Below, piece by piece: positions 1 through 64,000 of a stretch of DNA of 64,000 bases (the stretch's first letter is position 1; every line of letters starts with the position of its first letter). The notes below the pieces were generated by a model. The model was given only the letters and a program-made list of their open reading frames with translations. It searched no databases and had not been told where the DNA came from. Position numbers and translations under genes: made by a program. The stretch comes from Amycolatopsis bartoniae (GTDB taxonomy: Bacteria; Actinomycetota; Actinomycetes; Mycobacteriales; Pseudonocardiaceae): contig NZ_JACHWH010000002.1 of assembly GCF_014191255.1 (NCBI RefSeq), forward strand, positions 62,001 through 126,000, in the 5' to 3' direction.

Positions 1-1572
1 CGCGAGCGGCAGGACGCCCGAGCCGAGCACGGTGTCGTGGAAGCCGCGGATGTCGAACCGCTCCCCCAGCGCCCGCTCGGCCTCGGCCCGCACGCGCTGG
101 ATCTCCAGGCGGCCCACCATGTAGGACAGCGCCTGCCCCGGCACGCCCGCGTACCGGTCGACCTCCAGCTCGATCTCCAGCGGCGCCATCGGCGTGTGCT
201 CACGCAGGTGGTCCACGGCCTGCTGGCGGCTCCAGCCCAGCGCGTGCAGCCCGGTGTCGACGACGAGCCGCCCGGCGCGCAGGGAGTCCATGGTCAGCAT
301 GCCCAGCCGCGTCAGGTCGCTGGAGTACAGCCCCATCTCGTCGGCCAGCCGCTCGGCGTAGAGACCCCAGCCCTCCAGGTAGGAGTTCACCGGGGCGATC
401 TTGCGCAGCAGCGGGACGCCGTCGAGGTTCATCGCGCTGGTGAGCTGGAAGTGGTGCCCCGGCACGGCTTCGTGAAAGGCGACCGCCTCGCTCGTGTGCC
501 GGAACCGCTCCTCGGCGTGGTGGGTGTTCGCGAAGTAGGTGCCCTTGCGGGTGCCGGCGAAGTCGGGCTGCAGGTAGTACGCGATCGTGCCGCTGTCGGC
601 CTCGGCCGCCGGCACCGGCCGTACCTCGCACGGCTCGTCCGGCACCGTGCGGAACCACTGCGGCGCCACGGCTTCGGCCTTGCGGATCGCCGAGCGCGCG
701 CTTTCCAGCAGCTCCTCGCCGCTGTGCCAGCGCAGCGCGGGATCGGTGCGCAGCCGGTCGAAGATCTCCGGCAGCTCGGAGGTCCCGAACACGCGCGAGC
801 CCAGCTCGCGGTACTCCTCGGCGAGCTGGTCGATCAGCCGCAGCCCGGTCTCGTGCAGGTCCTGCGGCGTGCGGTCGGTGGTGGTGTGCACCCGGACGAG
901 CCGCGCGTAACGCTGCTCGCCGTTCGGCTGCCAGCACAGCCCGGGCCGGTCCTCCCCCAGCGCCCGCGGCGACAGCTCGTCGAGCAGGAACTCGCGGTAG
1001 CGCGCGAACGCCGGGCGCACCACGTCGGCGAGCAGCGCCTCCTGGCGGTCCACAAAGGAATGTCCGGGAATGTTGAGTGGGTCCGACTCCGGGTGGTCGA
1101 GGTACCGGCCGAGCAGGTCGGCACCCTCCCGGACCAGGAACCCGGGCGGCGTCGCGCCCCGCTGCCGCCCCGTCACGGCGTCCAAATAGGACGGAATCTG
1201 CGCGAGCCTCGCCACGTGCCCCGCCGCCCGCTCCTCGTCGGCCAGTGTGACCTGGGGCAACAGGTTCAGCAGCATCAGCCCCGGCGCGGACAGCGCGTCG
1301 CTGACGGAGAACTCGACCTCCGCGGCGTCGATGAGGTCCACCGCCGCCCGGGCCTGCTGCACGACCACGCCACGCGTGACAGGATCGCCCTGCGCCGACT
1401 CCGCGGCGGCCGCGAGGTCGTTGTAGCGGGCACGGAACCGTTGCGCTGCCTCGTTTCCCGGGTCCGGGAGCCGGTCGTGGTCGCCGGGCAGGCTCAGCAG
1501 CGAGGGCCAGAGCGGGTTCTCGGCGAACCACGTCTGGACGAACTCGTCGGCGAGCTCCTCGACCTCGCTCAT
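1..1572 (-). CDS. DUF885 family putative metallopeptidase, C-terminus cut by window edge
   Basis: Reading the reverse strand from ATG at 1572 (MSEVEELADEFVQ...) gives 524 open codons to the window edge, so the C-terminus is missing. A HEAVPGHHFQ motif (HExxH-type zinc site of DUF885 proteins) lies in the second half, followed by LEGWGLYAERLADEMGLYSS with the conserved E-G-W-x2-Y. The protein is clearly paralogous along its whole length to the gene just upstream (1735-3384). The ATG overlaps the stop of the second mini-ORF (ATGA), so translation is probably coupled. No signal peptide is seen, so a cytoplasmic peptidase is inferred. The substrate is unknown. Confidence 0.85.
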   Translation of the reverse strand, partial: MSEVEELADEFVQTWFAENPLWPSLLSLPGDHDRLPDPGNEAAQRFRARYNDLAAAAESAQGDPVTRGVVVQQARAAVDLIDAAEVEFSVSDALSAPGLMLLNLLPQVTLADEERAAGHVARLAQIPSYLDAVTGRQRGATPPGFLVREGADLLGRYLDHPESDPLNIPGHSFVDRQEALLADVVRPAFARYREFLLDELSPRALGEDRPGLCWQPNGEQRYARLVRVHTTTDRTPQDLHETGLRLIDQLAEEYRELGSRVFGTSELPEIFDRLRTDPALRWHSGEELLESARSAIRKAEAVAPQWFRTVPDEPCEVRPVPAAEADSGTIAYYLQPDFAGTRKGTYFANTHHAEERFRHTSEAVAFHEAVPGHHFQLTSAMNLDGVPLLRKIAPVNSYLEGWGLYAERLADEMGLYSSDLTRLGMLTMDSLRAGRLVVDTGLHALGWSRQQAVDHLREHTPMAPLEIELEVDRYAGVPGQALSYMVGRLEIQRVRAEAERALGERFDIRGFHDTVLGSGVLPLA

Positions 1573-1655
1573 GCGGCTTCCCTTCGGACGCGGCAAGCCG
1601 CGGCGGTGTTGTCGGCCAGCATGGTGCTGATGATTCGCTCGCAAGCGTCGCTCAT
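1569..1655 (-). CDS. 28-residue mini-ORF, tandem copy 2
   Basis: ATG at 1655 opens a 28-codon frame beginning MSDACERIISTMLADNTAAA and ending RREAA. It is identical to the neighbouring copy. Its ATG overlaps the stop of copy 1 and its TGA overlaps the ATG of the downstream DUF885 gene, both as ATGA. Whether it is translated is unknown, but the coupling geometry is intact. It could instead be an incidental frame of a repeat element. Confidence 0.45.
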   Translation of the reverse strand: MSDACERIISTMLADNTAAACRVRREAA

Positions 1656-1736
1656 GCGGCTTCCCTTCGGACGCGGCAAGCCGCGGCGGTGTTGTCGGCC
1701 AGCATGGTGCTGATGATTCGCTCGCAAGCGTCGCTC
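1571..1736 (-). repeat. Tandem duplication of an 83-bp unit (1571-1653, 1654-1736)
   Basis: The two 83-bp units are identical base for base and directly adjacent. On the reverse strand each contains a short inverted repeat (GCGGCTT ... AAGCCGC, about 15-nt loop). Unit length equals one 87-nt ORF minus the 4-nt ATGA overlap. Any number of copies therefore keeps stop-start overlaps with both flanking genes. Removing both copies restores a direct ATGA overlap between the two DUF885 genes. Confidence 0.9.
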
Positions 1737-1738
1737 AT
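1652..1738 (-). CDS. 28-residue mini-ORF, tandem copy 1
   Basis: Same 28-residue frame as copy 2, starting at ATG 1738, which overlaps the TGA of the upstream DUF885 gene (1735-1737). It has two cysteines, basic residues near the C-terminus, and no hydrophobic segment. No family is recognised. Confidence 0.45.
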   Translation of the reverse strand: MSDACERIISTMLADNTAAACRVRREAA

Positions 1739-3384
1739 GCGCCCTGTTCCTCGACCCACGCGGTGACCACGGCGTCGAGCACCGACATCGGCAGCGCACC
1801 ACCGCCGAGCACGACGTCGTGGAACGCCCGGATGTCGAACCGCTCGCCCAGCGCCCGCTTCGCCTGCTCGCGGATGCGCAGGATCTCCAGGCGCCCCACC
1901 ATGTACGACAGCGCCTGCCCCGGGTACGCGAGGTAGCGGTCCACCTCGTTGTCGATCTCCACCTGCGGCATCGGCGTGTGCTCGCGCAGGAACGCGACGC
2001 CCTGCTCCCGGCTCCAGCCCTTGGCGTGCAACCCGGTGTCGACGACGAGCCGCCCGGCGCGCATCGAGTCCATCGTCAGCATCCCCAGCCGCGTCAGGTC
2101 GCTGGAGTACAGCCCCATCTCGTCGGCCAGCCGCTCGGTGTACAGGCCCCAGCCCTCGGCGTACGCGGTGAAGTCGCCGATGCGGCGCAGCAGCGGCAGA
2201 TCGGTCAGCGTGAGCGCGGTGGACAGCTGGAAGTGGTGGCCGGGAATGGCTTCGTGGAACGCGATCACCTCCGACGTGTGCCGGAAGCGCTCGGTCACCT
2301 CGTAGGTGTTCGCGAAGTACGTGCCCGGCCGCGAACCGTCGACGGACGGCTGCAGGTAGAACGCGGTGGGCGCGCCGGGCGCCTCCGCCGCCGGCACGGC
2401 CTCGACGACCCACGGGTGCGGCGGAATGCGCCCGAACCACTGGGGGGACGCCGCTTCCGCACGGGAGATCGCCGCGCGGGCGGACTCCAGCAGCTCGTCC
2501 TCGTCCCGCCAGCGCAGCTCCGGGTCCGTGCGCAGCCGCTCGAAGATCTCCGGCAGCTCGGCGGTGCCGAACACGCGCGAGCCGAGCACGGCGTACTCGC
2601 CCGCCAGCTCCTCGATGATCCGCAGGCCGGTCTCGTGCAGGTCGTCGGGCGAGCGCTCGGTGGTGGTGTGGGCCCGGGCGAACGCCGCGTACATGCGCTC
2701 GCCGTCGGGCAGCCAGCACAGCCCGCCCTTGTCCGCCGGGCGCCCGTGCTGGACGATCTCGTCCGCCAGGACGTCGCGGTACCGCGCGAAGGCGGGCCGC
2801 ACGAGCGTCTCCAGCAGCTCCGCGCGGCGCTTCGCGAAGTCCTCGTCCGGCGCGGGCTGGCGCAGCAGCGGGTCGGCCGTGGGATCGGCGAGGTAGCGGT
2901 CGAGGTGCGCGATCGCGTTGCGCACCAGGTGTTCCACCGGGACGCGCCCGGCCGCGACACCGCTGCGGTGGCGCTCGGCGGCCTGTTCGAGGTACTCCGG
3001 GATCGCGGCGAGCCTGCCGAGGTACAGCTCGGTCTGCGTGCCGATGCCGATCATCGGCAGCATGGTCAGCAACCCGGCGGCGGGCGCCACGAACATGTCC
3101 GTGACGGTGTACTCCGCGCCGTGCGCACTGATCCTGTCCAGGTAGCCGCGGGCCTGGCTGACGAGCACGTCGCGGGTGGTGCGGTCTTCGGCGGTCTCGG
3201 GCTGCAGCGCGAGCGCGCGGCTCACGAAGTCCTTCAGCACCGTGCGCTGCTTCGCCTCGCCGACCTCGCTCAGGTCGCCGATCCCCTCCCGGACGGACTC
3301 GATGCCCAGCACCGCGGGCCACAGCGGCTCGGCGTCGAAGAGCGCTTCCACGAACTCGTCGGCAAGTTTGGTCACCTCGGTCAC
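1735..3384 (-). CDS. DUF885 family putative metallopeptidase
   Basis: A 549-residue protein, full length for DUF885. It has HEAIPGHHFQ as the presumed zinc-binding HExxH and a downstream EGWGLYTERLADEMGLYSS block that can supply the third ligand. It is paralogous to the truncated gene downstream. GTG at 3384 is preferred over GTG 3390. It gives VTEVTKLADEF, which aligns with MSEVEELADEF of the paralogue, and it lies 6 nt after a TAGCCT -10-like hexamer (leaderless start). Its stop overlaps the first mini-ORF. Predicted cytoplasmic. The substrate is not deducible. Confidence 0.88.
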   Translation of the reverse strand: MTEVTKLADEFVEALFDAEPLWPAVLGIESVREGIGDLSEVGEAKQRTVLKDFVSRALALQPETAEDRTTRDVLVSQARGYLDRISAHGAEYTVTDMFVAPAAGLLTMLPMIGIGTQTELYLGRLAAIPEYLEQAAERHRSGVAAGRVPVEHLVRNAIAHLDRYLADPTADPLLRQPAPDEDFAKRRAELLETLVRPAFARYRDVLADEIVQHGRPADKGGLCWLPDGERMYAAFARAHTTTERSPDDLHETGLRIIEELAGEYAVLGSRVFGTAELPEIFERLRTDPELRWRDEDELLESARAAISRAEAASPQWFGRIPPHPWVVEAVPAAEAPGAPTAFYLQPSVDGSRPGTYFANTYEVTERFRHTSEVIAFHEAIPGHHFQLSTALTLTDLPLLRRIGDFTAYAEGWGLYTERLADEMGLYSSDLTRLGMLTMDSMRAGRLVVDTGLHAKGWSREQGVAFLREHTPMPQVEIDNEVDRYLAYPGQALSYMVGRLEILRIREQAKRALGERFDIRAFHDVVLGGGALPMSVLDAVVTAWVEEQGA

Positions 3385-3390
3385 CGGCAC

Positions 3391-3419
3391 AGGCTACGCC
3401 CGGGGTGAGCGGGTAGCGT
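3391..3419. promoter_or_regulatory. Divergent leaderless promoter pair
   Basis: Reverse strand: TAGCCT (3396-3391) lies 6 nt before GTG 3384. Forward strand: TAGCGT (3414-3419) lies 8 nt before GTG 3428. Both match the TANNNT -10 to start spacing seen repeatedly in this window. No -35 was assigned. Confidence 0.45.
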
Positions 3420-3427
3420 TTCCGATC

Positions 3428-4189
3428 GTGGCCGTGACCGATCCCCTGGACGCCCGCCTGCTCGCCGCGCTGGCCGAGGTGGGCAAGATCGCGGTGCACG
3501 AGCTCGCGGCGAAGGTCGGGATGGACCCGCGCGAGGTCGCCTACCGGCTCGTCGCGTTGTCCGGCAGCGGGTTGCCGCTGCTGGTCGGCGTCGAGAGCGA
3601 TCCGCACGGGCTGCGTGCGGCGCTCGCCGGGATGCGGCCGCAGTACCCCGTCCCGGTCCGCGCGCCGCAGCCACCGCCTCCGCCGCCGCCCGTCGACCCG
3701 GTGCTGAGCACGTGGGGTCCGCCGCAGACGGCGTCGTGGGCGCGCGGCGACCGCAAGGCCGCGCCGCAACGCACCGGCCGCATCGGGGACGCGCTGGCGA
3801 CGCAGGGCCTGGACGGCGAGCAGCTGAGCGTCCAGCTGCTGGAGGTGCAGGACCCGGCGGACTTCCTGTTCGGCGCGGCGGGTTACCGGCTGGAGCCGGG
3901 CGAGCGGGCCGTGGTGGTGCACACCGAGATCAGCAACCGCGGCGGCGTGCCGTTCGGGTCGCTGCCGGACAACTACCTGGAGCTGGTGACCGCCGACGGC
4001 AAGGCGATCCCGAAGGCGCCCGTCTCGCTCACGTCGCGGCCGCCACACCGGATCGGCGTGCGGCCGGGCGAGACCACCGGCGGGCACACGGTGTACCTCG
4101 TGCCGGAGGCCACGCGCATCGTGTCGGTGCGGTGGAGCCCCCGCCCGGAGCCCGATGAGCGCACCCTGACGTGGTCGCTGGACGGTTAG
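3428..4189 (+). CDS. AsnC/Lrp-like winged-helix protein with Pro-rich linker and C-terminal beta domain
   Basis: A 253-residue protein from GTG 3428. Residues 1 to about 50 (DPLDARLLAALAEVGKIAVH) resemble an AsnC/Lrp-type helix-turn-helix. A proline-rich linker follows, with eight consecutive prolines. The C-terminal 120 residues look like an all-beta, DUF4352-like domain (VVVHTEISNRGG, LPDNYLELVTADGK). No Lrp effector (RAM) domain is visible, so classical amino-acid sensing is doubtful. It ends convergently against the regulator at 4186-4854, with a 4-nt overlap. The function is inferred only from the N-terminal fold. Confidence 0.7.
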   Translation: MAVTDPLDARLLAALAEVGKIAVHELAAKVGMDPREVAYRLVALSGSGLPLLVGVESDPHGLRAALAGMRPQYPVPVRAPQPPPPPPPVDPVLSTWGPPQTASWARGDRKAAPQRTGRIGDALATQGLDGEQLSVQLLEVQDPADFLFGAAGYRLEPGERAVVVHTEISNRGGVPFGSLPDNYLELVTADGKAIPKAPVSLTSRPPHRIGVRPGETTGGHTVYLVPEATRIVSVRWSPRPEPDERTLTWSLDG

Positions 4190-4854
4190 TCCGGTTCGGA
4201 CTGTCTTATCCGGACACAGCAGGCGTCCGGGGCGGGGTGGAGGTACACGCGGTCCGCGGGTTCGCCGAGGCCGGCGAGGAGTCCTTCGGTGAAGCCGAGG
4301 TTCATGCCGCAGATCAGTTCGGTGTGGTGCCGGGCGAGGCTGTGGAAGGGGCAGTTGCCGAGCACCAGCTCGCCGCACTGGAGGCGCGGTTCGTAGCCGT
4401 GTTCTTCGAGCACGCGCCGGATGTCGCCCCGGCCGGCGGCGCACTGTTCGCCTGCCGCCCGGGCCCGCGCCCGCAGGATCGGGCCCGGCGGCAGGCCCGA
4501 GGCGTCCGCCTCCGCGACGGCGTCCGCGAGCAGCACGGCCGCCAGTTCGTACCGCCGGTCGGGCAGGGAGACGCTGACCTGCGCGGCGGACCGGCGGTAG
4601 AGCTTGGCCGGGCGGCCCGCACCGGGCCCCCTGCGCCCGGTGCGGCGTTGGAAACTGACCTCCAGCAGCTGCTCGTCCACGAGCCGGTCGAGGTGGAACG
4701 CGACCGTGGCGCGCGGCAGGCCCGTCGCCTCCGCCACCTCGTCCCGCCCGACCGGGCCCGGCTGCCGGACCACGTGGTCGTAGAGCCTCCGGCGGGTCGG
4801 CTCGTCGAGCGCGGCGACCGCCGAGACGGCCCGTGCCGCCGGAAGCTTGTCCAT
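4186..4854 (-). CDS. Helix-turn-helix regulator with C-terminal cysteine cluster (COG2345-like)
   Basis: A 222-residue protein from ATG 4854 (MDKLPAARAVSAVAAL). The N-terminal 75 residues form a winged HTH (DEPTRRRLYDHVVRQPGPVG, RATVAFHLDRL). The C-terminal part has CGELVLGNCPF, an internal ICGMN cysteine and a terminal CC, the arrangement of SufR-like regulators that bind a metal or Fe-S cluster. It is divergent from folE across an 89-bp gap, so folE control or autoregulation is plausible. The start lies 7 nt after TAGAGT (4867-4862), fitting a leaderless mRNA. An upstream in-frame methionine would run into the folE promoter and is less likely. Confidence 0.75.
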   Translation of the reverse strand: MDKLPAARAVSAVAALDEPTRRRLYDHVVRQPGPVGRDEVAEATGLPRATVAFHLDRLVDEQLLEVSFQRRTGRRGPGAGRPAKLYRRSAAQVSVSLPDRRYELAAVLLADAVAEADASGLPPGPILRARARAAGEQCAAGRGDIRRVLEEHGYEPRLQCGELVLGNCPFHSLARHHTELICGMNLGFTEGLLAGLGEPADRVYLHPAPDACCVRIRQSEPD

Positions 4855-4880
4855 CCCTTGGACTCTAAAGCACATCGTCG

Positions 4881-4910
4881 TTGACGAAAACCGTTCGGCC
4901 GCTCTAAAGT
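4881..4910 (+). promoter_or_regulatory. folE promoter, TTGACG-18-TAAAGT
   Basis: TTGACG (4881-4886) and TAAAGT (4905-4910) are separated by 18 bp, a good vegetative sigma-factor match. CTCTAAAG occurs on the forward strand at both 4864 and 4903. The reverse-strand -10 of the divergent regulator lies within the first copy, so both genes could be controlled together. Confidence 0.5.
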
Positions 4911-4943
4911 CGGCGGGAGTTGGCGTTAGAAAGGGCATCGCCG

Positions 4944-5567
4944 GTGACTGTGAACGATCTCTACCCCGCGGACGTGCCGGCGCGGCACCTCAGCGTCGTG
5001 CACGACCGCGAGACGGTCGACCTGCCCGCCGCGCAGCGCGCGATCAGGGACCTGCTCGTCGCGCTGGGCAAGGACCCGGAGTCGGAGCACCTGGCCGACA
5101 CCCCGCGGCGGGTCGCGAAGTCCTACGCGGAGCTGCTCAACCCGCGCGAGTTCCAGCTCACCACGTTCCCCAACGACGAGGGCTACGACGAGCTGGTGCT
5201 GGCGAAGCGGATTCCGTTCTCGTCGCTGTGCGAGCACCACATGCTGCCTTTCTATGGCGTCGCCCACGTCGGTTACCTGCCCGGCGAGCGGATACTGGGG
5301 CTGTCCAAGCTCGCCAGGGTGGTGGAGCTGTTCGCCCGCGACCTGCAGGTGCAGGAACGGCTGACCAAGCAGGTCGCCGACTGGCTGCAGGAACACCTCG
5401 CGCCGAAGGGCGTCGGGGTGGTGCTCGAAGCGGAACACCTGTGCATGTCGCTGCGGGGCGTGCAGGCCGCCGGCTCCCGCACGGTGACCTCCGCACTGCA
5501 CGGCCTGCTGCGGGAGGACCGCGGCACGCGGCAGGAGTTCTTCGCCCTGACGGGCACGCAACGCTGA
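4944..5567 (+). CDS. folE: GTP cyclohydrolase I
   Basis: A 207-residue type I enzyme that converts GTP to 7,8-dihydroneopterin triphosphate at the head of folate/pterin synthesis. Zinc ligands are visible in SSLCEHHMLPF (Cys96, His99) and HLCMSLRGV (Cys167). The family signature ADTPRRVAKSYAEL is intact, as is the GLSKLAR block. Start chosen at GTG 4944, about 9 nt after AGAAAGGG. A TTG at 4920 is possible. It stands alone rather than in a fol operon, divergent from a cysteine-rich regulator, and ends 4 bp from the convergent rluD stop. Confidence 0.93.
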   Translation: MTVNDLYPADVPARHLSVVHDRETVDLPAAQRAIRDLLVALGKDPESEHLADTPRRVAKSYAELLNPREFQLTTFPNDEGYDELVLAKRIPFSSLCEHHMLPFYGVAHVGYLPGERILGLSKLARVVELFARDLQVQERLTKQVADWLQEHLAPKGVGVVLEAEHLCMSLRGVQAAGSRTVTSALHGLLREDRGTRQEFFALTGTQR

Positions 5568-5571
5568 GGGG

Positions 5572-6498
5572 CTAGCTCTCGTCCCGCAGGATCTGCAGCG
5601 CGTGGGCCAGGTCGTCCGGGTACTCGGCCTCGAACTGCACCCAGCGGCCGTCCGCCGGGTGGGCGAAGCCGAGCGTCCGCGCGTGCAGCCACTGGCGGGT
5701 CAGGCCGAGCCTCTTCGCCAGCACCGGGTCCGCCCCGTACGTCAGGTCGCCGACGCACGGGTGCCGCAGCGCCGAGAAGTGCACGCGGATCTGGTGCGTG
5801 CGCCCGGTTTCCAGCTTCACGTCCAGCAGGGACGCCGCGCGGAACGCCTCCGTGACCTCGTAGTGCGTGACGCTCGGCCGCCCGCCCGCGACGACCGCGA
5901 ACTTGTAGTCGTGCTTCGGGTGCCGGTCGATCGGCGCGTCGATCGTGCCGCGCGTCGGGTCCGGGTGACCCTGCACGACGGCGTGGTAGCCCTTGTCGAC
6001 CGTGCGCTCCTTGAACGCCCGCTTGAGCACCGTGTACGCGTGCTCGCTCTTCGCGACCACCATCACGCCCGTCGTCCCCGCGTCGAGCCGGTGCACCACG
6101 CCCTGCCGCTCCGCCGCGCCCGACGTCGAAATCCGCAGCCCCGCCGCGGCGAGCCCGCCCACGACCGTCGGGCCGGTCCAGCCCGGGCTGGGGTGCACGG
6201 CCACGCCGACCGGCTTCGACACCACCACGATGTCCTCGTCGTCGTGCACGATCTTCATGCCCTCGACGGGTTCGGCGACCACCTCGACCGGCCGGTCCGG
6301 GTCCGGCAGGGTCACCTCCAGCAGCCCGCCCGCGGCGAGCCGCTCCGACTTGCCGACCGCCTGGCCGTCGAGCAGCACCTCGCCGGACTCGGCCAGCTCG
6401 GCCACCACCGTGCGCGACAGGCCGAGCAGCTTCGCCAGCCCCGCGTCCACGCGCATCCCGTCGAGCCCGTCGGGGACGGGCAGCATCCGCGTGCTCAC
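5572..6498 (-). CDS. rluD: RluD-family 23S rRNA pseudouridine synthase
   Basis: A 308-residue protein with an N-terminal S4-like RNA-binding domain ([20 protein letters not shown]) and a catalytic domain. [18 protein letters not shown] contains the HRLD catalytic aspartate, and [14 protein letters not shown] is the RluA/RluD signature. RluD isomerises uridines in helix 69 of 23S rRNA; the exact targets here are inferred. GTG 6498 overlaps the lspA stop (GTGA), so the two are translationally coupled. The same lspA-rluD order is common in actinobacteria. It is the last gene of the SAM-IV-headed operon. Confidence 0.9.
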
Positions 6499-7052
6499 TT
6501 CTTGACCCGCCTGGTGCCGTCGTAGTCGCGCCCCAGCAGCGACAGCAGCACGATCAGCACGCCGCCGACGCAGATGCACGAGTCGGCGACGTTGAACACC
6601 GGCCACACCTGCGCGTTCGGCGCGAACACGGAGATGAAGTCGACGACGTGCCCGCGCAGCGGCCCGGGCGCGCGGAAGATCCGGTCGATCAGATTGCCCA
6701 GCGCCCCGGCCAGCACGAGCCCGAGCCCGACCGCCCAGCCGGGCGAGCGCAACCGCCCGGCGAACCAGACCAGCGTGACCACGACGCCGATCGCGACGAT
6801 CGCGAAGACCCACGTCAGCCCGGTGGCCATCGAGAACGCCGCGCCGGGGTTGCGCACCAGCTGCAGGTACGCCAGCCCGCCGAGCACCTTCACCGGCGCT
6901 TGGCCCGCCAGGTTGGCGACGACGAGCGCCTTGGTGACGATGTCCAGGGCCAGCGCGACCACGGCGACGCAGGCCAGCAGCACGACCCGGCGTTTCGGGG
7001 GCGCCACCGGCTCCGGCTCGGTCTCCGGCTGGGACTGGTGTTCGGTGCTCAC
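6495..7052 (-). CDS. lspA: Lipoprotein signal peptidase (signal peptidase II)
   Basis: A 185-residue integral membrane aspartyl protease that cleaves signal peptides of diacylglyceryl-modified prolipoproteins. Four hydrophobic segments follow an acidic/Pro-rich N-terminus. The family boxes are present: [20 protein letters not shown] and HVVDFI with FNVADSCI, which carries the catalytic aspartates. GTG 7052 overlaps the upstream gene stop as GTGA, and its own stop overlaps rluD. One likely client in this window is the DUF3558 lipoprotein at 40.7 kb. Confidence 0.93.
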
Positions 7053-7777
7053 CGGGCCATTGTCCTCCCGCCCGGCCCCAGCACGGCGAGAGCCCCGGCG
7101 AGTGCGACCGCACCCGCCCCGAGCAGGCCGGGGGCCCCGTCCCCGAACACGGGCCCGGCCAGCGCGAACAGCACCGCCACGAGGCCCAGCAGCACGCTGC
7201 GGGCCAGCACCGCGAGCACTCCCAGCCCGAGCGCCGCCGTGACAACGTCGACCAGGTCCGGGTCGAACGCCGCGATCAGCGCGTACGCGGCCAGCGCCAG
7301 GCAGACCACGCCCGCGACGACCGCGGGCCGGTACCCCGGCCGGAACCACACCCACGCCCCGGCGCAGGCGCCGAGCAGCACCAGCGGAACGCCGACGGCC
7401 GTCGCGAGGACCTGGCCGCCGAAGGCCCGCGCGGCGGCAGCCAGCGCGGCACTCAGCACGACCACCACGAGCCCGGCGCCCCCGATCAGAAGCACCCGGC
7501 GCCGGTACCAGACGACCGTTCCCAGCAAGGCCACCGTGACGGCGAGCTGCCGTGGCGTGCCCCACCGCCAGCTGCTGGGCTCCTCGGCGGGCCGCAGCAC
7601 GGGTTCGCCGATTCCGTACAGGAACTGCACGTGGAAACCCTGTGCGGGCGCGTAGGCGAACCACCCGGTCGGCGTGCGCATCTCCCACAACGCCGCGGCC
7701 AGCAGCAGGAATCCCAGCAGGGCAAGCGGAAACCACGCGGAACGACTTTCCCCAGTCATCCGCGCGAGGCTACTCAC
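7049..7777 (-). CDS. Polytopic membrane protein of unknown function
   Basis: A 242-residue protein with about seven hydrophobic stretches and few polar residues. It starts at GTG 7777, overlapping the stop of the aminotransferase gene (GTGA), and ends overlapping lspA in the same way. An extracytoplasmic loop after the first helix carries [20 protein letters not shown]. No family is recognised. Tight coupling suggests a role linked to the SAM-IV-controlled operon, but this is inference. Confidence 0.75.
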
Positions 7778-9075
7778 GCCAGGAAGGGCGGCACCTCACG
7801 CGGGTCCGGCGTCGGGGCCCAACGGCCGTCCGGCTTGCCGTACGTCCATCGCGCGCCGCGGGCGGTGATCTGCCTCAGTGCGAGCACCAGGCGGTCCACG
7901 TGCTCCGCCGTCGTGCCCAGGCCCAGGCTCACCCGCAGCGCCTGCTGCCCGCCCGTGAGCCGGCGGGTGCAGATGTGCGCGCAGAACGCGCCGTCGCGGA
8001 CGCCGATGCCGTACTCGGCCGACAGCACCGCCGCGAGCCAGCCCGGCTCGTACCCCTCGACCACGAGGCTCACCGTGCCGACCCGGTCACCGTCGTCGTC
8101 GAACAGGCGCAGCTCCGACAACCCCGGCACCGCGGCGAGACCACGCCGCAGCCGCGTCAGCAGCTCCTCCTCGTGCGCGGTCACCGCGTCCCAGTCCGCG
8201 GAGAGCTGCTCGCACGCCACGCCCAGCGCGTACACGCCGACGGTGTTGGGCGAGCCGGCCTCGTGCCGCTCGGGCCCGGAGTGCCACACCACGCCGTCCT
8301 CGCTGACGTTCTTCGTCGCGCCGCCGCCCGCGAGGTACGGGGTCGCGGCCCGCAGCCAGTCCGAACGCCCGATGAGCGCTCCCGCCCCGAAGGGCGCGTA
8401 CAGCTTGTGGCCCGAGAACGCGACGTAGTCCACGTCGAGCTCCCGCAGGGAGATCGCCCGGTGCGGCGCGAGCTGCGCGCCGTCCAGCGCGATGCGCGCG
8501 CCGTGGCGCCGGGCGACTGCCGCGATCTCCCGCACCGGCAGCAGCTCACCGGTCACGTTGGACGCGCCGGTCAGCACCACCAGCCGGGGTCCCTCGGGGC
8601 AAGCGGCGAGCGCACTGTCCACAGCGGACACCGCCGCCAACCGCGTGCGGGGTGTGGGGATGCGGTGCACGTCCGTGCCGCGCCAGGGCAGCAACGCCGC
8701 GTGGTGCTCGGTGTCGAACAACACGACCGACGTGTGCCGGGGCAGGCTGCGCGCCAGCAGGTTGAGCGAGTCCGTGGTGTTGCGCGTGAAGATCACGGTG
8801 TCGGTGCGCCGCGCGTCGACGAAGCGCAGCACCCTCTCCCGGGTGCGCTCGTAGACCTTTGTGGACACCTGCGAGGCGAAGCCCGCGCCGCGGTGGACAC
8901 TCGCGTACCACGGCAGGAACTCGTCGAGCGCGGAGCGCACCGCGGCCAGACAGGGCGCGCTCGCGGCGTGGTCGAGGTTCGCGTACTCGACGGATTCCCC
9001 CGTCACCAGCGGAACCCGCGTGTTCAGCGTGGCCGGCACAGTGGTGGGGACGACGGGTTCGAGAGCGAGAGTCAT
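7774..9075 (-). CDS. Class V PLP-dependent aminotransferase / cysteine desulfurase-like enzyme
   Basis: A 433-residue fold-type I PLP enzyme. LDGAQLAPH has the PLP-ring aspartate (D198) and FSGHKLYAPFGAG the Schiff-base lysine (K224). FDTEHHAALLPW resembles SufS/Csd-type enzymes. A cysteine occurs where desulfurases carry the catalytic one (GVRDGAFCAHIC, near residue 360), so L-cysteine desulfuration is possible. Selenocysteine-lyase-like or other chemistry cannot be excluded. The start at ATG 9075 has GAGGAGG 5-6 nt upstream. In-frame codons farther upstream would translate the SAM-IV riboswitch and are rejected. Control by S-adenosylmethionine is expected. Confidence 0.85.
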   Translation of the reverse strand: MTLALEPVVPTTVPATLNTRVPLVTGESVEYANLDHAASAPCLAAVRSALDEFLPWYASVHRGAGFASQVSTKVYERTRERVLRFVDARRTDTVIFTRNTTDSLNLLARSLPRHTSVVLFDTEHHAALLPWRGTDVHRIPTPRTRLAAVSAVDSALAACPEGPRLVVLTGASNVTGELLPVREIAAVARRHGARIALDGAQLAPHRAISLRELDVDYVAFSGHKLYAPFGAGALIGRSDWLRAATPYLAGGGATKNVSEDGVVWHSGPERHEAGSPNTVGVYALGVACEQLSADWDAVTAHEEELLTRLRRGLAAVPGLSELRLFDDDGDRVGTVSLVVEGYEPGWLAAVLSAEYGIGVRDGAFCAHICTRRLTGGQQALRVSLGLGTTAEHVDRLVLALRQITARGARWTYGKPDGRWAPTPDPREVPPFLA

Positions 9076-9112
9076 GATGCCTCCTCGGCGGTCCAGGGGA
9101 CCCCGGAGGGCC
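9076..9112 (-). promoter_or_regulatory. SAM-IV expression platform with possible SD sequestration
   Basis: Between aptamer and ATG 9075 the transcript reads GCCCTCCGG ... CCGAGGAGGC. These two stretches are complementary, and the second contains the Shine-Dalgarno GGAGG. A small GGTCC/GGACC hairpin lies between them. There is no T-rich terminator, so translational rather than transcriptional control is inferred. Confidence 0.55.
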
Positions 9113-9223
9113 CGCGCTTGCCCACCGCACCTCGCGACGGGCCAGGTCCTCACCCGGGGCACCCCACCGCGGTTGGAGGGTTGCCGGCCAGCAAGCCGGG
9201 GCTTCGCGCTGGCACTCATGACC
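9109..9223 (-). ncRNA. SAM-IV riboswitch aptamer
   Basis: The reverse strand reads GGTCATGAGTGCCAGCG, then AAGCCCCGGCTTGCTGGCC, GGCAACCCTCCAACCGCGG, GGGGTGCCCCGGGTGA and finally GCAAGCGCGGGCC. This is a near letter-for-letter match to the actinobacterial SAM-IV aptamer core, with SAM-I-like P2-P3 elements and a 3' pseudoknot strand. It lies directly upstream of the class V aminotransferase. It should lower expression when S-adenosylmethionine is abundant. Confidence 0.93.
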
Positions 9224-9237
9224 TACGGCGAACTGTA

Positions 9238-10716
9238 TCAGCGACCCGACTCGCCACGCCAGCGAGCCAGCGGCCCCGCCCGGTCCACCGCACGCAACCG
9301 CCGCTCCGCGAGCTGACGCGCCGACTCCGTCGCGACCACCAGCAACTGGTCGCCCTCCTGCAGCCGGCTCGTGCGCTGCGGGGTGAAACTCGTCCCGTCC
9401 CGCACGACCAGGCTCACCGACGCGCCGACGGGCAGGCGCAGCTCGTTGAGGTACACGCCGTGCAGGCGGGAACCAGGCTGGATGCGCACCTGCAGCAGCG
9501 CCGCGTCCAGCTCGTCCAGCGGCGCCGCGTCGACCTGGATCTCCTTCGGTTCCGTGTCGGCGGCCAGCCCCAGCAGCTTCGCCACCGGCGCCAGCGTGGT
9601 GCCCTGCACGAGCGTGAGGACGATCACGAGCACGAACACGGCGTCGACGAGCCGTTCCGCGCCGGGCAGGCCGGTGGCGAGCGGGATCATCGCGAGCACG
9701 ATCGGCACCGCCCCGCGCAGCCCCGCCCACGACAGGAACACCTGTTCGCGCCACGGAACCCGGAACGGCAGCTGCGACAGCAGCACCGACAGCGGCCGCG
9801 CCAGCACCAGCACGACGGCGCCCGCGACCAGCCCGGGCACCACCGCGTCGAGCAACCTGCCCGGCGACGCGAACAACCCCAGCAGCACGAACAACCCGAT
9901 CTGCGCCAGCCAGCCCATGCCCTCGGCGAACGACAGCGTGTCCGACCGGTGCGGCAGCCGGGCGTTGCCCAGCACCAGCGCGGCGACGTAGGTGGCGAGC
10001 AGGCCCGACGCGTGCGCGAACTGACCGCCCGCGTACGCGACGACACACACCGCCAAGGTGGCCAGCGGATACAGGCCGGTGGCGGGCAACGCGGCGCGCC
10101 GCAACGTCCACGCGCCGGCCCAGCCCAGCGCGGCGCCGATGAGCAACCCGGCGAGCAGCTCGTAGACCACCAGCAACGGCAGCGTCCAGTCCACGCGCGT
10201 GCCCTCGGCGAGCACCACCACGACGATGTACACCGGGGCGTCGTTGATGCCGGACTCCAGCTCCAGCGCGCCGACCAGCCGCTGCCGGATGCCGACGGTG
10301 CGCAGCACGGAGAACACCGCGGCGGAGTCGGTGGACGCGAGCACCGCGCCCCACAGCAGCGCCATCCGCCAGTCCAGGCCCAGCAGCCAGTGCAGCGCGG
10401 CACCGGTGATCGCGACGCTCAGCCCGACGGCCACTGTGGACAGTACAATTCCCTGCCACAGCGCGGGTTTCACCGCCGACCACCGCGTGGTCAGGCCGCC
10501 TTCGGTGAGGATCATGACCAGCGCGGCCAGCCCGAGCGACTGCGTGAGCGAGGCGTCGGAGAACCGGATGCCGAAGCCGGCCTCGCCGAGCAGCACGCCG
10601 AGCCCGAGGTAGAGCAGCAGCGAAGGCAGCCCGACGCGCGTCGACAACCGCACGGCGAGCACGGCGACCAGCAGCACGGCCGCGCCCAGCCCCAGCACGA
10701 CCGGTAGCTCGGCCAC
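9238..10716 (-). CDS. CPA1-family cation/proton antiporter with C-terminal TrkA-C-like domain
   Basis: A 492-residue protein with 12-13 transmembrane segments and the conserved STDSAAVFSVLR and LESGINDAPVYI motifs of NhaP/CvrA antiporters. LSWAGLRGAVPIVLAM is also present. Residues from about 390 form a soluble RCK/TrkA-C domain (VRIQPGSRLHGVYLNELRLP). This architecture matches potassium/proton antiporters of the NhaP2 type; ion specificity is inferred. GTG 10716 has GGGGAGG 5 nt upstream. GTG 10722 would sit on the SD. Confidence 0.88.
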   Translation of the reverse strand: MAELPVVLGLGAAVLLVAVLAVRLSTRVGLPSLLLYLGLGVLLGEAGFGIRFSDASLTQSLGLAALVMILTEGGLTTRWSAVKPALWQGIVLSTVAVGLSVAITGAALHWLLGLDWRMALLWGAVLASTDSAAVFSVLRTVGIRQRLVGALELESGINDAPVYIVVVVLAEGTRVDWTLPLLVVYELLAGLLIGAALGWAGAWTLRRAALPATGLYPLATLAVCVVAYAGGQFAHASGLLATYVAALVLGNARLPHRSDTLSFAEGMGWLAQIGLFVLLGLFASPGRLLDAVVPGLVAGAVVLVLARPLSVLLSQLPFRVPWREQVFLSWAGLRGAVPIVLAMIPLATGLPGAERLVDAVFVLVIVLTLVQGTTLAPVAKLLGLAADTEPKEIQVDAAPLDELDAALLQVRIQPGSRLHGVYLNELRLPVGASVSLVVRDGTSFTPQRTSRLQEGDQLLVVATESARQLAERRLRAVDRAGPLARWRGESGR

Positions 10717-10802
10717 CGCCACCTCCCCTCTCCGCCACCCAGCGTAGAGAGGTGCCCGGAAAATCCGTGGACCGGCTCGGACCCGCCGGGGATGCTGGCC
10801 CG

Positions 10803-11369
10803 ATGCTCGTCGTTTTCCACCCGTCGCCGCGAGGTGCCCGTGCGGTGCTGCACCGCGACGACGGTGTCACGCTCCAGATGCGGTCGTACGACCGGAAATC
10901 CCGGGTGCCCCACGACCTCGCCCACGCGGTGACCGAGCGTGAACTCGGCCTGAGCACCGGGGTGTTCGGCTGTCTCGCCGCCGGGGCGCTGTTCGCGTCC
11001 GTCCAGGTGCTCGAAGGCCGGCTGCGTTACGACGCCAAGGAACGCAGCCGCCGCCTGATCGCCGGTCACGCCCGGGACATCGCGGTCGCGGAGGTCCTCT
11101 CGGCGGTGGTGCACGACGCGGTCGAGCACGAGCGGCCGACGCCGTTCGCGGCGGCTCGCGCCGCGTGGGGTTCCCTGCGCGAGGAACCGTTTCCGTACGA
11201 GGAAACGGATGTGCAGCGCGCCACCAGCACCCTGCGCAGGCTCGGCGACGCGTGGGTGCACCTGCCCGCGGGCACGGGCCTGCGGTTCGACTGGCCGCGG
11301 CGGCTCACCGCTGCCGCAGTGCCGCCAGCACGTCCTCGATCCCGTCGGGCGCCACGGCGAGTTCGATGA
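10803..11369 (+). CDS. Hypothetical protein, 188 residues
   Basis: It begins at ATG 10803 (LVVFHPSPRGARAVLHRDDG), 6 nt after a GATGCT -10-like element. No transmembrane segment or known motif is visible. The middle is rich in charged helices (ERSRRLIAGHARDIAVAEVL). The last 22 codons overlap the convergent DUF167 gene, and that tail (PPARPRSRRAPRRVR) is low-complexity Arg/Pro. The true protein may therefore be functionally complete before it. Function unknown. Confidence 0.6.
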   Translation: MLVVFHPSPRGARAVLHRDDGVTLQMRSYDRKSRVPHDLAHAVTERELGLSTGVFGCLAAGALFASVQVLEGRLRYDAKERSRRLIAGHARDIAVAEVLSAVVHDAVEHERPTPFAAARAAWGSLREEPFPYEETDVQRATSTLRRLGDAWVHLPAGTGLRFDWPRRLTAAAVPPARPRSRRAPRRVR

Positions 11370-11574
11370 CCTTGTCGCGCCCGCGCTCTCCTTGCGCCAC
11401 AAGGACATCCCGGCTGCGCAGCCCCAGCTCCCGCGCCAGTACCCTGCGCACGGCCTCGTTCGCCTTGCCTTCGACGGCGGGTGCCTTGACCGCCACCACC
11501 AGAGCGCCCGCGTGGTCACCACCGACGAAGTCACGCCGGGCGCCGGGCTTCACCCGGATCGCGAAGCGCGTCAC
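11305..11574 (-). CDS. DUF167 (YggU family) protein
   Basis: An 89-residue protein with the family hallmarks FAIRVKPGARRD, LVVAVKAPAVEGKANEAV and DKVIELA. DUF167 is a small conserved alpha/beta family of uncertain function. GTG 11574 overlaps the stop of the upstream ArsR-type gene (GTGA), so the pair is co-translated. It overlaps the 3' end of the forward hypothetical gene by 65 bp. Confidence 0.88.
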   Translation of the reverse strand: MTRFAIRVKPGARRDFVGGDHAGALVVAVKAPAVEGKANEAVRRVLARELGLRSRDVLVAQGERGRDKVIELAVAPDGIEDVLAALRQR

Positions 11575-12245
11575 GCCAGCACAGCCTCGTCGACACCCAG
11601 CCGCGCGAACGGTTCCCCGGCGCACAGCCGGATCGCGCGGTGCGGCTCCCGCACCACCCAGCCCTCCCCGAGCGCGTGGTCGAGCAGCGCGGCGGGCAGC
11701 GCGCCGCCGAAGTGGTCGCGCCGCTCGGTCCAGTCGAGACAGTCGCGCAGGAGCGGTCGCCGTCCGGCCTCCGGAACGGGCACGCCCAGCTCGGCCAGCA
11801 CCTCGCGGCCTCGCGACGTGAGCGTGAGCCCGGCCTGGACGTCGACGAGCCCGGCACGCACCAGGCCGTCCCGGAGCGCGACGCCCAGCGTGCCGGCGAG
11901 GTGGTCGTAGCAGGTGCGGGCGAACGCGAGCCGCTGCACGCGCAGCGACTCCTTCAGCCCGCGGGCGGGCCGCTGCTCGGCGTGCTGCGCGAGGTGCTCG
12001 ATGAGCTCGGCCACGCGTGGGCCGGCGAGGCGCACGTAGCTGTGCCGCCCCTGCTTGGCACCGGTGACGAACCCGGCCTCCCGCAGCCGCGTCACGTGCT
12101 CGCTCGCGGTGGACGGCCCGACCCCGGCGGCCTTCGCCAGCTCGCCGACGGTCCAGGCGCGCCCGTCGAGCAACGCGAGGCACATCGCCGCCCGGCTGGG
12201 CTCCGCGAGCACAGCGGCGACCTCCGCGAGTCCGACGGTCTGCAC
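11571..12245 (-). CDS. ArsR-family helix-turn-helix regulator
   Basis: A 224-residue protein with an N-terminal winged HTH (AAVLAEPSRAAMCLALLDG, AGVGPSTASEHVTRLREAGF) and a C-terminal domain of about 120 residues ending in a WVVREPHRAIRLC segment. The canonical ArsR metal-binding ELCVC box is absent, so another ligand is likely. GTG 12245 sits exactly 7 nt after TAGCGT, fitting a leaderless transcript. ATG 12272 is upstream of that promoter and less likely. It is divergent from an MFS exporter, its probable target. Confidence 0.83.
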   Translation of the reverse strand: MQTVGLAEVAAVLAEPSRAAMCLALLDGRAWTVGELAKAAGVGPSTASEHVTRLREAGFVTGAKQGRHSYVRLAGPRVAELIEHLAQHAEQRPARGLKESLRVQRLAFARTCYDHLAGTLGVALRDGLVRAGLVDVQAGLTLTSRGREVLAELGVPVPEAGRRPLLRDCLDWTERRDHFGGALPAALLDHALGEGWVVREPHRAIRLCAGEPFARLGVDEAVLA

Positions 12246-12252
12246 GTCTCCC

Positions 12253-12304
12253 ACGCTAGCCGCCGCACACATCGGCGGGTACCGACACGTCCCGCTCCTA
12301 GCGT
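12253..12304. promoter_or_regulatory. Mirror-image leaderless promoters for ArsR-type regulator and MFS exporter
   Basis: TAGCGT occurs on the reverse strand at 12258-12253 (7 nt before GTG 12245) and on the forward strand at 12299-12304 (7 nt before ATG 12312). The 40 bp between them would hold both -35 regions and any operator; ATCGGCGGGTACCGA in it is weakly palindromic. A repressor here could shut both genes. Confidence 0.5.
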
Positions 12305-12311
12305 CGGCGCC

Positions 12312-13685
12312 ATGAGGAAGCAGCTGACCCTTCTTTCCCTTTGCCTGGGCCTGTTCCTGGCCCAGACCGACACGACCGCCGTCAACCTGGCGCTGCCCGC
12401 GATCGGCGCGCGCCTGCACGGCTCGCTGGGGAACCTGCAGGAGGTGGTGGACGCCTACAACGTCGCGTTCGCGGCACTCCTGCTGACCGGCGGCACCCTC
12501 GGCGACAGGTTCGGCAGGCGGCGCCTGTTCCGCACCGGCACGGCGATCTTCGTCCTCGGTTCCGTGCTGTGCGCGCTGGCGCCCACCATGACGCTGCTCG
12601 TCGCCGCGCGTGCCGTGCAGGGCGCGGGCGCCGCGCTCGCGATCCCGCAGAGCCTGGCGCTGCTCGCGGTGGCCTTTCCCGGACGCCGCGAGCGGCACCG
12701 CGCGATGGCCGCCTGGTCGATGGTCACCGGCGTCGCGCTCGCGTCCGGCCCCGTCCTCGGCGGGTTCCTCGTCGAGCGGACGGGCTGGCCCGCCATCTTC
12801 TGGCTCAACCTGCCGATCGGCCTGGCCGCGCTGGCGCTGAGCCTCGCCGTGCCGGAGTCGGCCGATCCGCGCCCGCGGGGCCTCGACGTTCCGGGGCAGC
12901 TGCTGGCGGTGGTGTTCCTGGGCTCGCTCACGTTCGCGGTCGTGCACACCGCGGTACTGGCGGGGGCCGTGGCGGTGGCCGCCGGAGCCGCCTTCCTGTG
13001 GGCCGGGCGGCGGGAGGGGGCGATGCTGCCGCTGGGCCTGCTCAGGCGCGGACAGCTGCCGGTCGCCGGCACGGTCGCGCTGTGCATGACCTTCTGCATG
13101 TACGGGTTCCTGCTGCTCGCGGGGCTGTACCTGCAACGGGACCGGGGCGCGGGCACGCTGCTCGCCGGACTGGAGCTCCTGCCGCTGCCGCTGGTGGTGG
13201 TGCTCGGGTCGCCGCTGACCGCCCGGCTGGTGACCCGGTTCGGCCCGCGCCCGGCGATGACGGCCGGGATGGCCGCGCTGGCCACCGGGCTCACCGCGTT
13301 CGCGGTCGCCGGGCCGCGGGCTCCCCTGCCGTTGCTGGAGGTCGTGTTCGCGGTGCTCGGCGCCGGGCTGGCGCTGAACACCGGGCCGGTGGTCGGCGTC
13401 GCCGTCAGCGCGGTTTCAGCCGACCGGGCGGGTCTGGCCGCGGGCGTGGTGAACCTCGCCAGGATGTCCGGCGCCGCGCTCGGCGTCGCCGTCCTCGGGG
13501 TTGTCATGGCCGGTGCCGGGCTACGGGCGGCACTGGCGACCGGCGCGGCCTTCGCACTGGCCGGTGCGCTCGTCGCCTGGCTCGGGGTTCAGAGGCGGCT
13601 CAGGAACGCCGCCGACGCCGAGACCGCGGGCTTCGAGGAGTTGGTGCCCAGCACCAGCAGCGAGAACGCCACGTCGTCGCGGTAG
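12312..13685 (+). CDS. MFS drug exporter (DHA2-like)
   Basis: A 457-residue protein with 13-14 hydrophobic segments. It has motif A-like GGTLGDRFGRRRLFR after TM2 and the antiporter-type motif C region WSMVTGVALASGPVLGGFLVER, placing it among EmrB/QacA-type exporters. ATG 12312 follows TAGCGT by 7 nt. It is divergent from the ArsR-type regulator, which suggests inducible export of an unknown compound. Its last 97 bp overlap the convergent PBP gene, and the Ser/Thr/Glu-rich tail encoded there may be a read-through extension. Confidence 0.87.
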   Translation: MRKQLTLLSLCLGLFLAQTDTTAVNLALPAIGARLHGSLGNLQEVVDAYNVAFAALLLTGGTLGDRFGRRRLFRTGTAIFVLGSVLCALAPTMTLLVAARAVQGAGAALAIPQSLALLAVAFPGRRERHRAMAAWSMVTGVALASGPVLGGFLVERTGWPAIFWLNLPIGLAALALSLAVPESADPRPRGLDVPGQLLAVVFLGSLTFAVVHTAVLAGAVAVAAGAAFLWAGRREGAMLPLGLLRRGQLPVAGTVALCMTFCMYGFLLLAGLYLQRDRGAGTLLAGLELLPLPLVVVLGSPLTARLVTRFGPRPAMTAGMAALATGLTAFAVAGPRAPLPLLEVVFAVLGAGLALNTGPVVGVAVSAVSADRAGLAAGVVNLARMSGAALGVAVLGVVMAGAGLRAALATGAAFALAGALVAWLGVQRRLRNAADAETAGFEELVPSTSSENATSSR

Positions 13686-15115
13686 CCGGCGAACCAGCCG
13701 TTCGCCTGGGCGCCGTTGCCGAACTGGGCCGTGCCCGTCTTGCCGTACACCTTGCCGCTGCTCGCGAGCCCCTTCGCGGTGCCGCCCGTGACCACCTCAC
13801 GCATCATCGACCGCAGCGCGGTGACCACGCCGCTCGGCGGCGCGTCATAACCCGTGGTCACGCTGGTCTCCTGCCCGCGCACCAGCTGCGGCGTGACGGC
13901 CTTACCGGATGCCACCGTGGCGGCCATCAGCGCGAGCCCGAACGGGCTGGCCTGCACCGTGCCCTGTCCGATCGCCGACTCCACCTGCTCGGCGTCACTG
14001 CCCGCCGCGACGACCTTGCCCGCCTCCGTGGAGACCCCGGGGATGTCGAAGTCGGCGTTGAGCCCGAACTGGCTCGCCGCGTTCGCCAGCGCGTCCTTGG
14101 GCAGCTGCGAGGCGAGCTGCGCGAACGTCGTGTTGCACGAATGCGCGAATGCCGAGTGCAGCGGCAGCGGGGCCAGCGAGAACTGGTCGTCGTTCGGAAT
14201 GGTGCGCTGGCCGAGCTGGACCGTGGCCGGGCACGGCAGCACGGTGTCCGCGTCGGCGACCCCGGCTTCCAGCACCGCCGCCGCGGTCGCGATCTTGAAC
14301 GTCGAGCCCGGCGCGTACTGCCCGGTGAGCGGGTTGTCCTGGCCGGTCCCGGCCGCCGCGACCGCGAGGATGTCACCCGTCGAGGGCTGGATCGCCACCA
14401 GCAGCGCCGGGGCGCCCGCCGAGTCGACCGCCGCCTGCGCGGCGGCCTGCGCCTTGCTGCTCAACGAAACCTGCTGCGGCTTGGCCTCGACCTTCCCCTC
14501 CTGGTAGAGGGTCTGCTCGCCGTCGGTGGCGCTGACCCGCACGACCGACCACGCCTGGCTGCTGGTGCGCAGCTGCTGGACCTTCGGCAGCACCAGCGGC
14601 GCGGCCTTGGGGTCCAGCACCTTGCCGTCGCGGTCGGTCACCGTCGTACCCGCACCCGCGCGGACCTCCAGCCGGTCACCCGGCCCCAGCTCCGGGTGGA
14701 TGACCGCGGGGCTGAAGTGGACGTGCCAGCCCTGGTCGTCGTGCTTCAGCGGCAACGTGACGTCATAGCTCCACACACGCCCGGGGCTGAGGTTCCACTT
14801 GACCCGCGCGAGCGCCGAGTCACTCTTGAGCTGCGTCAGCGTCGCGACCGGCTTCGCCGGTGCGAAGCCCTGAGCGACGGCCCGGAACGCCGTCCGGGCA
14901 GCCGCCGGGTCGTCAGTCAGCGAAGCCGCGACATCACTGTCCGACGCCCAAGCCTGCAGGTACTTGTTCACCAGCACCTCGGCGTCTCCGCCCGACGAGG
15001 CCGAGGCGGGCGCCTGGCCCGAGCCGCCGCGCAGCACCACGAACGCCGCCACCACGATGGCGACCACCACCACGGCGGCTCCGGCCAGCACCCATCTCTT
15101 CGCGTTCCGCGACAC
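13589..15115 (-). CDS. Class B penicillin-binding protein (transpeptidase) with MecA-N/NTF2-like domain
   Basis: A 508-residue membrane-anchored D,D-transpeptidase. It has a short cytoplasmic start, one helix (about residues 8-28), an NTF2-like MecA-N domain (about 45-135) and a dimerisation/linker region. The transpeptidase motifs follow: STFK (S271-K274), SCN (326-328) and GKTGTAQ. It resembles mycobacterial Rv2864c-type penicillin-binding proteins but lacks a lipobox. GTG 15115 is preceded by GGGGGTCGAG. It lies just downstream of ileS; a 50-bp gap gives no clear terminator, so co-transcription is possible. Confidence 0.87.
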   Translation of the reverse strand: MSRNAKRWVLAGAAVVVVAIVVAAFVVLRGGSGQAPASASSGGDAEVLVNKYLQAWASDSDVAASLTDDPAAARTAFRAVAQGFAPAKPVATLTQLKSDSALARVKWNLSPGRVWSYDVTLPLKHDDQGWHVHFSPAVIHPELGPGDRLEVRAGAGTTVTDRDGKVLDPKAAPLVLPKVQQLRTSSQAWSVVRVSATDGEQTLYQEGKVEAKPQQVSLSSKAQAAAQAAVDSAGAPALLVAIQPSTGDILAVAAAGTGQDNPLTGQYAPGSTFKIATAAAVLEAGVADADTVLPCPATVQLGQRTIPNDDQFSLAPLPLHSAFAHSCNTTFAQLASQLPKDALANAASQFGLNADFDIPGVSTEAGKVVAAGSDAEQVESAIGQGTVQASPFGLALMAATVASGKAVTPQLVRGQETSVTTGYDAPPSGVVTALRSMMREVVTGGTAKGLASSGKVYGKTGTAQFGNGAQANGWFAGYRDDVAFSLLVLGTNSSKPAVSASAAFLSRL

Positions 15116-15166
15116 GCTCGACCCCCAGTCGGTTTCGCCGGTAGATCGATCTCGCCGCGAACTTCG

Positions 15167-18100
15167 TTACGCCTTGACCACTTTCACGCGGACCTTGACG
15201 CCTTCACCCACCGTGCCCTCGGACCCGCCGTCGACGGGCCCGTACGACACCGACACCGCCAGCGTCTCGCCCGCCAGGAACTTCTCGTGCTCCTTCGCGG
15301 CCGCGACCACGTCCTCGGGCGCGTCGACGGTCAGCTCGATGCGGTCGGAGACCGCCAGCCCGGCGTCCCGGCGCGCCTGCTGCACGACGCGCACCAGGTC
15401 CCGCGCCAGGCCCTCGGCCGCCAGCTCCGGCGTCACCTCGGTGTCCAGCAGCACCAGCCCCGACCCGTCCGGTAATTCCGACGCGGCAGCAGTGCCGTTG
15501 GAGTCCTTCGCGACCAAGCGCCGCTCGTACTCGTTCTCCAGCAGCTCGATCCCGGCCGCGACCACGGCACCCTCGGGCGAGGTGGTCCACTCCCCCGCCT
15601 TGACGGCCTTGATCACCTTCTGCACGTCCTTGCCCAGCCGCGGCCCGGCCGCCCGCGCGTTGACCGCGACCTCGAACCCGCCGTGCGCGGCGACGTCGGG
15701 CGTCAGCTCGACCGCCTTGACGTTCACCTCGTCGGCGATGATGTCCGCGAAGTCCCGCAGCGACTCCGCGTCCTCGGCCGCCACGAGCAGCTTCGCCAGC
15801 GGCAGCCGCACCCGCAGCTTGTTGGCCTTGCGCAACGACAACGCGGACGAGCACACCTGGCGCACCCGGTCCATCGCCCGCACCAGCGAGACGTCGGCGG
15901 GCAGCTCGTCCACCAGCGGCCAGTCCCGCAGGTGCACCGAGCGGCCGCCGGTCAGCCCGCGCCACACCGCCTCGGTGGTCAGCGGCAGCAGCGGCGCCAC
16001 CGTCCGGCAGACCACCTCCAGCACCGTGTGCAGCGTGTCGATCGCGTCCTGGTCCCCGGCCCAGAACCGCTCGCGCGAACGGCGCACGTACCAGTTGGTC
16101 AGTACCTCCAGGAACTCGCGCACGCTCTGGCAGGCGCCCGCGATGTCACAGGTGTCCAAAGCGGACTGCACGTCGGTGACCAGCTCGTTGGTCTTGGCGA
16201 GGACGTAGCGGTCCAGCACGTGCTTCGAGTCGGTCCGCCAGTGGCCTTCCACGCCCGCGGCGTTGGCGTACAGCGCGAGGAAGTAGTACGAGTTCCACAG
16301 CGGCAGCACGGCCTGGCGCACCGAGTCGCGGATGCCCTTGTCGGTGACGACCAGGTTGCCGCCACGCAGGATCGGGCTCGCCATGAGGTACCAGCGCATC
16401 GCGTCGGAGCCGTCGCGGTCGAACACCTCGTTGACGTCCGGGTAGTTGCGCAGCGACTTCGACATCTTCTGCCCGTCGGAGCCGAGCACAATGCCGTGCG
16501 ACACGCACATGCGGAACGCCGGGCGGTCGAACAACGCCGTCGCCAGCACGTGCAGCACGTAGAACCAACCCCGCGTCTGCCCGATGTACTCGACGATGAA
16601 GTCACTCGGGTAGTGGTGCTCGAACCAGTCGGCGTTCTCGAACGGGTAGTGCACCTGCGCGTACGGCATCGAGCCCGAGTCGAACCACACGTCGAACACG
16701 TCCGGGATCCGGCGCATCGTGGACACGCCGCTCGGGTCGTCCGGGTTCGGCCGGGTCAGCTCGTCGATGAACGGCCGGTGCAGGTCGGCCGGCCGCACGC
16801 CGAAGTCCCGCTCCAGCTCGTCGAGCGAGCCGTACACGTCGATGCGCGGGAACTCGGGGTTGTCCGAGACCCACACCGGGATCGGCGTGCCCCAGTACCG
16901 GTTGCGCGACACCGACCAGTCGCGCGCGCCCTCCAGCCACTTGCCGAACTGGCCGTCCTTGACGTGCTCGGGGTACCAGGTGATCTGCTGGTTCAGCTCG
17001 ACCATCCGGTCGCGGAACCGCGTGACCTCGACGAACCACGACGACACCGCGCGGTAGATCAGCGGGTTGCGGCAGCGCCAGCAGTGCGGGTACGAGTGCT
17101 CGTAGGTCTCGTGCCGCAGCAGGACGGCGCCCTGCCGGGCCGCCGAGCCGGTGCCGTTCTTCAGGTCGCGGATGATGTTCGGGTTGGCCTCGAACACCTG
17201 CTGGCCCTGGTAGTCCGGCACGGTGGCGTCGAAGCGGCCGCGCGCGTCCACCGGGGTCACCGGGGTGATACCCGCCTCGTCCGCGACGGCCTTGTCGTCC
17301 TCGCCGTACGCGGGCGCCATGTGCACCACGCCGGTGCCGTTGTCGGTGGTGACGAAGTCCGCGAGCAGCACCTGGTGGGACTTCTCGTTGCCGACGAAGT
17401 ACGGGAACGGCGGCGCGTAGCGCAGGCCCTGCAGCCCGGTGCCCTTGTACCGCGCGACGACCGTCGGCTCCTCGCCCAGCTCGCGCGCGTACGCCGGTAC
17501 GCGGGCCTCGGCGAGCAGGAACCGCTTGCCCGGGAAGGACTCGGATTCCACCACCACGTAGTCCACGTCCGGGTGCACCGCGGTCGCCTGGTTCGACGGC
17601 AGGGTCCACGGGGTCGTGGTCCAGATCAGCAGGTGGGTGCCGTCCAGCTCGTTGCCGTTGCCCTCCAGACGGAACCCGACCGTGACCGCCGGGTCCTGGC
17701 GGTTCTGGTAGACGTCGTCGTCCATCCGCAGCTCGTGGTTGGACAGCGGCGTCTCGTCGCGCCAGCAGTACGGCAGGACGCGGTAGCCCTCGTAGACCAG
17801 GCCCTTGTCCCACAGCTGCTTGAACGCCCAGATGACCGACTCCATGTAGGACAGGTCGAGAGTCTTGTAGTCGTGCTCGAAGTCCACCCACCGGGCCTGC
17901 CGGGTGACGTAGTCCTGCCACTCGCCGGTGTAGCGCAGCACGGACTCGCGGCACGCCTTGTTGAACTCCGCGATGCCCATCGCGTCGATCTGCGACTTGT
18001 CGGTGATGCCCAGCTGGCGCTCGGCCTCCAGCTCGGCGGGCAGCCCGTGGGTGTCCCAGCCGAACCGGCGCTCGACGCGCTTGCCGCGCATGGTCTGGTA

Positions 18101-18352
18101 CCGCGGCACGATGTCCTTGACGTACCCGGTCAGCAGGTGCCCGTAGTGCGGCAGGCCGTTGGCGAACGGCGGGCCGTCGTAGAAGACGTACTCGTTGGAG
18201 CCGTGGACGCCGGGCTCGCGGGCGTCGATGGTCGCCCGGAACGTCCGGTCGGACTCCCAGTAGGCCAGCACTTCCTTCTCCAGCGCGGGAAAAGACGGCT
18301 GGGACTCGACCTGGCCCGGGGTCTGCTCCCCCAGCTGTGCCTTGGGGTACAT
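15167..18352 (-). CDS. ileS: Isoleucyl-tRNA synthetase, long (eukaryote-like) form
   Basis: A 1061-residue class Ia synthetase that charges tRNA-Ile. The HIGH-type motif is HYGH (residues 69-72) and the KMSKS loop is intact at residues 629-633. The CP1 editing region contains [20 protein letters not shown]. Length and the [20 protein letters not shown] block match the eukaryote-like subtype common in actinobacteria, often associated with lower mupirocin sensitivity; that trait is inference. ATG 18352 has GAGGAG about 8 nt upstream, and the leader is an ileS T-box. Confidence 0.96.
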
Positions 18353-18364
18353 CGGTGCGCTCCT

Positions 18365-18590
18365 CGCGGTGTTCGTCGCTCTCGTAAGGGATCTGGCGAT
18401 CCCGCACGGGGACGAGACGCGCTCGTGCGCGTTCCGCGGTACCACCCCGCTTGCCCGCGCACTGCGCGGGCCGCTCGTTCGGCGGCTGTCACGGGCCGCA
18501 CCCGTCCGGTTCTACTGGGGCGTGAGCCCGTTCTTCCGGAAGCTCCCCGGTGATGGCCGGATCGATGCCTGCTACTGGAAAGGTTAGCGC
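18365..18590 (-). ncRNA. ileS T-box riboswitch, ultrashort stem I type
   Basis: The reverse strand carries GGGGTGGTACCGCGGAAC (T-box sequence, about 18447-18432). About 100 nt before it lies CCGGCCATCACCGG, a short stem whose loop holds the isoleucine specifier ATC (18554-18552). No Stem I elbow/AG-bulge module is present, as in actinobacterial ileS T-boxes that act on translation. The 3' part runs to the SD (GAGGAG) of ileS with no poly-T terminator. Uncharged tRNA-Ile is expected to free the SD. Confidence 0.88.
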
Positions 18591-18621
18591 ACGGCGCTCG
18601 AGGATTTTCGCCGCGGCCGGT

Positions 18622-19200
18622 TCAGCGCTTGCTCTTCGCCGCCGCCAGCAGCTTCGCGTCCGGCGTGCAGCGGGCGCACGGCGAGAACCCGAGGTCCCGC
18701 GCCTCCTTGACGGCGATCGGGATCGTGTCGCGGCCGGACAGCCACGGGCACTCGGCCACGTGGTAGCGCGGGTACTCGTCGACCACCAGCACCTCGGTGC
18801 CGAGCTTCGAGACCGCCTCCGCGTCGGCGGGTTCGGTGGGCTCCTCCGCCGGATCCCCGGTCTCGACCGCCTGGACCTGCTCCTCGTCGAGCTCGCCGGT
18901 GAAGGGCACCAGCTCCGTCTCGTCGCCGGGCTCGGCCTGCTCGGGCTCGGCCTCTTCGGCCTTGTCGGCGGGCTCGTCCGCCTCGGGCTCCGCCGCCGGC
19001 TCCTCGTCCACCCGCGTCTCGGTCGCCCTGGACGCGCGACGACGCGCGCCACGGCGGCGGAAGAAGTCGGCGACCAGGACGAGCCCGGCCAGCACCGACA
19101 GCGCGATGGAGACCCAGGCCCACAGCGAACTCGCCGTGATCAGTGCCGTGACCAGCAGCCCGAGGGCGGCCAGGACCAGGAGCAGAACGATGTAGAGCAC
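18622..19200 (-). CDS. Membrane protein with acidic linker and C-terminal YHx3CxxL...PCxxC domain
   Basis: A 192-residue protein. Two transmembrane helices (about 3-23 and 28-46) are followed by a basic patch (FFRRRGARRRASR), then about 80 residues rich in Glu/Ala/Pro. The C-terminal domain has YHVAECPWLSGRD and FSPCARCTPDAK. The Cys pairs could bind zinc, as in the Ada/nuclease-associated Y-C-PC-C motif. It sits between wag31 and ileS at the end of the division block, the position of Rv2144c in M. tuberculosis. Function unknown; an envelope role is a guess from context. Confidence 0.72.
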   Translation of the reverse strand: MLYIVLLLVLAALGLLVTALITASSLWAWVSIALSVLAGLVLVADFFRRRGARRRASRATETRVDEEPAAEPEADEPADKAEEAEPEQAEPGDETELVPFTGELDEEQVQAVETGDPAEEPTEPADAEAVSKLGTEVLVVDEYPRYHVAECPWLSGRDTIPIAVKEARDLGFSPCARCTPDAKLLAAAKSKR

Positions 19201-19229
19201 GGTGAATTAGAGCACGGACCACGCCTCGA

Positions 19230-19268
19230 AACGGTTCCGACCCTCCCGGGAGGAGGACCGGAACCGTT
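19230..19268 (-). terminator. Hairpin terminator after wag31
   Basis: AACGGTTCCG (19230-19239) and CGGAACCGTT (19259-19268) form a 10-bp stem around a G/C-rich loop that can fold further. On the reverse strand the stem is followed by TTTCG. It would end the division-cluster transcript before the downstream membrane-protein gene. Confidence 0.6.
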
Positions 19269-19289
19269 CCAGTGCGTGAGGAAGGCCCG

Positions 19290-20132
19290 TCAGCCCGCTT
19301 CGGCGCGCGGACCGAACGAGTAGCCCTGGCTGCCGCCGGAGCCCGTGCCGGATCCGCCGGAGGTCGAGGACGCCGACGCCGGAGCCGCGGACCCGCGGTC
19401 GTCCAGCTCGCGCAGCTGCGATTCGAGGAAGCCCCGGAGCCTGGTCCGGTACTCGCGCTCTATCGTGCGCAGCTCCTCGATCTTCTTGCCGAGCGTGGTC
19501 TTCTCGGCGTTCATGTTGTTCATCGTCTCGGTGTACTTGCGCTGGGCCTCGCGCTCCATCGACGTCGCCTTGTCGCGCGCCTGGCGCTCCAGCGTCTCCG
19601 CGCGGGTCCGCGCGTCGTTGAGCATCGACTCGGCCCGCGTGCGCGCCTCGTTCACCATCGAGTCCGACTTCGCCCGCGCGTCCGACAGCAGCTGCTCGGA
19701 CTTGGCACGGGCCTCGGCCAGCATCCCGTCGGACTCGGTCTTGGCCTCGGCGGTCAGCCGGTCGGCCATCTCCTGCGCCAGGCCGAGCACCTTGGCGGCC
19801 TGCACGTTCGGCTCGCCGCCGTCCGACATCGAGTGGGCCTGGGTCTGCTCCACCGGGGACGGGGGCGGCGGCACCGGCGCCAGCCGGCGCGACGTCTCCT
19901 CCCGCGCTCCGCCGCCGGCACGGGCGGAGTCGAGGTCGCCGCGGGCCGACTCCAGCTCGGCGTCGAGCTGCTCGACCTGCTGCCGCAGCTCGTTGTTGTC
20001 TTCGATCAGCCGGGCCAGCTCGGTCTCCACCAGGTCGAGGAATGCATCCACCTCGTCCTCGTTGTAGCCCCGCTTGCCGATGGGTGGCTTGCTGAACGCG
20101 ACGTTATGCACGTCAGCGGGGGTCAACGACAT
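19290..20132 (-). CDS. wag31: DivIVA-family polar growth protein Wag31
   Basis: A 280-residue cytoplasmic scaffold that marks curved membrane at poles and directs tip growth. The N-terminal DivIVA domain ([20 protein letters not shown], then [12 protein letters not shown]) is intact, followed by long coiled coils (about 30-75 and 130-235). The inter-coil segment contains a Pro-rich stretch. In mycobacteria the equivalent region is phosphorylated by PknA/B; the site here was not assigned. The C-terminus is Gly/Ser-rich. ATG 20132 follows a GAGGTGAT SD. It is downstream of sepF-yggT as in mycobacteria. Confidence 0.95.
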
Positions 20133-20187
20133 CAGATCACCTCACGCACTCCATGGCCTGCTCCGACATCCCCGGGCTTCCCCGATC

Positions 20188-20490
20188 TCACCCGGGATAC
20201 GCCAGTTGCATCAGTATGAACACAACCAACAGCAGCACCATAATCGATAAGTCCAGTCCGACGCCGCCAATGCGCACCATCGGGATGAGCCGCCGGACCA
20301 GACGGACCGGCGGATCGGTCACTGTGTAGATGGTCTCGAGCGTCACCGCAACCCCGCCCGCCGGGCGCCACTCACGAGCGAACGCACGCACCAGTTCGAC
20401 GACGACACGCGCCGTGAGCAGCAGCCAGAAGACGAAGAGCACGTAGTAGACGACAGTCCAGAGCACATCCACGGGACCACTCTGCCACAT
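20188..20490 (-). CDS. YggT-family membrane protein
   Basis: A 100-residue protein with two hydrophobic helices (about 8-32 and 75-97) and the family block TVTDPPVRLVRRLIPMVRIGG. YggT proteins sit between sepF and wag31 across actinobacteria; a role in division or osmotic response is suspected but not established. ATG 20490 is chosen because GGAGGGGG lies 7 nt upstream; GTG 20496 is too close to the SD. Confidence 0.88.
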   Translation of the reverse strand: MWQSGPVDVLWTVVYYVLFVFWLLLTARVVVELVRAFAREWRPAGGVAVTLETIYTVTDPPVRLVRRLIPMVRIGGVGLDLSIMVLLLVVFILMQLAYPG

Positions 20491-20540
20491 GGCCACACCC
20501 CCTCCCGCACCCGAGACGACCGAACTGTCCGGGTCGCGTG

Positions 20541-20570
20541 ACCGTACTGTGATTTAGCCAACGGTGTCAC
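20541..20570 (-). promoter_or_regulatory. Putative promoter for yggT-wag31
   Basis: Reverse strand: GTGACA (20570-20565), an 18-bp spacer, then TACGGT (20546-20541) in the 160-bp sepF-yggT gap. This would give yggT-wag31 expression independent of ftsZ-sepF. Confidence 0.4.
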
Positions 20571-20649
20571 CCGATCGGCCTAACGTTTCACTCTTCGTCA
20601 CCGAGCAGCTACGGTTTCGCCTACGCAGAGCGCACAGCGATAACTCCAG

Positions 20650-21246
20650 TCAGTGACGAAGGAAGAGGCCGCCCTCGGCGATCCGGCGTCGCTCCTCGGC
20701 GGTCACCTCGACGTCGGGCGGCGACAACAGGAACACCTTGTTCGTGACGCGGTCCATCGAACCGCGCAGCGCGAAGGCGAGCCCCGCCGCGAAGTCGACG
20801 AGCCTGCGCGCGTCGGCGTTCTCCATCTCCGTCAGGTTGATGATCACCGGCGTGCCCTCGCGGTACGCCTCGCCGATCGCCCGCGCCTCCAGATAGCTGC
20901 TGGGGTGCAGGGTGGTGATCCGGCTCAGCGGATCACGCTGCGTGGCGCGCGGAGCCTCCGGCACGGGCCGCAGCCGGGCCACCGGCTCCGGCTGGCGTTC
21001 GACGGCGAGCGCGCCGTGCACGGCGGGCTCGCGGCTGTGCGGACGGGGCAGTGGCTCGTCCTCGTACTCGGAGCGGTACCGTCGACGCGAACGCGCGGGC
21101 GGCTCCTCCTCGTACCCGTCGTAGGAGCCCTCGGCGAAGTCCTGGCGGTAGTCGTCGCCCTCGTCGTAACGGTCGTAGGATTCGTAACCGTCTTCGTCGG
21201 CCGGGATCATGCCGAAGTAGGCCTTCAGCTTGTTCAGCGCACTCAT
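20650..21246 (-). CDS. sepF: Cell division protein SepF
   Basis: A 198-residue FtsZ-binding membrane anchor. An N-terminal amphipathic helix ([14 protein letters not shown]) is followed by an acidic Tyr-rich linker (about 16-60). The C-terminal SepF domain ([40 protein letters not shown]) carries the FtsZ-binding surface. ATG 21246 has GGGAGAGG 2-3 nt upstream. SepF substitutes for the missing FtsA/ZipA in actinobacteria. Confidence 0.95.
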
Positions 21247-21285
21247 GCCTCTCCCTAGCCGCTCCCTCAACTGACTACCCGGAGA

Positions 21286-22029
21286 TCATCGCGCACTTCC
21301 GGGTGATCCGCTTGCGATCGAGGCTAAACCGCGGCCACCGAGCAACGCGGTTCCGACACGCACACAGGTGGAACCGTGCGCGATCGCCTGTTCCAGATCG
21401 CCACTCATGCCCGCGGACAGCTCAGTGGCCCCCGGGTGGTCCCGGCGGAGCTTTTCCGCAGCGAGAGCGAGCTTTTCGAACGCCGGTGCCGGGTCCTGGC
21501 CGAGCGGCGCCACGGCCATCACGCCCCGCAGTCGCAGACCACCCGTACGGGCGATGTACGCGGCCAGTTCGTCGAGTTCCGGCAGCGGGCAGCCACCACG
21601 CGCCGGGTCGCCGTCGATGCTCGCCTGGACGAGCACGTCGAGCTTCGGGCGGGCCTCGGCGAGCACGGCTTTGTCGAGCGCGCCGGCCAGCCGGACCGAG
21701 TCGACGGACTGGACCTCGTCCGCCCACCGCACGACCGACCGCGCCTTGTTGCGCTGCAGCCGCCCGACCATGTGCCAGCGGATCTTCGCCTCGGGACGCA
21801 GCTGTGCGACCTCGCCGGCCTTCGCGCTCGCCTCCTGGTCGCGGTTCTCGGCGAGGTTGTCCAGCCCGAGGTCGGTCAGCAGCGCGGCGTCGGACGCGGG
21901 GAAGGTCTTGGTGACGGCGAGCAGCCGCACCTCGTCGCGGGACCGGCCCGCCGCCTCGCACGCCGCGCGCACGCGGGCTTCGACCTGTTCGAGCGCTTTC
22001 GCCAGCTGCTCCTTGCGCGCGTCGCTCAT
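21286..22029 (-). CDS. YggS-family PLP homeostasis protein
   Basis: A 247-residue single-domain alanine-racemase-fold protein that binds pyridoxal phosphate. LLAVTKTFPASD carries the PLP lysine, and HMVGRLQRNKARSVV and LSAGMSGDLEQAIAHGST match family blocks. It buffers PLP rather than catalysing a known reaction. ATG 22029 overlaps the pgeF stop (ATGA). Position between pgeF and sepF is conserved in actinobacteria. Confidence 0.93.
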   Translation of the reverse strand: MSDARKEQLAKALEQVEARVRAACEAAGRSRDEVRLLAVTKTFPASDAALLTDLGLDNLAENRDQEASAKAGEVAQLRPEAKIRWHMVGRLQRNKARSVVRWADEVQSVDSVRLAGALDKAVLAEARPKLDVLVQASIDGDPARGGCPLPELDELAAYIARTGGLRLRGVMAVAPLGQDPAPAFEKLALAAEKLRRDHPGATELSAGMSGDLEQAIAHGSTCVRVGTALLGGRGLASIASGSPGSAR

Positions 22030-22724
22030 TTCTCGATCCAGGTCAGCGCCGCGATCCGGCCCGTGGTGCCGTCGCGGCGGTAGCTGAACAACGTGCGGTC
22101 CTCGAACGTGCAGCGCGGGTCGACGCCGATCTTGCCGACCCCGGCGTCGGCGAGCTGCTGCCACAGCCCGGCACGCAGGTCGAGGCCGGGCGTGCCCTTC
22201 CGGGTCTTCGTCGCGCTGCCCGGCAGGTGCTGCTCGACGTCACGGGCCATGTCGGCGGGCACCTCGTAGTCCTCACCGCAGATGGCGGGCCCGAGCAGCG
22301 CCTCGATGCGCTCGGGTCGCGCCCCGAGCTCCTGCATGACCTTGAGGGTCGCCGGAACGACGCCCACCCGGGCGCCGACGCGGCCCGCGTGCACGGCGGC
22401 GGCGACGCCCGCCTCGGCGTCGCCCAGCAGCAGCGGCACGCAGTCGGCCACGAGCACCACGACGGCGACGCCGGGAGTGGCGGTGACGAGCCCGTCGGTC
22501 GCCTCCGCCGGACCGTCCTCGGTGCCGTCGACGACCGTGACGGTCCGCCCGTGCACCTGCTCCATCCAGGCGATGCGGTCCAGCCCCAGCTCCTCGGCCA
22601 GCCGCTTGCGGTTGGCCGCGACCGCGGCGGGGTCGTCCCCCACGTGGTCACCGAGGTTGAAGGATTCGTACTTCCCCGCCGAGGCCCCACCGGCCCTGGT
22701 GGTCACCACCCGTCTGATGCGCAC
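22026..22724 (-). CDS. pgeF: Peptidoglycan editing factor PgeF (laccase-domain, YfiH family)
   Basis: A 232-residue protein with the YfiH-type metal ligands: MEQVHG, VADCVPLLL and AVHAGRVG. Family members act as purine nucleoside phosphorylases/adenosine deaminases, or prevent misincorporation of L-Ser into muropeptides. It follows ftsZ by 31 bp, starting at GTG 22724 with AAGGTGA upstream, and is coupled to yggS. Confidence 0.9.
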   Translation of the reverse strand: MRIRRVVTTRAGGASAGKYESFNLGDHVGDDPAAVAANRKRLAEELGLDRIAWMEQVHGRTVTVVDGTEDGPAEATDGLVTATPGVAVVVLVADCVPLLLGDAEAGVAAAVHAGRVGARVGVVPATLKVMQELGARPERIEALLGPAICGEDYEVPADMARDVEQHLPGSATKTRKGTPGLDLRAGLWQQLADAGVGKIGVDPRCTFEDRTLFSYRRDGTTGRIAALTWIEK

Positions 22725-22755
22725 CCGTTCACCTTGCCACGAACGCGCGCGCGAA

Positions 22756-24030
22756 TCAGCGGCGCATGAACGGCGGCACGTCGACCTCGTCGTCGGTCGG
22801 GTCGTCCGTCACCGGCACGGCCCGGCCCGGCAGGCTGCCCTGGCCCGCACGCGGGGCCGGGTAGCTGCGAGGAGCGCCACCGGGCTGCGGGAGCGACGGC
22901 GACTGCGGGGCGGGCGGGTACGAGGGCGCCGAGGAGCTGCGCGGCGGCGGGAACGCACCGGACGCGGGCGGCGGCGGGCTCGCCGGGGTCGGCGGCGTCC
23001 GCACCTGGCCCGCCTCGGCGGAGACCGTGGAGCTGGACGACCGCGAGCCGACGGCGGGCGGTTCGAGCTTCTTGTGGGTCGGCGCACCGGCGTCGAACCC
23101 GGCGGCGATGACGGTGACCCGCACCTCGTCGCCGAGCGAGTCGTCGATGATCGTCCCGAAGATGATGTTGGCTTCCGGGTGCGCGGCCTCCTGCACGAGC
23201 GAGGCCGCCTCGTTGATCTCGAACAGGCCCAGGTCGGAGCCGCCCGCGATGGACAGCAGCGCGCCGTGCGCCCCCTCCATCGAGGCTTCCAGCAGCGGTG
23301 AGTTGATGGCCTTCTCGGCGGCCTGCACCGCGCGGCCCTCGCCGCGGGCGGAGCCGATGCCCATCAGCGCGCTGCCCGCCCCCGACATGACGGACTTGAC
23401 GTCCGCGAAGTCCAGGTTGATCAGACCGGGCGTGGTGATGAGGTCGGTGATGCCCTGGACACCGGAGAGCAGCACCTCGTCGGCCGAGCGGAACGCGTCC
23501 ATCAGGCTGACGCCGATGTCGCCGAGCTGCAGCAGCCGGTCGTTGGGGATCACGATCAGGGTGTCGCACTCGTTGCGCAGCGCCTGGATGCCGTCCTCGG
23601 CCTGCTTGCCGCGCCGCTTGCCCTCGAAGGTGAACGGGCGCGTCACCACGCCGATCGTCAGAGCCCCGAGCTTCCGCGCGATCGAGGCGACGACCGGTGC
23701 GCCACCCGTTCCGGTGCCACCGCCCTCGCCCGCGGTCACGAAGACCATGTCGGCGCCCTTGATGACCTCCTCGATCTCCTCGCGGTGGTCCTCGGCGGCC
23801 TTGTGCCCCACCTCGGGGTTAGCACCGGCGCCGAGGCCACGGGTCAGCTCGCGGCCGATGTCGAGCTTGACATCGGCGTCGGACATCAGCAGCGCCTGCG
23901 CGTCGGTGTTCACCGCGATGAACTCGACACCCTTGAGGCCGACCTCGATCATGCGGTTGACGGCGTTGACACCGCCACCGCCGATGCCGACGACCTTGAT
24001 CACCGCGAGGTAGTTGTGCGGGGGCGTCAT
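22756..24030 (-). CDS. ftsZ: Cell division GTPase FtsZ
   Basis: A 424-residue tubulin-like GTPase that forms the Z-ring. N-terminal [14 protein letters not shown], the tubulin signature [12 protein letters not shown] and the T7-loop region [20 protein letters not shown] are intact. A Pro/Ser-rich linker (about 320-400) leads to the conserved tail [10 protein letters not shown] that binds SepF and other partners. ATG 24030 has AGGAAGG upstream. It is separated from ftsQ by 565 bp containing a repeat element and its own putative control region. Confidence 0.98.
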
Positions 24031-24082
24031 CGGGTCCGCCTTCCTGATCGTGAGTACTCGTAACGCTCGCCCGAAGGCGCAA

Positions 24083-24113
24083 AACTCTGAACCTCAAGTT
24101 GAGACTTAGAGTT
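24083..24113. promoter_or_regulatory. Near-palindrome upstream of ftsZ
   Basis: A 31-bp imperfect inverted repeat, AACTCT ... CTCAA/TTGAG ... AGAGTT, with three mismatched pairs, 50-80 bp before ftsZ. The reverse-strand TTGACA (24120-24115) abuts it. It is much less GC-rich than its surroundings. It may be an operator or promoter element; no convincing -10 at canonical spacing was found. Confidence 0.5.
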
Positions 24114-24294
24114 ATGTCAACTTCTGGCTTGCTGGTGGACGGTAGGGATCGAGCACGCCGGAATCCAGCAGCCACGCCGCGTGTCGCGCAAGGCGATGGA
24201 AAATCACCGGGAGGTAAGGGGTTTTCCGGAGCGGAGAGGCGCGTTTGGACTCGTGTGGGTGGCGCTCGCGATTCCTGTGGTCCGGTAGGGCAGG

Positions 24295-24518
24295 GATTTG
24301 ACCGGGCGCTGGGCGCCCTCGTTCGCCCGGCCACCCCCGCCCCTTTCCCCTGATCGTTTAACGGTTGGCTTGCCGCCTCAAGGGCGCCTTCGGCGTCGCT
24401 TCGCGATCGCTGCGCGACCCTTGACCCGGCAAGCCAACCGCTAATGCAGCTGGGGATCGGGGACGGGGGAGGTCCGGGCGTGTGCCGGGCTTGGTGGCGT
24501 CGCCGGGTGGCCGTGGCG
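24295..24518. repeat. Dispersed 0.22-kb palindromic repeat, copy A (ftsQ-ftsZ gap)
   Basis: It matches 46921-47143 in the same orientation with only scattered differences. The core is a long hairpin: CGGTTGGCTTGCCG (24362-24375) pairs perfectly with CGGCAAGCCAACCG (24427-24440), with TCAAGGG/CCCTTGA nested inside. A smaller CCGGGCG/CGCCCGG hairpin precedes it. No ORF is conserved, so this looks like a noncoding REP/MITE-like element. The remaining gap 24031-24294 and 24519-24595 holds the ftsZ control region and a 35-bp direct repeat, with no gene. Confidence 0.85.
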
Positions 24519-24584
24519 AAGGTGGGGCGAGGGAAGGCTTGGCCTCCTCGGGCTTGGTGGCGTCGCCGGGTGGCCGTGGCGAAG
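24487..24584. repeat. 35-bp direct repeat pair (24487-24521, 24550-24584)
   Basis: GGGCTTGGTGGCGTCGCCGG and the following 15 bases (ending CGAAG) occur twice, 63 bp apart, at the outer end of the dispersed repeat next to the 3' end of ftsQ. This looks like partial duplication of the element's tail. Confidence 0.8.
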
Positions 24585-24595
24585 TGGAGGTGCGC

Positions 24596-25387
24596 CTAGG
24601 AGACCGTGGGCAGGTCCGGGCTTGCCACGTCGTACGTGGTGCCGTCCCTTGTCATCAGCACTGCCAGCACCTTCAGCTTCCGGTCCGGCTCGTCGGCGCT
24701 GCCCCAGCGCACGACCTTGCCGTTCACCAGGGTGAACTCCACGCCGCCCGGGGTTTGGGCCCGCACGGTCGTCACCTGGTCCTTCAGGCCCTGCGGCAGG
24801 GTCGCCAGCACCGCCATCACCGAGCGGGTCACGGCGTCGTTCGGGGAGACCGCCGTCAGGCTCAGTTCCGGCAGCTTCTCGGGCTTGTTGTGGACCGTCT
24901 TGTAGTCCAGGCCCGTCGCGTCGACCAGGTGCACGTTGCCGTCGGCGCCGAACCACGCGACCGGGGTGCGTTCGGTGACCGTGATGTCGACCGTCGAGGG
25001 CCACGAGCGGGACACGTCCACCGAGGCCACCCCCGGCAGCTGCAGCACCCGTTCGGCTATCGCGTCCGTGTCGACGAACATCATCGGCTTGCGGTCCGGC
25101 ACCTGCGCCGCCGCGCGGATCTGGTCCGCGGGCACCGTCGAGGCGCCCTCGACGTCCACCGAGCGCACCCCCAGCAGCGACGTGCCGAACACCAGGTACG
25201 CCACCGTCACCACGGTGAGCACGGTCAACAGCGCCACCCACCGCCGCCGCAGGGCGCGGCGCCTGCTGACGCCCGTGCCGGTCCGGCTCCGCGCGGTCAG
25301 CGGACGGCGGCCCCGGCGGCTGCGGACCGGCTTGCCGGTGGTCGTCCGGCGCGCCGCGGGGCGCCGCCGCTGAACGCGCGTCGTCAA
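24596..25387 (-). CDS. ftsQ: Cell division protein FtsQ
   Basis: A 263-residue bitopic protein with an Arg-rich cytoplasmic region (1-48), one helix (about 50-70), then a POTRA domain (LLGVRSVDVEGASTVPADQI) and a beta domain (VTERTPVAWFGADGNVHLVD). It bridges early and late divisome proteins. TTG 25387 directly follows the murC stop. The weak start codon may keep its level low. Confidence 0.93.
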   Translation of the reverse strand: MTTRVQRRRPAARRTTTGKPVRSRRGRRPLTARSRTGTGVSRRRALRRRWVALLTVLTVVTVAYLVFGTSLLGVRSVDVEGASTVPADQIRAAAQVPDRKPMMFVDTDAIAERVLQLPGVASVDVSRSWPSTVDITVTERTPVAWFGADGNVHLVDATGLDYKTVHNKPEKLPELSLTAVSPNDAVTRSVMAVLATLPQGLKDQVTTVRAQTPGGVEFTLVNGKVVRWGSADEPDRKLKVLAVLMTRDGTTYDVASPDLPTVS

Positions 25388-26773
25388 CTACGCCCCCGCC
25401 CGCCGGTCCAGCTCGCCGAGGATCTCCGGGCCCAGCTGGGTCACGTCGCCCGCCCCCATGGTCACCAGCAGGTCGCCCGGCTTCACCAGGTCCGCCGCGA
25501 GCGGCACCACCCGGTCGAACGCCGTCTCGTAGTGCACCCCGGCACCCGAGATCCGGTCCGCGATCAGCGCGCCCGTCACCCCCGGCTGCGGCTCCTCCCG
25601 CGCGCCGTAGACGTCCAGCACCACGACCTCGTCGGCCAGCGACAACGCCTCCGCGAACTCCGCCGCGAACGTCCGCGTGCGCGAGTACAGGTGCGGCTGG
25701 AACACCACGACCACCCGCCCGGTGCCCGCCGCGTGCCGGACCGCCCGCAGCTGCGCCGCGACCTCCGTCGGGTGGTGCGCGTAGTCGTCGTACACCCGCA
25801 CGTCGCCCGCGCGGCCCTTGAACTCGAACCGCCGCCGCACGCCGCCGAACGCGCCCAGCCCCTCGGCGAGCCCGGCCGCCGGAGCGCCCAGCTCGATCCC
25901 GGCCAGCAGGGCGGCCACCGCGTTGAGCGCCATGTGCTCGCCCGGCACCGCCACCGGCACGACGAGCTCCTCGCCGTCCAGCGAGATCCGGACCCGGCCA
26001 CCGGTCTCCGTCGGCTCGTAGTCCAGCACCCGCGCGTCGTGCTCGCCCGTCACCGTGCGGCCGTAGCGCCGCACCCGGACCCCGGCCTGCTCCCCCAGCG
26101 CGCTCGCCGCCGGGTCGTCGCCGCACACGATCAGCAGGCCGCCGGCCTGGATGCGCTTGACGAACTCCGTGAACACCGCGCCGTACGCCTCGGGCGTGCC
26201 GTGGTGGTCGAGGTGGTCGGGCTCCACATTGGTCACGACCGCGACCGACGGCGAGTACGTCAGGAACGACCCGTCGCTCTCGTCGGCCTCCGCGACGAAG
26301 ATCCCGCCCTCGCCGTGGTGCGCGTTCGCCCCGGACTCGTTGAGGTCACCGCCGATCGCGAACGACGGGTCGAGCCGGCAGTGCTGCAGCGCGACCGTCA
26401 GCATCGACGTGGTCGAGGTCTTGCCGTGCGTGCCCGCGATGCACGCGACGCGGTGGCCCTCCATCAGCAACGCGAGCGCCTGCGCCCGGTGCAGCACCGG
26501 GATCCCGCGCTCGCGGGCCGCGACCAGCTCCGGGTTGCTCTCCTTGATCGCGGTGGACACGACCACCGCCGTCGGGTCGCCGACGTTCTCCGCGCGCTGC
26601 CCGATCTCGATGCGGGCCCCCTGCGCGCGCAGGGTGAGAAACGCCCGCGAGTCCTTCGCGTCGGAACCGGACACCCGCCCGCCGCGGGCCAGCAGGATCC
26701 GGGCGATCCCGCTCATGCCCGCACCGCCGATCCCGATCAGGTGCGCCCGCTCCAGCTGCCGGGGAACGCTCAC
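25388..26773 (-). CDS. murC: UDP-N-acetylmuramate--L-alanine ligase
   Basis: A 461-residue Mur ligase that adds L-Ala to UDP-MurNAc. The N-terminal Rossmann [14 protein letters not shown], the ATP P-loop [11 protein letters not shown] and the C-terminal [10 protein letters not shown] block are present. GTG 26773 overlaps the murG stop (GTGA). Followed immediately by ftsQ, the usual actinobacterial order. Confidence 0.96.
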
Positions 26774-27882
26774 TTCGCCGCCTCCAGCACGATCTTCGCC
26801 AGCACTTCGTCGGCGTCGCGGTGGCCCATGCCGACCGCCGCCGCGCTCATCTTCGCCAACTCCGAGGGCTCGGTGAGCCGCGGGATGACCAGCTCGGCCA
26901 CCTTCGCCGGGGTCAGGTCCGCGTCGAGGACCAGCAGCCCCGCCCCGGCGTCCACCGCGGGCTTCGCGTTGGTCGCCTGCTCCCCGTTGCCGATCGGCAG
27001 GGGCACGAACACCGCGGGCAGGCCGACCGCGGACACCTCGGCCACGGTCATCGCGCCCGAGCGGCACAGCACCATGTCCGCCGCCGCATACGCGAGGTCC
27101 ATCCGCTCCAGGTAGGGCACCGGCACATACGGCGGGCGGCCCGGGAACTCCTGCACGACCAGCGTGTTCTTCGGGCCGTGCGCGTGCAGCACGCCGATAC
27201 CGGCGTCGGCCAGCTCCTTCGCCGCGCCGGACACCGCGTTGTTGATCGTGCGCGCGCCCTGCGAACCGCCGAACACCAGCAGCGTCGGCGCGTCCGGGTC
27301 GAGGTCGAAGTGCTTGCGGGCCTCGGCGCGCAGCGCGGCCCGGTCCAGCGACGTGATCGAGCGGCGCAGCGGGATGCCGACCACCTCGGCGTTCGGCAGC
27401 GGCGTGCCGGGCACGGCCACGGCGACCCGCTTCGCGAAACGCGCGCCCACGCGGTTGGCCAGCCCCGGCGACTGGTTGGCCTCGTGCACCACGATCGGCA
27501 CCCGCCCGCGCGCGGCCAGGTACGCCGGCAGCGAGACGTAGCCGCCGAAACCGACCACGACGTCCGCGCCCACGCGGTCGAGGATCTCGCGGGCCTGCTT
27601 CACCGAGTCGCGCACCTTCAGCGGCAGACGCAGCAGGTCGGCGGTGGGTTTGCGGGGCAGCGGCACCGGCGGGATCAGCTCCAGCGGGTACCCGCGGCGC
27701 GGGACGAGCTCGTTCTCGAGCCCCTTGGGCGTGCCGAGCGCGACGACGGTCGCATCGGGTCGCAGGCGCTTCACCGCGTCGGCGAGCGCCATGGCGGGCT
27801 CGATGTGTCCGGCCGTGCCACCGCCCGCCACGACGATGGTTGGGGGTGACTTCACAACACTGCCGGTGGCGCCTTCAGTCAC
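26770..27882 (-). CDS. murG: Lipid II synthase MurG (GlcNAc transferase)
   Basis: A 370-residue GT-B glycosyltransferase that makes lipid II from lipid I at the inner membrane face. It has a glycine loop ([20 protein letters not shown]), a second loop ([15 protein letters not shown]) and the donor site ([20 protein letters not shown]). GTG 27882 overlaps the ftsW stop. Confidence 0.96.
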
Positions 27883-29312
27883 GTGGTTCCTCTTCGCGTC
27901 GAACGTCTACCGTAGTCCCGCGTCGCGCGCCGACGCTCCGCCGGCTGGGCGGAGCGCGTCCGGCGCGCGGACGGCCGGGCCCCCCGGGCGGCCGTGGCGC
28001 GTCCGCTGCCCCTCCGCCGGGTGGGTGGGCGGTAGACGTCGGGCGCGGGCAACCGCAGGAGACGGCCGAATTTACCCGGTCCCTGCGAACGCAGTGCGGC
28101 GACCGACTCCGGTTCGTGCCTTGCGGCGTTCGCGAGCAGCCCCATCAGGAACATCGTGACCCAGATCGAGGTGCCGCCCGCGGAGATCAGCGGCAGCGTG
28201 ACACCGGTGACCGGCAGCAGCCCGACCACGTACCCGATGTTGATCCCGGCCTGGGAGACCGTGAACACCGTCAGCGTGCCGGCGACGATCCGGATCCACG
28301 GGTCGAGGTTGCGCGTCGCGATGCGCAGCCCGACGATCGCGAGCCCCACGAACAGGCCGATCACCACGACGCAGCCGAGGAAGCCCAGCTCCTCGCCGAT
28401 CACGGCGAAGATGAAGTCGTTCTGCACGTTCGGCAGGTACGCCCACTTCGACGGCCCCTGCCCGAGCCCCTTGCCGAACAGGCCACCGTCGGCGAGCGCG
28501 TACTTCGCCTGCGTCGCCTGGTACGCCGAGCCCGTGGTGTCCGAGGCCGGCGAGAGGAACGACAGCACGCGCGCGGCCCGGTAGCTCGCCGTCAGCGCCA
28601 GCACGACCACCGCGGCGATACCGCCCGCGAACAGCACCGCGAACAGCCGTTTCGGCGCGCCGGCGAACCACAGCAACGACGCCAGCACCACGCCGAGCGT
28701 GATCGTGCCGGACAGGTTCGGCTGCGCCATCACCAGCGCGAACATGAGCAGCGCGACCGGCACCACGGGCACCAGCAGGTGCCGCCACTGGTGCAGCAGC
28801 CCGTACTTGGTGACCAGCACGTGCGCGCCCCACAACGCGAGCGCGACCTTGGTGAACTCCACCGGCTGCACCGAGAACGAGCCGATCACGAACCACCGCT
28901 GCGCGCCGCCGCCCGCCGAGCCCAGCGGCGTGAGCACGAGCGCGAGCATGCCGAGGCACACCAGTACCGCCATGGACGACAGCGCGCGCGTGCGCTTGAG
29001 CGGCATCCGCAGCCCGAGGTAGAACACCACCGAGCCGGACAGCACGAACACCAGGTGCTTCTTGAACAGCGAGTACACGCCCGAGCCCGTCGCCGGGTCC
29101 ACGGACGCGACCGAGGACGCCGACAGCACCATGACGATGCCGATCACCGTCAGCAGGCCGGTCAGCGCGAGCACCAGGTGGAAGTCGGCCAGCGGACGCG
29201 ACAGCCACGCCGTCAGCGTGGTGTAGACCGTGCCGACCCGGCCCTCCGGCCGCCGGCGCTTGCGCCGGGGGCCGCGTTCGTCCGCCTGTGGTCTCTCCTC
29301 AACCGCGGTCAT
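27879..29312 (-). CDS. ftsW: SEDS peptidoglycan polymerase FtsW
   Basis: A 477-residue polytopic protein with about 10 helices, a basic N-terminus ([11 protein letters not shown]) and an Arg/Pro-rich C-terminal tail (about 425-477). The SEDS hallmarks [44 protein letters not shown] and [10 protein letters not shown] are all visible. It polymerises septal glycan with PbpB. ATG 29312 overlaps the murD 3' end by 14 bp. Confidence 0.95.
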
Positions 29313-30687
29313 CCGCGCCGCCCCGCAGCTCACGCACCGCATCGGCGAAGGCGTTTCCGCGGTGGGCGTAGTCCCGGAACAGGTCCATCGATGCCGCGGC
29401 CGGTGCCAGCAGCACGACGTCACCAGGACGCGCCAGCACTCGGGCCGCCTCAACCGCCGCACTCATGGGTTCATCGTGACCCAGCGGGACCTGCCGGACG
29501 GGCACATTCGGCGCGTGTCGCGCGAGAGCGGTGGCGATCACGCCCGCGTCGGTGCCCAGCAGGACCGCGCCACGCAGCCTGCCCGCCACCGCGGCGACGA
29601 GGTCGTCGACGTGCGCGCCCTTGAGCAGGCCGCCCGCGATCCACACCACGCTCTCGTGCGCGAACAGCGAGCTGGCCGCCCCGTGGGGGTTGGTGGCCTT
29701 GGAGTCGTTGATGTAGCGGACGCCGTCGACCTCGCCGACCTCGACCGCGCGGTGCGCGCCGGGCTGGAACTTCCGCAGCCCCTCCGCGACCTGCTCGGTG
29801 CTCACGCCGTACGCGCGGGCGAGCGCCGAGGCGGCGAGCGCGTTGGCGAGGTTGTGCGGCCCGGCGGGGCGGACGTCCGCGACGGTGCACAGCTCCTCGG
29901 CGCTGGTCGCCGGTTCGGGTACGTACGCGCGGTCGACGAGCAGGTCCTCGACCAGGCCCAGCTCCCCCGGCGCCGGGGTGTCGAGGCGGAACCCGACGTG
30001 GCGCGCGGACTCGTTCGCGGCGGCCGCGAGACGCGTGGACCAGGCGTCGTCGGCGTTGTGCACGACGACCCCGGCGTGTTCGAGCAGCTTGGCCTTGGCC
30101 GCCGCGTACGCCTCCATCGTGCCGTGCCAGTCGAGGTGGTCCTCGGCGAGGTTGAGCACCACGGCCGCGTGCGGGGCGAGGGTGCTGGACCAGTGCAGCT
30201 GGAAGCTCGACAGCTCCACGGCCAGCACGTCGTACCCGGCCTGCACGGCGTCGAGCACGGCGAACCCGACGTTGCCGCACGCGACGGCGTTGTGCCCGGC
30301 CGCGCGCAGGATCGACTCCAGCATCCCGACCGTCGTGGTCTTGCCGTTGGTGCCGGTGACCGCGAGCCACACGGGCGGCTTCTCGCGCAGCTGCCCGAGG
30401 CGCCAGGCCAGCTCGACGTCCCCGATCACCTCGATGCCCGCCTCCGCGGCGGCGACCAGCAGCGGCGAGGTGGGCCGCCAGCCGGGGCTGGTGAGCACGA
30501 GGTCCGTGCCCGGGGGCGGTTCGGTGAGCCCCGGGGCCGTCCTCGCACCGGTGCCCTCGAACTCGGCGAGCCGCCCGGCATCGCCGTCGGTGACGGTGAC
30601 GCTCGCACCCAGCTCCAGCAGCACGGGCACAGCGGACCGGCCGGTGACCCCGGCCCCCGCCACCAGCACCTGACGTCCGGCGAACAC
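29299..30687 (-). CDS. murD: UDP-N-acetylmuramoyl-L-alanine--D-glutamate ligase
   Basis: A 462-residue Mur ligase that adds D-Glu. It has N-terminal GAGVTGRSAVPVLLELGA, the P-loop AVTGTNGKTTTVGML and the central HLDWHGTMEAYAAAKAKLL block. GTG 30687 lies 4 nt after the mraY stop, with GGGAGG in the end of mraY. Confidence 0.95.
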   Translation of the reverse strand: MFAGRQVLVAGAGVTGRSAVPVLLELGASVTVTDGDAGRLAEFEGTGARTAPGLTEPPPGTDLVLTSPGWRPTSPLLVAAAEAGIEVIGDVELAWRLGQLREKPPVWLAVTGTNGKTTTVGMLESILRAAGHNAVACGNVGFAVLDAVQAGYDVLAVELSSFQLHWSSTLAPHAAVVLNLAEDHLDWHGTMEAYAAAKAKLLEHAGVVVHNADDAWSTRLAAAANESARHVGFRLDTPAPGELGLVEDLLVDRAYVPEPATSAEELCTVADVRPAGPHNLANALAASALARAYGVSTEQVAEGLRKFQPGAHRAVEVGEVDGVRYINDSKATNPHGAASSLFAHESVVWIAGGLLKGAHVDDLVAAVAGRLRGAVLLGTDAGVIATALARHAPNVPVRQVPLGHDEPMSAAVEAARVLARPGDVVLLAPAAASMDLFRDYAHRGNAFADAVRELRGGADDRG

Positions 30688-30691
30688 GTTC

Positions 30692-31756
30692 CTAGCCTCC
30701 CGCGCTGAGCTGTTCGCTGTAGAAGAGGCCGAGGCCGAACATGCAGCAGATCGCGGCCAGCAACCAGAACCGGATGATCACCGTGGTTTCGGCCCAGCCC
30801 GCGAGCTCGAAGTGGTGGTGGAACGGCGCCATCCGGAACAGCCGCCGCCGGGTGGTGCGGAACACCGCGATCTGCAGCACCACCGAGATCATCTCGACCA
30901 TGAACAGGCCGCCGATGACGATGGCGAGCAGCTCGGTGCGCGTCGTGATGGACAGGCCCGCGACCAGCCCGCCGAGGGCCAGCGAACCGGTGTCACCCAT
31001 GAAGATCTTCGCGGGCGCGGCGTTCCACCACAGGAACCCGACGCACGCACCGGCCGCGGCGGCGGCGACCACCGCCAGGTCCAGCGGGTCGCGCACGTCG
31101 TAGCAGGCCGCCTGCGGGGTGTTCACGCAGGACAGGCGCTCCTGCCAGAACGCGATGACCACGTACGTCGCCAGCACCATCGCCGACACCCCGCCGGCGA
31201 GCCCGTCCAGGCCGTCGGTGAAGTTCACGGCGTTGGACCAGCCGGAGATCACGATGTAGCAGAACAGCACGAACAGCACCGACGGGAACGTGATCAGCGC
31301 CAGGTCGCGCACGTACGACAGGTTGCGCGAGGCCGGCGTGAGCCCGTACTTGTCGGCGAAGTTGAGCACCAGGATGCCGAACGCGACCGCGACCACGAGC
31401 TGGCCGACCAGCTTCGCGGTCTTGTTCAGCCCCAGGTTGCGCTGCTTGCGGATCTTGATGAAGTCGTCAAGGAAGCCGACCACGCCGAGGCCCACCGCGA
31501 GGAACAGCACCAGCAGGCCGGACACCGAGGGCCGCTGCCAGCTGATCAGGTGGGCCAGGAAGTAGCCGACGAGCATCGCCAGGATGATCGCGACCCCGCC
31601 CATCGTGGGCGTGCCGCGCTTGGACTTGTGCCCCTGCGGGCCCTCCTCCCGGATCTCCTGGCCGAAACCCTGCCGGGAGAACACCCGGATCAGATACGGG
31701 GTGAGCAGAATGGAGACCAGGAGCCCGATCCCCGCGGCGACCAGAATGCTGATCAC
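30692..31756 (-). CDS. mraY: Phospho-MurNAc-pentapeptide translocase
   Basis: A 354-residue, ten-helix membrane enzyme that transfers phospho-MurNAc-pentapeptide to undecaprenyl phosphate (lipid I). Catalytic residues are in FLDDFIKIR and [10 protein letters not shown], with [11 protein letters not shown] and the histidine box [16 protein letters not shown] 31756 overlaps the murF stop (GTGA). Confidence 0.96.
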
Positions 31757-33213
31757 GCAACACCATCCTCGAGCAGCGCGTTCGCCACCCGCCACAGCTG
31801 GGCAGAGTTGGAAGCCTTGACGAGCACGACGTCACCGGGTTCGACCTGCTCACGCAGCAGCTCGATCGCGGCGTCGGTGTCGGGCACCAGCACGGACTCC
31901 TCTCCCCAGGAGCCTTCGTGACTGGCCCCCTGGTGCATCGCGGCCGCAGCTTCGCCGACGACCACCAGCCTGCCGATGTTGAGCCGGACCGCGAGCCGCC
32001 CGATCTCGTCGTGCGCGGACACGCTATCGGCCCCCAGTTCGGCCATCACACCGAGGACCGCCCAAGATCGCCTGCCGCGGCTCATCGATGCCAGCGCCTT
32101 GAGCGCCGCGCGCACCGACTCGGGGTTGGCGTTGTACGAGTCGTTGAGGATCGTCACGCCGTCGGCGCGCTGCACGACCTCCATCCGGCGACCCGAGCGG
32201 CGCTCCACAGTGGACAGCCGGGCGGCGACCTCGTCCACTGTGGAACCGAGTTCGAGCGCCACGGCCGCGGCGGAAAGCGCGTTGGCCACGTGGTGTTCGC
32301 CGTACAGCGGCAGCTTCACGTCGGCGGAGCCCCGCGCGGTGACGAGCCGGAACGAGGGCCGGGCCTGGTCGTCGAGTGTGATGCCCTCGGCCCGCACGTC
32401 CGCGTCGGGGTGCTCGCCGGTGCCGACGATACGGGCCTTGGTGCGGCTCGCCATCCCGGCCACGAGCGGGTCGTCGAGGTTCAGCACGGCCACGCCGTCG
32501 GCGGGCAGCGCCTCGACCAGCTCGCCCTTGGCCTCCGCGATCGCCTCGCGCGAGCCGAACTCGCTGACGTGCGCGGTGCCGACGTTGAGCTCGACGCCGA
32601 TGCGCGGCGGCGCGGTGACCGCCAGCTCGGCGATGTGCCCGCGGCCGCGGGCGGACATCTCCAGCACCAGGTGCCGGGTGCTCTCGTCGGCGCGCAACGC
32701 GGTCCACGGGTGGCCCAGCTCGTTGTTGAACGACCCGGGCGGGGCGACCGTCGGGCCCAGCGGTTCGAGCAGCTGCGCGATGAGGTCCTTGGTCGACGTC
32801 TTGCCCGACGAGCCGGTGATGCCGACGATCGTGAGGCCCTTCGCGACGAGCTCCCGCACGACGTGCTGGGCGAGCTTCGCGAGCGCGGCGAGCACGGCCG
32901 CGCCGGAACCGTCCTTGTCGGCGGTCAGCGCGAACGCGGTCGGGTGCCCCTGTCCGGGTGGCAGCGGTGGCACGACGACCGCGGGCACGCCGACCGGGCG
33001 CGCGGCGAGCACGCCCACGGCGCCGGCCTCGACGGCCTTGGCGGCGAAGTCGTGCCCGTCGACCTTCTCGCCCGGCAGGGCGAGGAACAGGCCGCCGGGG
33101 GTGAGCTTGCGGGAGTCGAACTCCACGGTGCCGGTGACCACGGCAGCGCCGTCGCCGTCGTGCACCGTCCCGCCGGTGATACTGGCGATCTCCGCCAGGG
33201 TGAGCGGAATCAA
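31753..33213 (-). CDS. murF: UDP-MurNAc-tripeptide--D-Ala-D-Ala ligase
   Basis: A 486-residue Mur ligase that adds D-Ala-D-Ala. It has the P-loop [14 protein letters not shown], NFNNELGxP-type substrate block [13 protein letters not shown], and [17 protein letters not shown] 33213 overlaps the murE stop (TTGA), an unusual start that ties its translation to murE. Confidence 0.95.
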
Positions 33214-34802
33214 GCGGATACTCCTGGTTGTCCCTCGAGCCGGTGGCGGATGGCGGCCGCCAGCTCGTCACGGTCGGAGAAGGGGTGCACCACGCCACCG
33301 GCCTCCTGGCCGGTCTCGTGCCCCTTCCCCGCGATCAGCACCACGTCGCCCGGCTCGGCGAGCTCCACGGCCCTGGTGATGGCCGTGCGCCGGTCGCCGA
33401 TCTCCAGCACGCGACCGCCCGCGCGGGCGGCGCGCGCGCCGGTGAGCATCGCGGCCCGGATCAGGGCCGGGTCCTCCGAGCGCGGGTTGTCATCGGTCAC
33501 GATGAGCACTTCGCTGCGCCGCGCGGCGGCCTCCCCCATCAGCGGGCGCTTCGCGGTGTCGCGGTCGCCGCCGCAGCCGAGCACGGTGATGATGCGGCCG
33601 GTGGTGCGGGCGCGCAGGGCGTCCAGCGCCTCCGCGACGGCGGCGGGCTTGTGCGCGTAGTCCACGACGGCGGTGAAGTCCTGGCCGAGGTAGACGCGCT
33701 CCATGCGGCCGGGGACCTCGACGGCGGCGAGCCCGGCGACGATGTCGGCCAGCTCCACCCCGGCGGTGTCCAGCATCGCGGCGGCCAGCAGCGCGTTGGC
33801 GACGTTAAACGTGCCCGGCAGCGGCAGCGTGGCGCGGGCCGTACGGCCGTCGGGGCCCTGCAGCGTGAAGGACTGCTCACCCGACGGGGTGCCGGCGAGG
33901 TCGGCGGCGGTCCAGTTCGCGTCCACGCCGGGCTGGGTCGACACGGTGATCGTGTGCGGCTTCACCAGCGCCTGGCCCCAGGCGGTGTCGATGACGACGA
34001 TCTCCGTGCTGGAGCGCCCGTCGAACAGCAGCGACTTCGCCTCGAAGTACTCCTGCATGTCCTTGTGGAAGTCGAGGTGGTCCTGCGACAGGTTGGTGAA
34101 CGCGCCGACCGCGAACCGGGTGCCGTTGACGCGGCCCAGCGCGAGCGCGTGGCTGGAGACCTCCATCGGCACGTGCGTGACGCCCTGCTCGACCATCACC
34201 GCGAACAGCGCCTGCAGGTCCGGCGCCTCGGGCGTGGTGAAGGCGCTCGCCAGCCGCTCGCCCGCGATGCGCGTCTCGACCGTGCCGATGAGGCCAGTGG
34301 TGCGCCCGGCGGCCCGCAGGCCCGCCTCGACGAGGTACGCGGTGGTGGTCTTGCCCGACGTCCCGGTGACGCCCAGCACGGCCAGCTCCAGTGACGGCTC
34401 GCCGTAGATCCAGGCGGCGACCGAGCCGAGCACGGCGCGGGGGTCGGAGTGGACGAGGACGGGCACGCGTGCGTCGCGCAGCGCGGGCCGCTCGGCGCCG
34501 GCCTCGTCCGTCAGGACGGCGGCGGCGCCCGCGGCGAGCGCGTCGGCGGCGAAGTCCGCGCCGTGCGCCCGCGCGCCCGGCAGGGCGGCGAACAGGTCGC
34601 CGGGCAGGACGTGCTGGGCGCGCAGCGTGGCTCCGGTGACCGTCGCGTCGCCGGGCCAGCCAGCGACGTCCGCGATCACGCGCGCGTCGGCGCGGGCGGC
34701 CAGCGTGGTGAGCGGGACCGGCTTGATCCGGGCCGGGCGCGGCGGGGCGACCGCCGCCTTGACCGGGCTGTCCGGGACCTGCCCCTCGTTGTTGACCGAC
34801 AC
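33210..34802 (-). CDS. murE: UDP-MurNAc-L-Ala-D-Glu--meso-diaminopimelate ligase
   Basis: A 530-residue Mur ligase. DDNPRSEDP contains the DNPR motif that selects meso-DAP over lysine, so the wall is DAP-type. The P-loop is GVTGTSGKTTTAYL. GTG 34802 (VSVNNEGQVPD) lies 8 nt after TAACCT, suggesting a leaderless promoter inside the dcw cluster. The 160-bp gap to pbpB holds no other gene. Translation may therefore be independent of the upstream genes. Confidence 0.95.
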   Translation of the reverse strand: MSVNNEGQVPDSPVKAAVAPPRPARIKPVPLTTLAARADARVIADVAGWPGDATVTGATLRAQHVLPGDLFAALPGARAHGADFAADALAAGAAAVLTDEAGAERPALRDARVPVLVHSDPRAVLGSVAAWIYGEPSLELAVLGVTGTSGKTTTAYLVEAGLRAAGRTTGLIGTVETRIAGERLASAFTTPEAPDLQALFAVMVEQGVTHVPMEVSSHALALGRVNGTRFAVGAFTNLSQDHLDFHKDMQEYFEAKSLLFDGRSSTEIVVIDTAWGQALVKPHTITVSTQPGVDANWTAADLAGTPSGEQSFTLQGPDGRTARATLPLPGTFNVANALLAAAMLDTAGVELADIVAGLAAVEVPGRMERVYLGQDFTAVVDYAHKPAAVAEALDALRARTTGRIITVLGCGGDRDTAKRPLMGEAAARRSEVLIVTDDNPRSEDPALIRAAMLTGARAARAGGRVLEIGDRRTAITRAVELAEPGDVVLIAGKGHETGQEAGGVVHPFSDRDELAAAIRHRLEGQPGVSA

Positions 34803-34810
34803 AGGCGGGA

Positions 34811-34816
34811 AGGTTA
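34811..34816 (-). promoter_or_regulatory. Putative leaderless promoter -10 of murE
   Basis: TAACCT on the reverse strand ends 8 nt before GTG 34802. No SD is visible, while neighbouring genes are coupled by overlaps. It would start an internal murE-murF-mraY transcript. Confidence 0.4.
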
Positions 34817-34962
34817 CCGACGGCGGGGAGCACCACCGTGAGCCGGTAGGCGTTGGGGCGCCGGGGTGCCCGTGCTGGGGCGGAACTGTCGGTGGGGGCG
34901 GACATTTTCCGCGCACACCGAACCGGCGCCCCCCGTTTCCCGGGGGCGCAGATCCGCGAACC

Positions 34963-36846
34963 TCACTGGTTGATCTGCAGCGGCATGTACGGCGTGGGCT
35001 CCGGCGACAACGGGATCTGGTACCGCTGCGTCAGGTACGACGCCAGGTCGTGGAACAGCGGCGCCGCCGAGCCCGTGTTCGGCGCGTCCAGCATGATGCC
35101 CACCACGAAGCGCGGGTTGTCCGCAGGCAGGATCCCGGCGAACGTGATGTTGTACAGCGAGTTGCTGTACGCCCCCGTCGCCGGGTCGATCTGCTGTGCC
35201 GTTCCGGTCTTGCCCGAAATCTGGTAGCCCTCCAGCGCCGCCGTCGGGGCGGTGCCGCTGTTGCCGTTCTTCCCCTTCTGCGTGACCGCGCGCATCATGT
35301 CCCGCACCGTGGTCGCGGTCTGCGGGCTCACCACCTGCACGCTCTGCGGCGCCGCCTCGGGCACCACGGTTCCGTCGGGGCGGACCTCCTGCTTGATGAT
35401 CCGCGGCTGCACCCGCAGGCCGTTGTTCGCGATCGCCTGGTACATCCCCGTCATCTGCACCACGGTCATCGACAGGCCCTGCCCGATCGGCAGGTTGCCG
35501 AACGTGGTGCCGGTCCACGTGTTGCGCGGCGGCACCGAACCCCTGCTCTCCCCGGGCAGGCCGATGCCGGTGGACTGCCCGAGCCCGAACTTCTGCAGGT
35601 ACTGCACGTACCGGTCCGGGCCGACCTGCTGCGCCAGCAGCAGCGTGCCGATGTTCGACGACTTCGCGAACACCCCGGTGGTCGTGTACTTGACGGTGCC
35701 GTGGCTCCACGCGTCGTGGATGGTGTGGTCGGCGACCTGCAACGAGCCAGGCACGTCGAGAACCGTCTGCGGCGTGGTGACCCCGGTGTCGATCGCCGCG
35801 GCCGCGGTGACGATCTTGTTCACCGAGCCCGGTTCGTACGGCGTGCTCACGGCCGTGTCGTTCATCAGGTCCGGCGTGTACGTGCTGTCGTCGTTCGGGT
35901 TGAACGTGCGGGCGTCGGCGAGGCCGTAGATTTCGCCGGTCTTGGCGTCCATGACGACCGCGCTGCCACCCTTGGCGTGGTACTTCGTCACGTAGTCCGA
36001 AAGCTCGTTCTGCAGCACGTACTGCACGTCGGAGTCGAGCGTCAGCACCAGGTCGTTGCCCGCCGTCGCCGGCTGTACGTCCCGCTCGGTGCCCGGGATG
36101 ATCACGCTGTCGTCGCCCGACGCCGTGTCCGCCACGTACTGCCCCGGCGTGCCCGCCAGGTCCGCGTCGCGCGTCGCCTCCAGGCCCGCGATGCCGTGCA
36201 GGTTGTGCTTGGACACGTCGGGGTCGTCGGTGCGCCAGTTGGCCACCCCGACCACGTTGGAGGCCAGCGTGTCGCCCGGGTACTGGCGCGCGGCCTGCAC
36301 CTCGCTGCCGATCTCCGGGAACTGCTTGGTGATCTCCTCGGCCACCGACGGCTCGACGTCCTTGGCCAGGTACGTGAACGCCTGCGTCTTGTGGAAGTCC
36401 GCGAGCAGCTCGGCCTCGGTGACCTTGCCGGGCAGCTTGGCGGCCATGAACTTCGCGGCCGCGGCCGCGCGCGTCTCGAAGTTCTGGCCCGACTGCGGGT
36501 TCTTCTGCGCGTAGTCGGCCCAGTTCTTGCGCATCACCTTGAGGTTCACCGACAGCGCGCGGGTCTCCACGCTGAACGCCAGCTTCACCCCGTTGCGGTC
36601 CTCGATCGCCCCGCGCTGCGCGGGGATCGTGATCGTGGTGGTGCGCTGGCTCTCCGCCTTCGCCGACAGCGCCTCGGCCTGGAACCCCTGCACCTGCACG
36701 AGTTTCAGGCCCGCGACGACAAGCACGCCGACCAGCACGACGCGGACGGCGACGTAGCGGCTCTTGCCGGTGGCCGCGGACGGCCGCCCGGCGACCTGCC
36801 GCACCCGTGCGGTGTACGTGCGGCGCCGGGAGCGCTCCGGCATCAC
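34963..36846 (-). CDS. pbpB: Septal class B penicillin-binding protein (FtsI/PbpB)
   Basis: A 627-residue bitopic transpeptidase: basic cytoplasmic N-terminus, one helix (about 31-50), pedestal domain with RGAIEDRNG, then the transpeptidase with SVNK (S341-K344), SSN (396-398) and GKTGTAQQ. It crosslinks septal wall with FtsW. GTG 36846 overlaps the ftsL-like stop; ATG 36843 is the alternative. Confidence 0.95.
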   Translation of the reverse strand: MMPERSRRRTYTARVRQVAGRPSAATGKSRYVAVRVVLVGVLVVAGLKLVQVQGFQAEALSAKAESQRTTTITIPAQRGAIEDRNGVKLAFSVETRALSVNLKVMRKNWADYAQKNPQSGQNFETRAAAAAKFMAAKLPGKVTEAELLADFHKTQAFTYLAKDVEPSVAEEITKQFPEIGSEVQAARQYPGDTLASNVVGVANWRTDDPDVSKHNLHGIAGLEATRDADLAGTPGQYVADTASGDDSVIIPGTERDVQPATAGNDLVLTLDSDVQYVLQNELSDYVTKYHAKGGSAVVMDAKTGEIYGLADARTFNPNDDSTYTPDLMNDTAVSTPYEPGSVNKIVTAAAAIDTGVTTPQTVLDVPGSLQVADHTIHDAWSHGTVKYTTTGVFAKSSNIGTLLLAQQVGPDRYVQYLQKFGLGQSTGIGLPGESRGSVPPRNTWTGTTFGNLPIGQGLSMTVVQMTGMYQAIANNGLRVQPRIIKQEVRPDGTVVPEAAPQSVQVVSPQTATTVRDMMRAVTQKGKNGNSGTAPTAALEGYQISGKTGTAQQIDPATGAYSNSLYNITFAGILPADNPRFVVGIMLDAPNTGSAAPLFHDLASYLTQRYQIPLSPEPTPYMPLQINQ

Positions 36847-37511
36847 TGGCCTCCCGCTTGTGCCGACACCACCGGCGGCTGCGGCTCGTCGCCCTGCGGC
36901 ACGTCACCTTCGATCGGCGCCGTGCCCGGAGGGTTCGCGGGCGGCGGGGTGGCGGCGGTGCTGGGCGGCGGCGGTGCCTGGCCGACGGCCTTCTCGGGCG
37001 TCCCGACGACCGTGACGGACCCGTCCGGGTTCTGCACCAGGTGCGCCGGGTTGCCCGCGGGCACCATGCCGAGCGCCTTCGCGCGCGCGGCCAGCGACGA
37101 CGCCGCCTCCGCCTTCGTCACGCCCTGCTGCAGCTGCTCGGACTGCTCGGCGAGGTTCGAGTTCTCCTCGCGGATCTGCTCCAGCCGGTAGGAGTCGGCG
37201 ATCGCCTGCGTGGACAGCAGCAGCGTGGTGACCACACCCGCGGCCAGCAGCGTCATCACGATCAGCACGAACGACGCGCGCGAACGCGGCCAGCGCAGCC
37301 GCAGCTTCCGGCCGTCGCGCTTCGGCTCGTCGTCGGTGCGGCGCAACAGGTCCACGCGCTGGGCGCGGCGGGCGTACGCGCGTTCGGCGGCCGTCGTCCG
37401 CTGCTGGCCGGTCCGCGTCGGGCGGCGCTCGACGCGGGTGGCCTCCTTCGCGCGGGTGCGCGACGGCGTCTCGGCCGGCGGCTTGCGCCGGGTCCGTGTG
37501 GGCGCGGTCAT
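36843..37511 (-). CDS. ftsL: FtsL-like divisome protein
   Basis: A 222-residue bitopic protein: Arg/Lys-rich cytoplasmic part (1-75), one helix (about 80-103), then a short coiled coil ([20 protein letters not shown]) and a Pro-rich extracytoplasmic tail. Position between rsmH and pbpB plus topology identify it as FtsL. The long tail and basic head are typical of actinobacteria. ATG 37511 overlaps the rsmH stop (ATGA). Confidence 0.85.
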
Positions 37512-38455
37512 GTGCCCTCCCTGATGCGTTCCGCCGCGCGGAGCCGGACAGAAGCGGCGCGCGGGTTGTGCTCGGTCTCGGTCTCGTCGGCCTTCTCGGC
37601 CCCTCGCGTCAGCAGCTTCAGCTGGGGTCCGTGGCCGGGCAGTTCCACCGGGAGCCCCGGCGGGGTGCGGGACTTCGCCAGCTCGGCGAAGCCCTGCTTC
37701 ACGATGCGGTCCTCCAGCGACTGGTAGGACTCCACGACAATGCGGCCGCCGTGGGCGAGCGCCTGTAGTGCCGCGGGGATCGCGCGCCGCAGGACCTCCA
37801 GCTCGCCGTTGACCTCGATGCGCAGCGCCTGGAAGGTGCGCTTCGCGGGATGACCGCCGGTGCGGCGGCTGGCGGCGGGCACGGCGTCGTACAGCAGCTT
37901 CACCAGCCGTTCGCTGCGCTCGAACGGTTCGCGTTCCCGCTCCGCGACGACAGCCTTCACGATCCGCTGGGCGAACCGCTCCTCGCCGTAGTCGCGCAGG
38001 ATCCGGACCAGCTCGCCGGGCGGGTACGTGTTGAGGACCTCCGCGGCGGTGGGCCCGGTGGTCGGGTCCATGCGCATGTCCAGCGGCGCGTCCCTGGCGT
38101 AGGCGAACCCGCGCTCGGCGCGGTCCAGCTGCATCGAGGACACGCCGAGGTCGAACAGCACACCGTCCACTTGCGACAGTCCACGCTCGGCCAGCACCTC
38201 GGGCAGCCGGTCGTACACGGCGTGCACGAACTCCACGCGGTCTCCGTGCGCCGCAAGGCGTTCGGCCGACTTTTCGAGCGCGTTGGGGTCGCGGTCCAGC
38301 GCGATCACCCGCAGCTGCGGATGGGCGGACAGCAGGGCGTCGGAGTGGCCGCCGAGGCCGACGGTGGCGTCGACGAGGACGGCGGGACGGTCACTGAGGG
38401 CGGGGGCGAACAGTTCGAGCACACGCTCGAGCAGCACCGGCACGTGCTCGGCCAC
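37508..38455 (-). CDS. rsmH: 16S rRNA m4C1402 methyltransferase RsmH
   Basis: A 315-residue SAM-dependent enzyme. It has HVPVLLERV at the N-terminus, the SAM motif [14 protein letters not shown], and [19 protein letters not shown], then [17 protein letters not shown] 38455 gives 6-7 nt to the AGGGGG SD; GTG 38461 sits directly on it. The leader is the mraW RNA. Confidence 0.95.
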
Positions 38456-38484
38456 GACCACCCCCTGTTCGCCCTTGCAGAAAA

Positions 38485-38578
38485 CGGATGCCGTCAGGTC
38501 CCCGCCCGCCCGCTGCGGACCTGGTGCCGGGGAAGGTGCACCAGGGCCGCTGAGCGGACAGAGGCCTCACGGCATCCG
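38485..38578 (-). ncRNA. mraW RNA motif upstream of rsmH
   Basis: On the reverse strand CGGATGCCGT (38578-38569) pairs perfectly with ACGGCATCCG (38494-38485), closing a multistem structure. Inside are a CCTGGTGC/GCACCAGG hairpin and a GTCCGCT/AGCGGGC-type helix. Position in the mraZ-rsmH gap of an actinobacterial dcw cluster matches the mraW RNA family. The ligand and mechanism of the family are unknown. Confidence 0.75.
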
Positions 38579-38645
38579 AGTTCATGTCGTCCTCACACCG
38601 GCTCCCGCGCCCCCCGACGGCGTGGGCACCGGCTTCACCGCACGT

Positions 38646-39077
38646 CTAGAACACGCCCGGCAGAACCTCTTCCTGTGCCTTCGCGTAGCTGTCCTCGTGC
38701 TCCTCCAGGTAGGTCTGCCACGCCTGGGCGTCCCAGATCTCCAGCCTGGTGATCGCGCCGATCACCACGCACTCCTTGTTGAGCCCGGCGTAGCGCCGCA
38801 GCTCGGGCGCGATCGCGATGCGCCCCTGCCCGTCCGGGCGTTGCTCGTCCGTTCCGGCGAACAGGTAGCGCTGGTAGGCGCGGACCGCTTCGTTCGTGAA
38901 CGGCGCTTCGGCGACCTTGCGGGCCATCTGCTCGAACTCGGCGCGCGGGAACACGTAGAGACAGTGGTCCTGCCCCTTGGTGACCATCAGTCCACCTGCC
39001 AGCGCGTCGCGAAACTTCGCGGGCAGCGTGAGCCGCCCCTTGTCGTCCAGTTTCGGGGTGTGGGTACCGAGGAACAC
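38646..39077 (-). CDS. mraZ: Transcriptional regulator MraZ
   Basis: A 143-residue protein, the standard MraZ length, with two AbrB-like SpoVT modules: [20 protein letters not shown] and the second-half [20 protein letters not shown]. It represses the dcw promoter in E. coli by binding direct TGGG-type repeats. GTG 39077 follows GGGAGG by 8 nt; starting further upstream would translate the operator. Two 16-bp repeats upstream are its likely sites. Confidence 0.95.
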
Positions 39078-39108
39078 CGGCCCCACCTCCCACGGGGCCT
39101 CCCTTCCG

Positions 39109-39150
39109 CCCCACTGCGCACCACGGTACCCCACTTTTCACCACAGTCAA
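39109..39150 (-). promoter_or_regulatory. mraZ promoter with two MraZ-box-like direct repeats
   Basis: Reverse strand: TTGACT (39150-39145), 16-bp spacer, TACCGT (39128-39123). GTGGTGAAAAGTGGGG (39144-39129) and GTGGTGCGCAGTGGGG (39124-39109) share 13 of 16 bases at a 20-bp period, covering the spacer and the start region. The AGTGGGG halves resemble known MraZ boxes. The rest of the 39078-39417 gap holds no gene, only G-rich sequence (39300-39356) and a CCGGGAC/GTCCCGG palindrome (39276-39290). Confidence 0.65.
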
Positions 39151-39275
39151 CGTGGGCGATGCGCTCGTCCGAGCGAAAATCCGGACGTTTACGCAGGTGA
39201 GGACCTGTGGGGTGGAGTGGGGGAAAGGTGGGGGACGCAACTGCCCACTCCCCCGCCGCGGGGGTGACCGGGGCA

Positions 39276-39290
39276 CCGGGACGGTCCCGG
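39276..39290. terminator. Possible terminator palindrome after the espG-like gene
   Basis: CCGGGAC-G-GTCCCGG is a perfect palindrome about 130 bp past the stop of the reverse-strand espG-like gene. There is no T-run, so the role is uncertain. Confidence 0.3.
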
Positions 39291-39417
39291 AGGGCCCGGT
39301 GGTGGGGCGGTGTGGGAGGAGTGGGGGACGGTGGTGGGGCGCGGTGGGGGGGCGGCGACGACGTGAACACCACCACTCGGCCACGTCCACCGGAGTGGCC
39401 ACCGCGCCCGGGCGCCG

Positions 39418-40128
39418 TCAGTTCACGAGATCCGCCAGCCGGGCCGCGACCCGGGCCGGGTCCGCGGGGGTCAGGGTCAGCCAGGACTGCCCGCCGCGGC
39501 CTTCGGCCACCGTGGCGCAGTAGGCGCCGGCGTCGGTGGTGAACCAGCTGACCCCGCCGGCCCGGCGCACGTGCTCGCCGTCCCGCACGCGCACCGAGAA
39601 CTGGCCCGCGCCGAGGACCGGCCGCGCCTGGATCTTCCGGATCTCCCGCAGCTGCTTCTCCTGCGCGGGCGACTGGGCGCCGTGCACCGCGGACTCCGGC
39701 ACGCTCACCCCGAGCCCCGGCCCGGGCTCGAACGGCGGCAGCAACCCGACGACGGCCGCGAACACCTCGGTGTCCCGGATCGGCGACAACCCGATCGTCC
39801 GGCTCGGCTGCGCCGCCAGCACCGCCCGCCTGCCCGCCACCGCGGCGACCGCGCGCAACGGCGCCTCGTCCGCCAGCGACACGAGCGCCTCGCACTCGAC
39901 GTACAACGTGGCCTCGGCGAGCGTCTCCAGCCGGTCGGCCAGCGTCGCGTCCACCCGGCCCGCCGTGCACAGCCCGCGCTCGGCCAGGTTGCGGTACACC
40001 GCCTCCCGGATCTCCGCCCGCTCCCCGGCGGTGCCGCCGACGCTGCGCAGCTCGAACGGCACCGGCGCCCGCCGCAACCCCAGGTCCTGCCAGAGGATGT
40101 CGAACGCCGACGCGGAGACGCGGATCAA
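39418..40128 (-). CDS. ESX secretion-associated EspG-family protein
   Basis: A 236-residue protein with EspG-like N-terminal ASAFDILWQDLGLRRAPVPF and the C-terminal GQSWLTLTPADPARVAARLADLV. EspG is the cytoplasmic chaperone of PE/PPE substrates of type VII secretion. TTG 40128 overlaps the upstream PPE-like stop (TTGA), so chaperone and presumed client are coupled. No ESX core genes (eccB-E) are in the window. Confidence 0.82.
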   Translation of the reverse strand: MIRVSASAFDILWQDLGLRRAPVPFELRSVGGTAGERAEIREAVYRNLAERGLCTAGRVDATLADRLETLAEATLYVECEALVSLADEAPLRAVAAVAGRRAVLAAQPSRTIGLSPIRDTEVFAAVVGLLPPFEPGPGLGVSVPESAVHGAQSPAQEKQLREIRKIQARPVLGAGQFSVRVRDGEHVRRAGGVSWFTTDAGAYCATVAEGRGGQSWLTLTPADPARVAARLADLVN

Positions 40129-40658
40129 GCCGGCGCCTCGAACGACCGGTCCGGCACAGCGGCCCGCAGCGCCGCGTCCCGCGCGACCATCACGTCGACC
40201 GCCTTCTGCCGCGCCGCCTCGGACTCCGCCCTGCGCCGCGCCATCCGCTCCGACAGCCCGGCCAGCGCGAACACGTCGCCCGCGGACTCGCGGATCATCG
40301 CGACCGGGTCGTAGGGCACCGGCGGCGGCATCTCGGCGCGCGCCCGCGCGGCGATCCCGGCCTGGTCGGACACGGCGGACGCCAGCGCGAAGGAGACGTC
40401 CGTGGCCTGGTGCGACCAGTCGGCGGCCCGCGCCAGCGTCGCGCGCACGGCGTCGGCCGCCGGGCCCTGCCACGCCTCCTGGCTGCGGTCGGACATCGAC
40501 CGCAGCAGCTCCGCCGACTCGCGCAGCCGCGTGCCGAGCGCCGCCCACTGCTCGCCGATCCGCCCGGCCGCGGCCGGGTCGTTCCCGTCCGCCACCTCGG
40601 CGGCCAGCTCCTCGTGCGAGTACGACTCGTACCTGCGCACCGGTTCCGGAATCGTCAC
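40125..40658 (-). CDS. PPE/WXG-like type VII secretion substrate candidate
   Basis: A 177-residue, mostly helical protein. An early HEELAAEVADG helix is followed by WAALGTRLRESAELL and WQGPAADAVRATL, the W-x-G turn of the WXG100/PPE fold. GTG 40658 has GGGGAG about 5 nt upstream. The final 60 residues are Arg/Ala-rich. It lies between a lipoprotein gene and espG, implying an EspG client. Confidence 0.68.
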   Translation of the reverse strand: MTIPEPVRRYESYSHEELAAEVADGNDPAAAGRIGEQWAALGTRLRESAELLRSMSDRSQEAWQGPAADAVRATLARAADWSHQATDVSFALASAVSDQAGIAARARAEMPPPVPYDPVAMIRESAGDVFALAGLSERMARRRAESEAARQKAVDVMVARDAALRAAVPDRSFEAPA

Positions 40659-40668
40659 ACCCACTCCC

Positions 40669-41172
40669 CTACGGCAGCTTCGGCTCGATCAACTGCGCCA
40701 CGGTCTCGGCCCGGCGGCAGGCCAGGTCCGTGTCGCGGAAGTTCGCGTTGGACACGTCGACCTGCGCGCTCGCGCTCCTGCCCGCGTCGAGCAGCACCGC
40801 GCACGTGCCGTCACCCGCCGAGCGGTCCACGGCCTCGAACGCCTGGTGCCTGCCGACAGTCAGCTGCTTGCCCTTGCCGGTCCTCAGGTCGGCGAGCGAG
40901 GTGGTGTCGTCGAGCGTGATCGTGAGGCCGAACAGGCCGGTCTCGGTCCAGTCGCAGGCCCGCGCGGTGCCGATGGTCTTCGCCTTGCCCAGCGACGTCA
41001 GCCCCGCCGTCGAGCGGTCCACCGACGTCAGCAGGTCGCACGGAGCGAGCGCGGCGAGACCGGCCCGCGGCACCGGGGACGGCGAATCGGACGCGGGTGG
41101 TGCGGCCTGGGCGCCACAACCGGCCAGCAGCAGGCCGGCGGCGAGCACGAGGCCGGTGAATCGCCTACCCAC
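40669..41172 (-). CDS. DUF3558-family lipoprotein
   Basis: A 167-residue exported lipoprotein with signal peptide and lipobox LLLAGC (Cys19) from GTG 41172, then the DUF3558 pattern PCDLLTSVDRS, ACDWTETG and a C-terminal NFRDTDLACRRAETVAQLI. Cysteines suggest a disulfide. LspA at 6.5 kb would process it. It overlaps the preceding gene by 8 bp. Function unknown; the family recurs near ESX-type genes. Confidence 0.82.
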   Translation of the reverse strand: MGRRFTGLVLAAGLLLAGCGAQAAPPASDSPSPVPRAGLAALAPCDLLTSVDRSTAGLTSLGKAKTIGTARACDWTETGLFGLTITLDDTTSLADLRTGKGKQLTVGRHQAFEAVDRSAGDGTCAVLLDAGRSASAQVDVSNANFRDTDLACRRAETVAQLIEPKLP

Positions 41173-41515
41173 CGTGGCAGTCGACCCCGCCCGCCGCATC
41201 GTCGTCGGCGTTCCGGTAGCGCCGCAGCGCCTGTGCGATGTCCGTGCGCAGCCCGTCGAGCTGCCTGCCGAACGCCGTGAGCTGCTCGGCCGCCGACCCG
41301 GGGCCGTCGATGCCGTAGCGGGCCATGAAGTCGCCGATCTCCGCCGCGTACCCGCCGCCGAGCGGGACCGCGCGGCCGAGGACCTTCGCCTCGCGCACCA
41401 GCTCGCCCACCACGTCCTGCAACTGCGTGAGCTGCGCGAACGCGGCTGTCGCGAGCTCGGGGGACACCGCGAACGCACCGGCGCCCACACTCGGTGCCGC
41501 CTTCGTCTCGACCAT
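41165..41515 (-). CDS. Small helical ESX-associated protein (116 residues)
   Basis: Starts at ATG 41515 with GGAGAGG upstream. An alanine-rich N-terminus leads into two helices (ELATAAFAQLTQLQDVVGEL and AAEQLTAFGRQLDGLRTDIA) separated by a Gly-rich loop, like a WXG100-type hairpin but with no WXG triplet. It is first in the operon with the DUF3558, PPE-like and EspG genes. A TATGCT -10-like hexamer lies at 41555-41550. Confidence 0.65.
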   Translation of the reverse strand: MVETKAAPSVGAGAFAVSPELATAAFAQLTQLQDVVGELVREAKVLGRAVPLGGGYAAEIGDFMARYGIDGPGSAAEQLTAFGRQLDGLRTDIAQALRRYRNADDDAAGGVDCHGG

Positions 41516-41785
41516 CGCGCCTCTCCGTGACCGACCGGATCCTCACCGCAGCATAGAGGGTGCCCTGGGGATTGCCCATCACCCGGGAAAACGAGGGTTC
41601 GGTAACGGGGTTGGCGGGAGTTTGACACACTGGATGCCAGGCTGGCTGCCAGCCCAGCAGCATCGAAGGCTCGTACGCGCCGCCGGACCCGGCTGTGAGA
41701 CGCTTCCGCGCCACCACTCGTCCGGGGGCGTGCGGATCGCTCCGCACCCACAGCACGCACGACGGTTTCACCACCAGGAGGTCGA

Positions 41786-42868
41786 GTGACGTCGAGGACC
41801 CAGCCCGCGACCCCCGGCGAGTACACCGGCGAACAGCCGGGACAGGCGCCGTACTACGCGTCCGGCGCTACCGCCTACAACGGGCACGGGACAGTCTCCC
41901 TCGACGAGCTGCACGACACGATGCGCCGCATCGCCGGCAACGTGGAACGCGTGCTCGTCGGGAAGCCCGACGTGGTGCGGATCGCGCTCGTCACCCTGCT
42001 CGCCGAGGGCCACCTGCTGGTCGAGGACGTGCCCGGCGTCGGCAAGACGTCGCTGGCGAAGGCGCTCGCGCGCTCCATCGACTGCACGGTCAGCCGGATC
42101 CAGTTCACCCCGGACCTGCTGCCCAGCGACGTCACCGGCGTGTCGATCTACAACCGGCAGACCGGCGGGTTCGACTTCCGCCCCGGCCCGGTGTTCGCCA
42201 ACATCGTGGTGGGCGACGAGATCAACCGCGCGTCGCCGAAGACGCAGTCGGCGCTGCTGGAGTGCATGGAGGAGCAGCAGGTCACGGTCGACACCACGAC
42301 CTACACCCTCGACGACCCCTTCATGGTCATCGCCACCCAGAACCCGATCGAGATGGAGGGCACCTACGCCCTGCCCGAGGCGCAGCGCGACCGCTTCACC
42401 GCGCGCGTGTCGATCGGCTACCCCGACCAGCAGGCCGAGCTGGCGATGGTCGACGAGCACTCCGGGCACAACCCGCTGGCCGAGCTGGAGCCGGTGTCCG
42501 ACGCGGCCACCGTGGTCCGGCTGATCCGGCTGGTGCGCAACGTGCACATGGCGCCCGAGGTGCGCCGCTACGCCGTCGACGTCGTCGCCGCCACCCGCCA
42601 GGTGCCGGAGATCCGCCTCGGCGCCTCGCCGCGCTCCACGCTGCAGCTCGTGCGCGCCGCCCGCGCGCAGGCCGCGTTGTCCGGGCGCGACTTCGTGGTC
42701 CCGGACGACCTGCACGCCGTCGCGATCCCCGTGCTGGCCCACCGGCTCGTGCTCACCACCGAGGCGCACGCCGCGCGGCGTTCGGCTGTCGACGTCGTCC
42801 GGTCGGTGCTGCAGCGGGTGCCGGTGCCGCAGGGCGGTCCGGCGGTCAACGGCCAGGGCCGCCGGTAA
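41786..42868 (+). CDS. MoxR-family AAA+ ATPase
   Basis: A 360-residue AAA+ protein. Walker A GVGKTSLAKALA, Walker B VVGDEINRASPKTQSALLE, and sensor region IATQNPIEMEGTYALPEAQR. MoxR ATPases act as chaperones, usually with a DUF58 partner encoded next to them, as here. GTG 41786 has AGGAGG 4-5 nt upstream. A TTGACA occurs at 41622-41627 without a good -10. Membrane or metal-cofactor targets are unknown. Confidence 0.92.
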   Translation: MTSRTQPATPGEYTGEQPGQAPYYASGATAYNGHGTVSLDELHDTMRRIAGNVERVLVGKPDVVRIALVTLLAEGHLLVEDVPGVGKTSLAKALARSIDCTVSRIQFTPDLLPSDVTGVSIYNRQTGGFDFRPGPVFANIVVGDEINRASPKTQSALLECMEEQQVTVDTTTYTLDDPFMVIATQNPIEMEGTYALPEAQRDRFTARVSIGYPDQQAELAMVDEHSGHNPLAELEPVSDAATVVRLIRLVRNVHMAPEVRRYAVDVVAATRQVPEIRLGASPRSTLQLVRAARAQAALSGRDFVVPDDLHAVAIPVLAHRLVLTTEAHAARRSAVDVVRSVLQRVPVPQGGPAVNGQGRR

Positions 42869-42874
42869 CCGGCC

Positions 42875-44149
42875 ATGCTGCGGTCGCTGTCGGGGCTGAC
42901 CACGCGAGGACGCTGCCTGCTCGCCGCGGGCGTGGCGGCGGCGGTCTGCTCGATCGTGCTCAACGAACGCGACCTGCTGCGTGTCGCGGTGTTCGTGGTC
43001 GGGCTGCCGCTGCTGGTGGCCGTGTTCCTCGCCGCGTCGCGGGTGCGCATCGGCGCCTCGCGGCGGATGCTGCCCGAGCGCGTCGCGGCCGGGTCCCACA
43101 GCGAGGTCGAGCTGGCGCTGTGGCGCAACGGCAAGCTGCCCTCGGGTGAGGTGCTGCTCGAAGACGGCGTGCCGTACGCGCTGGGCTCGCGGCCGCGGTT
43201 CGTGGTCGAGCGGCTGCCGCAGGGCCGGTCGGTGGCGCTGCGCTATCCCATCCAGCCGATGCTGCGTGGCATCCAGCAGGTCGGCCCGCTGCGCGCCACG
43301 CTGACCGACCCGTTCGGGCTGTGCGAGTTCGAGCGCGAGCTGATCGGGCACACCCGGCTGGTCGTGGTTCCGCGCGTGGTGTCGCTGTGGGGGCTGCCGA
43401 GCGGGGCCGGCGTCGGCGCGGGTGACGACGGCAGCGTGCGGCTGCACGCGGGCCAGGGCGAGAACGACGTGATCGTGCGCCCGTACCGCCAGGGCGACGA
43501 CCTGCGCAAGGTGCACTGGCGCTCCACCGCGCGCCGCGACGAGATCATGGTGCGCCTCGAAGAGCGCCCGTGGCGGGGCGGCACCACGGTGCTGCTGGAC
43601 CACCGCGCGGCCGCCCACCACGGCACGGGTCCCGCGGCGAGCCTGGAGTGGGCGATCTCGTTCGCCGCCAGCGTGTGCCTGCACCTGCGCAAGGCCGGGC
43701 ACCGGGTCCGGCTGGTCACCGAGCACGGCAAGCTGCTCGCGGACACGCCCGGCGACGGCGGCGAGGGATACGACAACGTCATCCTGGACGCGCTCGCCGC
43801 GCTCCAGCCCGCGCACCAGCGGGATCTCACCACCGGGCACGACCCGGCCGAGGGGCAGGAGCTGATCGCGATCCTGGGCACGGTGAGCAACGAGGCGGTC
43901 CACGAGCTGACGCGGTTCCGCGCGCGCGGCACGCGCAGCCTCGCGGTGCTGCTGGACACCCCGGCGTTCTCGGGCGGCGTCACGGCGCCGGAGCAGCGCG
44001 CGGCGGCCACCGAGGAGTCGGTGGCGCTGCTGCGGGCCGCGGGCTGGGGCGTGGTGGTCGCCGAAGCGGCGGCCCCGATGCAGCAGGTCTGGGCCGAGCT
44101 GTGCCGCACCGGCGCGGGCCGGGGCGTGCTGCTGGGCGGTGCCCGGTGA
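42875..44149 (+). CDS. DUF58 domain protein
   Basis: A 424-residue protein with two N-terminal helices (about 10-52), a beta-sandwich-like segment and a C-terminal DUF58 domain marked by RPYRQGDDLRKVHWRSTARR and EERPWRGGTTVLLDHRAAAH. It starts 6 bp after moxR and ends overlapping the transglutaminase gene (GTGA). The trio is a common actinobacterial envelope cassette. Confidence 0.9.
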   Translation: MLRSLSGLTTRGRCLLAAGVAAAVCSIVLNERDLLRVAVFVVGLPLLVAVFLAASRVRIGASRRMLPERVAAGSHSEVELALWRNGKLPSGEVLLEDGVPYALGSRPRFVVERLPQGRSVALRYPIQPMLRGIQQVGPLRATLTDPFGLCEFERELIGHTRLVVVPRVVSLWGLPSGAGVGAGDDGSVRLHAGQGENDVIVRPYRQGDDLRKVHWRSTARRDEIMVRLEERPWRGGTTVLLDHRAAAHHGTGPAASLEWAISFAASVCLHLRKAGHRVRLVTEHGKLLADTPGDGGEGYDNVILDALAALQPAHQRDLTTGHDPAEGQELIAILGTVSNEAVHELTRFRARGTRSLAVLLDTPAFSGGVTAPEQRAAATEESVALLRAAGWGVVVAEAAAPMQQVWAELCRTGAGRGVLLGGAR

Positions 44150-46638
44150 CCGCGACGATGCCCCGTCCCCCGGCGTCGGCTCCCCCGCCGGGCCGTCCCG
44201 AGCTGCACACCCCGTCCAAGCGTTACGTCCAGCCGCCGCCCGTGTGGCGCAGCTCGGTGCTCGCGCCCGTGGCGGCCGGCGTCGCCACGCTGTGCGCGTC
44301 GACGTCGCTGACCGGTGTGGTCGGCGGCGTCAGCTGGCTCGGCTACGTCACGGTCACCGTGGTGCTCGTCGCGTGCACGGGACTGGCGCTGCGTTCGATC
44401 CGCACACCGACGCCGGTGGTCGGGCTCGCCCAGCTCGTGGTGCTCCTGCTGCTGGTCACGGGCGTGTTCACCAGCAGCGGCGTGCTCGCGGTGCTGCCGG
44501 GGCCGGCCGCGTTCTCCGAGCTGAACGACGTGCTGATCGCCGCGTTCGACCAGATCCGCACCGGCCTGCCGCCGGTCGACCCGACGCCACCGATCCTGTG
44601 CCTGGTCACCATCGCGATCGGCCTGGTCGCGGTGCTGGTCGACACGCTCGCCGTCGCCGCGGCCGCCCCGGCCGCGACCGGGCTCGTGCTGCTGTGCGTG
44701 TACGCGGTCCCGGCGTCGCTGTCGGACTCGATGCTGCCGTGGTGGACGTTCCTGCTGGGCGCGTCGGCGTTCGCCGCGCTGCTCGCGGTGGACGGCAACC
44801 ACCGGCACCGCCGCTGGCGCAACCGCGACACGCCGGGCGCGAACCGCTCCGCCGCGGCCGCGTCGGTGCCTGTCGCGGTGGTGGCGCTGGCGCTGGTGTT
44901 CGGCCTGGTGGCAGGCACGGCGATCACCGCGGTCGGCACGGTCGGGCGGCTGCCCGGCAGCGGCCGCAGCGGTGCGGGCTCGGGTTCGGGCGGCCTGGGC
45001 GTCAACCCGTTCACGTCGCTGCGCGGGATGCTCGACCAGGGCAACACCGTGGACCTGTTCCGGGTGAGCGGCCTCGGCAACGACAAGCGGCTGCTGCGGG
45101 CGTTCACGCTGGACACCTACCGGCCGAACCAGGGCTGGAGCCTGCCGGACGGGCCGATGCCCGCGGGTTACCCGGCCGACCAGACGCTGCCCGCCGCGCC
45201 GGGTGACGACGGCGCGGCCGAGTCGCGGCGGATCCAGATCGAGCCCGTGAACTGGGTGGACGTGTGGCTGCCGGTGTACGGCGCGCTACGGGGGCTGCAG
45301 GGCGTCACGCCGGGCTGGTACTACGACCCGGAGAGCGGCGCGGTCTTCAGCGAGCGCAAGCAGCACGTGGCGCCGTACACGGAGCTGGCGTCGCTGGCGG
45401 AGCCGACGAAGGAGCAGCTGGAGACGGCGTCGACCGGCGGCTCGCCGGTGCCCGCCGTGTACACGCAGATCAGCGACGTCGACCCGCGCGTGGTCGGGTT
45501 GACACAGCAGCTCACGGCGGGCGCCACCACCACGTTCGACAAGGCGACGGCCATCTGGCGGTACTTCACCGCGGAGAACGGGTTCACCTACGACACGCAG
45601 ACGGCGCCGGCCACGGACAAGGACGCGCTGGCGGACTTCCTGCTCAACGGCAAGCGCGGGTTCTGCGAGCAGTTCGCGTCGGCGATGGCCGTGATGCTGC
45701 GGGTGCTGCACATCCCGTCACGGGTGGCGGTCGGGTTCACCACGGGCTACTCCGACGGCGACTACCGCATGATCACGTCGCAGGACGCGCACGCGTGGGT
45801 CGAGGTGTACTTCGGCCCCGAGCTGGGCTGGGTGAGCTTCGACCCGACGCCGCGGTCCGACGGCCGCGGGTACGTGCCGCCGTACCTCCAGTCGGGCAGC
45901 GCGTCCACCGACCCGTCCGCCACGGACGACCAGGAAGTGCCGAGCGTCTCCACCTCGCACGCCCCCGCGACGGGCGCCCCGACGGCGCAGGACGACGGCA
46001 CGGGCACGGCGGGCGACCCGCAGGCGTCGAGCCCCGGTTCCGCGCCGGGCTGGACGGGCTGGGGTGCGCTGGTGGTCGTGCTGCTGGCGGTCGCACTGAC
46101 GGTGGCGGCGTTCGCCGGGGCGAGACTGGCCCGGGGCCGGTTGCGGTGGCTGCCGCTGGCGGCGGCGGGCGCGTGGATCGTGGCCGTGCTGCTGAGCGCG
46201 TGGCTGATCCACTGGGCGCTGTCGCTGATCCTGCTGGTCCTCGCGGCGGCGGTGCTGACCCCGGCGATCCTGCGGGAGCTGGCCCGGCGCCGGCGCAGAC
46301 GGGCGATCGAGTCCCGCACGCCCGGCGCGGCGGACGCGGCGTGGGCCGAGCTGCTGGACGAGTGCGCCGACCGGGGCCTCCCGATCCCCCCGTCGGACAC
46401 GGTCCGCGTGGCGGCGCAGAAGGTCGCCCAGCAACACCACCTGGACGAAAACGGGCAGGACCACCTGCGGACGGTCGTCGGCGTGGTGGAGCGCTCTTGG
46501 TACTCGCCCGGAGGGGTGCCGGAGGGCCAGGGGTTCGCGTCGGCGTTCGACGGGGTGCGGGAGAGCCTGCGGCGGAACGCGCCGATGTCCTGGCGGGGAA
46601 GGCTGTTCCCGCGGTCGGTCTTCCGGAAGCGGGGTTGA
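44146..46638 (+). CDS. Membrane transglutaminase-like protein (DUF3488/TgpA type)
   Basis: An 830-residue protein with about six N-terminal helices (50-265), an extracytoplasmic transglutaminase-like domain and a further helix pair (about 640-720). The triad is visible: Cys507 in RGFCEQFASAMAVML, His549 in DAHAWVEVYFG and Asp566 in FDPTPR. A Ser/Thr/Pro-rich linker follows and a cytoplasmic helical tail ends the protein. GTG 44146 overlaps the DUF58 stop. Such proteins are suspected peptidases or amidases acting with MoxR. Confidence 0.9.
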   Translation: MTATMPRPPASAPPPGRPELHTPSKRYVQPPPVWRSSVLAPVAAGVATLCASTSLTGVVGGVSWLGYVTVTVVLVACTGLALRSIRTPTPVVGLAQLVVLLLLVTGVFTSSGVLAVLPGPAAFSELNDVLIAAFDQIRTGLPPVDPTPPILCLVTIAIGLVAVLVDTLAVAAAAPAATGLVLLCVYAVPASLSDSMLPWWTFLLGASAFAALLAVDGNHRHRRWRNRDTPGANRSAAAASVPVAVVALALVFGLVAGTAITAVGTVGRLPGSGRSGAGSGSGGLGVNPFTSLRGMLDQGNTVDLFRVSGLGNDKRLLRAFTLDTYRPNQGWSLPDGPMPAGYPADQTLPAAPGDDGAAESRRIQIEPVNWVDVWLPVYGALRGLQGVTPGWYYDPESGAVFSERKQHVAPYTELASLAEPTKEQLETASTGGSPVPAVYTQISDVDPRVVGLTQQLTAGATTTFDKATAIWRYFTAENGFTYDTQTAPATDKDALADFLLNGKRGFCEQFASAMAVMLRVLHIPSRVAVGFTTGYSDGDYRMITSQDAHAWVEVYFGPELGWVSFDPTPRSDGRGYVPPYLQSGSASTDPSATDDQEVPSVSTSHAPATGAPTAQDDGTGTAGDPQASSPGSAPGWTGWGALVVVLLAVALTVAAFAGARLARGRLRWLPLAAAGAWIVAVLLSAWLIHWALSLILLVLAAAVLTPAILRELARRRRRRAIESRTPGAADAAWAELLDECADRGLPIPPSDTVRVAAQKVAQQHHLDENGQDHLRTVVGVVERSWYSPGGVPEGQGFASAFDGVRESLRRNAPMSWRGRLFPRSVFRKRG

Positions 46639-46646
46639 ACAACCCC
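46631..46646 (+). terminator. Hairpin at the transglutaminase stop codon
   Basis: GGGGTT-GAAC-AACCCC is a perfect 6-bp stem with a 4-nt loop spanning the stop codon. A terminator role is plausible although no T-run follows. Confidence 0.4.
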
Positions 46647-46648
46647 AG

Positions 46649-46798
46649 AGTTAGGTGGTCATCCCGTCGCCTGACACCGGGGGATCACTTTGAGCCAGGC
46701 GCGCAACCCTCGTGCTCGCGTGAGCTGACATGCCAAGCTTGCGGGTCTGGCTCAAAGTGATATGCACAAACCGCAGGCGACGGGATGATCACCCAACT
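46649..46798. repeat. Long 150-bp inverted repeat (possible MITE)
   Basis: Outer arms 46649-46673 and 46774-46798 are complementary over 25 bp with two mismatches. Inner arms ATCACTTTGAGCCAG (46684-46698) and CTGGCTCAAAGTGAT (46747-46761) are perfect over 15 bp. No ORF or clear target-site duplication was seen. It is the first element of the gene-free gap 46639-47226. Confidence 0.8.
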
Positions 46799-46920
46799 CG
46801 ACCACCTGCATGAGGTGAGATCCCTTTGGGCCCCATCATCCTGGAGCCTGCCCGCCGGCGAGGCATCTTTTGATCTTTGAAGCCGCGCTGCGCGCGTGAG
46901 CCGTGGTTGGCTTGGGTGCG

Positions 46921-47143
46921 GACTTGACCGGGCGCTGGGCGCCCTCGTCTGCCCGGCCACCCCCGCCCCATCCCCTGATCGTTTAACGGTTGACTTGCCG
47001 CCTCAAGGGCGCCTGCGGCGTCGCTTCGCGATCGCTGCGCGACCCTTGACCCGGCAAGCCAACCGCTAAGGCAGCTGGGGATCGGGGACGGGGGAGGTCC
47101 GGGCGTGTGCCGGGCTTGGTTTCGTCGCCGGGTGGCCGTGGCG
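46921..47143. repeat. Dispersed 0.22-kb palindromic repeat, copy B
   Basis: Same-orientation partner of 24295-24518. The hairpin arm CGGTTGACTTGCCG has one change against copy A, while the right arm CGGCAAGCCAACCG is identical. The shared region starts at TTGACCGGGCGCTGGGCGCC and ends at GGTGGCCGTGGCG. Together with the 150-bp inverted repeat and a terminator it fills the 588-bp gap before DUF3040. Confidence 0.85.
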
Positions 47144-47176
47144 TGGTGGGGGGCGCTCAAACCCTTGTGAAATGCC

Positions 47177-47211
47177 GGTAGCCGGTTCCGTTGTGTACAG
47201 AACCGGCTACC
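47177..47211 (-). terminator. Strong hairpin terminator after DUF3040 gene
   Basis: GGTAGCCGGTTC and GAACCGGCTACC form a 12-bp perfect stem with an 11-nt loop, 16 bp past the reverse-strand stop. It is followed on that strand by GGCATTTC. Confidence 0.7.
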
Positions 47212-47226
47212 TGCTGTGAGACCTAC

Positions 47227-47610
47227 CTATTGGTCCTCGAAGCGTTGGCGGAAGCGTTCTTCCATCCGCTGGGTGAAGGAGCTCTTCGCCCTGCTCGCGC
47301 CGTCCTTGGCTCCCTTGCCGCCTGCGGGGCCGCGGCCTCCCATGACGGCCAGCACCACCCCGAGGAACATCACCAGGAATCCGAGCACGCTGGCCAGCGG
47401 GATCTGCGCGACCCACAGCGCCCTGACCATCACGCCCACCACGAGCAGTGCGACCCCGACTACGAACAGCGCGATCCCCTGGATTCGGCGGCGGCGGGCG
47501 GGCCGGCGGAACCGGGCACCGCGCACCGTTGACGCGAACTTGGGGTCCTCGGCATAGAGCTCGCGCTCGATCTGGTCGAGCAGCCGCTGCTCATGCTCGG
47601 AGAGTGGCAT
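47227..47610 (-). CDS. DUF3040 membrane protein
   Basis: A 127-residue protein with the DUF3040 opening MPLSEHEQRLLDQIERELYA, EDPKFAS, a basic patch (RRPARRRRIQ) and two helices (about 43-63 and 68-90). The C-terminus is charged. The family is confined to actinobacteria and uncharacterised. ATG 47610 follows AGGAGGAAAG. The adjacent dinB gene starts 1.4 kb upstream and its stop is 180 bp away, so independent transcription is likely. Confidence 0.88.
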   Translation of the reverse strand: MPLSEHEQRLLDQIERELYAEDPKFASTVRGARFRRPARRRRIQGIALFVVGVALLVVGVMVRALWVAQIPLASVLGFLVMFLGVVLAVMGGRGPAGGKGAKDGASRAKSSFTQRMEERFRQRFEDQ

Positions 47611-47790
47611 CTTTCCTCCTCCGGCACAGCTGTCACGGGCGCCGGGCCGCGCAACGTCCTGGACCCAACAATGTCACCCCGACCGGGGTGTCTCCCCCCA
47701 GGATACGAGTCCCACGCGCGGACGACTACCCGATCCCGCTCCCAAGCTGTGCCCCGTTCGGTTCTTTCGTACGATCCGGCACCCTCACTG

Positions 47791-49056
47791 TCACGTCGGG
47801 CCACGCCGCTGTGGTTCACCCGAGCCGGGTGCCAGCAGCGACGCGGGGCGGATGGCCGCCGACCCGAACCGGGAACGGGCGACGTCCGCCGCGACCTCCG
47901 CGTCCCGCCATCGCGGCTCCTGGCGCTCGAAACTCAGCTGCTCCGGCGCGTCGGCTCCGGCGAGCCCTTCGACCCGCACCCCGAGTAGCCGGATCTCCGC
48001 CCCCGAAACCGCCTCCGCCAGCAAGGCCACGGCCGTGGCGTGGATGACCCGCGCGACGTCCGTCGGCGACGGCAAGGTCCTCGCCCGGGTGATGGTGCGG
48101 AAGTCCGCGAACCGTACCTTGATCGACACCGTGCGGCCCCGCACCTCCTTCGCCCGCAGGCTCGCCGCCACCCGCTCCGACAGGCGCAGCAGCTCCCGCT
48201 CCAGCAGTCCCCTGTCCCGCTGGTCCGTGTCGAACGTGTGCTCCGCCCCGATCGACTTGTCCACGCTCTCCGGCACGACCCCGCGCTCGTCCTGCCCGTT
48301 CGCCAGCGCGTACAGGTGGTCCGCCGCCGCGTTGCCGACCGCCCGCCGCAACCGCGGCAGGGGCGCCGTGGCGACGTCCGCGATCGTGTTCAGCCCGAGC
48401 CGCCGCAGGCTCTCCTCCGTGCGCTTGCCGACGCCCCACAACGCCGAGATCGGCAGCGGGTGCAGGAACTCCAGCGTCTGGTCCACCGGCACGACGACCA
48501 CCCCGTCCGGCTTCGCCATCCCCGACGCCAGCTTCGCGATGAACTTGACCCCCGCGACTCCCACCGAACAGGTGATGCCGTGCTCGGCCCGCACGCGCTC
48601 GCGGATCAGCTCCGCCAGCTCGGCCGGCGTCGCCCGCAACCGCCGCAGCGCCCCGCTCACGTCGAGGAACGCCTCGTCCAGGCTCATCGGCTCCACCAGC
48701 GGCGTCAGCTCGCGGAAGATCGTCATGACGCCCTTCGACACCTCGCCGTAGAGCCCGGGCGTGGGCGGGATGAACACCGCTTGCGGGCACAGCCGCCGCG
48801 CCACGGCGGCCGGCATCGCGGCCCGGACACCGTACTCCCGCGCCGGGTAGTTGGCCGACGTCACCACCGACCGCGGGCCGCTCCCGGCCACGACCACCGG
48901 CTTGTCCACCAGCTCAGGACGGGTACGCAACTCCACAGCCGCGAAGAACGCGTCCATGTCCACGTGCAGCAGCCCGCATCCGGTGTCGTCCGGCACGTGC
49001 CGCGCGGAGACCCGGAACCGTTCGTACCCGGCGCGCAGGCCGGAGTTGTGTCCCAT
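47791..49056 (-). CDS. dinB: DNA polymerase IV (Y-family)
   Basis: A 421-residue error-prone polymerase. Catalytic blocks HVDMDAFFAAVE and MSLDEAFLDVSG are intact, with palm/finger motif YPAREYGVRAAMP and thumb HhH region LPISALWGVGKRTEESL. A likely clamp-binding peptide EQLSFE lies near the C-terminus. ATG 49056 lies 8 nt after TAGGCT (49070-49065), a leaderless arrangement with no LexA box noticed. Confidence 0.92.
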   Translation of the reverse strand: MGHNSGLRAGYERFRVSARHVPDDTGCGLLHVDMDAFFAAVELRTRPELVDKPVVVAGSGPRSVVTSANYPAREYGVRAAMPAAVARRLCPQAVFIPPTPGLYGEVSKGVMTIFRELTPLVEPMSLDEAFLDVSGALRRLRATPAELAELIRERVRAEHGITCSVGVAGVKFIAKLASGMAKPDGVVVVPVDQTLEFLHPLPISALWGVGKRTEESLRRLGLNTIADVATAPLPRLRRAVGNAAADHLYALANGQDERGVVPESVDKSIGAEHTFDTDQRDRGLLERELLRLSERVAASLRAKEVRGRTVSIKVRFADFRTITRARTLPSPTDVARVIHATAVALLAEAVSGAEIRLLGVRVEGLAGADAPEQLSFERQEPRWRDAEVAADVARSRFGSAAIRPASLLAPGSGEPQRRGPT

Positions 49057-49140
49057 CGCAGGTCAGCCTAGAGCGACCCACCGACACGCCAGCCCCTCGC
49101 CCGACCACCGCCCCAGGTGGAGGCGCTTCGCGCCGCTGTG

Positions 49141-49884
49141 TCAGACGCGCCTCGCCAGCGCGTGCAAGCGCGTGGCGACGTCCCGCAGCGGTGAGACCAT
49201 GCTCGCGGCCGTCTCGAACTCCGTCAGCTCGTCCGAGCTGAACTCCCCCGACTCCGCCTCGCCCAGCGAGTCGGACACCACGCCGTCGCCCTGCAGCAGC
49301 GCCAGCTCCAGGCCCGCCGACTCCAGTAGCGTCCGCAGGCCCTCGCTGTCGAAGCGGCGCAGGATGCTCTCCCCATCGTCGGGCAGGACACCGTCGGTGC
49401 CGGTGAGCAGGTGCCGCGCCTCAGTGAGCCGCCCGGCGAGCGCGCGGTGCAGCACGGCGGCGAAGCGGTTGGCGGCCAGCACGGACACCGCGCCGCCCGG
49501 GACGACGGTGGCGGCCAGCGCGGCGGCCGCGCGGTTCGGGTCGTCGACCACCTCGAACAACCCGTGCGCCAGCACCAGCTCGGCCGAGCCCTCGCGTACG
49601 TGGTCGCGCAGCGCGTCGGTGTCGTCCGCCACCACGTCGATCCGGTCGGCGACCTCGCGCTCCCGCGCGCGGCGGCGCAGCGTGGCCAGCGCGTTCTGGT
49701 TGGGCTCGACCACGGTCACCCGGCAGCCCGCGGCCGCCAGCGGCACCGCCCAGACGCCCGTGCCGCCGCCCACGTCGACCACGTGCGGCTCGGCCGTGCC
49801 GCCCGCCCGGACCCGGGCCAGCTCGTCCTCGAGTACCCGCCAGACCGCGCTCGAGCCGCGTGCCGCCCCGATCTCCGTTCGCAT
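49141..49884 (-). CDS. SAM-dependent methyltransferase
   Basis: A 247-residue class I methyltransferase with motif I HVVDVGGGTGVWAVPLA, motif II VTVVEPNQNALATLRRR and the post-I acidic DDTDALRDHV. The C-terminal half is helical. Substrate unknown; YcgJ/SmtA-like. ATG 49884 follows TACGCT by 8 nt and is divergent from a ParA-like gene. Confidence 0.82.
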   Translation of the reverse strand: MRTEIGAARGSSAVWRVLEDELARVRAGGTAEPHVVDVGGGTGVWAVPLAAAGCRVTVVEPNQNALATLRRRAREREVADRIDVVADDTDALRDHVREGSAELVLAHGLFEVVDDPNRAAAALAATVVPGGAVSVLAANRFAAVLHRALAGRLTEARHLLTGTDGVLPDDGESILRRFDSEGLRTLLESAGLELALLQGDGVVSDSLGEAESGEFSSDELTEFETAASMVSPLRDVATRLHALARRV

Positions 49885-49892
49885 GGTGGGAC

Positions 49893-49940
49893 AGCGTAAT
49901 AAGACAGGCGGCGCGGTGCGTGGCCGCACCCGGCTACCCT
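49893..49940. promoter_or_regulatory. Divergent leaderless promoters (methyltransferase / ParA-like)
   Basis: Reverse strand: TACGCT (49898-49893), 8 nt before ATG 49884. Forward strand: TACCCT (49935-49940), 7 nt before GTG 49948. The intervening 36 bp would hold both -35 regions. Confidence 0.45.
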
Positions 49941-49947
49941 CGGAGAC

Positions 49948-50820
49948 GTGCACACGGTCGCCGTACTCAGCCTCAAGGGAGGCGTCGGCAAAACAACGGT
50001 CGCGCTGGGCATCGCCTCGGCCGCGATGCGCCGTGGTATCCGGACCCTGGTGGCCGACCTCGACCCGCAGGGCAACGCGACGGCCTCGCTGGACCCGCCG
50101 TACACCGACGCGACGCTCGCCGACGTGCTGGAGAACCCGCACCGCTCGGTGCTCGCCAGCGCGATCGGCGTGAGCACATGGAGCGAGGACGTCGACGTGC
50201 TGGTCGGCTCCGAGGACCTGGAGGCCCTCAACGAGCCCGGCCCCGACGAGCAGCGGCTGACCAGCCTGTCGCGGGCGCTGGACGAGCTCGACGAGGCCCC
50301 GCCGCGCGGCAGGCCGTACGACCTGGTGATCCTGGACTGCCCGCCGTCGCTGGGCAGGCTCACGAAGTCGGCGCTGGTGGCCGCGGACAGTGCGATCCTC
50401 GTCACCGAGCCCACCATGTACGCGGTCGCCGGGGCGCAGCGTGCGCTGGAGGCGATCGAGACGATCCGCGACGAGCACAACCAGGAACTGCGCGCGGTCG
50501 GCGTGCTGGTGAACCGGCTACGCCCGCGCTCGCACGAGCACCAGTTCCGTATCGCGGAGCTGCGGGAGTCGTTCGGCGCGCTGGTGATGCCCACGGCGAT
50601 CCCCGACCGCCTCGCGATCCAGCAGGCGCAGGGCGCGTGCAGCCCGATCCACGAGTGGCACTCGCCGGGGGCGCAGGAGGTCGCGCTCACGTTCAACATG
50701 GTGCTGGCCAAGATCCTGCGCTCCACCCGCGCGGGACGGCACCGCATGGACCCCGAGCCGGAGACCGAGGCCGAGACCACGGGTCCGATCGAGGCGATCC
50801 GCACCGATGCCCGAGGGTGA
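49948..50820 (+). CDS. ParA/MinD-family ATPase
   Basis: A 290-residue deviant Walker ATPase: LSLKGGVGKTTVALGIASAA with the signature lysine, LDPQGNATASL switch I, and LVILDCPPSLGRLT switch II. It lacks an adjacent parB or parS sites and is not the oriC parA locus. GTG 49948 is leaderless. Its 3' end overlaps nei2 by 14 bp, so the two are co-expressed. The partner is unknown. Confidence 0.85.
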   Translation: MHTVAVLSLKGGVGKTTVALGIASAAMRRGIRTLVADLDPQGNATASLDPPYTDATLADVLENPHRSVLASAIGVSTWSEDVDVLVGSEDLEALNEPGPDEQRLTSLSRALDELDEAPPRGRPYDLVILDCPPSLGRLTKSALVAADSAILVTEPTMYAVAGAQRALEAIETIRDEHNQELRAVGVLVNRLRPRSHEHQFRIAELRESFGALVMPTAIPDRLAIQQAQGACSPIHEWHSPGAQEVALTFNMVLAKILRSTRAGRHRMDPEPETEAETTGPIEAIRTDARG

Positions 50821-51610
50821 CACCGTCTTCCTGGCCGGCAAGCAGCTCGACCGGGCACTGGCCGGGCGCACGCTCGTCAAGACGGACTTCCGGCACCCCG
50901 CGCTGGCCACCACCGACCTGTCCGGCCGCACCGTCCTGGCCGTGCGGACGGTCGGCAAGCACCTGTTCACCCGGTTCTCCGGCGACCTGAGCCTGCACAG
51001 CCACCTGAGGATGGACGGCTCGTGGCAGCTCTACCGGCCGGGCGCGCGGTGGCGCCATCCCGCGCACCACGTGCGGGTGGTCCTCGCGGCCGAGGAGATC
51101 CAGGCCGTCGGGTTCCGTCTGCACGACCTGGAGCTGCTCCCGACCGGGGAGGAGTCCCGGCTCGTCGGCCACCTGGGGCCGGACCTGCTGGATCCACAGT
51201 GGACGGACGAGCACGCGGAGCGGGCGGCGGCCGCGCTGATGGAGCAGCCGGACCGCGAACTGGGCCTCGCCCTGCTCGACCAGCGCGTCATGGCGGGCGT
51301 CGGGAACCTGTACAAGTGCGAGATCGCGTTCCTGCTCGGGGTCACGCCCTGGGTTCCGGTGTCCGAAGTGGACGCGGGCAAGACCGTCGCGCTCGCCCGG
51401 AAGCTGTTGCTGGCCAACGCGTGGCGTCACGAGCAGAGCACCACGGGTGACACCACGCGCGGCAGGCAGAACTGGGTGTACGAGCGTTCCCGGCAGGGCT
51501 GCTTCCGGTGCGGTGGGCTGCTGCGGGTGGGCACGCAGGGACACGACGTGCAGCAACGGCCCACCTGGTACTGCCCCCGCTGCCAGCGCGGACCCGCTCC
51601 CGCAAGGTGA
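50807..51610 (+). CDS. nei2: Fpg/Nei-family DNA glycosylase (Nei2-like)
   Basis: A 267-residue bifunctional glycosylase/AP lyase. The N-terminal MPEGDTV supplies Pro2 and Glu3; ALLDQRVMAGVGNLYKCEIAF is the H2TH region. The zinc finger CFRCGGLLRV ... YCPRCQ closes the protein. Closest in pattern to mycobacterial Rv3297 (Nei2). It excises oxidised bases, mainly pyrimidines. ATG 50807 overlaps the ParA-like gene. Confidence 0.9.
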   Translation: MPEGDTVFLAGKQLDRALAGRTLVKTDFRHPALATTDLSGRTVLAVRTVGKHLFTRFSGDLSLHSHLRMDGSWQLYRPGARWRHPAHHVRVVLAAEEIQAVGFRLHDLELLPTGEESRLVGHLGPDLLDPQWTDEHAERAAAALMEQPDRELGLALLDQRVMAGVGNLYKCEIAFLLGVTPWVPVSEVDAGKTVALARKLLLANAWRHEQSTTGDTTRGRQNWVYERSRQGCFRCGGLLRVGTQGHDVQQRPTWYCPRCQRGPAPAR

Positions 51611-51621
51611 AATTAATGATG

Positions 51622-51651
51622 TTGCGAGCGGCCCCCGGGCAGGCATAACTT
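51622..51651 (+). promoter_or_regulatory. Promoter of the structured 51.7-kb transcript
   Basis: TTGCGA (51622-51627), an 18-bp spacer and TAACTT (51646-51651). It starts just downstream of nei2, giving a predicted start near 51658. Confidence 0.5.
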
Positions 51652-51682
51652 GGCAGTACACGAGAAAGGAGGTGGTCCGAAG

Positions 51683-51721
51683 TTGATTAACTACAGGACT
51701 CGTGAGGTGGCTGTCCGCTAG
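51683..51721 (+). CDS. 12-codon leader ORF
   Basis: TTG 51683 opens a 12-residue frame, (L/M)INYRTREVAVR, with TAG at 51719. The exceptionally strong SD-like block ends 4 nt before it, and its GGAGG core is about 10 nt away. The stop lies inside the first palindrome, a typical leader-peptide arrangement. Translation is inferred only. Confidence 0.45.
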   Translation: MINYRTREVAVR

Positions 51722-51853
51722 CGGACCGAAGCTGCGAAAAAGCTCGTGACGGCGGGTGCCGTCACGAAGTGCCGCCCTCCGTCGACCGCCGCCCGGCGTC
51801 CGGAGGCGCGACAGGACAGTAGAGGCCTGCGAGCGAATACCAGGCAGTCCCCG

Positions 51854-51935
51854 GACCCCCGGCGTCCCGAGCAAGTCCGGCTCGGGCCGGCAACGGCTGA
51901 CGACGTTGCCGGAAAGCACGCCGGGGGTCTTCCTG
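51854..51935 (+). terminator. Three-way-junction terminator
   Basis: GACCCCCGGCGT (51854-51865) pairs perfectly with ACGCCGGGGGTC (51918-51929). It encloses CCCGAGC/GCTCGGG (51866-51872, 51880-51886) and CCGGCAACG/CGTTGCCGG (51887-51895, 51904-51912), and is followed by TTCCTGTTTC. Confidence 0.7.
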
Positions 51936-52114
51936 TTTCGGACGGAAAACCGATCCGGACTTCCCGCTTTCCGGAAAGCGCAGGCGTTTCTGCCGCAATT
52001 ACCGTCACTCCCGCGGGTGATGTTGCCGCACCGACCCGGCTTTTCCTAACACTTCGGTACTTCCCTTCCGGAAGCTTCCTGACGAGGCCCCTGCCTGCGG
52101 CTACGCTGCTGCCT

Positions 52115-52672
52115 GTGCTTCAGCCCACATATCCACTGAAGACGCCGCGGCTGATCCTGCGGCCGTTTACGAGGAACGACATCACGGCGTTCCACGCGAT
52201 TTATTCGCATCCGGAAGTCGTCCGCTTCCTGCTGTGGGAACCGCACCGGCGCACCGAAAGCCGGCAGCTGCTGGAGAAGAAGGCGGAGCACACCACCCTC
52301 ACCCGTCCCGGCCAGACGCTGTCCCTCGGGATCGAGCTCGTCGAGACCGGCGAGCTGATCGGCGACGCTTCGCTGACGTGGGCCAGCCACGAGCACGGCA
52401 CCGGTGAGATCATGATCATCCTGCACCCCCGGCACCACGGGAAGGGCTACGCCGCCGAGGCCGCGACGGAGGTGTTCCGCCTCGGCTTCGACGAGCTGGG
52501 GCTGCACCGCATCTTCGGCCGGTGCGACCCGCGCAACATCGCGTCCGCGTCGCTGATGGAGGGCCTGGGCATGCGCCAGGAGGCCCACCTGCGCGAGGTC
52601 GAGCGCGTGAAGGGCGAATGGACCGACGAGCTGGTGTACGCCATCCTGGCCACGGAGTGGCAGAAGAGCTGA
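52115..52672 (+). CDS. GNAT acetyltransferase (RimJ/RimL type)
   Basis: A 185-residue acetyltransferase: [20 protein letters not shown] opens it, the acetyl-CoA loop is [20 protein letters not shown], followed by [20 protein letters not shown]. Likely N-acetylates a protein N-terminus or small amine; substrate unknown. GTG 52115 lies 7 nt after TACGCT (52102-52107). Longer in-frame starts would run through the structured RNA. Confidence 0.88.
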
Positions 52673-52686
52673 GCGAAGATGGGGGT

Positions 52687-53721
52687 GTGCTCTTCGAGAA
52701 GCTCCTCCGGCCCACCCTCTACCGCCTGTCCGGCGACGACCCCGAAGTGGTGCACGAACGAACCGTGCGCCTGCTGGGCCTGCTGCCCGCCGACCCGCCG
52801 CTGCTGCGCGGGCACTACGGCGTGGACGACCCGGCGACCGTGTTCGGGCTCCGCTTCCCCAACCGCGTCGGGCTCGCCGCCGGGATGGACAAGGACGGGC
52901 GCGCACTGCACGCGTGGCCGGCGCTGGGCTTCGGTTTCGTCGAGGTGGGCACCGTCACGCGGCTCGCGCAGCCGGGCAACCCGAAGCCGCGGCTGTTCAC
53001 CCTCGCCGAGCACGACGCGGTGATCAACCGCATGGGGTTCAACAACTCCGGCGCGGACGCGCTCGCGGCCCGCCTCGCCGCGGGCGGGAAACCCGGGGTG
53101 CCGCTGGGGATCAGCATCGGCAAGTCCAAAGTGGTCCCGCTGACCGAGGCCGTGGCGGACTACCGGTACTCGCTGCGGAGCCTGTACCCGTACGCGGACT
53201 ACTTCGCGGTGAACGTCAGCTCGCCCAACACTCCGGGCCTGCGCGAGCTCCAGGACAGGGGCGCGCTTTCCGAGCTGCTGGGCGAGTTGCAACGCACGTC
53301 GCGGGAGCTGGCGACGGGCGAGCCCACTCCCCTGCTGGTCAAGGTCGCCCCGGACCTGACGGACAGCGCGCTCGCCGAACTCCTCGAAGTGTGCGACGAG
53401 CACGGCGTGGCGGGCGTGATCGCGACGAACACGACGCTTTCCCGCGCAGGCCTCAGCGGCCTCGAAGCGGTGGTGGGCCGGGAAACCGGCGGATTGTCCG
53501 GTGGTCCGCTGACCGAGCGGGCCCGCGAAGTGGTGCGGTTCGTCCACACGCAGACCGGTGGCAGGCTGCCGATCATCGGGGCCGGCGGAGTCCTCAGTGG
53601 ACAGGACGCGCGCCGGCTGCTGGACGCGGGCGCGAGCCTCGTCCAGGTCTACACCGGGTTCGCGTTGAAGGGCCCCGGGCTGGTCCGCGAGATCAACCGG
53701 ACATTGGCCGGATGGCGGTGA
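52687..53721 (+). CDS. pyrD: Dihydroorotate dehydrogenase (quinone), class 2
   Basis: A 344-residue FMN enzyme of pyrimidine synthesis. An N-terminal helical extension ([20 protein letters not shown]) marks the membrane-bound class 2 type. [31 protein letters not shown] (class 2 serine) and [20 protein letters not shown] bind FMN. GTG 52687 follows the GNAT stop by 14 bp. It overlaps the convergent gene by 29 bp. Confidence 0.95.
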
Positions 53722-54865
53722 GGTAGCGCAGGTACGCGCGCCAGTCGCCGAACTCGGTGATGTCACGACAGGAGCCGGCGGCCTCCGTGGTGCAGTGCAG
53801 CCCGATCGCGGTGTCGCCGTCTTCGAGTTCGATCTCGGCAGGCGGCTGTCCCGCGAGGAACTTTTCCAGCCCGGCCGGGGAGATCGTCCAGCGCTCGCCG
53901 GTCAGCACCGAGCCCTGGGCGGCAGGCAGGATGCCGGGCTGGTTCCCGGGCAGCGCGACCATCCGGTAGCGGGAGGCGGTGCGGGCCTCGCCGCGGAAAC
54001 GGGCACCCAGCTCGACGAGCCGCGAGTTGAGCGGCTGTCCCCGCAGGTGCGCGCCGAACACGACGAGGTCGATTCCCGTTGCGGGGTAAGGGATCCTGAG
54101 TTGTTCGTCGTTGAGGTAGGCGGCGAGGTCGAGTGCGATCTGGTCGTCGAAGGGCCGGACGAGGATGTCGGCCGCGCAGGTGCTGACCGTGGTGAGCTCC
54201 AGCGAGCCGGCCGGGGCGAGGAGCGCGTCGTGCCCGGCGAGCGCGACGGCGGTTTCGACGGTGGCGCCACCGGCGAGCAGGTCGCCGACGGCTTTGCGGA
54301 AGGCCGGGCCGGCGCCGGGCCGGACGGCGAGGTGCGGCCGTTCCCCGGCGGACAGCCGGACGGACTCGGGCCACGGGCGGCTGGTGGGATCGTCCACGTC
54401 GGGTCCGGTGATGGCGGACAACACGGACTGTCCGTCGGCGACGGTCCGCGCCAGGACGCTGAGCCCACCGGGGACCAGCCCGGCGGTGGGGGTGAACACG
54501 AGCACACCGGGCTGCGCGGGGACGCGTTCTCCGATCGCTATGTCGACGAAATCACTGACGACGTCCGCGGGGGAGGCGGCCTCACCCAGGACGACGGCAC
54601 CGGCTTCGATCAGCCGGCGGGTGGCGATGGCGTCGGGCGGTGCGACGGCGAGCAGCCCGGCCAGCGGCAGGGCCTCACCGGCGCGGACGCGGACATCGAC
54701 GGCCTTGGCCTCGACGAGCACGTCCTCACTGGAGCGGAGGGTGGTCCACAGTTCGGGGAGGTCGGCCTCGCCGATACGGTCGTAGGCGGCGAGGACCTGA
54801 CGGTGAGCACTGATCGGCGCCGGGGGTAGGGGCGCCGGTTCTGGGGGCAGCGGCAGCGTCTCCAT
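53693..54865 (-). CDS. Allophanate hydrolase-like protein with degenerate amidase domain
   Basis: A 390-residue protein. The C-terminal 120 residues ([39 protein letters not shown]) match the allophanate-hydrolase C-terminal domain. The N-terminal part keeps fragments of an amidase-signature fold ([40 protein letters not shown]), but the Ser-cisSer-Lys GSS/GGS region is missing. It is probably not an active amidase. ATG 54865 lies 6 nt after TACCGT; GTG 54919 is an alternative. No urea carboxylase gene adjoins. Confidence 0.72.
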
Positions 54866-54999
54866 CCTCTGACGGTAGGCACCGAAGATCCCGGACACCA
54901 GCAGGTTGGTGTTACACACAGGTATCGAGTGGTACCAGGTAGTACCAGAATGGGCGACCCGCGGTGGCGGTCAGGGCCCTGGACCCGAACGACCGGCTC

Positions 55000-55902
55000 T
55001 CAGGAGACTTCGCGCAGCGCGATCGCCAGCCCGGCGAGGCGGTCGGTCGCGTCGGTGAGAGCGTCCTTCGACTGGCGCAGTCCGCTGCCGCCCGCGGCGA
55101 CCGCGTGGCCCGCGGCCGCGATGAGAGCGCCGTAGTCTTCGAGGCCGTCGTCGAGTTGTTCGCGCAGCGTGGCGATGGCCGACTGCAGGGCCTTGCGCTC
55201 CCCCGACGGCGCCGCGCGGCACGCCCGTTCCAGCGCCTGGATCCGCCCGGCCAGCGCCCGCAGCGCGGCCGCCGCCTCCGAGGCCGTCGCCCGGGCCTCG
55301 TCCACCGACTCGGCGGGCACCAGCGACGAGGGCGCCGCCAGCTGGCGCAGCAGCTCCGACAGCGAGGCCTCACACTCGGCGAGCCTTTCCATCGGCTGCC
55401 GCGCCGACGACCGCGCGTCCGGCAGCGGCGGCGGCGCCGTGCTGACCGGCAGCTCAACCCTGTGCAGCTGGCGCAGCCGCAACCCGGAACGGACCCCCAG
55501 CGTGCCGAAGATGATCACTCCCGCGATCCCCTCCAGCGCCTCGCTCGCCCCGCCGGGGCCGATCAGCCCGAACCCGGTGGCCAGCGAATACAGCACGCAC
55601 AGCAGCGTCAGCACGAGCCACAACGTCAGCGCCCGGGACGTGCGCCGCTTGCGCCGTTCGAGCTTCGCCGCCGGCTCGTTCCACCTCGCCCACCGGGCCC
55701 GCGCCTCGGCGAACACCGGCACGGCCATCGGGGACACCGGGGGCGGCACCGGGCGGCGCAACGGGTTCGGCCGCCGTGCCGGCTCCTGCGGGAAGTACCG
55801 CTGCAGCTTCTCCTGAGCGCGCTGCGCGTAGTCGGGCAGGCGTTCGATGTGCTTCTCCAGCTTGGCGCTGAACTCGCCGAAGTCCCGTCTGCCCGACGCC
55901 AT
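55000..55902 (-). CDS. pspM: PspM-like envelope stress membrane protein
   Basis: A 300-residue protein: N-terminal helical region (FGEFSAKLEKHIERLPDYAQ), two transmembrane helices (about 90-112 and 118-138), then a long helical cytoplasmic part. Position directly after pspA in a clgR-pspA operon matches mycobacterial Rv2743c (PspM), which tethers PspA. ATG 55902 is 12 bp past the pspA stop. No pspN follows. Confidence 0.8.
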   Translation of the reverse strand: MASGRRDFGEFSAKLEKHIERLPDYAQRAQEKLQRYFPQEPARRPNPLRRPVPPPVSPMAVPVFAEARARWARWNEPAAKLERRKRRTSRALTLWLVLTLLCVLYSLATGFGLIGPGGASEALEGIAGVIIFGTLGVRSGLRLRQLHRVELPVSTAPPPLPDARSSARQPMERLAECEASLSELLRQLAAPSSLVPAESVDEARATASEAAAALRALAGRIQALERACRAAPSGERKALQSAIATLREQLDDGLEDYGALIAAAGHAVAAGGSGLRQSKDALTDATDRLAGLAIALREVS

Positions 55903-55914
55903 GACGCGCTCCGG

Positions 55915-56757
55915 TCAGTTCTGGTTCTTCTGCTCGGCCTGCACCCGCGCCTGGATCTCGCGCTGGATGTCGGCCGTCGGGGAAGGGGATGCCGCCTTGC
56001 CCTGCGAGCCGCCGTCGGTCACCTGCGCGACCGAGTCGCCCCGCATCGACGCCCGGATCTGCTCCAGCCGCGAGTGGCCCGCCAGCTCGGTGGTGGCCGA
56101 CTGGACTTCGAGCATCCGGCCCTGGACCGAGTTCTGCGCCAGCTCCGCCGCGCCCAGCGCGGTGGTGTAGCGCTTCTCGATCTTCTCGCGGACCTCGTCC
56201 AGCGACGGCGTGTTGCCCGGCGCGGCCAGCTCGGACATCTGGTTGAGCGAGGCCGACACCTTCTCCTGCATCTTGGCCTGCTCCAGCTGCGACAGCAGCT
56301 TGGTGCGCTCGGCCAGCTTCTGCTGCAGCATCGTGGCGTTGCGCTCCACGGCCTGCTTGGCCTGCGCCGCCGCCTGCAGCGACTGGTCGTGCAGCGTCTT
56401 GAGGTCCTCGATGCTCTGCTCGGCCGTCACCAGCTGGGTGGCGAACGCCTCCGCGGCGTTCTCGTACTGCACGGCCTTCTGCTCGTCACCCTTGGCGCGC
56501 GCCTCGTCGGCCAGCACCAGGGCCTGCCGCGCGGACGCCTGCAGCTTCTCGACCTCCCCCAGCTGCCGGTTGAGCTTCATCTCCAGCTGCCGCTGGTTCC
56601 CGATCACGGCCGCGGCCTGCTGCGACAGCGCCTGGTGGTTGCGCTGCGCGTCCTCGATGGCCTGCTGGATCTGCACCTTCGGGTCGGCGTGCTCGTCGAT
56701 CTTGGACGAGAACGCCGCCATCAGGTACTTCCACGCCTTGATGAACGGGTTGGCCAT
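55915..56757 (-). CDS. pspA: Phage shock protein A (PspA/IM30, ESCRT-III fold)
   Basis: A 280-residue coiled-coil protein with N-terminal [20 protein letters not shown] and the family block [20 protein letters not shown]. It binds stressed membrane and polymerises. Mycobacterial counterpart Rv2744c. The C-terminus ([16 protein letters not shown]) is polar. ATG 56757 is preferred; earlier in-frame starts are not supported. The gap to clgR holds a strong hairpin. Confidence 0.93.
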
Positions 56758-56942
56758 CTGCTCCGCCTGCCTTCTTGCGTCCCACTGTCGAAAGTCTGTC
56801 CGGCCTGGGGCGTTGCTCCCCTCTTGATCCAGCAACGTCCCGGCCTCGGTGCGGGTTCCATCGTGTCAGGTCGGCGCCCGCTCTTCCAGGCGACCCGGGG
56901 GGATTTCAGGGACTACCCGGAGACCGGTCACCGGAAAGACAC

Positions 56943-56974
56943 CGAGGCCACCTCCCGGGAAGGAGGTGGCCTCG
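56943..56974 (-). terminator. Strong hairpin between clgR and pspA
   Basis: CGAGGCCACCTCC (56943-56955) pairs perfectly over 13 bp with GGAGGTGGCCTCG (56962-56974), 6-nt loop. Partial termination would set the clgR:pspA ratio. Nothing else is recognised in 56758-56993. Confidence 0.7.
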
Positions 56975-56993
56975 GGCACGAGAACCTGGGGAA

Positions 56994-57422
56994 CTAGGCC
57001 GCGACCATCTTCGGCGCGCGGATCGTGGTGCGCAGGGCCGGGCCCATGCGCTGGCCGGAAACCCGCAGGTCGGCCAGGTCGTTGCCGATCACGCCGTCCA
57101 CCATCCGGCCGCCTTCCAGCCTGCCCGCCTCGCGGCGCTCGGGCTGCTCGGCCCGGTCACCATCAGGCAGCGCGACGTCGACGGTCTCGAGCGCCGAGAT
57201 GTCGGCGGCCACGTTGTGCAGCAGCTCACCGAGCGGAAGCTCCAGCGCCTCGCAGATGGATGCCAGCAGCTCGCTGGACGCCTCCTTCTGCCCCCGCTCC
57301 ACCTCGGACAGGTACCCGAGGCTCACCTTGGCGGCGCGGGAGATGTCGCGCAGCGTGCGACGTTGGTTCGTGCGGGCATGCCGGAGCCGATCACCGATCG
57401 CCTCACGCAACAGCACGGTCAT
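56994..57422 (-). CDS. clgR: ClgR, XRE-family activator of clp and psp genes
   Basis: A 142-residue protein with an XRE HTH (DRLRHARTNQRRTLRDISRA, VSLGYLSEVERGQKEASSEL). It activates Clp protease and envelope-stress genes in actinobacteria. The C-terminus ends APKMVAA; terminal Ala-Ala is a known ClpP-dependent degron in ClgR. ATG 57422 follows GGGAGG by 6 nt. Upstream is a ClgR-box match. Confidence 0.92.
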   Translation of the reverse strand: MTVLLREAIGDRLRHARTNQRRTLRDISRAAKVSLGYLSEVERGQKEASSELLASICEALELPLGELLHNVAADISALETVDVALPDGDRAEQPERREAGRLEGGRMVDGVIGNDLADLRVSGQRMGPALRTTIRAPKMVAA

Positions 57423-57493
57423 CACGCGCCTCCCTTCCTGGTACCGACCACGTTACCCAGACCGAGCCTCCCAGTGCAGCGGTTGACACGGCC

Positions 57494-57510
57494 GTACGCC
57501 AAGGGCGAAC
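57494..57510. promoter_or_regulatory. Putative ClgR box
   Basis: Reverse strand GTTCGCCCTTGGCGTAC fits the published ClgR pattern CGCY-N-A-N-R-GCG with one deviation. It is 70-90 bp before clgR, suggesting autoregulation. A TAACGT -10-like element lies nearer the gene. Confidence 0.55.
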
Positions 57511-57517
57511 GCCTGGC

Positions 57518-57982
57518 TCAGGCCAGATGTTCCCCCAGTAGGAGCAACGCGGCGCGGACGGATTCGGTTCGGACCAGTGCCCGATCGCCCTCGAACCAGT
57601 GCGTCCGCACGTCCCGCACCCCGGCACCGGCCAGCCCGATGTGCACCGTGCCGGGCACGACGCCGTCCTGCGGGTCCGGCCCGGCGACCCCGGTCAGCCC
57701 GAGGCCCCAGGTGGCCCCGCAGCGCTCCCGCGCGCCCTCGGCGAGCTGCGCGGCGACCTCCGGGTGCACCGCGCCGTGCTCGGCCAGCAGCCGGGAGTCG
57801 ACCCCGGCGAGCCGGGCCTTGAGCTCCGTCGCGTACACGACCAGCCCGCCGCGCACCACGGCACTCGCACCAGGGACGTCCGTCAGGGTGACGCACACCA
57901 GGCCCGCGGTGAGCGACTCGGCGGCCGCGATCGTCTCGCCGCGTTCGGTCAGGCGGGTGACGAGCTGCCGGGCGAGGGTCAC
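57518..57982 (-). CDS. cinA: CinA C-terminal domain protein (NMN amidase, PncC type)
   Basis: A 154-residue stand-alone CinA-C domain: ETIAAAESLTAGLVCVTLTD, YATELKARLAGVD, and GLGLTGVAGPDPQDG. It deamidates nicotinamide mononucleotide to nicotinic acid mononucleotide in NAD recycling. GTG 57982 overlaps the pgsA stop (GTGA). Confidence 0.92.
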   Translation of the reverse strand: MTLARQLVTRLTERGETIAAAESLTAGLVCVTLTDVPGASAVVRGGLVVYATELKARLAGVDSRLLAEHGAVHPEVAAQLAEGARERCGATWGLGLTGVAGPDPQDGVVPGTVHIGLAGAGVRDVRTHWFEGDRALVRTESVRAALLLLGEHLA

Positions 57983-58608
57983 GGGGCCACGGTCCTGGTG
58001 CCCGAGGCGCGCAGCCGGACCGCCCGCACGACGTAGTCGGCGCCCGTGACCACGGTGAGCGCCAGCGCCAGCGCCATCAGTGCCCACGACACCGGGTCCG
58101 ACCCGGCGGGCAGCGGCAGCAGGAACAGCACGATCGCGGCGATCTGCGTCAGCGTCTTGGCCTTGCCGCCGCGGCTGGCCGGGATCACGCCGTACCGGAT
58201 CACCCAGAAGCGCAGCAGCGTCACCCCGATCTCGCGCACCGCGATCACGATCGTCACCCACCACGGCAGCTCGCCGAGCACGCTCAGGCCCACCAGCGCG
58301 GCGCCGATCAGCGCCTTGTCGGCGATCGGGTCGGCGATCTTGCCGAAGTCGGTGATCAGCCCGTAGCGGCGGGCGACCCAGCCGTCGACCTGGTCGGTCA
58401 GCGACGCGATCGCGAACAGCGCGGTGGCCACGCAGCGCCAGCCCGTGCTGGCCCCGCCGTCGACGAACAACGCCACGACGAACACCGGCACCAGCACCAG
58501 CCGCGACAGCGTCAGGAAGTTGGCGACGTTGAGGTTGGAGACCCGGGTCCGCGGGGGCACCGGGGTGGGCCGGCCGGTCTGCGCGGACTCGTCGGGCACG
58601 GCACTCAT
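57979..58608 (-). CDS. pgsA: CDP-diacylglycerol--glycerol-3-phosphate 3-phosphatidyltransferase
   Basis: A 209-residue CDP-alcohol phosphatidyltransferase with six helices. The catalytic pattern D-G-x2-A-R-x8-G-x3-D-x3-D is complete in DGWVARRYG ... [10 protein letters not shown]. It makes phosphatidylglycerol phosphate. ATG 58608 overlaps the rimO stop. Synteny with clgR/pspA matches the mycobacterial pgsA3 locus. Confidence 0.94.
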
Positions 58609-60005
58609 CCGTCGGCGTCCGGGCGCACGAGCAGGTCCACGCCCTCGCTGTCGACGACGCGGCAGCGGACGAACTCACCGACCGCCACGTCTCCCGCGTC
58701 GAGCACGATGCAGGCGCCGTCGACCTCGGGCGCCTGGTGGGCCGCGCGGCCGACCACCTCGTCCCCGGTCTCTTCCACGAGCACGTCGACCACCTCGCCG
58801 ATGCGCTCCTCCGCCCGCTGGGTGGTCAGCTCCTCGGCCAGCGCGGAGATCTTCGTGACGCGCTCGGCGACCAGGTCCGGGTCGACCTTGCCGTCGAAGC
58901 CCTCGGCCTCGGTGCCGTCCTCGTCGGAGTAGCCGAACACGCCGACCGCGTCGAGGCGGGCGTGCGTGAGGAACCGCTCCAGCTCGGCGACGTCCTCCTC
59001 GGTCTCGCCGGGGAACCCGACGATGACGTTGGTGCGGATGCCCGCGGCGGGGGCCAGCTCGCGGATCTGGTCGATCAGCGCGAGGAACGAGTCGGTGGAG
59101 CCGAACCGGCGCATCCGCCGCAGCACGCGCTCGCTGGAGTGCTGGAACGACAGGTCGAAGTAGTCGGCGACGCCGGGCGTGGTGGCGATGGCGCGCACGA
59201 GGTCCGGCCGCGTCTCGGCGGGCTGCAGGTACGACACGCGCACGCGCTCGATGCCCTCGACCGCGGCGAGCCGGGGCAGGAGCCGCTCCAGCGCCCGCGT
59301 GCCGCCGTCCTCACGGCTGAGGTCCTTGCCGTACGACGTGGAGTTCTCGCTGACCAGGAACAGCTCCTTGACGCCCTGTCCGGCCAGCCAGGCCGCTTCG
59401 GCGAGGATCTCGTCGGGGCGGCGGGAGACGAAGGAGCCACGGAAGGACGGGATCGCGCAGAAGGAGCACCGGCGGTCGCAGCCGGAGGCGATCTTCAGCG
59501 CCGCCACCGGGCCGTCCTGCAGCCGCGCGCGCGGGACCCAGCCGTGCCCGGGCACAGTGACCTCGGCGGCCGCGCTGGACCGGTCGACGGGCGTGATCGG
59601 CAGCAGCTTGCGCCGGTCGCTCGGCACGTGGGACTCGATCCGGTGGCCGGACACGATCGACCCGAGCTTCTCCGCCAGGTCCGGGTAGTGGTCGAAGCCC
59701 AGCACCGCGTCGGCCTCCGGCAGGCTGTCGGCCAGCTCGGCGCCGTAGCGCTCGGCCATGCAGCCGACGGCCACGACCTTCGCCCCGGTGTCGGCCGCGG
59801 CGAGCAGCGTGTCCACCGAATCCTTCTTCGCGGACTCGACGAAGCCGCAGGTGTTGACCACCACGACGTCCGAGTCCTCGGGATCCTCGGTCAGCTCCCA
59901 GCCGCCGGCGGCGAGGCGGCCGGCCAGCTCCTCGGAGTCGACCTCGTTGCGGGCGCACCCCAGGGTCAGCAGGGAGACACGACGGGGTTCGGTGGCGGAA
60001 GACAC
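58605..60005 (-). CDS. rimO: Ribosomal protein uS12 methylthiotransferase RimO
   Basis: A 466-residue radical-SAM enzyme. N-terminal MTTase domain with cluster cysteines in [18 protein letters not shown] and VGCMAERYG. The radical-SAM site is [13 protein letters not shown]; the C-terminal TRAM domain follows. It methylthiolates Asp of uS12. GTG 60005 lies 7 nt after TACCCT (60018-60013). Confidence 0.94.
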
Positions 60006-60012
60006 GCCACTC

Positions 60013-60094
60013 AGGGTAGCTGGCGCGCGCGGGCGGCTCGGATGCGCAGGTGGCGCAACCCGGCGCGACGGCCCGGTCGCGCCCCGGTTACGGT
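60013..60094. promoter_or_regulatory. Divergent leaderless promoters (rimO operon / argA-like)
   Basis: Reverse strand: TACCCT (60018-60013), 7 nt before GTG 60005. Forward strand: TACGGT (60089-60094), 6 nt before GTG 60101. Nothing else is recognised in this 95-bp gap. Confidence 0.45.
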
Positions 60095-60100
60095 CGATCG

Positions 60101-60613
60101 GTGCCGCAAGATCCTTCGTGCCGGGTCGGCATCCGCCGGGCCCGCATCGCCGACGTCCGCAAGATCAAGGCGCTCGTGGACGCGGACGCGGGGCGCGTGC
60201 TGCTGGAGAAGGAGCTCGTCACCCTGTACGAGGACATGCAGGAGTTCTGGGTCGCGGACTCCGGCGGCGAGGTGCTCGGGTGCGGGGCGCTGCACGTGTT
60301 GTGGGAGGACCTGGCCGAGATCCGCACGGTCGCGGTGGACAAGGCGGCCCGCGGGCAGGGCATCGGTCACCGGATCGTGGGGCGACTGGTCGACCACGCG
60401 GTGGAGCTCGGCCTGCGGCGGATCTTCGTGCTCACGTTCGAGACGGAGTTCTTCGCGCGCCACGGGTTCCGGGAGATCGACGGCACGCCGGTACCGCAGC
60501 AGGTGTACGACGAGATGCGCCGTTCCGTCGACCCCGGCGTGGCCGAGTTCCTCGAACTGCCTTACGCGAAGCCGAACACGCTCGGCAACGCGCGGATGCT
60601 GCTGGAGCTCTGA
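60101..60613 (+). CDS. argA: GNAT N-acetylglutamate synthase (ArgA type)
   Basis: A 170-residue single-domain [24 protein letters not shown], acetyl-CoA loop [19 protein letters not shown], and [20 protein letters not shown]. It resembles M. tuberculosis Rv2747, which makes N-acetylglutamate for arginine synthesis and sits in the same neighbourhood as pgsA/clgR. GTG 60101 is leaderless. Confidence 0.88.
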
Positions 60614-60630
60614 GCCTGATCGGGTCCACA

Positions 60631-61287
60631 ATGGAGCGCATGAAGAGGGGGCTGCGCGGGAGCGTGCTGGCTTTGCTGGCCGTCGTGACACTCGCGATCC
60701 CGTCGGCGGCCGCGCTGCAGGCGCCGGTCGCCCCGCAGCAGGCGGCCCCGGTGGTGACGGCGCCGCCGGTCGTGCCGGGGTGCGAGCAGGGCTGCGAGAC
60801 GGTGTTCTCCGCGGCGCTGCCGGGCGGGCACCGGCTCGACGGGTTGCAGCACGCGGGCGGCGGCAATGTCCTGGCGTACTGGAACGGCACGAGCCTCGTC
60901 GACACGGCACAGGTGATCGGCAGCGACGGGCACCCGTACGACGTGGTGACGGCAGGTGTGTGCGGCGCGGGGCACTGCTCGGTCGCGTTCGAGTACGGGG
61001 TGCACTCCGCGGCCGTGGCGTCCCTGCGGCTGGACACGAAGATCACCGTCGACGCCACCGTGGAGGGCGTCGCGTCGGACGCACGGGATCTCAATGGCGA
61101 CGGCAGCCCCGACGCGTCGGTGCGGCAGAGCACGTACGTCCCCAGCTTCGCGCTCGCGCCGCTGTACTGGGAGACCTACGAGCAGCAGGACGACAAGCTG
61201 GTGCTCACGGGCTGCACGACGCCGGTGCAGGGCATGGAACCCGCGCCGACGGCGCTGGCGACGGGCCCCTGCCCGACGAACGTCTAG
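60631..61287 (+). CDS. Secreted protein of unknown function
   Basis: A 218-residue protein with a signal peptide (MERMKRGLRGSVLALLAVVT, cleavage near SAAALQA), four or more cysteines (CEQGCE, CGAGHC, GCTTP) suggesting disulfides, and a DLNGDGSPD loop like a calcium-binding FG-GAP/EF-hand-type motif. ATG 60640 is an alternative start. It ends convergently, overlapping the TetR stop by 4 bp. Family not recognised. Confidence 0.75.
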   Translation: MERMKRGLRGSVLALLAVVTLAIPSAAALQAPVAPQQAAPVVTAPPVVPGCEQGCETVFSAALPGGHRLDGLQHAGGGNVLAYWNGTSLVDTAQVIGSDGHPYDVVTAGVCGAGHCSVAFEYGVHSAAVASLRLDTKITVDATVEGVASDARDLNGDGSPDASVRQSTYVPSFALAPLYWETYEQQDDKLVLTGCTTPVQGMEPAPTALATGPCPTNV

Positions 61288-61883
61288 AACTCCGGCGCCG
61301 GCGGCGCCAGCGGGTGCGCTCCCTCGGGACGCAGCCCGTCGAAGATGATCGCCAGGTAACGGCGCCACAGATCGGGTGGCGGGTCCTTCACGTAACCGAC
61401 CACGTGGTTCGGCGCGCACATCAGGAGCACGACGTCGTTGCCGGTGACGTCCGCCCGGACGGCACCCGCCTCGCGCGCACGGTCGACCAGCAGGCCGACC
61501 GTGCGGTACAGCCGCTCGCGGAGCGCGACCACCTCCGGGCCGGCGTCGTCGGCGTTCAGGAGGAACGACAGGTCGCGCTGCTCCCGCTGACCGCCCGCCA
61601 CGGTGAGGAATTCCAGCAACGCCGCGGCGGGATCCTCCGCCGTGAGCAGTCGTTGCCCGACTTCGTCGAGTGCGCAGGCGTGCGTGCGCACGATCGCCGC
61701 GATCAGTTCGTCCTTGGTGGCGAAGTGGCGGAACACGGTGCCCTTCCCCACCCCGGCCCGGCGTGCGATGTCGGCGACCGAGGCGTCGGGGCCGCGTTCG
61801 GCGAACTCGGCCTCGGCCGCGGCCAGCAGCAGTTCGCGGTTGCGTGCGGCGTCGGCGCGCAAGGTCCGGGGAGGCGAGCTCAC
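61284..61883 (-). CDS. TetR-family repressor
   Basis: A 199-residue protein: N-terminal HTH (DAARNRELLLAAAEAEFAER, VADIARRAGVGKGTVFRHF) and a helical ligand domain. GTG 61883 lies 6 nt after TAGGAT (61895-61890). It is divergent from the oxidoreductase gene whose promoter carries candidate operators. Confidence 0.9.
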   Translation of the reverse strand: MSSPPRTLRADAARNRELLLAAAEAEFAERGPDASVADIARRAGVGKGTVFRHFATKDELIAAIVRTHACALDEVGQRLLTAEDPAAALLEFLTVAGGQREQRDLSFLLNADDAGPEVVALRERLYRTVGLLVDRAREAGAVRADVTGNDVVLLMCAPNHVVGYVKDPPPDLWRRYLAIIFDGLRPEGAHPLAPPAPEF

Positions 61884-61889
61884 CCGGCA

Positions 61890-61962
61890 ATCCTAGCAAG
61901 TTGACCGTGCGGTCCGTTTGTCTGTACGGTCGGAGCAGTCAACCTGACCAGCCGGTCCGTTT
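61890..61962. promoter_or_regulatory. TetR/oxidoreductase divergent promoter and operator
   Basis: Forward strand: TTGACC (61901-61906), 18 bp, TACGGT (61925-61930). CGGTCCGTTT occurs at 61910-61919 and again at 61953-61962, 43 bp apart (about four helical turns). GACCGTGCGGTC (61903-61914) is nearly palindromic. Confidence 0.55.
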
Positions 61963-61977
61963 ACTGGAGGAACTTTC

Positions 61978-62946
61978 GTGAAAGCCCTTGTCGCGACCAG
62001 GTACGGAGAGCCCGAGCAGCTCTCGTTCGCCGACCTGGATCTGCCCCGCCCCGGCCCGGGGCAGATCCAGGTGAAGATCGCCGCGGCCGCGATCAACCCC
62101 ACCGACATCAGGGTGATCACAGGCGCCTACCGCGGGACCGCCGAGCTGGAGTTCCCCTACGTCCCCGGCAACGAGTTCGCCGGTACCGTCACCGAAGTCG
62201 GCGCCGGGGTGACGGACTACCAGGTGGGTGACGAGGTCTTCGGGCAGGCCCTGCCCCGGCAGCTGCGCCTCGTGGTCGCCGCCCGCCGTCCGTCACTGAG
62301 CACGGGCGCGCTGGCCGAGTACGCGGTTTTCGAAGCCAGCACACCACTGCTGGCGCATCGCCCGGCCGCCGTACCCGTCGAGCAGGCCGCCGCGCTGCCG
62401 ATCGCCGGGATGACCGCGCTGGGGGTCATGACCCTCGCCGCGATCCGGCCCGGGGAGACCGCTTTCGTCATCGGCGCCACCGGAGGCGTGGGTACCGCGC
62501 TGGTCCCGCTCCTCGCCGCCGCGGGGGCCAGAGTCGTCGCGACCGGGGCCGCCACCGACCACACGGTCCTGCGGGAGCTCGGTGCCGACGAGGTCCTCGG
62601 ATACGACGCGGCGGGCTACCCCTCGGGGGTCGACGCCGTCTTCGACCTGGTGCTGCCCCACGACCGCCTGTCCGCGGCGGCGGCCGCACTACGGCCCGGC
62701 GGACGGCTGGTGACGATCATCTACCCCGAGCCGGCGAAGGAACTCCTCGGCCGGGACGATGTGGACCTGCGTTACTTCATGGACATGGACGGCGAGATCG
62801 GCGGGATGCGCGAGGTCGCCGAGGCCGCGGAACGCGGTGTGCTGTCAGTCCGGATCGCCCGCCGCTACCGGTTCGAGGACGCGGTGGAGGCCGCGGTCAC
62901 CTACGCCCGCGAGCACAACCTGGGGAAGGTCGTCGTGACGATGTGA
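61978..62946 (+). CDS. NADP-dependent quinone oxidoreductase-like (zinc-free MDR) protein
   Basis: A 322-residue medium-chain dehydrogenase/reductase: NPTDIRVITGAYRG, VPGNEFAGTVTEVGAGV, nucleotide-binding VIGATGGVGTALVPLLAAAG. The structural/catalytic zinc cysteines are absent, as in quinone oxidoreductases. GTG 61978 follows GGAGGAAC. Regulated with the divergent TetR; the inducer is unknown. Confidence 0.9.
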   Translation: MKALVATRYGEPEQLSFADLDLPRPGPGQIQVKIAAAAINPTDIRVITGAYRGTAELEFPYVPGNEFAGTVTEVGAGVTDYQVGDEVFGQALPRQLRLVVAARRPSLSTGALAEYAVFEASTPLLAHRPAAVPVEQAAALPIAGMTALGVMTLAAIRPGETAFVIGATGGVGTALVPLLAAAGARVVATGAATDHTVLRELGADEVLGYDAAGYPSGVDAVFDLVLPHDRLSAAAAALRPGGRLVTIIYPEPAKELLGRDDVDLRYFMDMDGEIGGMREVAEAAERGVLSVRIARRYRFEDAVEAAVTYAREHNLGKVVVTM

Positions 62947-63100
62947 GCCCGGCGCCGCGCGGGCCGTGACGAGTGGTTCCCGCGGTTGGGGGGTCCGGCC
63001 CGGAACGGCCAGGCCCGGTCCGCCTTGCCGGGATGCAACATTTCGTGCTTTAGTTGCATAGCCTCGCGACGAAGCGATGCCGGGCGGAAAGGATTTTCGG

Positions 63101-64000
63101 ATGCGTCCCCCATTGCGGTACTGCCTGCTCACCGTCGCGGTCGCGGCCCTGCTCGCTCTCGTCGGCGGGAGCGGCGTCGCCGGGGCCGACGGCTACGCGC
63201 CGGTGGACCGGCCCGGACCGGCGTTGACGGTGCCCGATCTCGCGAAGAGCCTCCGGTGCACCGCCGACGTCCGCAACGCCACCCGCGAACCGGTCCTGCT
63301 CACGCCGGCCACGACGGTCGACAGCGACCAGAACTTCGGCTTCGACTACGAGCCGCTGTTCCGCGGGCTCGGTATCCCGTACTGCGTCTCGGACTCGCCG
63401 GTGGATCCCTACAACATGGGTGACATGCAGCTGCGGGCCCAGTACGTCACCTACGGCATCCGGGAGATGTACCGGCTCGCCGGACGCAGGATCGCCGTCA
63501 TGGGACACAGCCAGGGCGGGATGATCATGCGCTGGTCGCTGCGGTTCTGGCCCGACACCCGCGGCATGGTCGACGACGTGATCGGGATGGCCGGCACCAA
63601 CCACGGCTCGGTCGTCGTGCCCGCACTGTGCGTCCCCGACTGCGCGCCGGCACTGTGGCAGCAGCGCGCGAACTCGGCGTTCATGACGGCGCTCAACTCC
63701 GGGCAGGAGACCTTCCCCGGCATCAGCTACACCGAGATCTACTCACGCACCGACGAGTTCGTGCAGCCCAACCTCGACGACCACGGCACCTCGTCACTGC
63801 ACGGAGGCGGCGGGAAGGTCACGAACGTCGCGGTGCAGGACGTCTGCCCGCTGGCCGTTCCCGAGCACCTGCTCATCGGCACCATGGACCCGGTCACGTC
63901 CGCCCTCGCCGTCGACGCGCTGACCCACTCCGGCCCGGCGGACCCGTCCCGGATCGAGCGAGCGGTCTGCGGCCGGCTGCTGATGCCCGGCGTCGACCCG
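63101..64000 (+). CDS. Secreted lipase/esterase, C-terminus cut by window edge
   Basis: At least 300 residues from ATG 63101. A signal peptide (MRPPLRYCLLTVAVAALLAL, cleavage near GVAGADG) precedes an alpha/beta-hydrolase domain with nucleophile elbow VMGHSQGGMIMRWSLRFWP and VIGMAGTNHGS, as in triacylglycerol lipases. Paired cysteines suggest disulfides. SD GGAAAGGA is upstream. The frame is open at the window end. Confidence 0.88.
   Translation, partial: MRPPLRYCLLTVAVAALLALVGGSGVAGADGYAPVDRPGPALTVPDLAKSLRCTADVRNATREPVLLTPATTVDSDQNFGFDYEPLFRGLGIPYCVSDSPVDPYNMGDMQLRAQYVTYGIREMYRLAGRRIAVMGHSQGGMIMRWSLRFWPDTRGMVDDVIGMAGTNHGSVVVPALCVPDCAPALWQQRANSAFMTALNSGQETFPGISYTEIYSRTDEFVQPNLDDHGTSSLHGGGGKVTNVAVQDVCPLAVPEHLLIGTMDPVTSALAVDALTHSGPADPSRIERAVCGRLLMPGVDP

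Follow-up and report, generated by a model that had tools for sequence, protein, structure and literature searches.

Ms_IGR-5 of Amycolatopsis bartoniae, a small RNA with a short reading frame and a possibly translation-gated fold

The window analysed here, a stretch of 64,000 nucleotides from Amycolatopsis bartoniae, encodes at positions 51658-51936 of the plus strand a copy of the small RNA Ms_IGR-5 (RF02471), in which a short reading frame follows an extended Shine-Dalgarno element (SD1) and ends behind a second one (SD2). This architecture and the translation of the short frame are well supported, and the comparison of related sequences suggests that the fold of the RNA could be controlled by the RNA's own translation. 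We propose, as a plausible reading at slightly below even probability, that Ms_IGR-5 works as a switch gated by translation, in the form of a standalone small RNA that is both translated and structured. A widespread, usually single-copy sRNA filed as actinobacterial and non-coding is, by comparison, tightly organised for ribosome engagement; if the model is true, it would represent a new way to couple an RNA fold to initiation capacity.

The unit was assigned to RF02471 with cmscan (92.7 bits against a gathering threshold of 45, E 2.3e-19). The match covers the full model (positions 1-184), and the window copy spans 279 nt with an extra middle part. In agreement with a membership in RF02471, the unit is intergenic and standalone and carries a terminator-like stem; it is flanked on the left by a gene for a Fapy/Nei-type (formamidopyrimidine-DNA) glycosylase and on the right by a GNAT acetyltransferase gene (52112-52669), both recognised by Pfam. 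Since the unit belongs to a known Rfam family, the transcript itself is not new: the original prediction had described an unannotated transcription unit, of which the unit and its elements hold, and the word unannotated only in part. One copy is present in the own genome, and Ms_IGR-5 is mostly single-copy. A different genome (G425) has two RF02471 matches rather than one.

Matches to RF02471 were obtained in 46 of 60 genomes of the family, 192 of 296 of the class and 57 of 296 of the phylum, the own genome being counted in each. The phylum matches contributed 30 and 25 loci with two left out, the family matches 29 new loci with 16 left out, and the class matches 24 new loci and 35 more, besides those already in the set; L002 was dropped as a duplicate of the window. 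Rows were anchored on the words GGAGGTGNT and GAGG[TC][GA], the second of which cost no row. Dereplication of the covariance-model set left 131 sequences, window included, and two further loci, L152 (cut at a contig end) and L219 (GGGGG in SD1, still pairing 16/16), were read by eye and stand outside the 131. A pattern search gave at least 120 loci (L032-L151); as the pattern itself demanded SD1 and GTGAGGTGGCTG, these loci were left out of the conservation counts for those words. The combined set was reduced from 251 to 218 rows, with L097 omitted as too short.

The 5' end of the RNA is an inferred transcription start. Upstream of it a candidate -35 element TTGCGA (51622-51627, +) was read by eye, separated by an 18-nt spacer from a -10 element TAACTT (51646-51651, +) of the form TANNNT. 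The promoter expected ahead of the unit is upheld in part: a TANNNT -10 occurs within a narrow distance range 5' of SD1 in 114 of 131 sequences, and the first two -35 positions most often hold T (54% and 57% of the 131 sequences), but a strict sigma-70 consensus scan did not detect a promoter of the unit. At the 3' end, two strands (51854-51865 and 51918-51929, +) form a 12-bp stem that encloses a first (51866-51886, +) and a second hairpin (51887-51912, +) and is followed by a T-rich tail, a terminator already perceived in the first reading and borne out by folding. The fold of the stretch is more stable than that of every one of 100 shuffled versions (z -3.3). Within the extra middle part of the RNA, a hairpin at 51743-51768 (-) reads as a minus-strand terminator with a T run.

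SD1 (AGAAAGGAGGTGGTCC, 51663-51678, +) can pair with the 16S rRNA 3' tail (GGATCACCTCCTTTCT) over its full 16 nt, with 15 Watson-Crick pairs and one G-U pair, which confirms the 16-nt match from which the analysis set out. No 16S rRNA gene was found in the own 23-contig assembly (G000), and hence the tail sequence was taken from relatives; the exact tail is present in 21 of the 40 family genomes searched, a congener among them, and had no match in the other 19, the own genome included. Among positions pre-filtered for SD-like words on both strands of the window, SD1 was the strongest tail-pairing candidate scored (-29.9 kcal/mol against -23.7 kcal/mol for the next), and it is the sole site in the 7.76-Mb assembly with at most one mismatch. 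In the 131 dereplicated sequences, pairing extends over all 16 nt in 125 cases, over 15 nt in five and over 12 nt in one. Counted by cell (n = 2096), 1835 are the exact complement, 255 are G-U wobbles that preserve the pair and 6 disrupt it; for the eight SD1 positions not used for site finding the numbers are 787, 255 and 6, and all 261 substitutions, of which 255 keep pairing through G-U, are located there. Position -6, outside the tail complement, varies more freely. The presence of A or G opposite U, together with an invariant G opposite C, is the expected trace of pairing with a fixed partner. The complementarity to the anti-SD tail is thus extended and conserved, as would be looked for in an RNA that sequesters 30S subunits. 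A chance SD-like match as the origin of SD1 was set aside on account of the 125 whole-tail pairings.

Downstream of SD1 lies a 12-codon frame (51683-51721, +) with a TTG start and a TAG stop, encoding (M)INYRTREVAVR. Frame and start were found as originally described, as was the position of the stop codon within the palindrome GTCCGCTAGCGGAC (51713-51726, +). The conservation of the frame was assessed in 143 covariance-model matches (RF02471; genomes of the family, class and phylum), 141 of which were anchored automatically. A stop codon stands exactly +15 from the G of GAGGTG in 136 of these 141, compared with 0-2 of 141 at shifted positions, and the re-reading of L176, L217 and L021 together with the by-eye reading of L152 and L219 brings the regular spacing to 141 of 143. 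The stop codons of the dereplicated set are TAG (104), TGA (21) and TAA (4), and TGG is absent from this position, although independence of the two bases would predict 16.9 (0/100,000 permutations, a statistic that ignores phylogeny). At the other end, ATG, GTG or TTG is found in frame in 114 of 141 matches, and in the other two frames in 4 and 0. TTG (56) is the commonest start among 129 dereplicated rows, followed by ATG (40) and GTG (18), and the remaining 15 rows hold by inspection a near-cognate CTG, ATT, ATC or ACG at the start place. The 114 rows with ATG, GTG or TTG have mostly 12 codons (95), the others 13 (9) or 14 (10); extremes of 11 and 15 codons occur in single loci. The pattern-found loci show a start in 119 and a stop in all 120. 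Two distant relatives with weak matches (L224 and L227) have the TAG displaced upstream by one base, which puts it in a different frame and would give another peptide; by inspection, their TTG start, SD2 and TAG stop are retained despite the one-base shift. A conserved frame, start and stop, as in a dual-function (coding) sRNA, are thus present, and the case for translation rests on the ribosome-protected reads described for the MS_IGR-5 homologues of M. abscessus and M. smegmatis in the Ribo-seq passages of PMC4974804.

SD2 (GAGGTG, 51704-51709, +) is placed 9 nt 5' of the stop codon with a conserved spacing. It is found in 131 of 131 dereplicated rows, and the strand that faces it in the helix described below varies in part, some of this as a bulged register. 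The codons GAG GTG are retained even in L286, a locus of 30% GC; this lack of synonymous variation even in an AT-rich genome indicates that the most conserved part of the frame is constrained as RNA. We infer that GAGGTG may be a second SD whose register suits a ribosome reading the stop codon.

A covarying long-range helix, H1, is supported by sequence comparison and would join SD2 with a strand adjoining the terminator. Its 5' strand GGTGGCTGTC (51706-51715, +) faces the 3' strand GGCAGTCCCC (51843-51852, +), which the congener L177 carries as GGCAGTCACC and which is preceded by a motif, GCGAATACC (51833-51841, +), conserved in sequences and alignments. In the window nine of ten pairs are possible; H1 is within the MFE structure of 51658-51936 and absent from that of 51622-51940, and the palindrome around the stop codon competes with its end. 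Of all H1 cells 86.4% are paired, as against 25-57% with the strands slid; the covariation score amounts to 0.317 compared with 0.153 in shuffled alignments (0/500), and five of ten pairs exceed all 1000 shuffles. Among 16 relatives chosen for folding, 12 contain 9-10 of the ten pairs in their unconstrained MFE structure. In spirochaetal copies the strands change together, GGTGGCTGA with TCAGACCACC and GGTGACTCT with AGAGCATCACC, each bulged.

Less firmly, a pseudoknot is predicted between codons 5-6 (GGACT, 51696-51700, +) and the apical loop of the first terminator hairpin (AGTCC, 51874-51878, +). For the loop test, 26 of the 218 rows were without an RTCC hairpin loop by rule and 3 more without GGAY. 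The ORF Y and the loop R are C-G in 169, T-A in 9, T-G in 2 and C-A in 9 rows, and the loop follows the ORF with Watson-Crick pairs in 178 of 189 (0/2000 shuffles); the loop is misplaced in L006, L037, L160 and L233, which are among the nine C-A rows and have another GTCC loop, and in L204 (T-A). With loops assigned by eye, the spirochaetal partners are GACC with GGTC in five loci, GACT with AGTC in three and, as a wobble, GACT with GGTC in L286. The Zixibacteria copy L062 has no loop of that kind. A hairpin of the SD1 RTCC with the ORF GGAY may be the sole cause of the extended SD, and SD1 does follow the ORF (Watson-Crick 173/189, 1/2000 shuffles). The terminator loop tracks the ORF somewhat better than SD1 does, and the SD1 hairpin shows too little variation in the 131-row alignment to reveal covariation. 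The original prediction was to be given up if the SD block, the ORF or the compensatory stems proved not to be conserved in related genomes; all three are conserved in the relatives.

On this comparative basis, the translation-gated switch might operate as follows. A 30S subunit would be captured very efficiently at SD1 through the whole 16S tail. In the clamped form, codons 5-6 and the end of the ORF would be held to the terminator domain by the pseudoknot and H1, and translation of the 10-15-codon frame, whose start is often weak, would open both. The terminating ribosome would linger, with SD2 re-pairing with its 16S tail and the stop codon in the A site, so that occupancy would mask or expose both the GUCC loop and the 3' strand GGCAGUCACC, a sequence similar to the anti-SD. 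As output, initiation capacity would be reported, with a putative action in trans via the freed 3' half or by the held ribosomes. If the model is true, SD1, SD2, H1 and the pseudoknot would be concrete, testable elements in a tractable Streptomyces.

Several known systems share parts of this organisation. The dual-function sRNAs SgrS/SgrT, Spot 42/SpfP and RNAIII contain a short frame within a regulatory RNA, as does Ms_IGR-5; its frame, in contrast to the SgrS/SgrT type, has 10-15 codons, stands at the 5' end after a whole-tail SD and takes part in the fold of the 3' domain. In the entrapment of rpsO mRNA by S15, a folded mRNA holds the 30S subunit via SD pairing and a pseudoknot. Ms_IGR-5 likewise combines both elements and could hold 30S in a similar way; unlike rpsO it is standalone, is not a ribosomal-protein leader and is without a recognised protein partner. 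The prfB frameshift site has an internal SD near a stop codon, and in both cases an SD-like element is placed for pairing with a ribosome reading the stop. In Ms_IGR-5 the spacer to the stop is 9 nt, and a conserved overlapping downstream frame was not noticed in an unsystematic look. Lastly, 6S RNA captures a core machine, RNA polymerase. The resemblance of Ms_IGR-5 to 6S RNA, and to Ms1 of mycobacteria, which passages of PMC10454040 describe, is an analogy only; the target would be the ribosome rather than RNA polymerase.

Ms_IGR-5 has been met in transcript data before, according to passages of three papers. In S. lividans it is backed by RNA-seq (PMC8079986), and the copy of strain TK24 is annotated as SLIV_16488; S. 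avermitilis has it as an sRNA unit (PMC8780764), and in M. smegmatis an sRNA overlaps it (PMC10454040). A conserved ORF or 16S complementarity is absent from these passages and from those of PMC4974804, and the passages concerned in PMC11133741, PMC5521070, PMC3828370, PMC4895711, PMC8628891, PMC11188477 and PMC4633059 hold nothing on function. The open-access literature searched contains no description of the function of Ms_IGR-5, nor of its conserved ORF, 16S complementarity, contacts or wider range; the founding paper (PMC3527728) lies outside this scope. As far as searched, the whole-tail complementarity, the short frame, SD2, H1 with the pseudoknot and the range beyond actinobacteria are apparently new. 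SD2, H1, the pseudoknot, the known family and the reach outside actinobacteria also go beyond the first reading of the window. The consensus structure of RF02471 in Rfam has neither H1 nor the pseudoknot; the window RNA matches the family model full-length.

The title of RF02471 restricts the family to actinobacteria, whereas homologues were also found in Zixibacteria and in the phylum of a Spirochaetia record. We also constructed a model, R1, which matched 110 of 296 phylum genomes and had been made in part from such genomes; one genome (G224) has two R1 matches rather than one. Among 80 titled records listed, two are non-actinobacterial by title, a Zixibacteria MAG (L062:603-757, +) and a Spirochaetia MAG (L076, about 1090-1286, -). 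With both of these contained in R1, the phylum of L076 yielded 9 matching genomes out of 392, L076 itself included; loci L283-L292 also belong among the homologues. In each of the ten non-actinobacterial loci, SD1 pairs at 14-16 of 16 positions, the start is in frame, and GAGGTG is followed by a stop at the spacing seen elsewhere; the spirochaetal SD1 differs from the actinobacterial complement at one or two of 16 positions. RF02471 itself detects nine of the ten (E up to 0.03), one of them above threshold. The GC content of the ten ranges from 30 to 66%, which argues against contamination from high-GC actinobacteria. Six spirochaetal copies (L283, L285, L286, L287, L289 and L290) have the word GCAGTCGCT in common in the second terminator hairpin. 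The Rfam entry RF02471 merits extension in structure and range. A broader reading, possible but somewhat unlikely, would place Ms_IGR-5, as its actinobacterial branch, in an RNA class that spans several phyla (Actinomycetota, Spirochaetota and Zixibacteria) and is defined by whole-tail capture, the passage of ribosomes through a 10-15-codon frame, their retention at the stop by a second SD and a terminator-docked fold sensing occupancy. Such a class would, again with rather low probability, sense initiation capacity directly or be the counterpart of 6S RNA in translation.

The encoded peptide, which mostly ends in T-x-E-V-A/T-x-x, might itself be the functional product of a micro-peptide gene or dual-function sRNA. 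This would be in line with the recurrence of the frame and the C-terminal residues in the Spirochaetota and Zixibacteria loci and with codons 3 and 4, at which amino-acid similarity exceeds the nucleotide-shuffle null (0/300, a statistic that ignores phylogeny). We regard it as unlikely, given that GAG GTG shows no synonymous change, that residues 2-4 are widely variable and that L224 and L227 would encode other peptides.

These same two loci, which keep the order SD1, short ORF, SD2 and stop while frame and peptide differ, suggest that the placement of the ribosome may be conserved rather than the peptide. Together with the whole-tail complementarity and the fixed SD2 spacing they speak for Ms_IGR-5 as a trap, in which SD1 captures 30S subunits, SD2 retains them and initiation is biased away from SD-led mRNAs, as in a translational counterpart of 6S RNA. 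We judge this unlikely, and equally so that the ORF would merely position the ribosome, as the titration of ribosomes from a single-copy gene would demand very high RNA levels and H1 and the pseudoknot would be superfluous.

A conventional trans-acting sRNA, pairing with other RNAs through the G-rich SD1 and SD2 or through C-rich loops and binding ribosomes only incidentally, would agree with the filing of the family in Rfam as an sRNA, with a standalone unit ending in a terminator and with the non-conserved neighbours. Against it, the choice of stop codons, the start codons and the in-frame length changes all point to translation, as do the ribosome footprints on the mycobacterial homologues in the passages of PMC4974804, and this explanation is improbable.

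The neighbouring genes vary by lineage in our rough gene calling, which indicates that the RNA is its own unit. A Nei-type gene lies upstream in the window and, within the available flanks, in ten other loci, several of them titled Amycolatopsis. The cluster most common immediately downstream (31 loci) is encoded in the opposite direction. A leader or attenuator of the GNAT acetyltransferase gene, which in the window does lie on the same strand, is very improbable, because a conserved same-strand gene to be regulated was not found downstream, the next gene is opposite in 81 of 136 loci (rough gene calling), and a strong terminator lies between. Of the three roles originally offered, that of a 30S-binding sRNA is borne out by RF02471 as far as the sRNA goes, that of a ribosome-capturing leader finds no support, and for Ms_IGR-5 as a switch the 30S binding and the stalling of the third role, a sensor, would both be part of the mechanism. 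A phage element was likewise set aside; viral contigs had no match to the one pattern searched. Elsewhere in the window, a SAM-IV riboswitch (9109-9223, -; 112.8 bits) and an mraW RNA (38476-38583, -; 73.3 bits) were identified.
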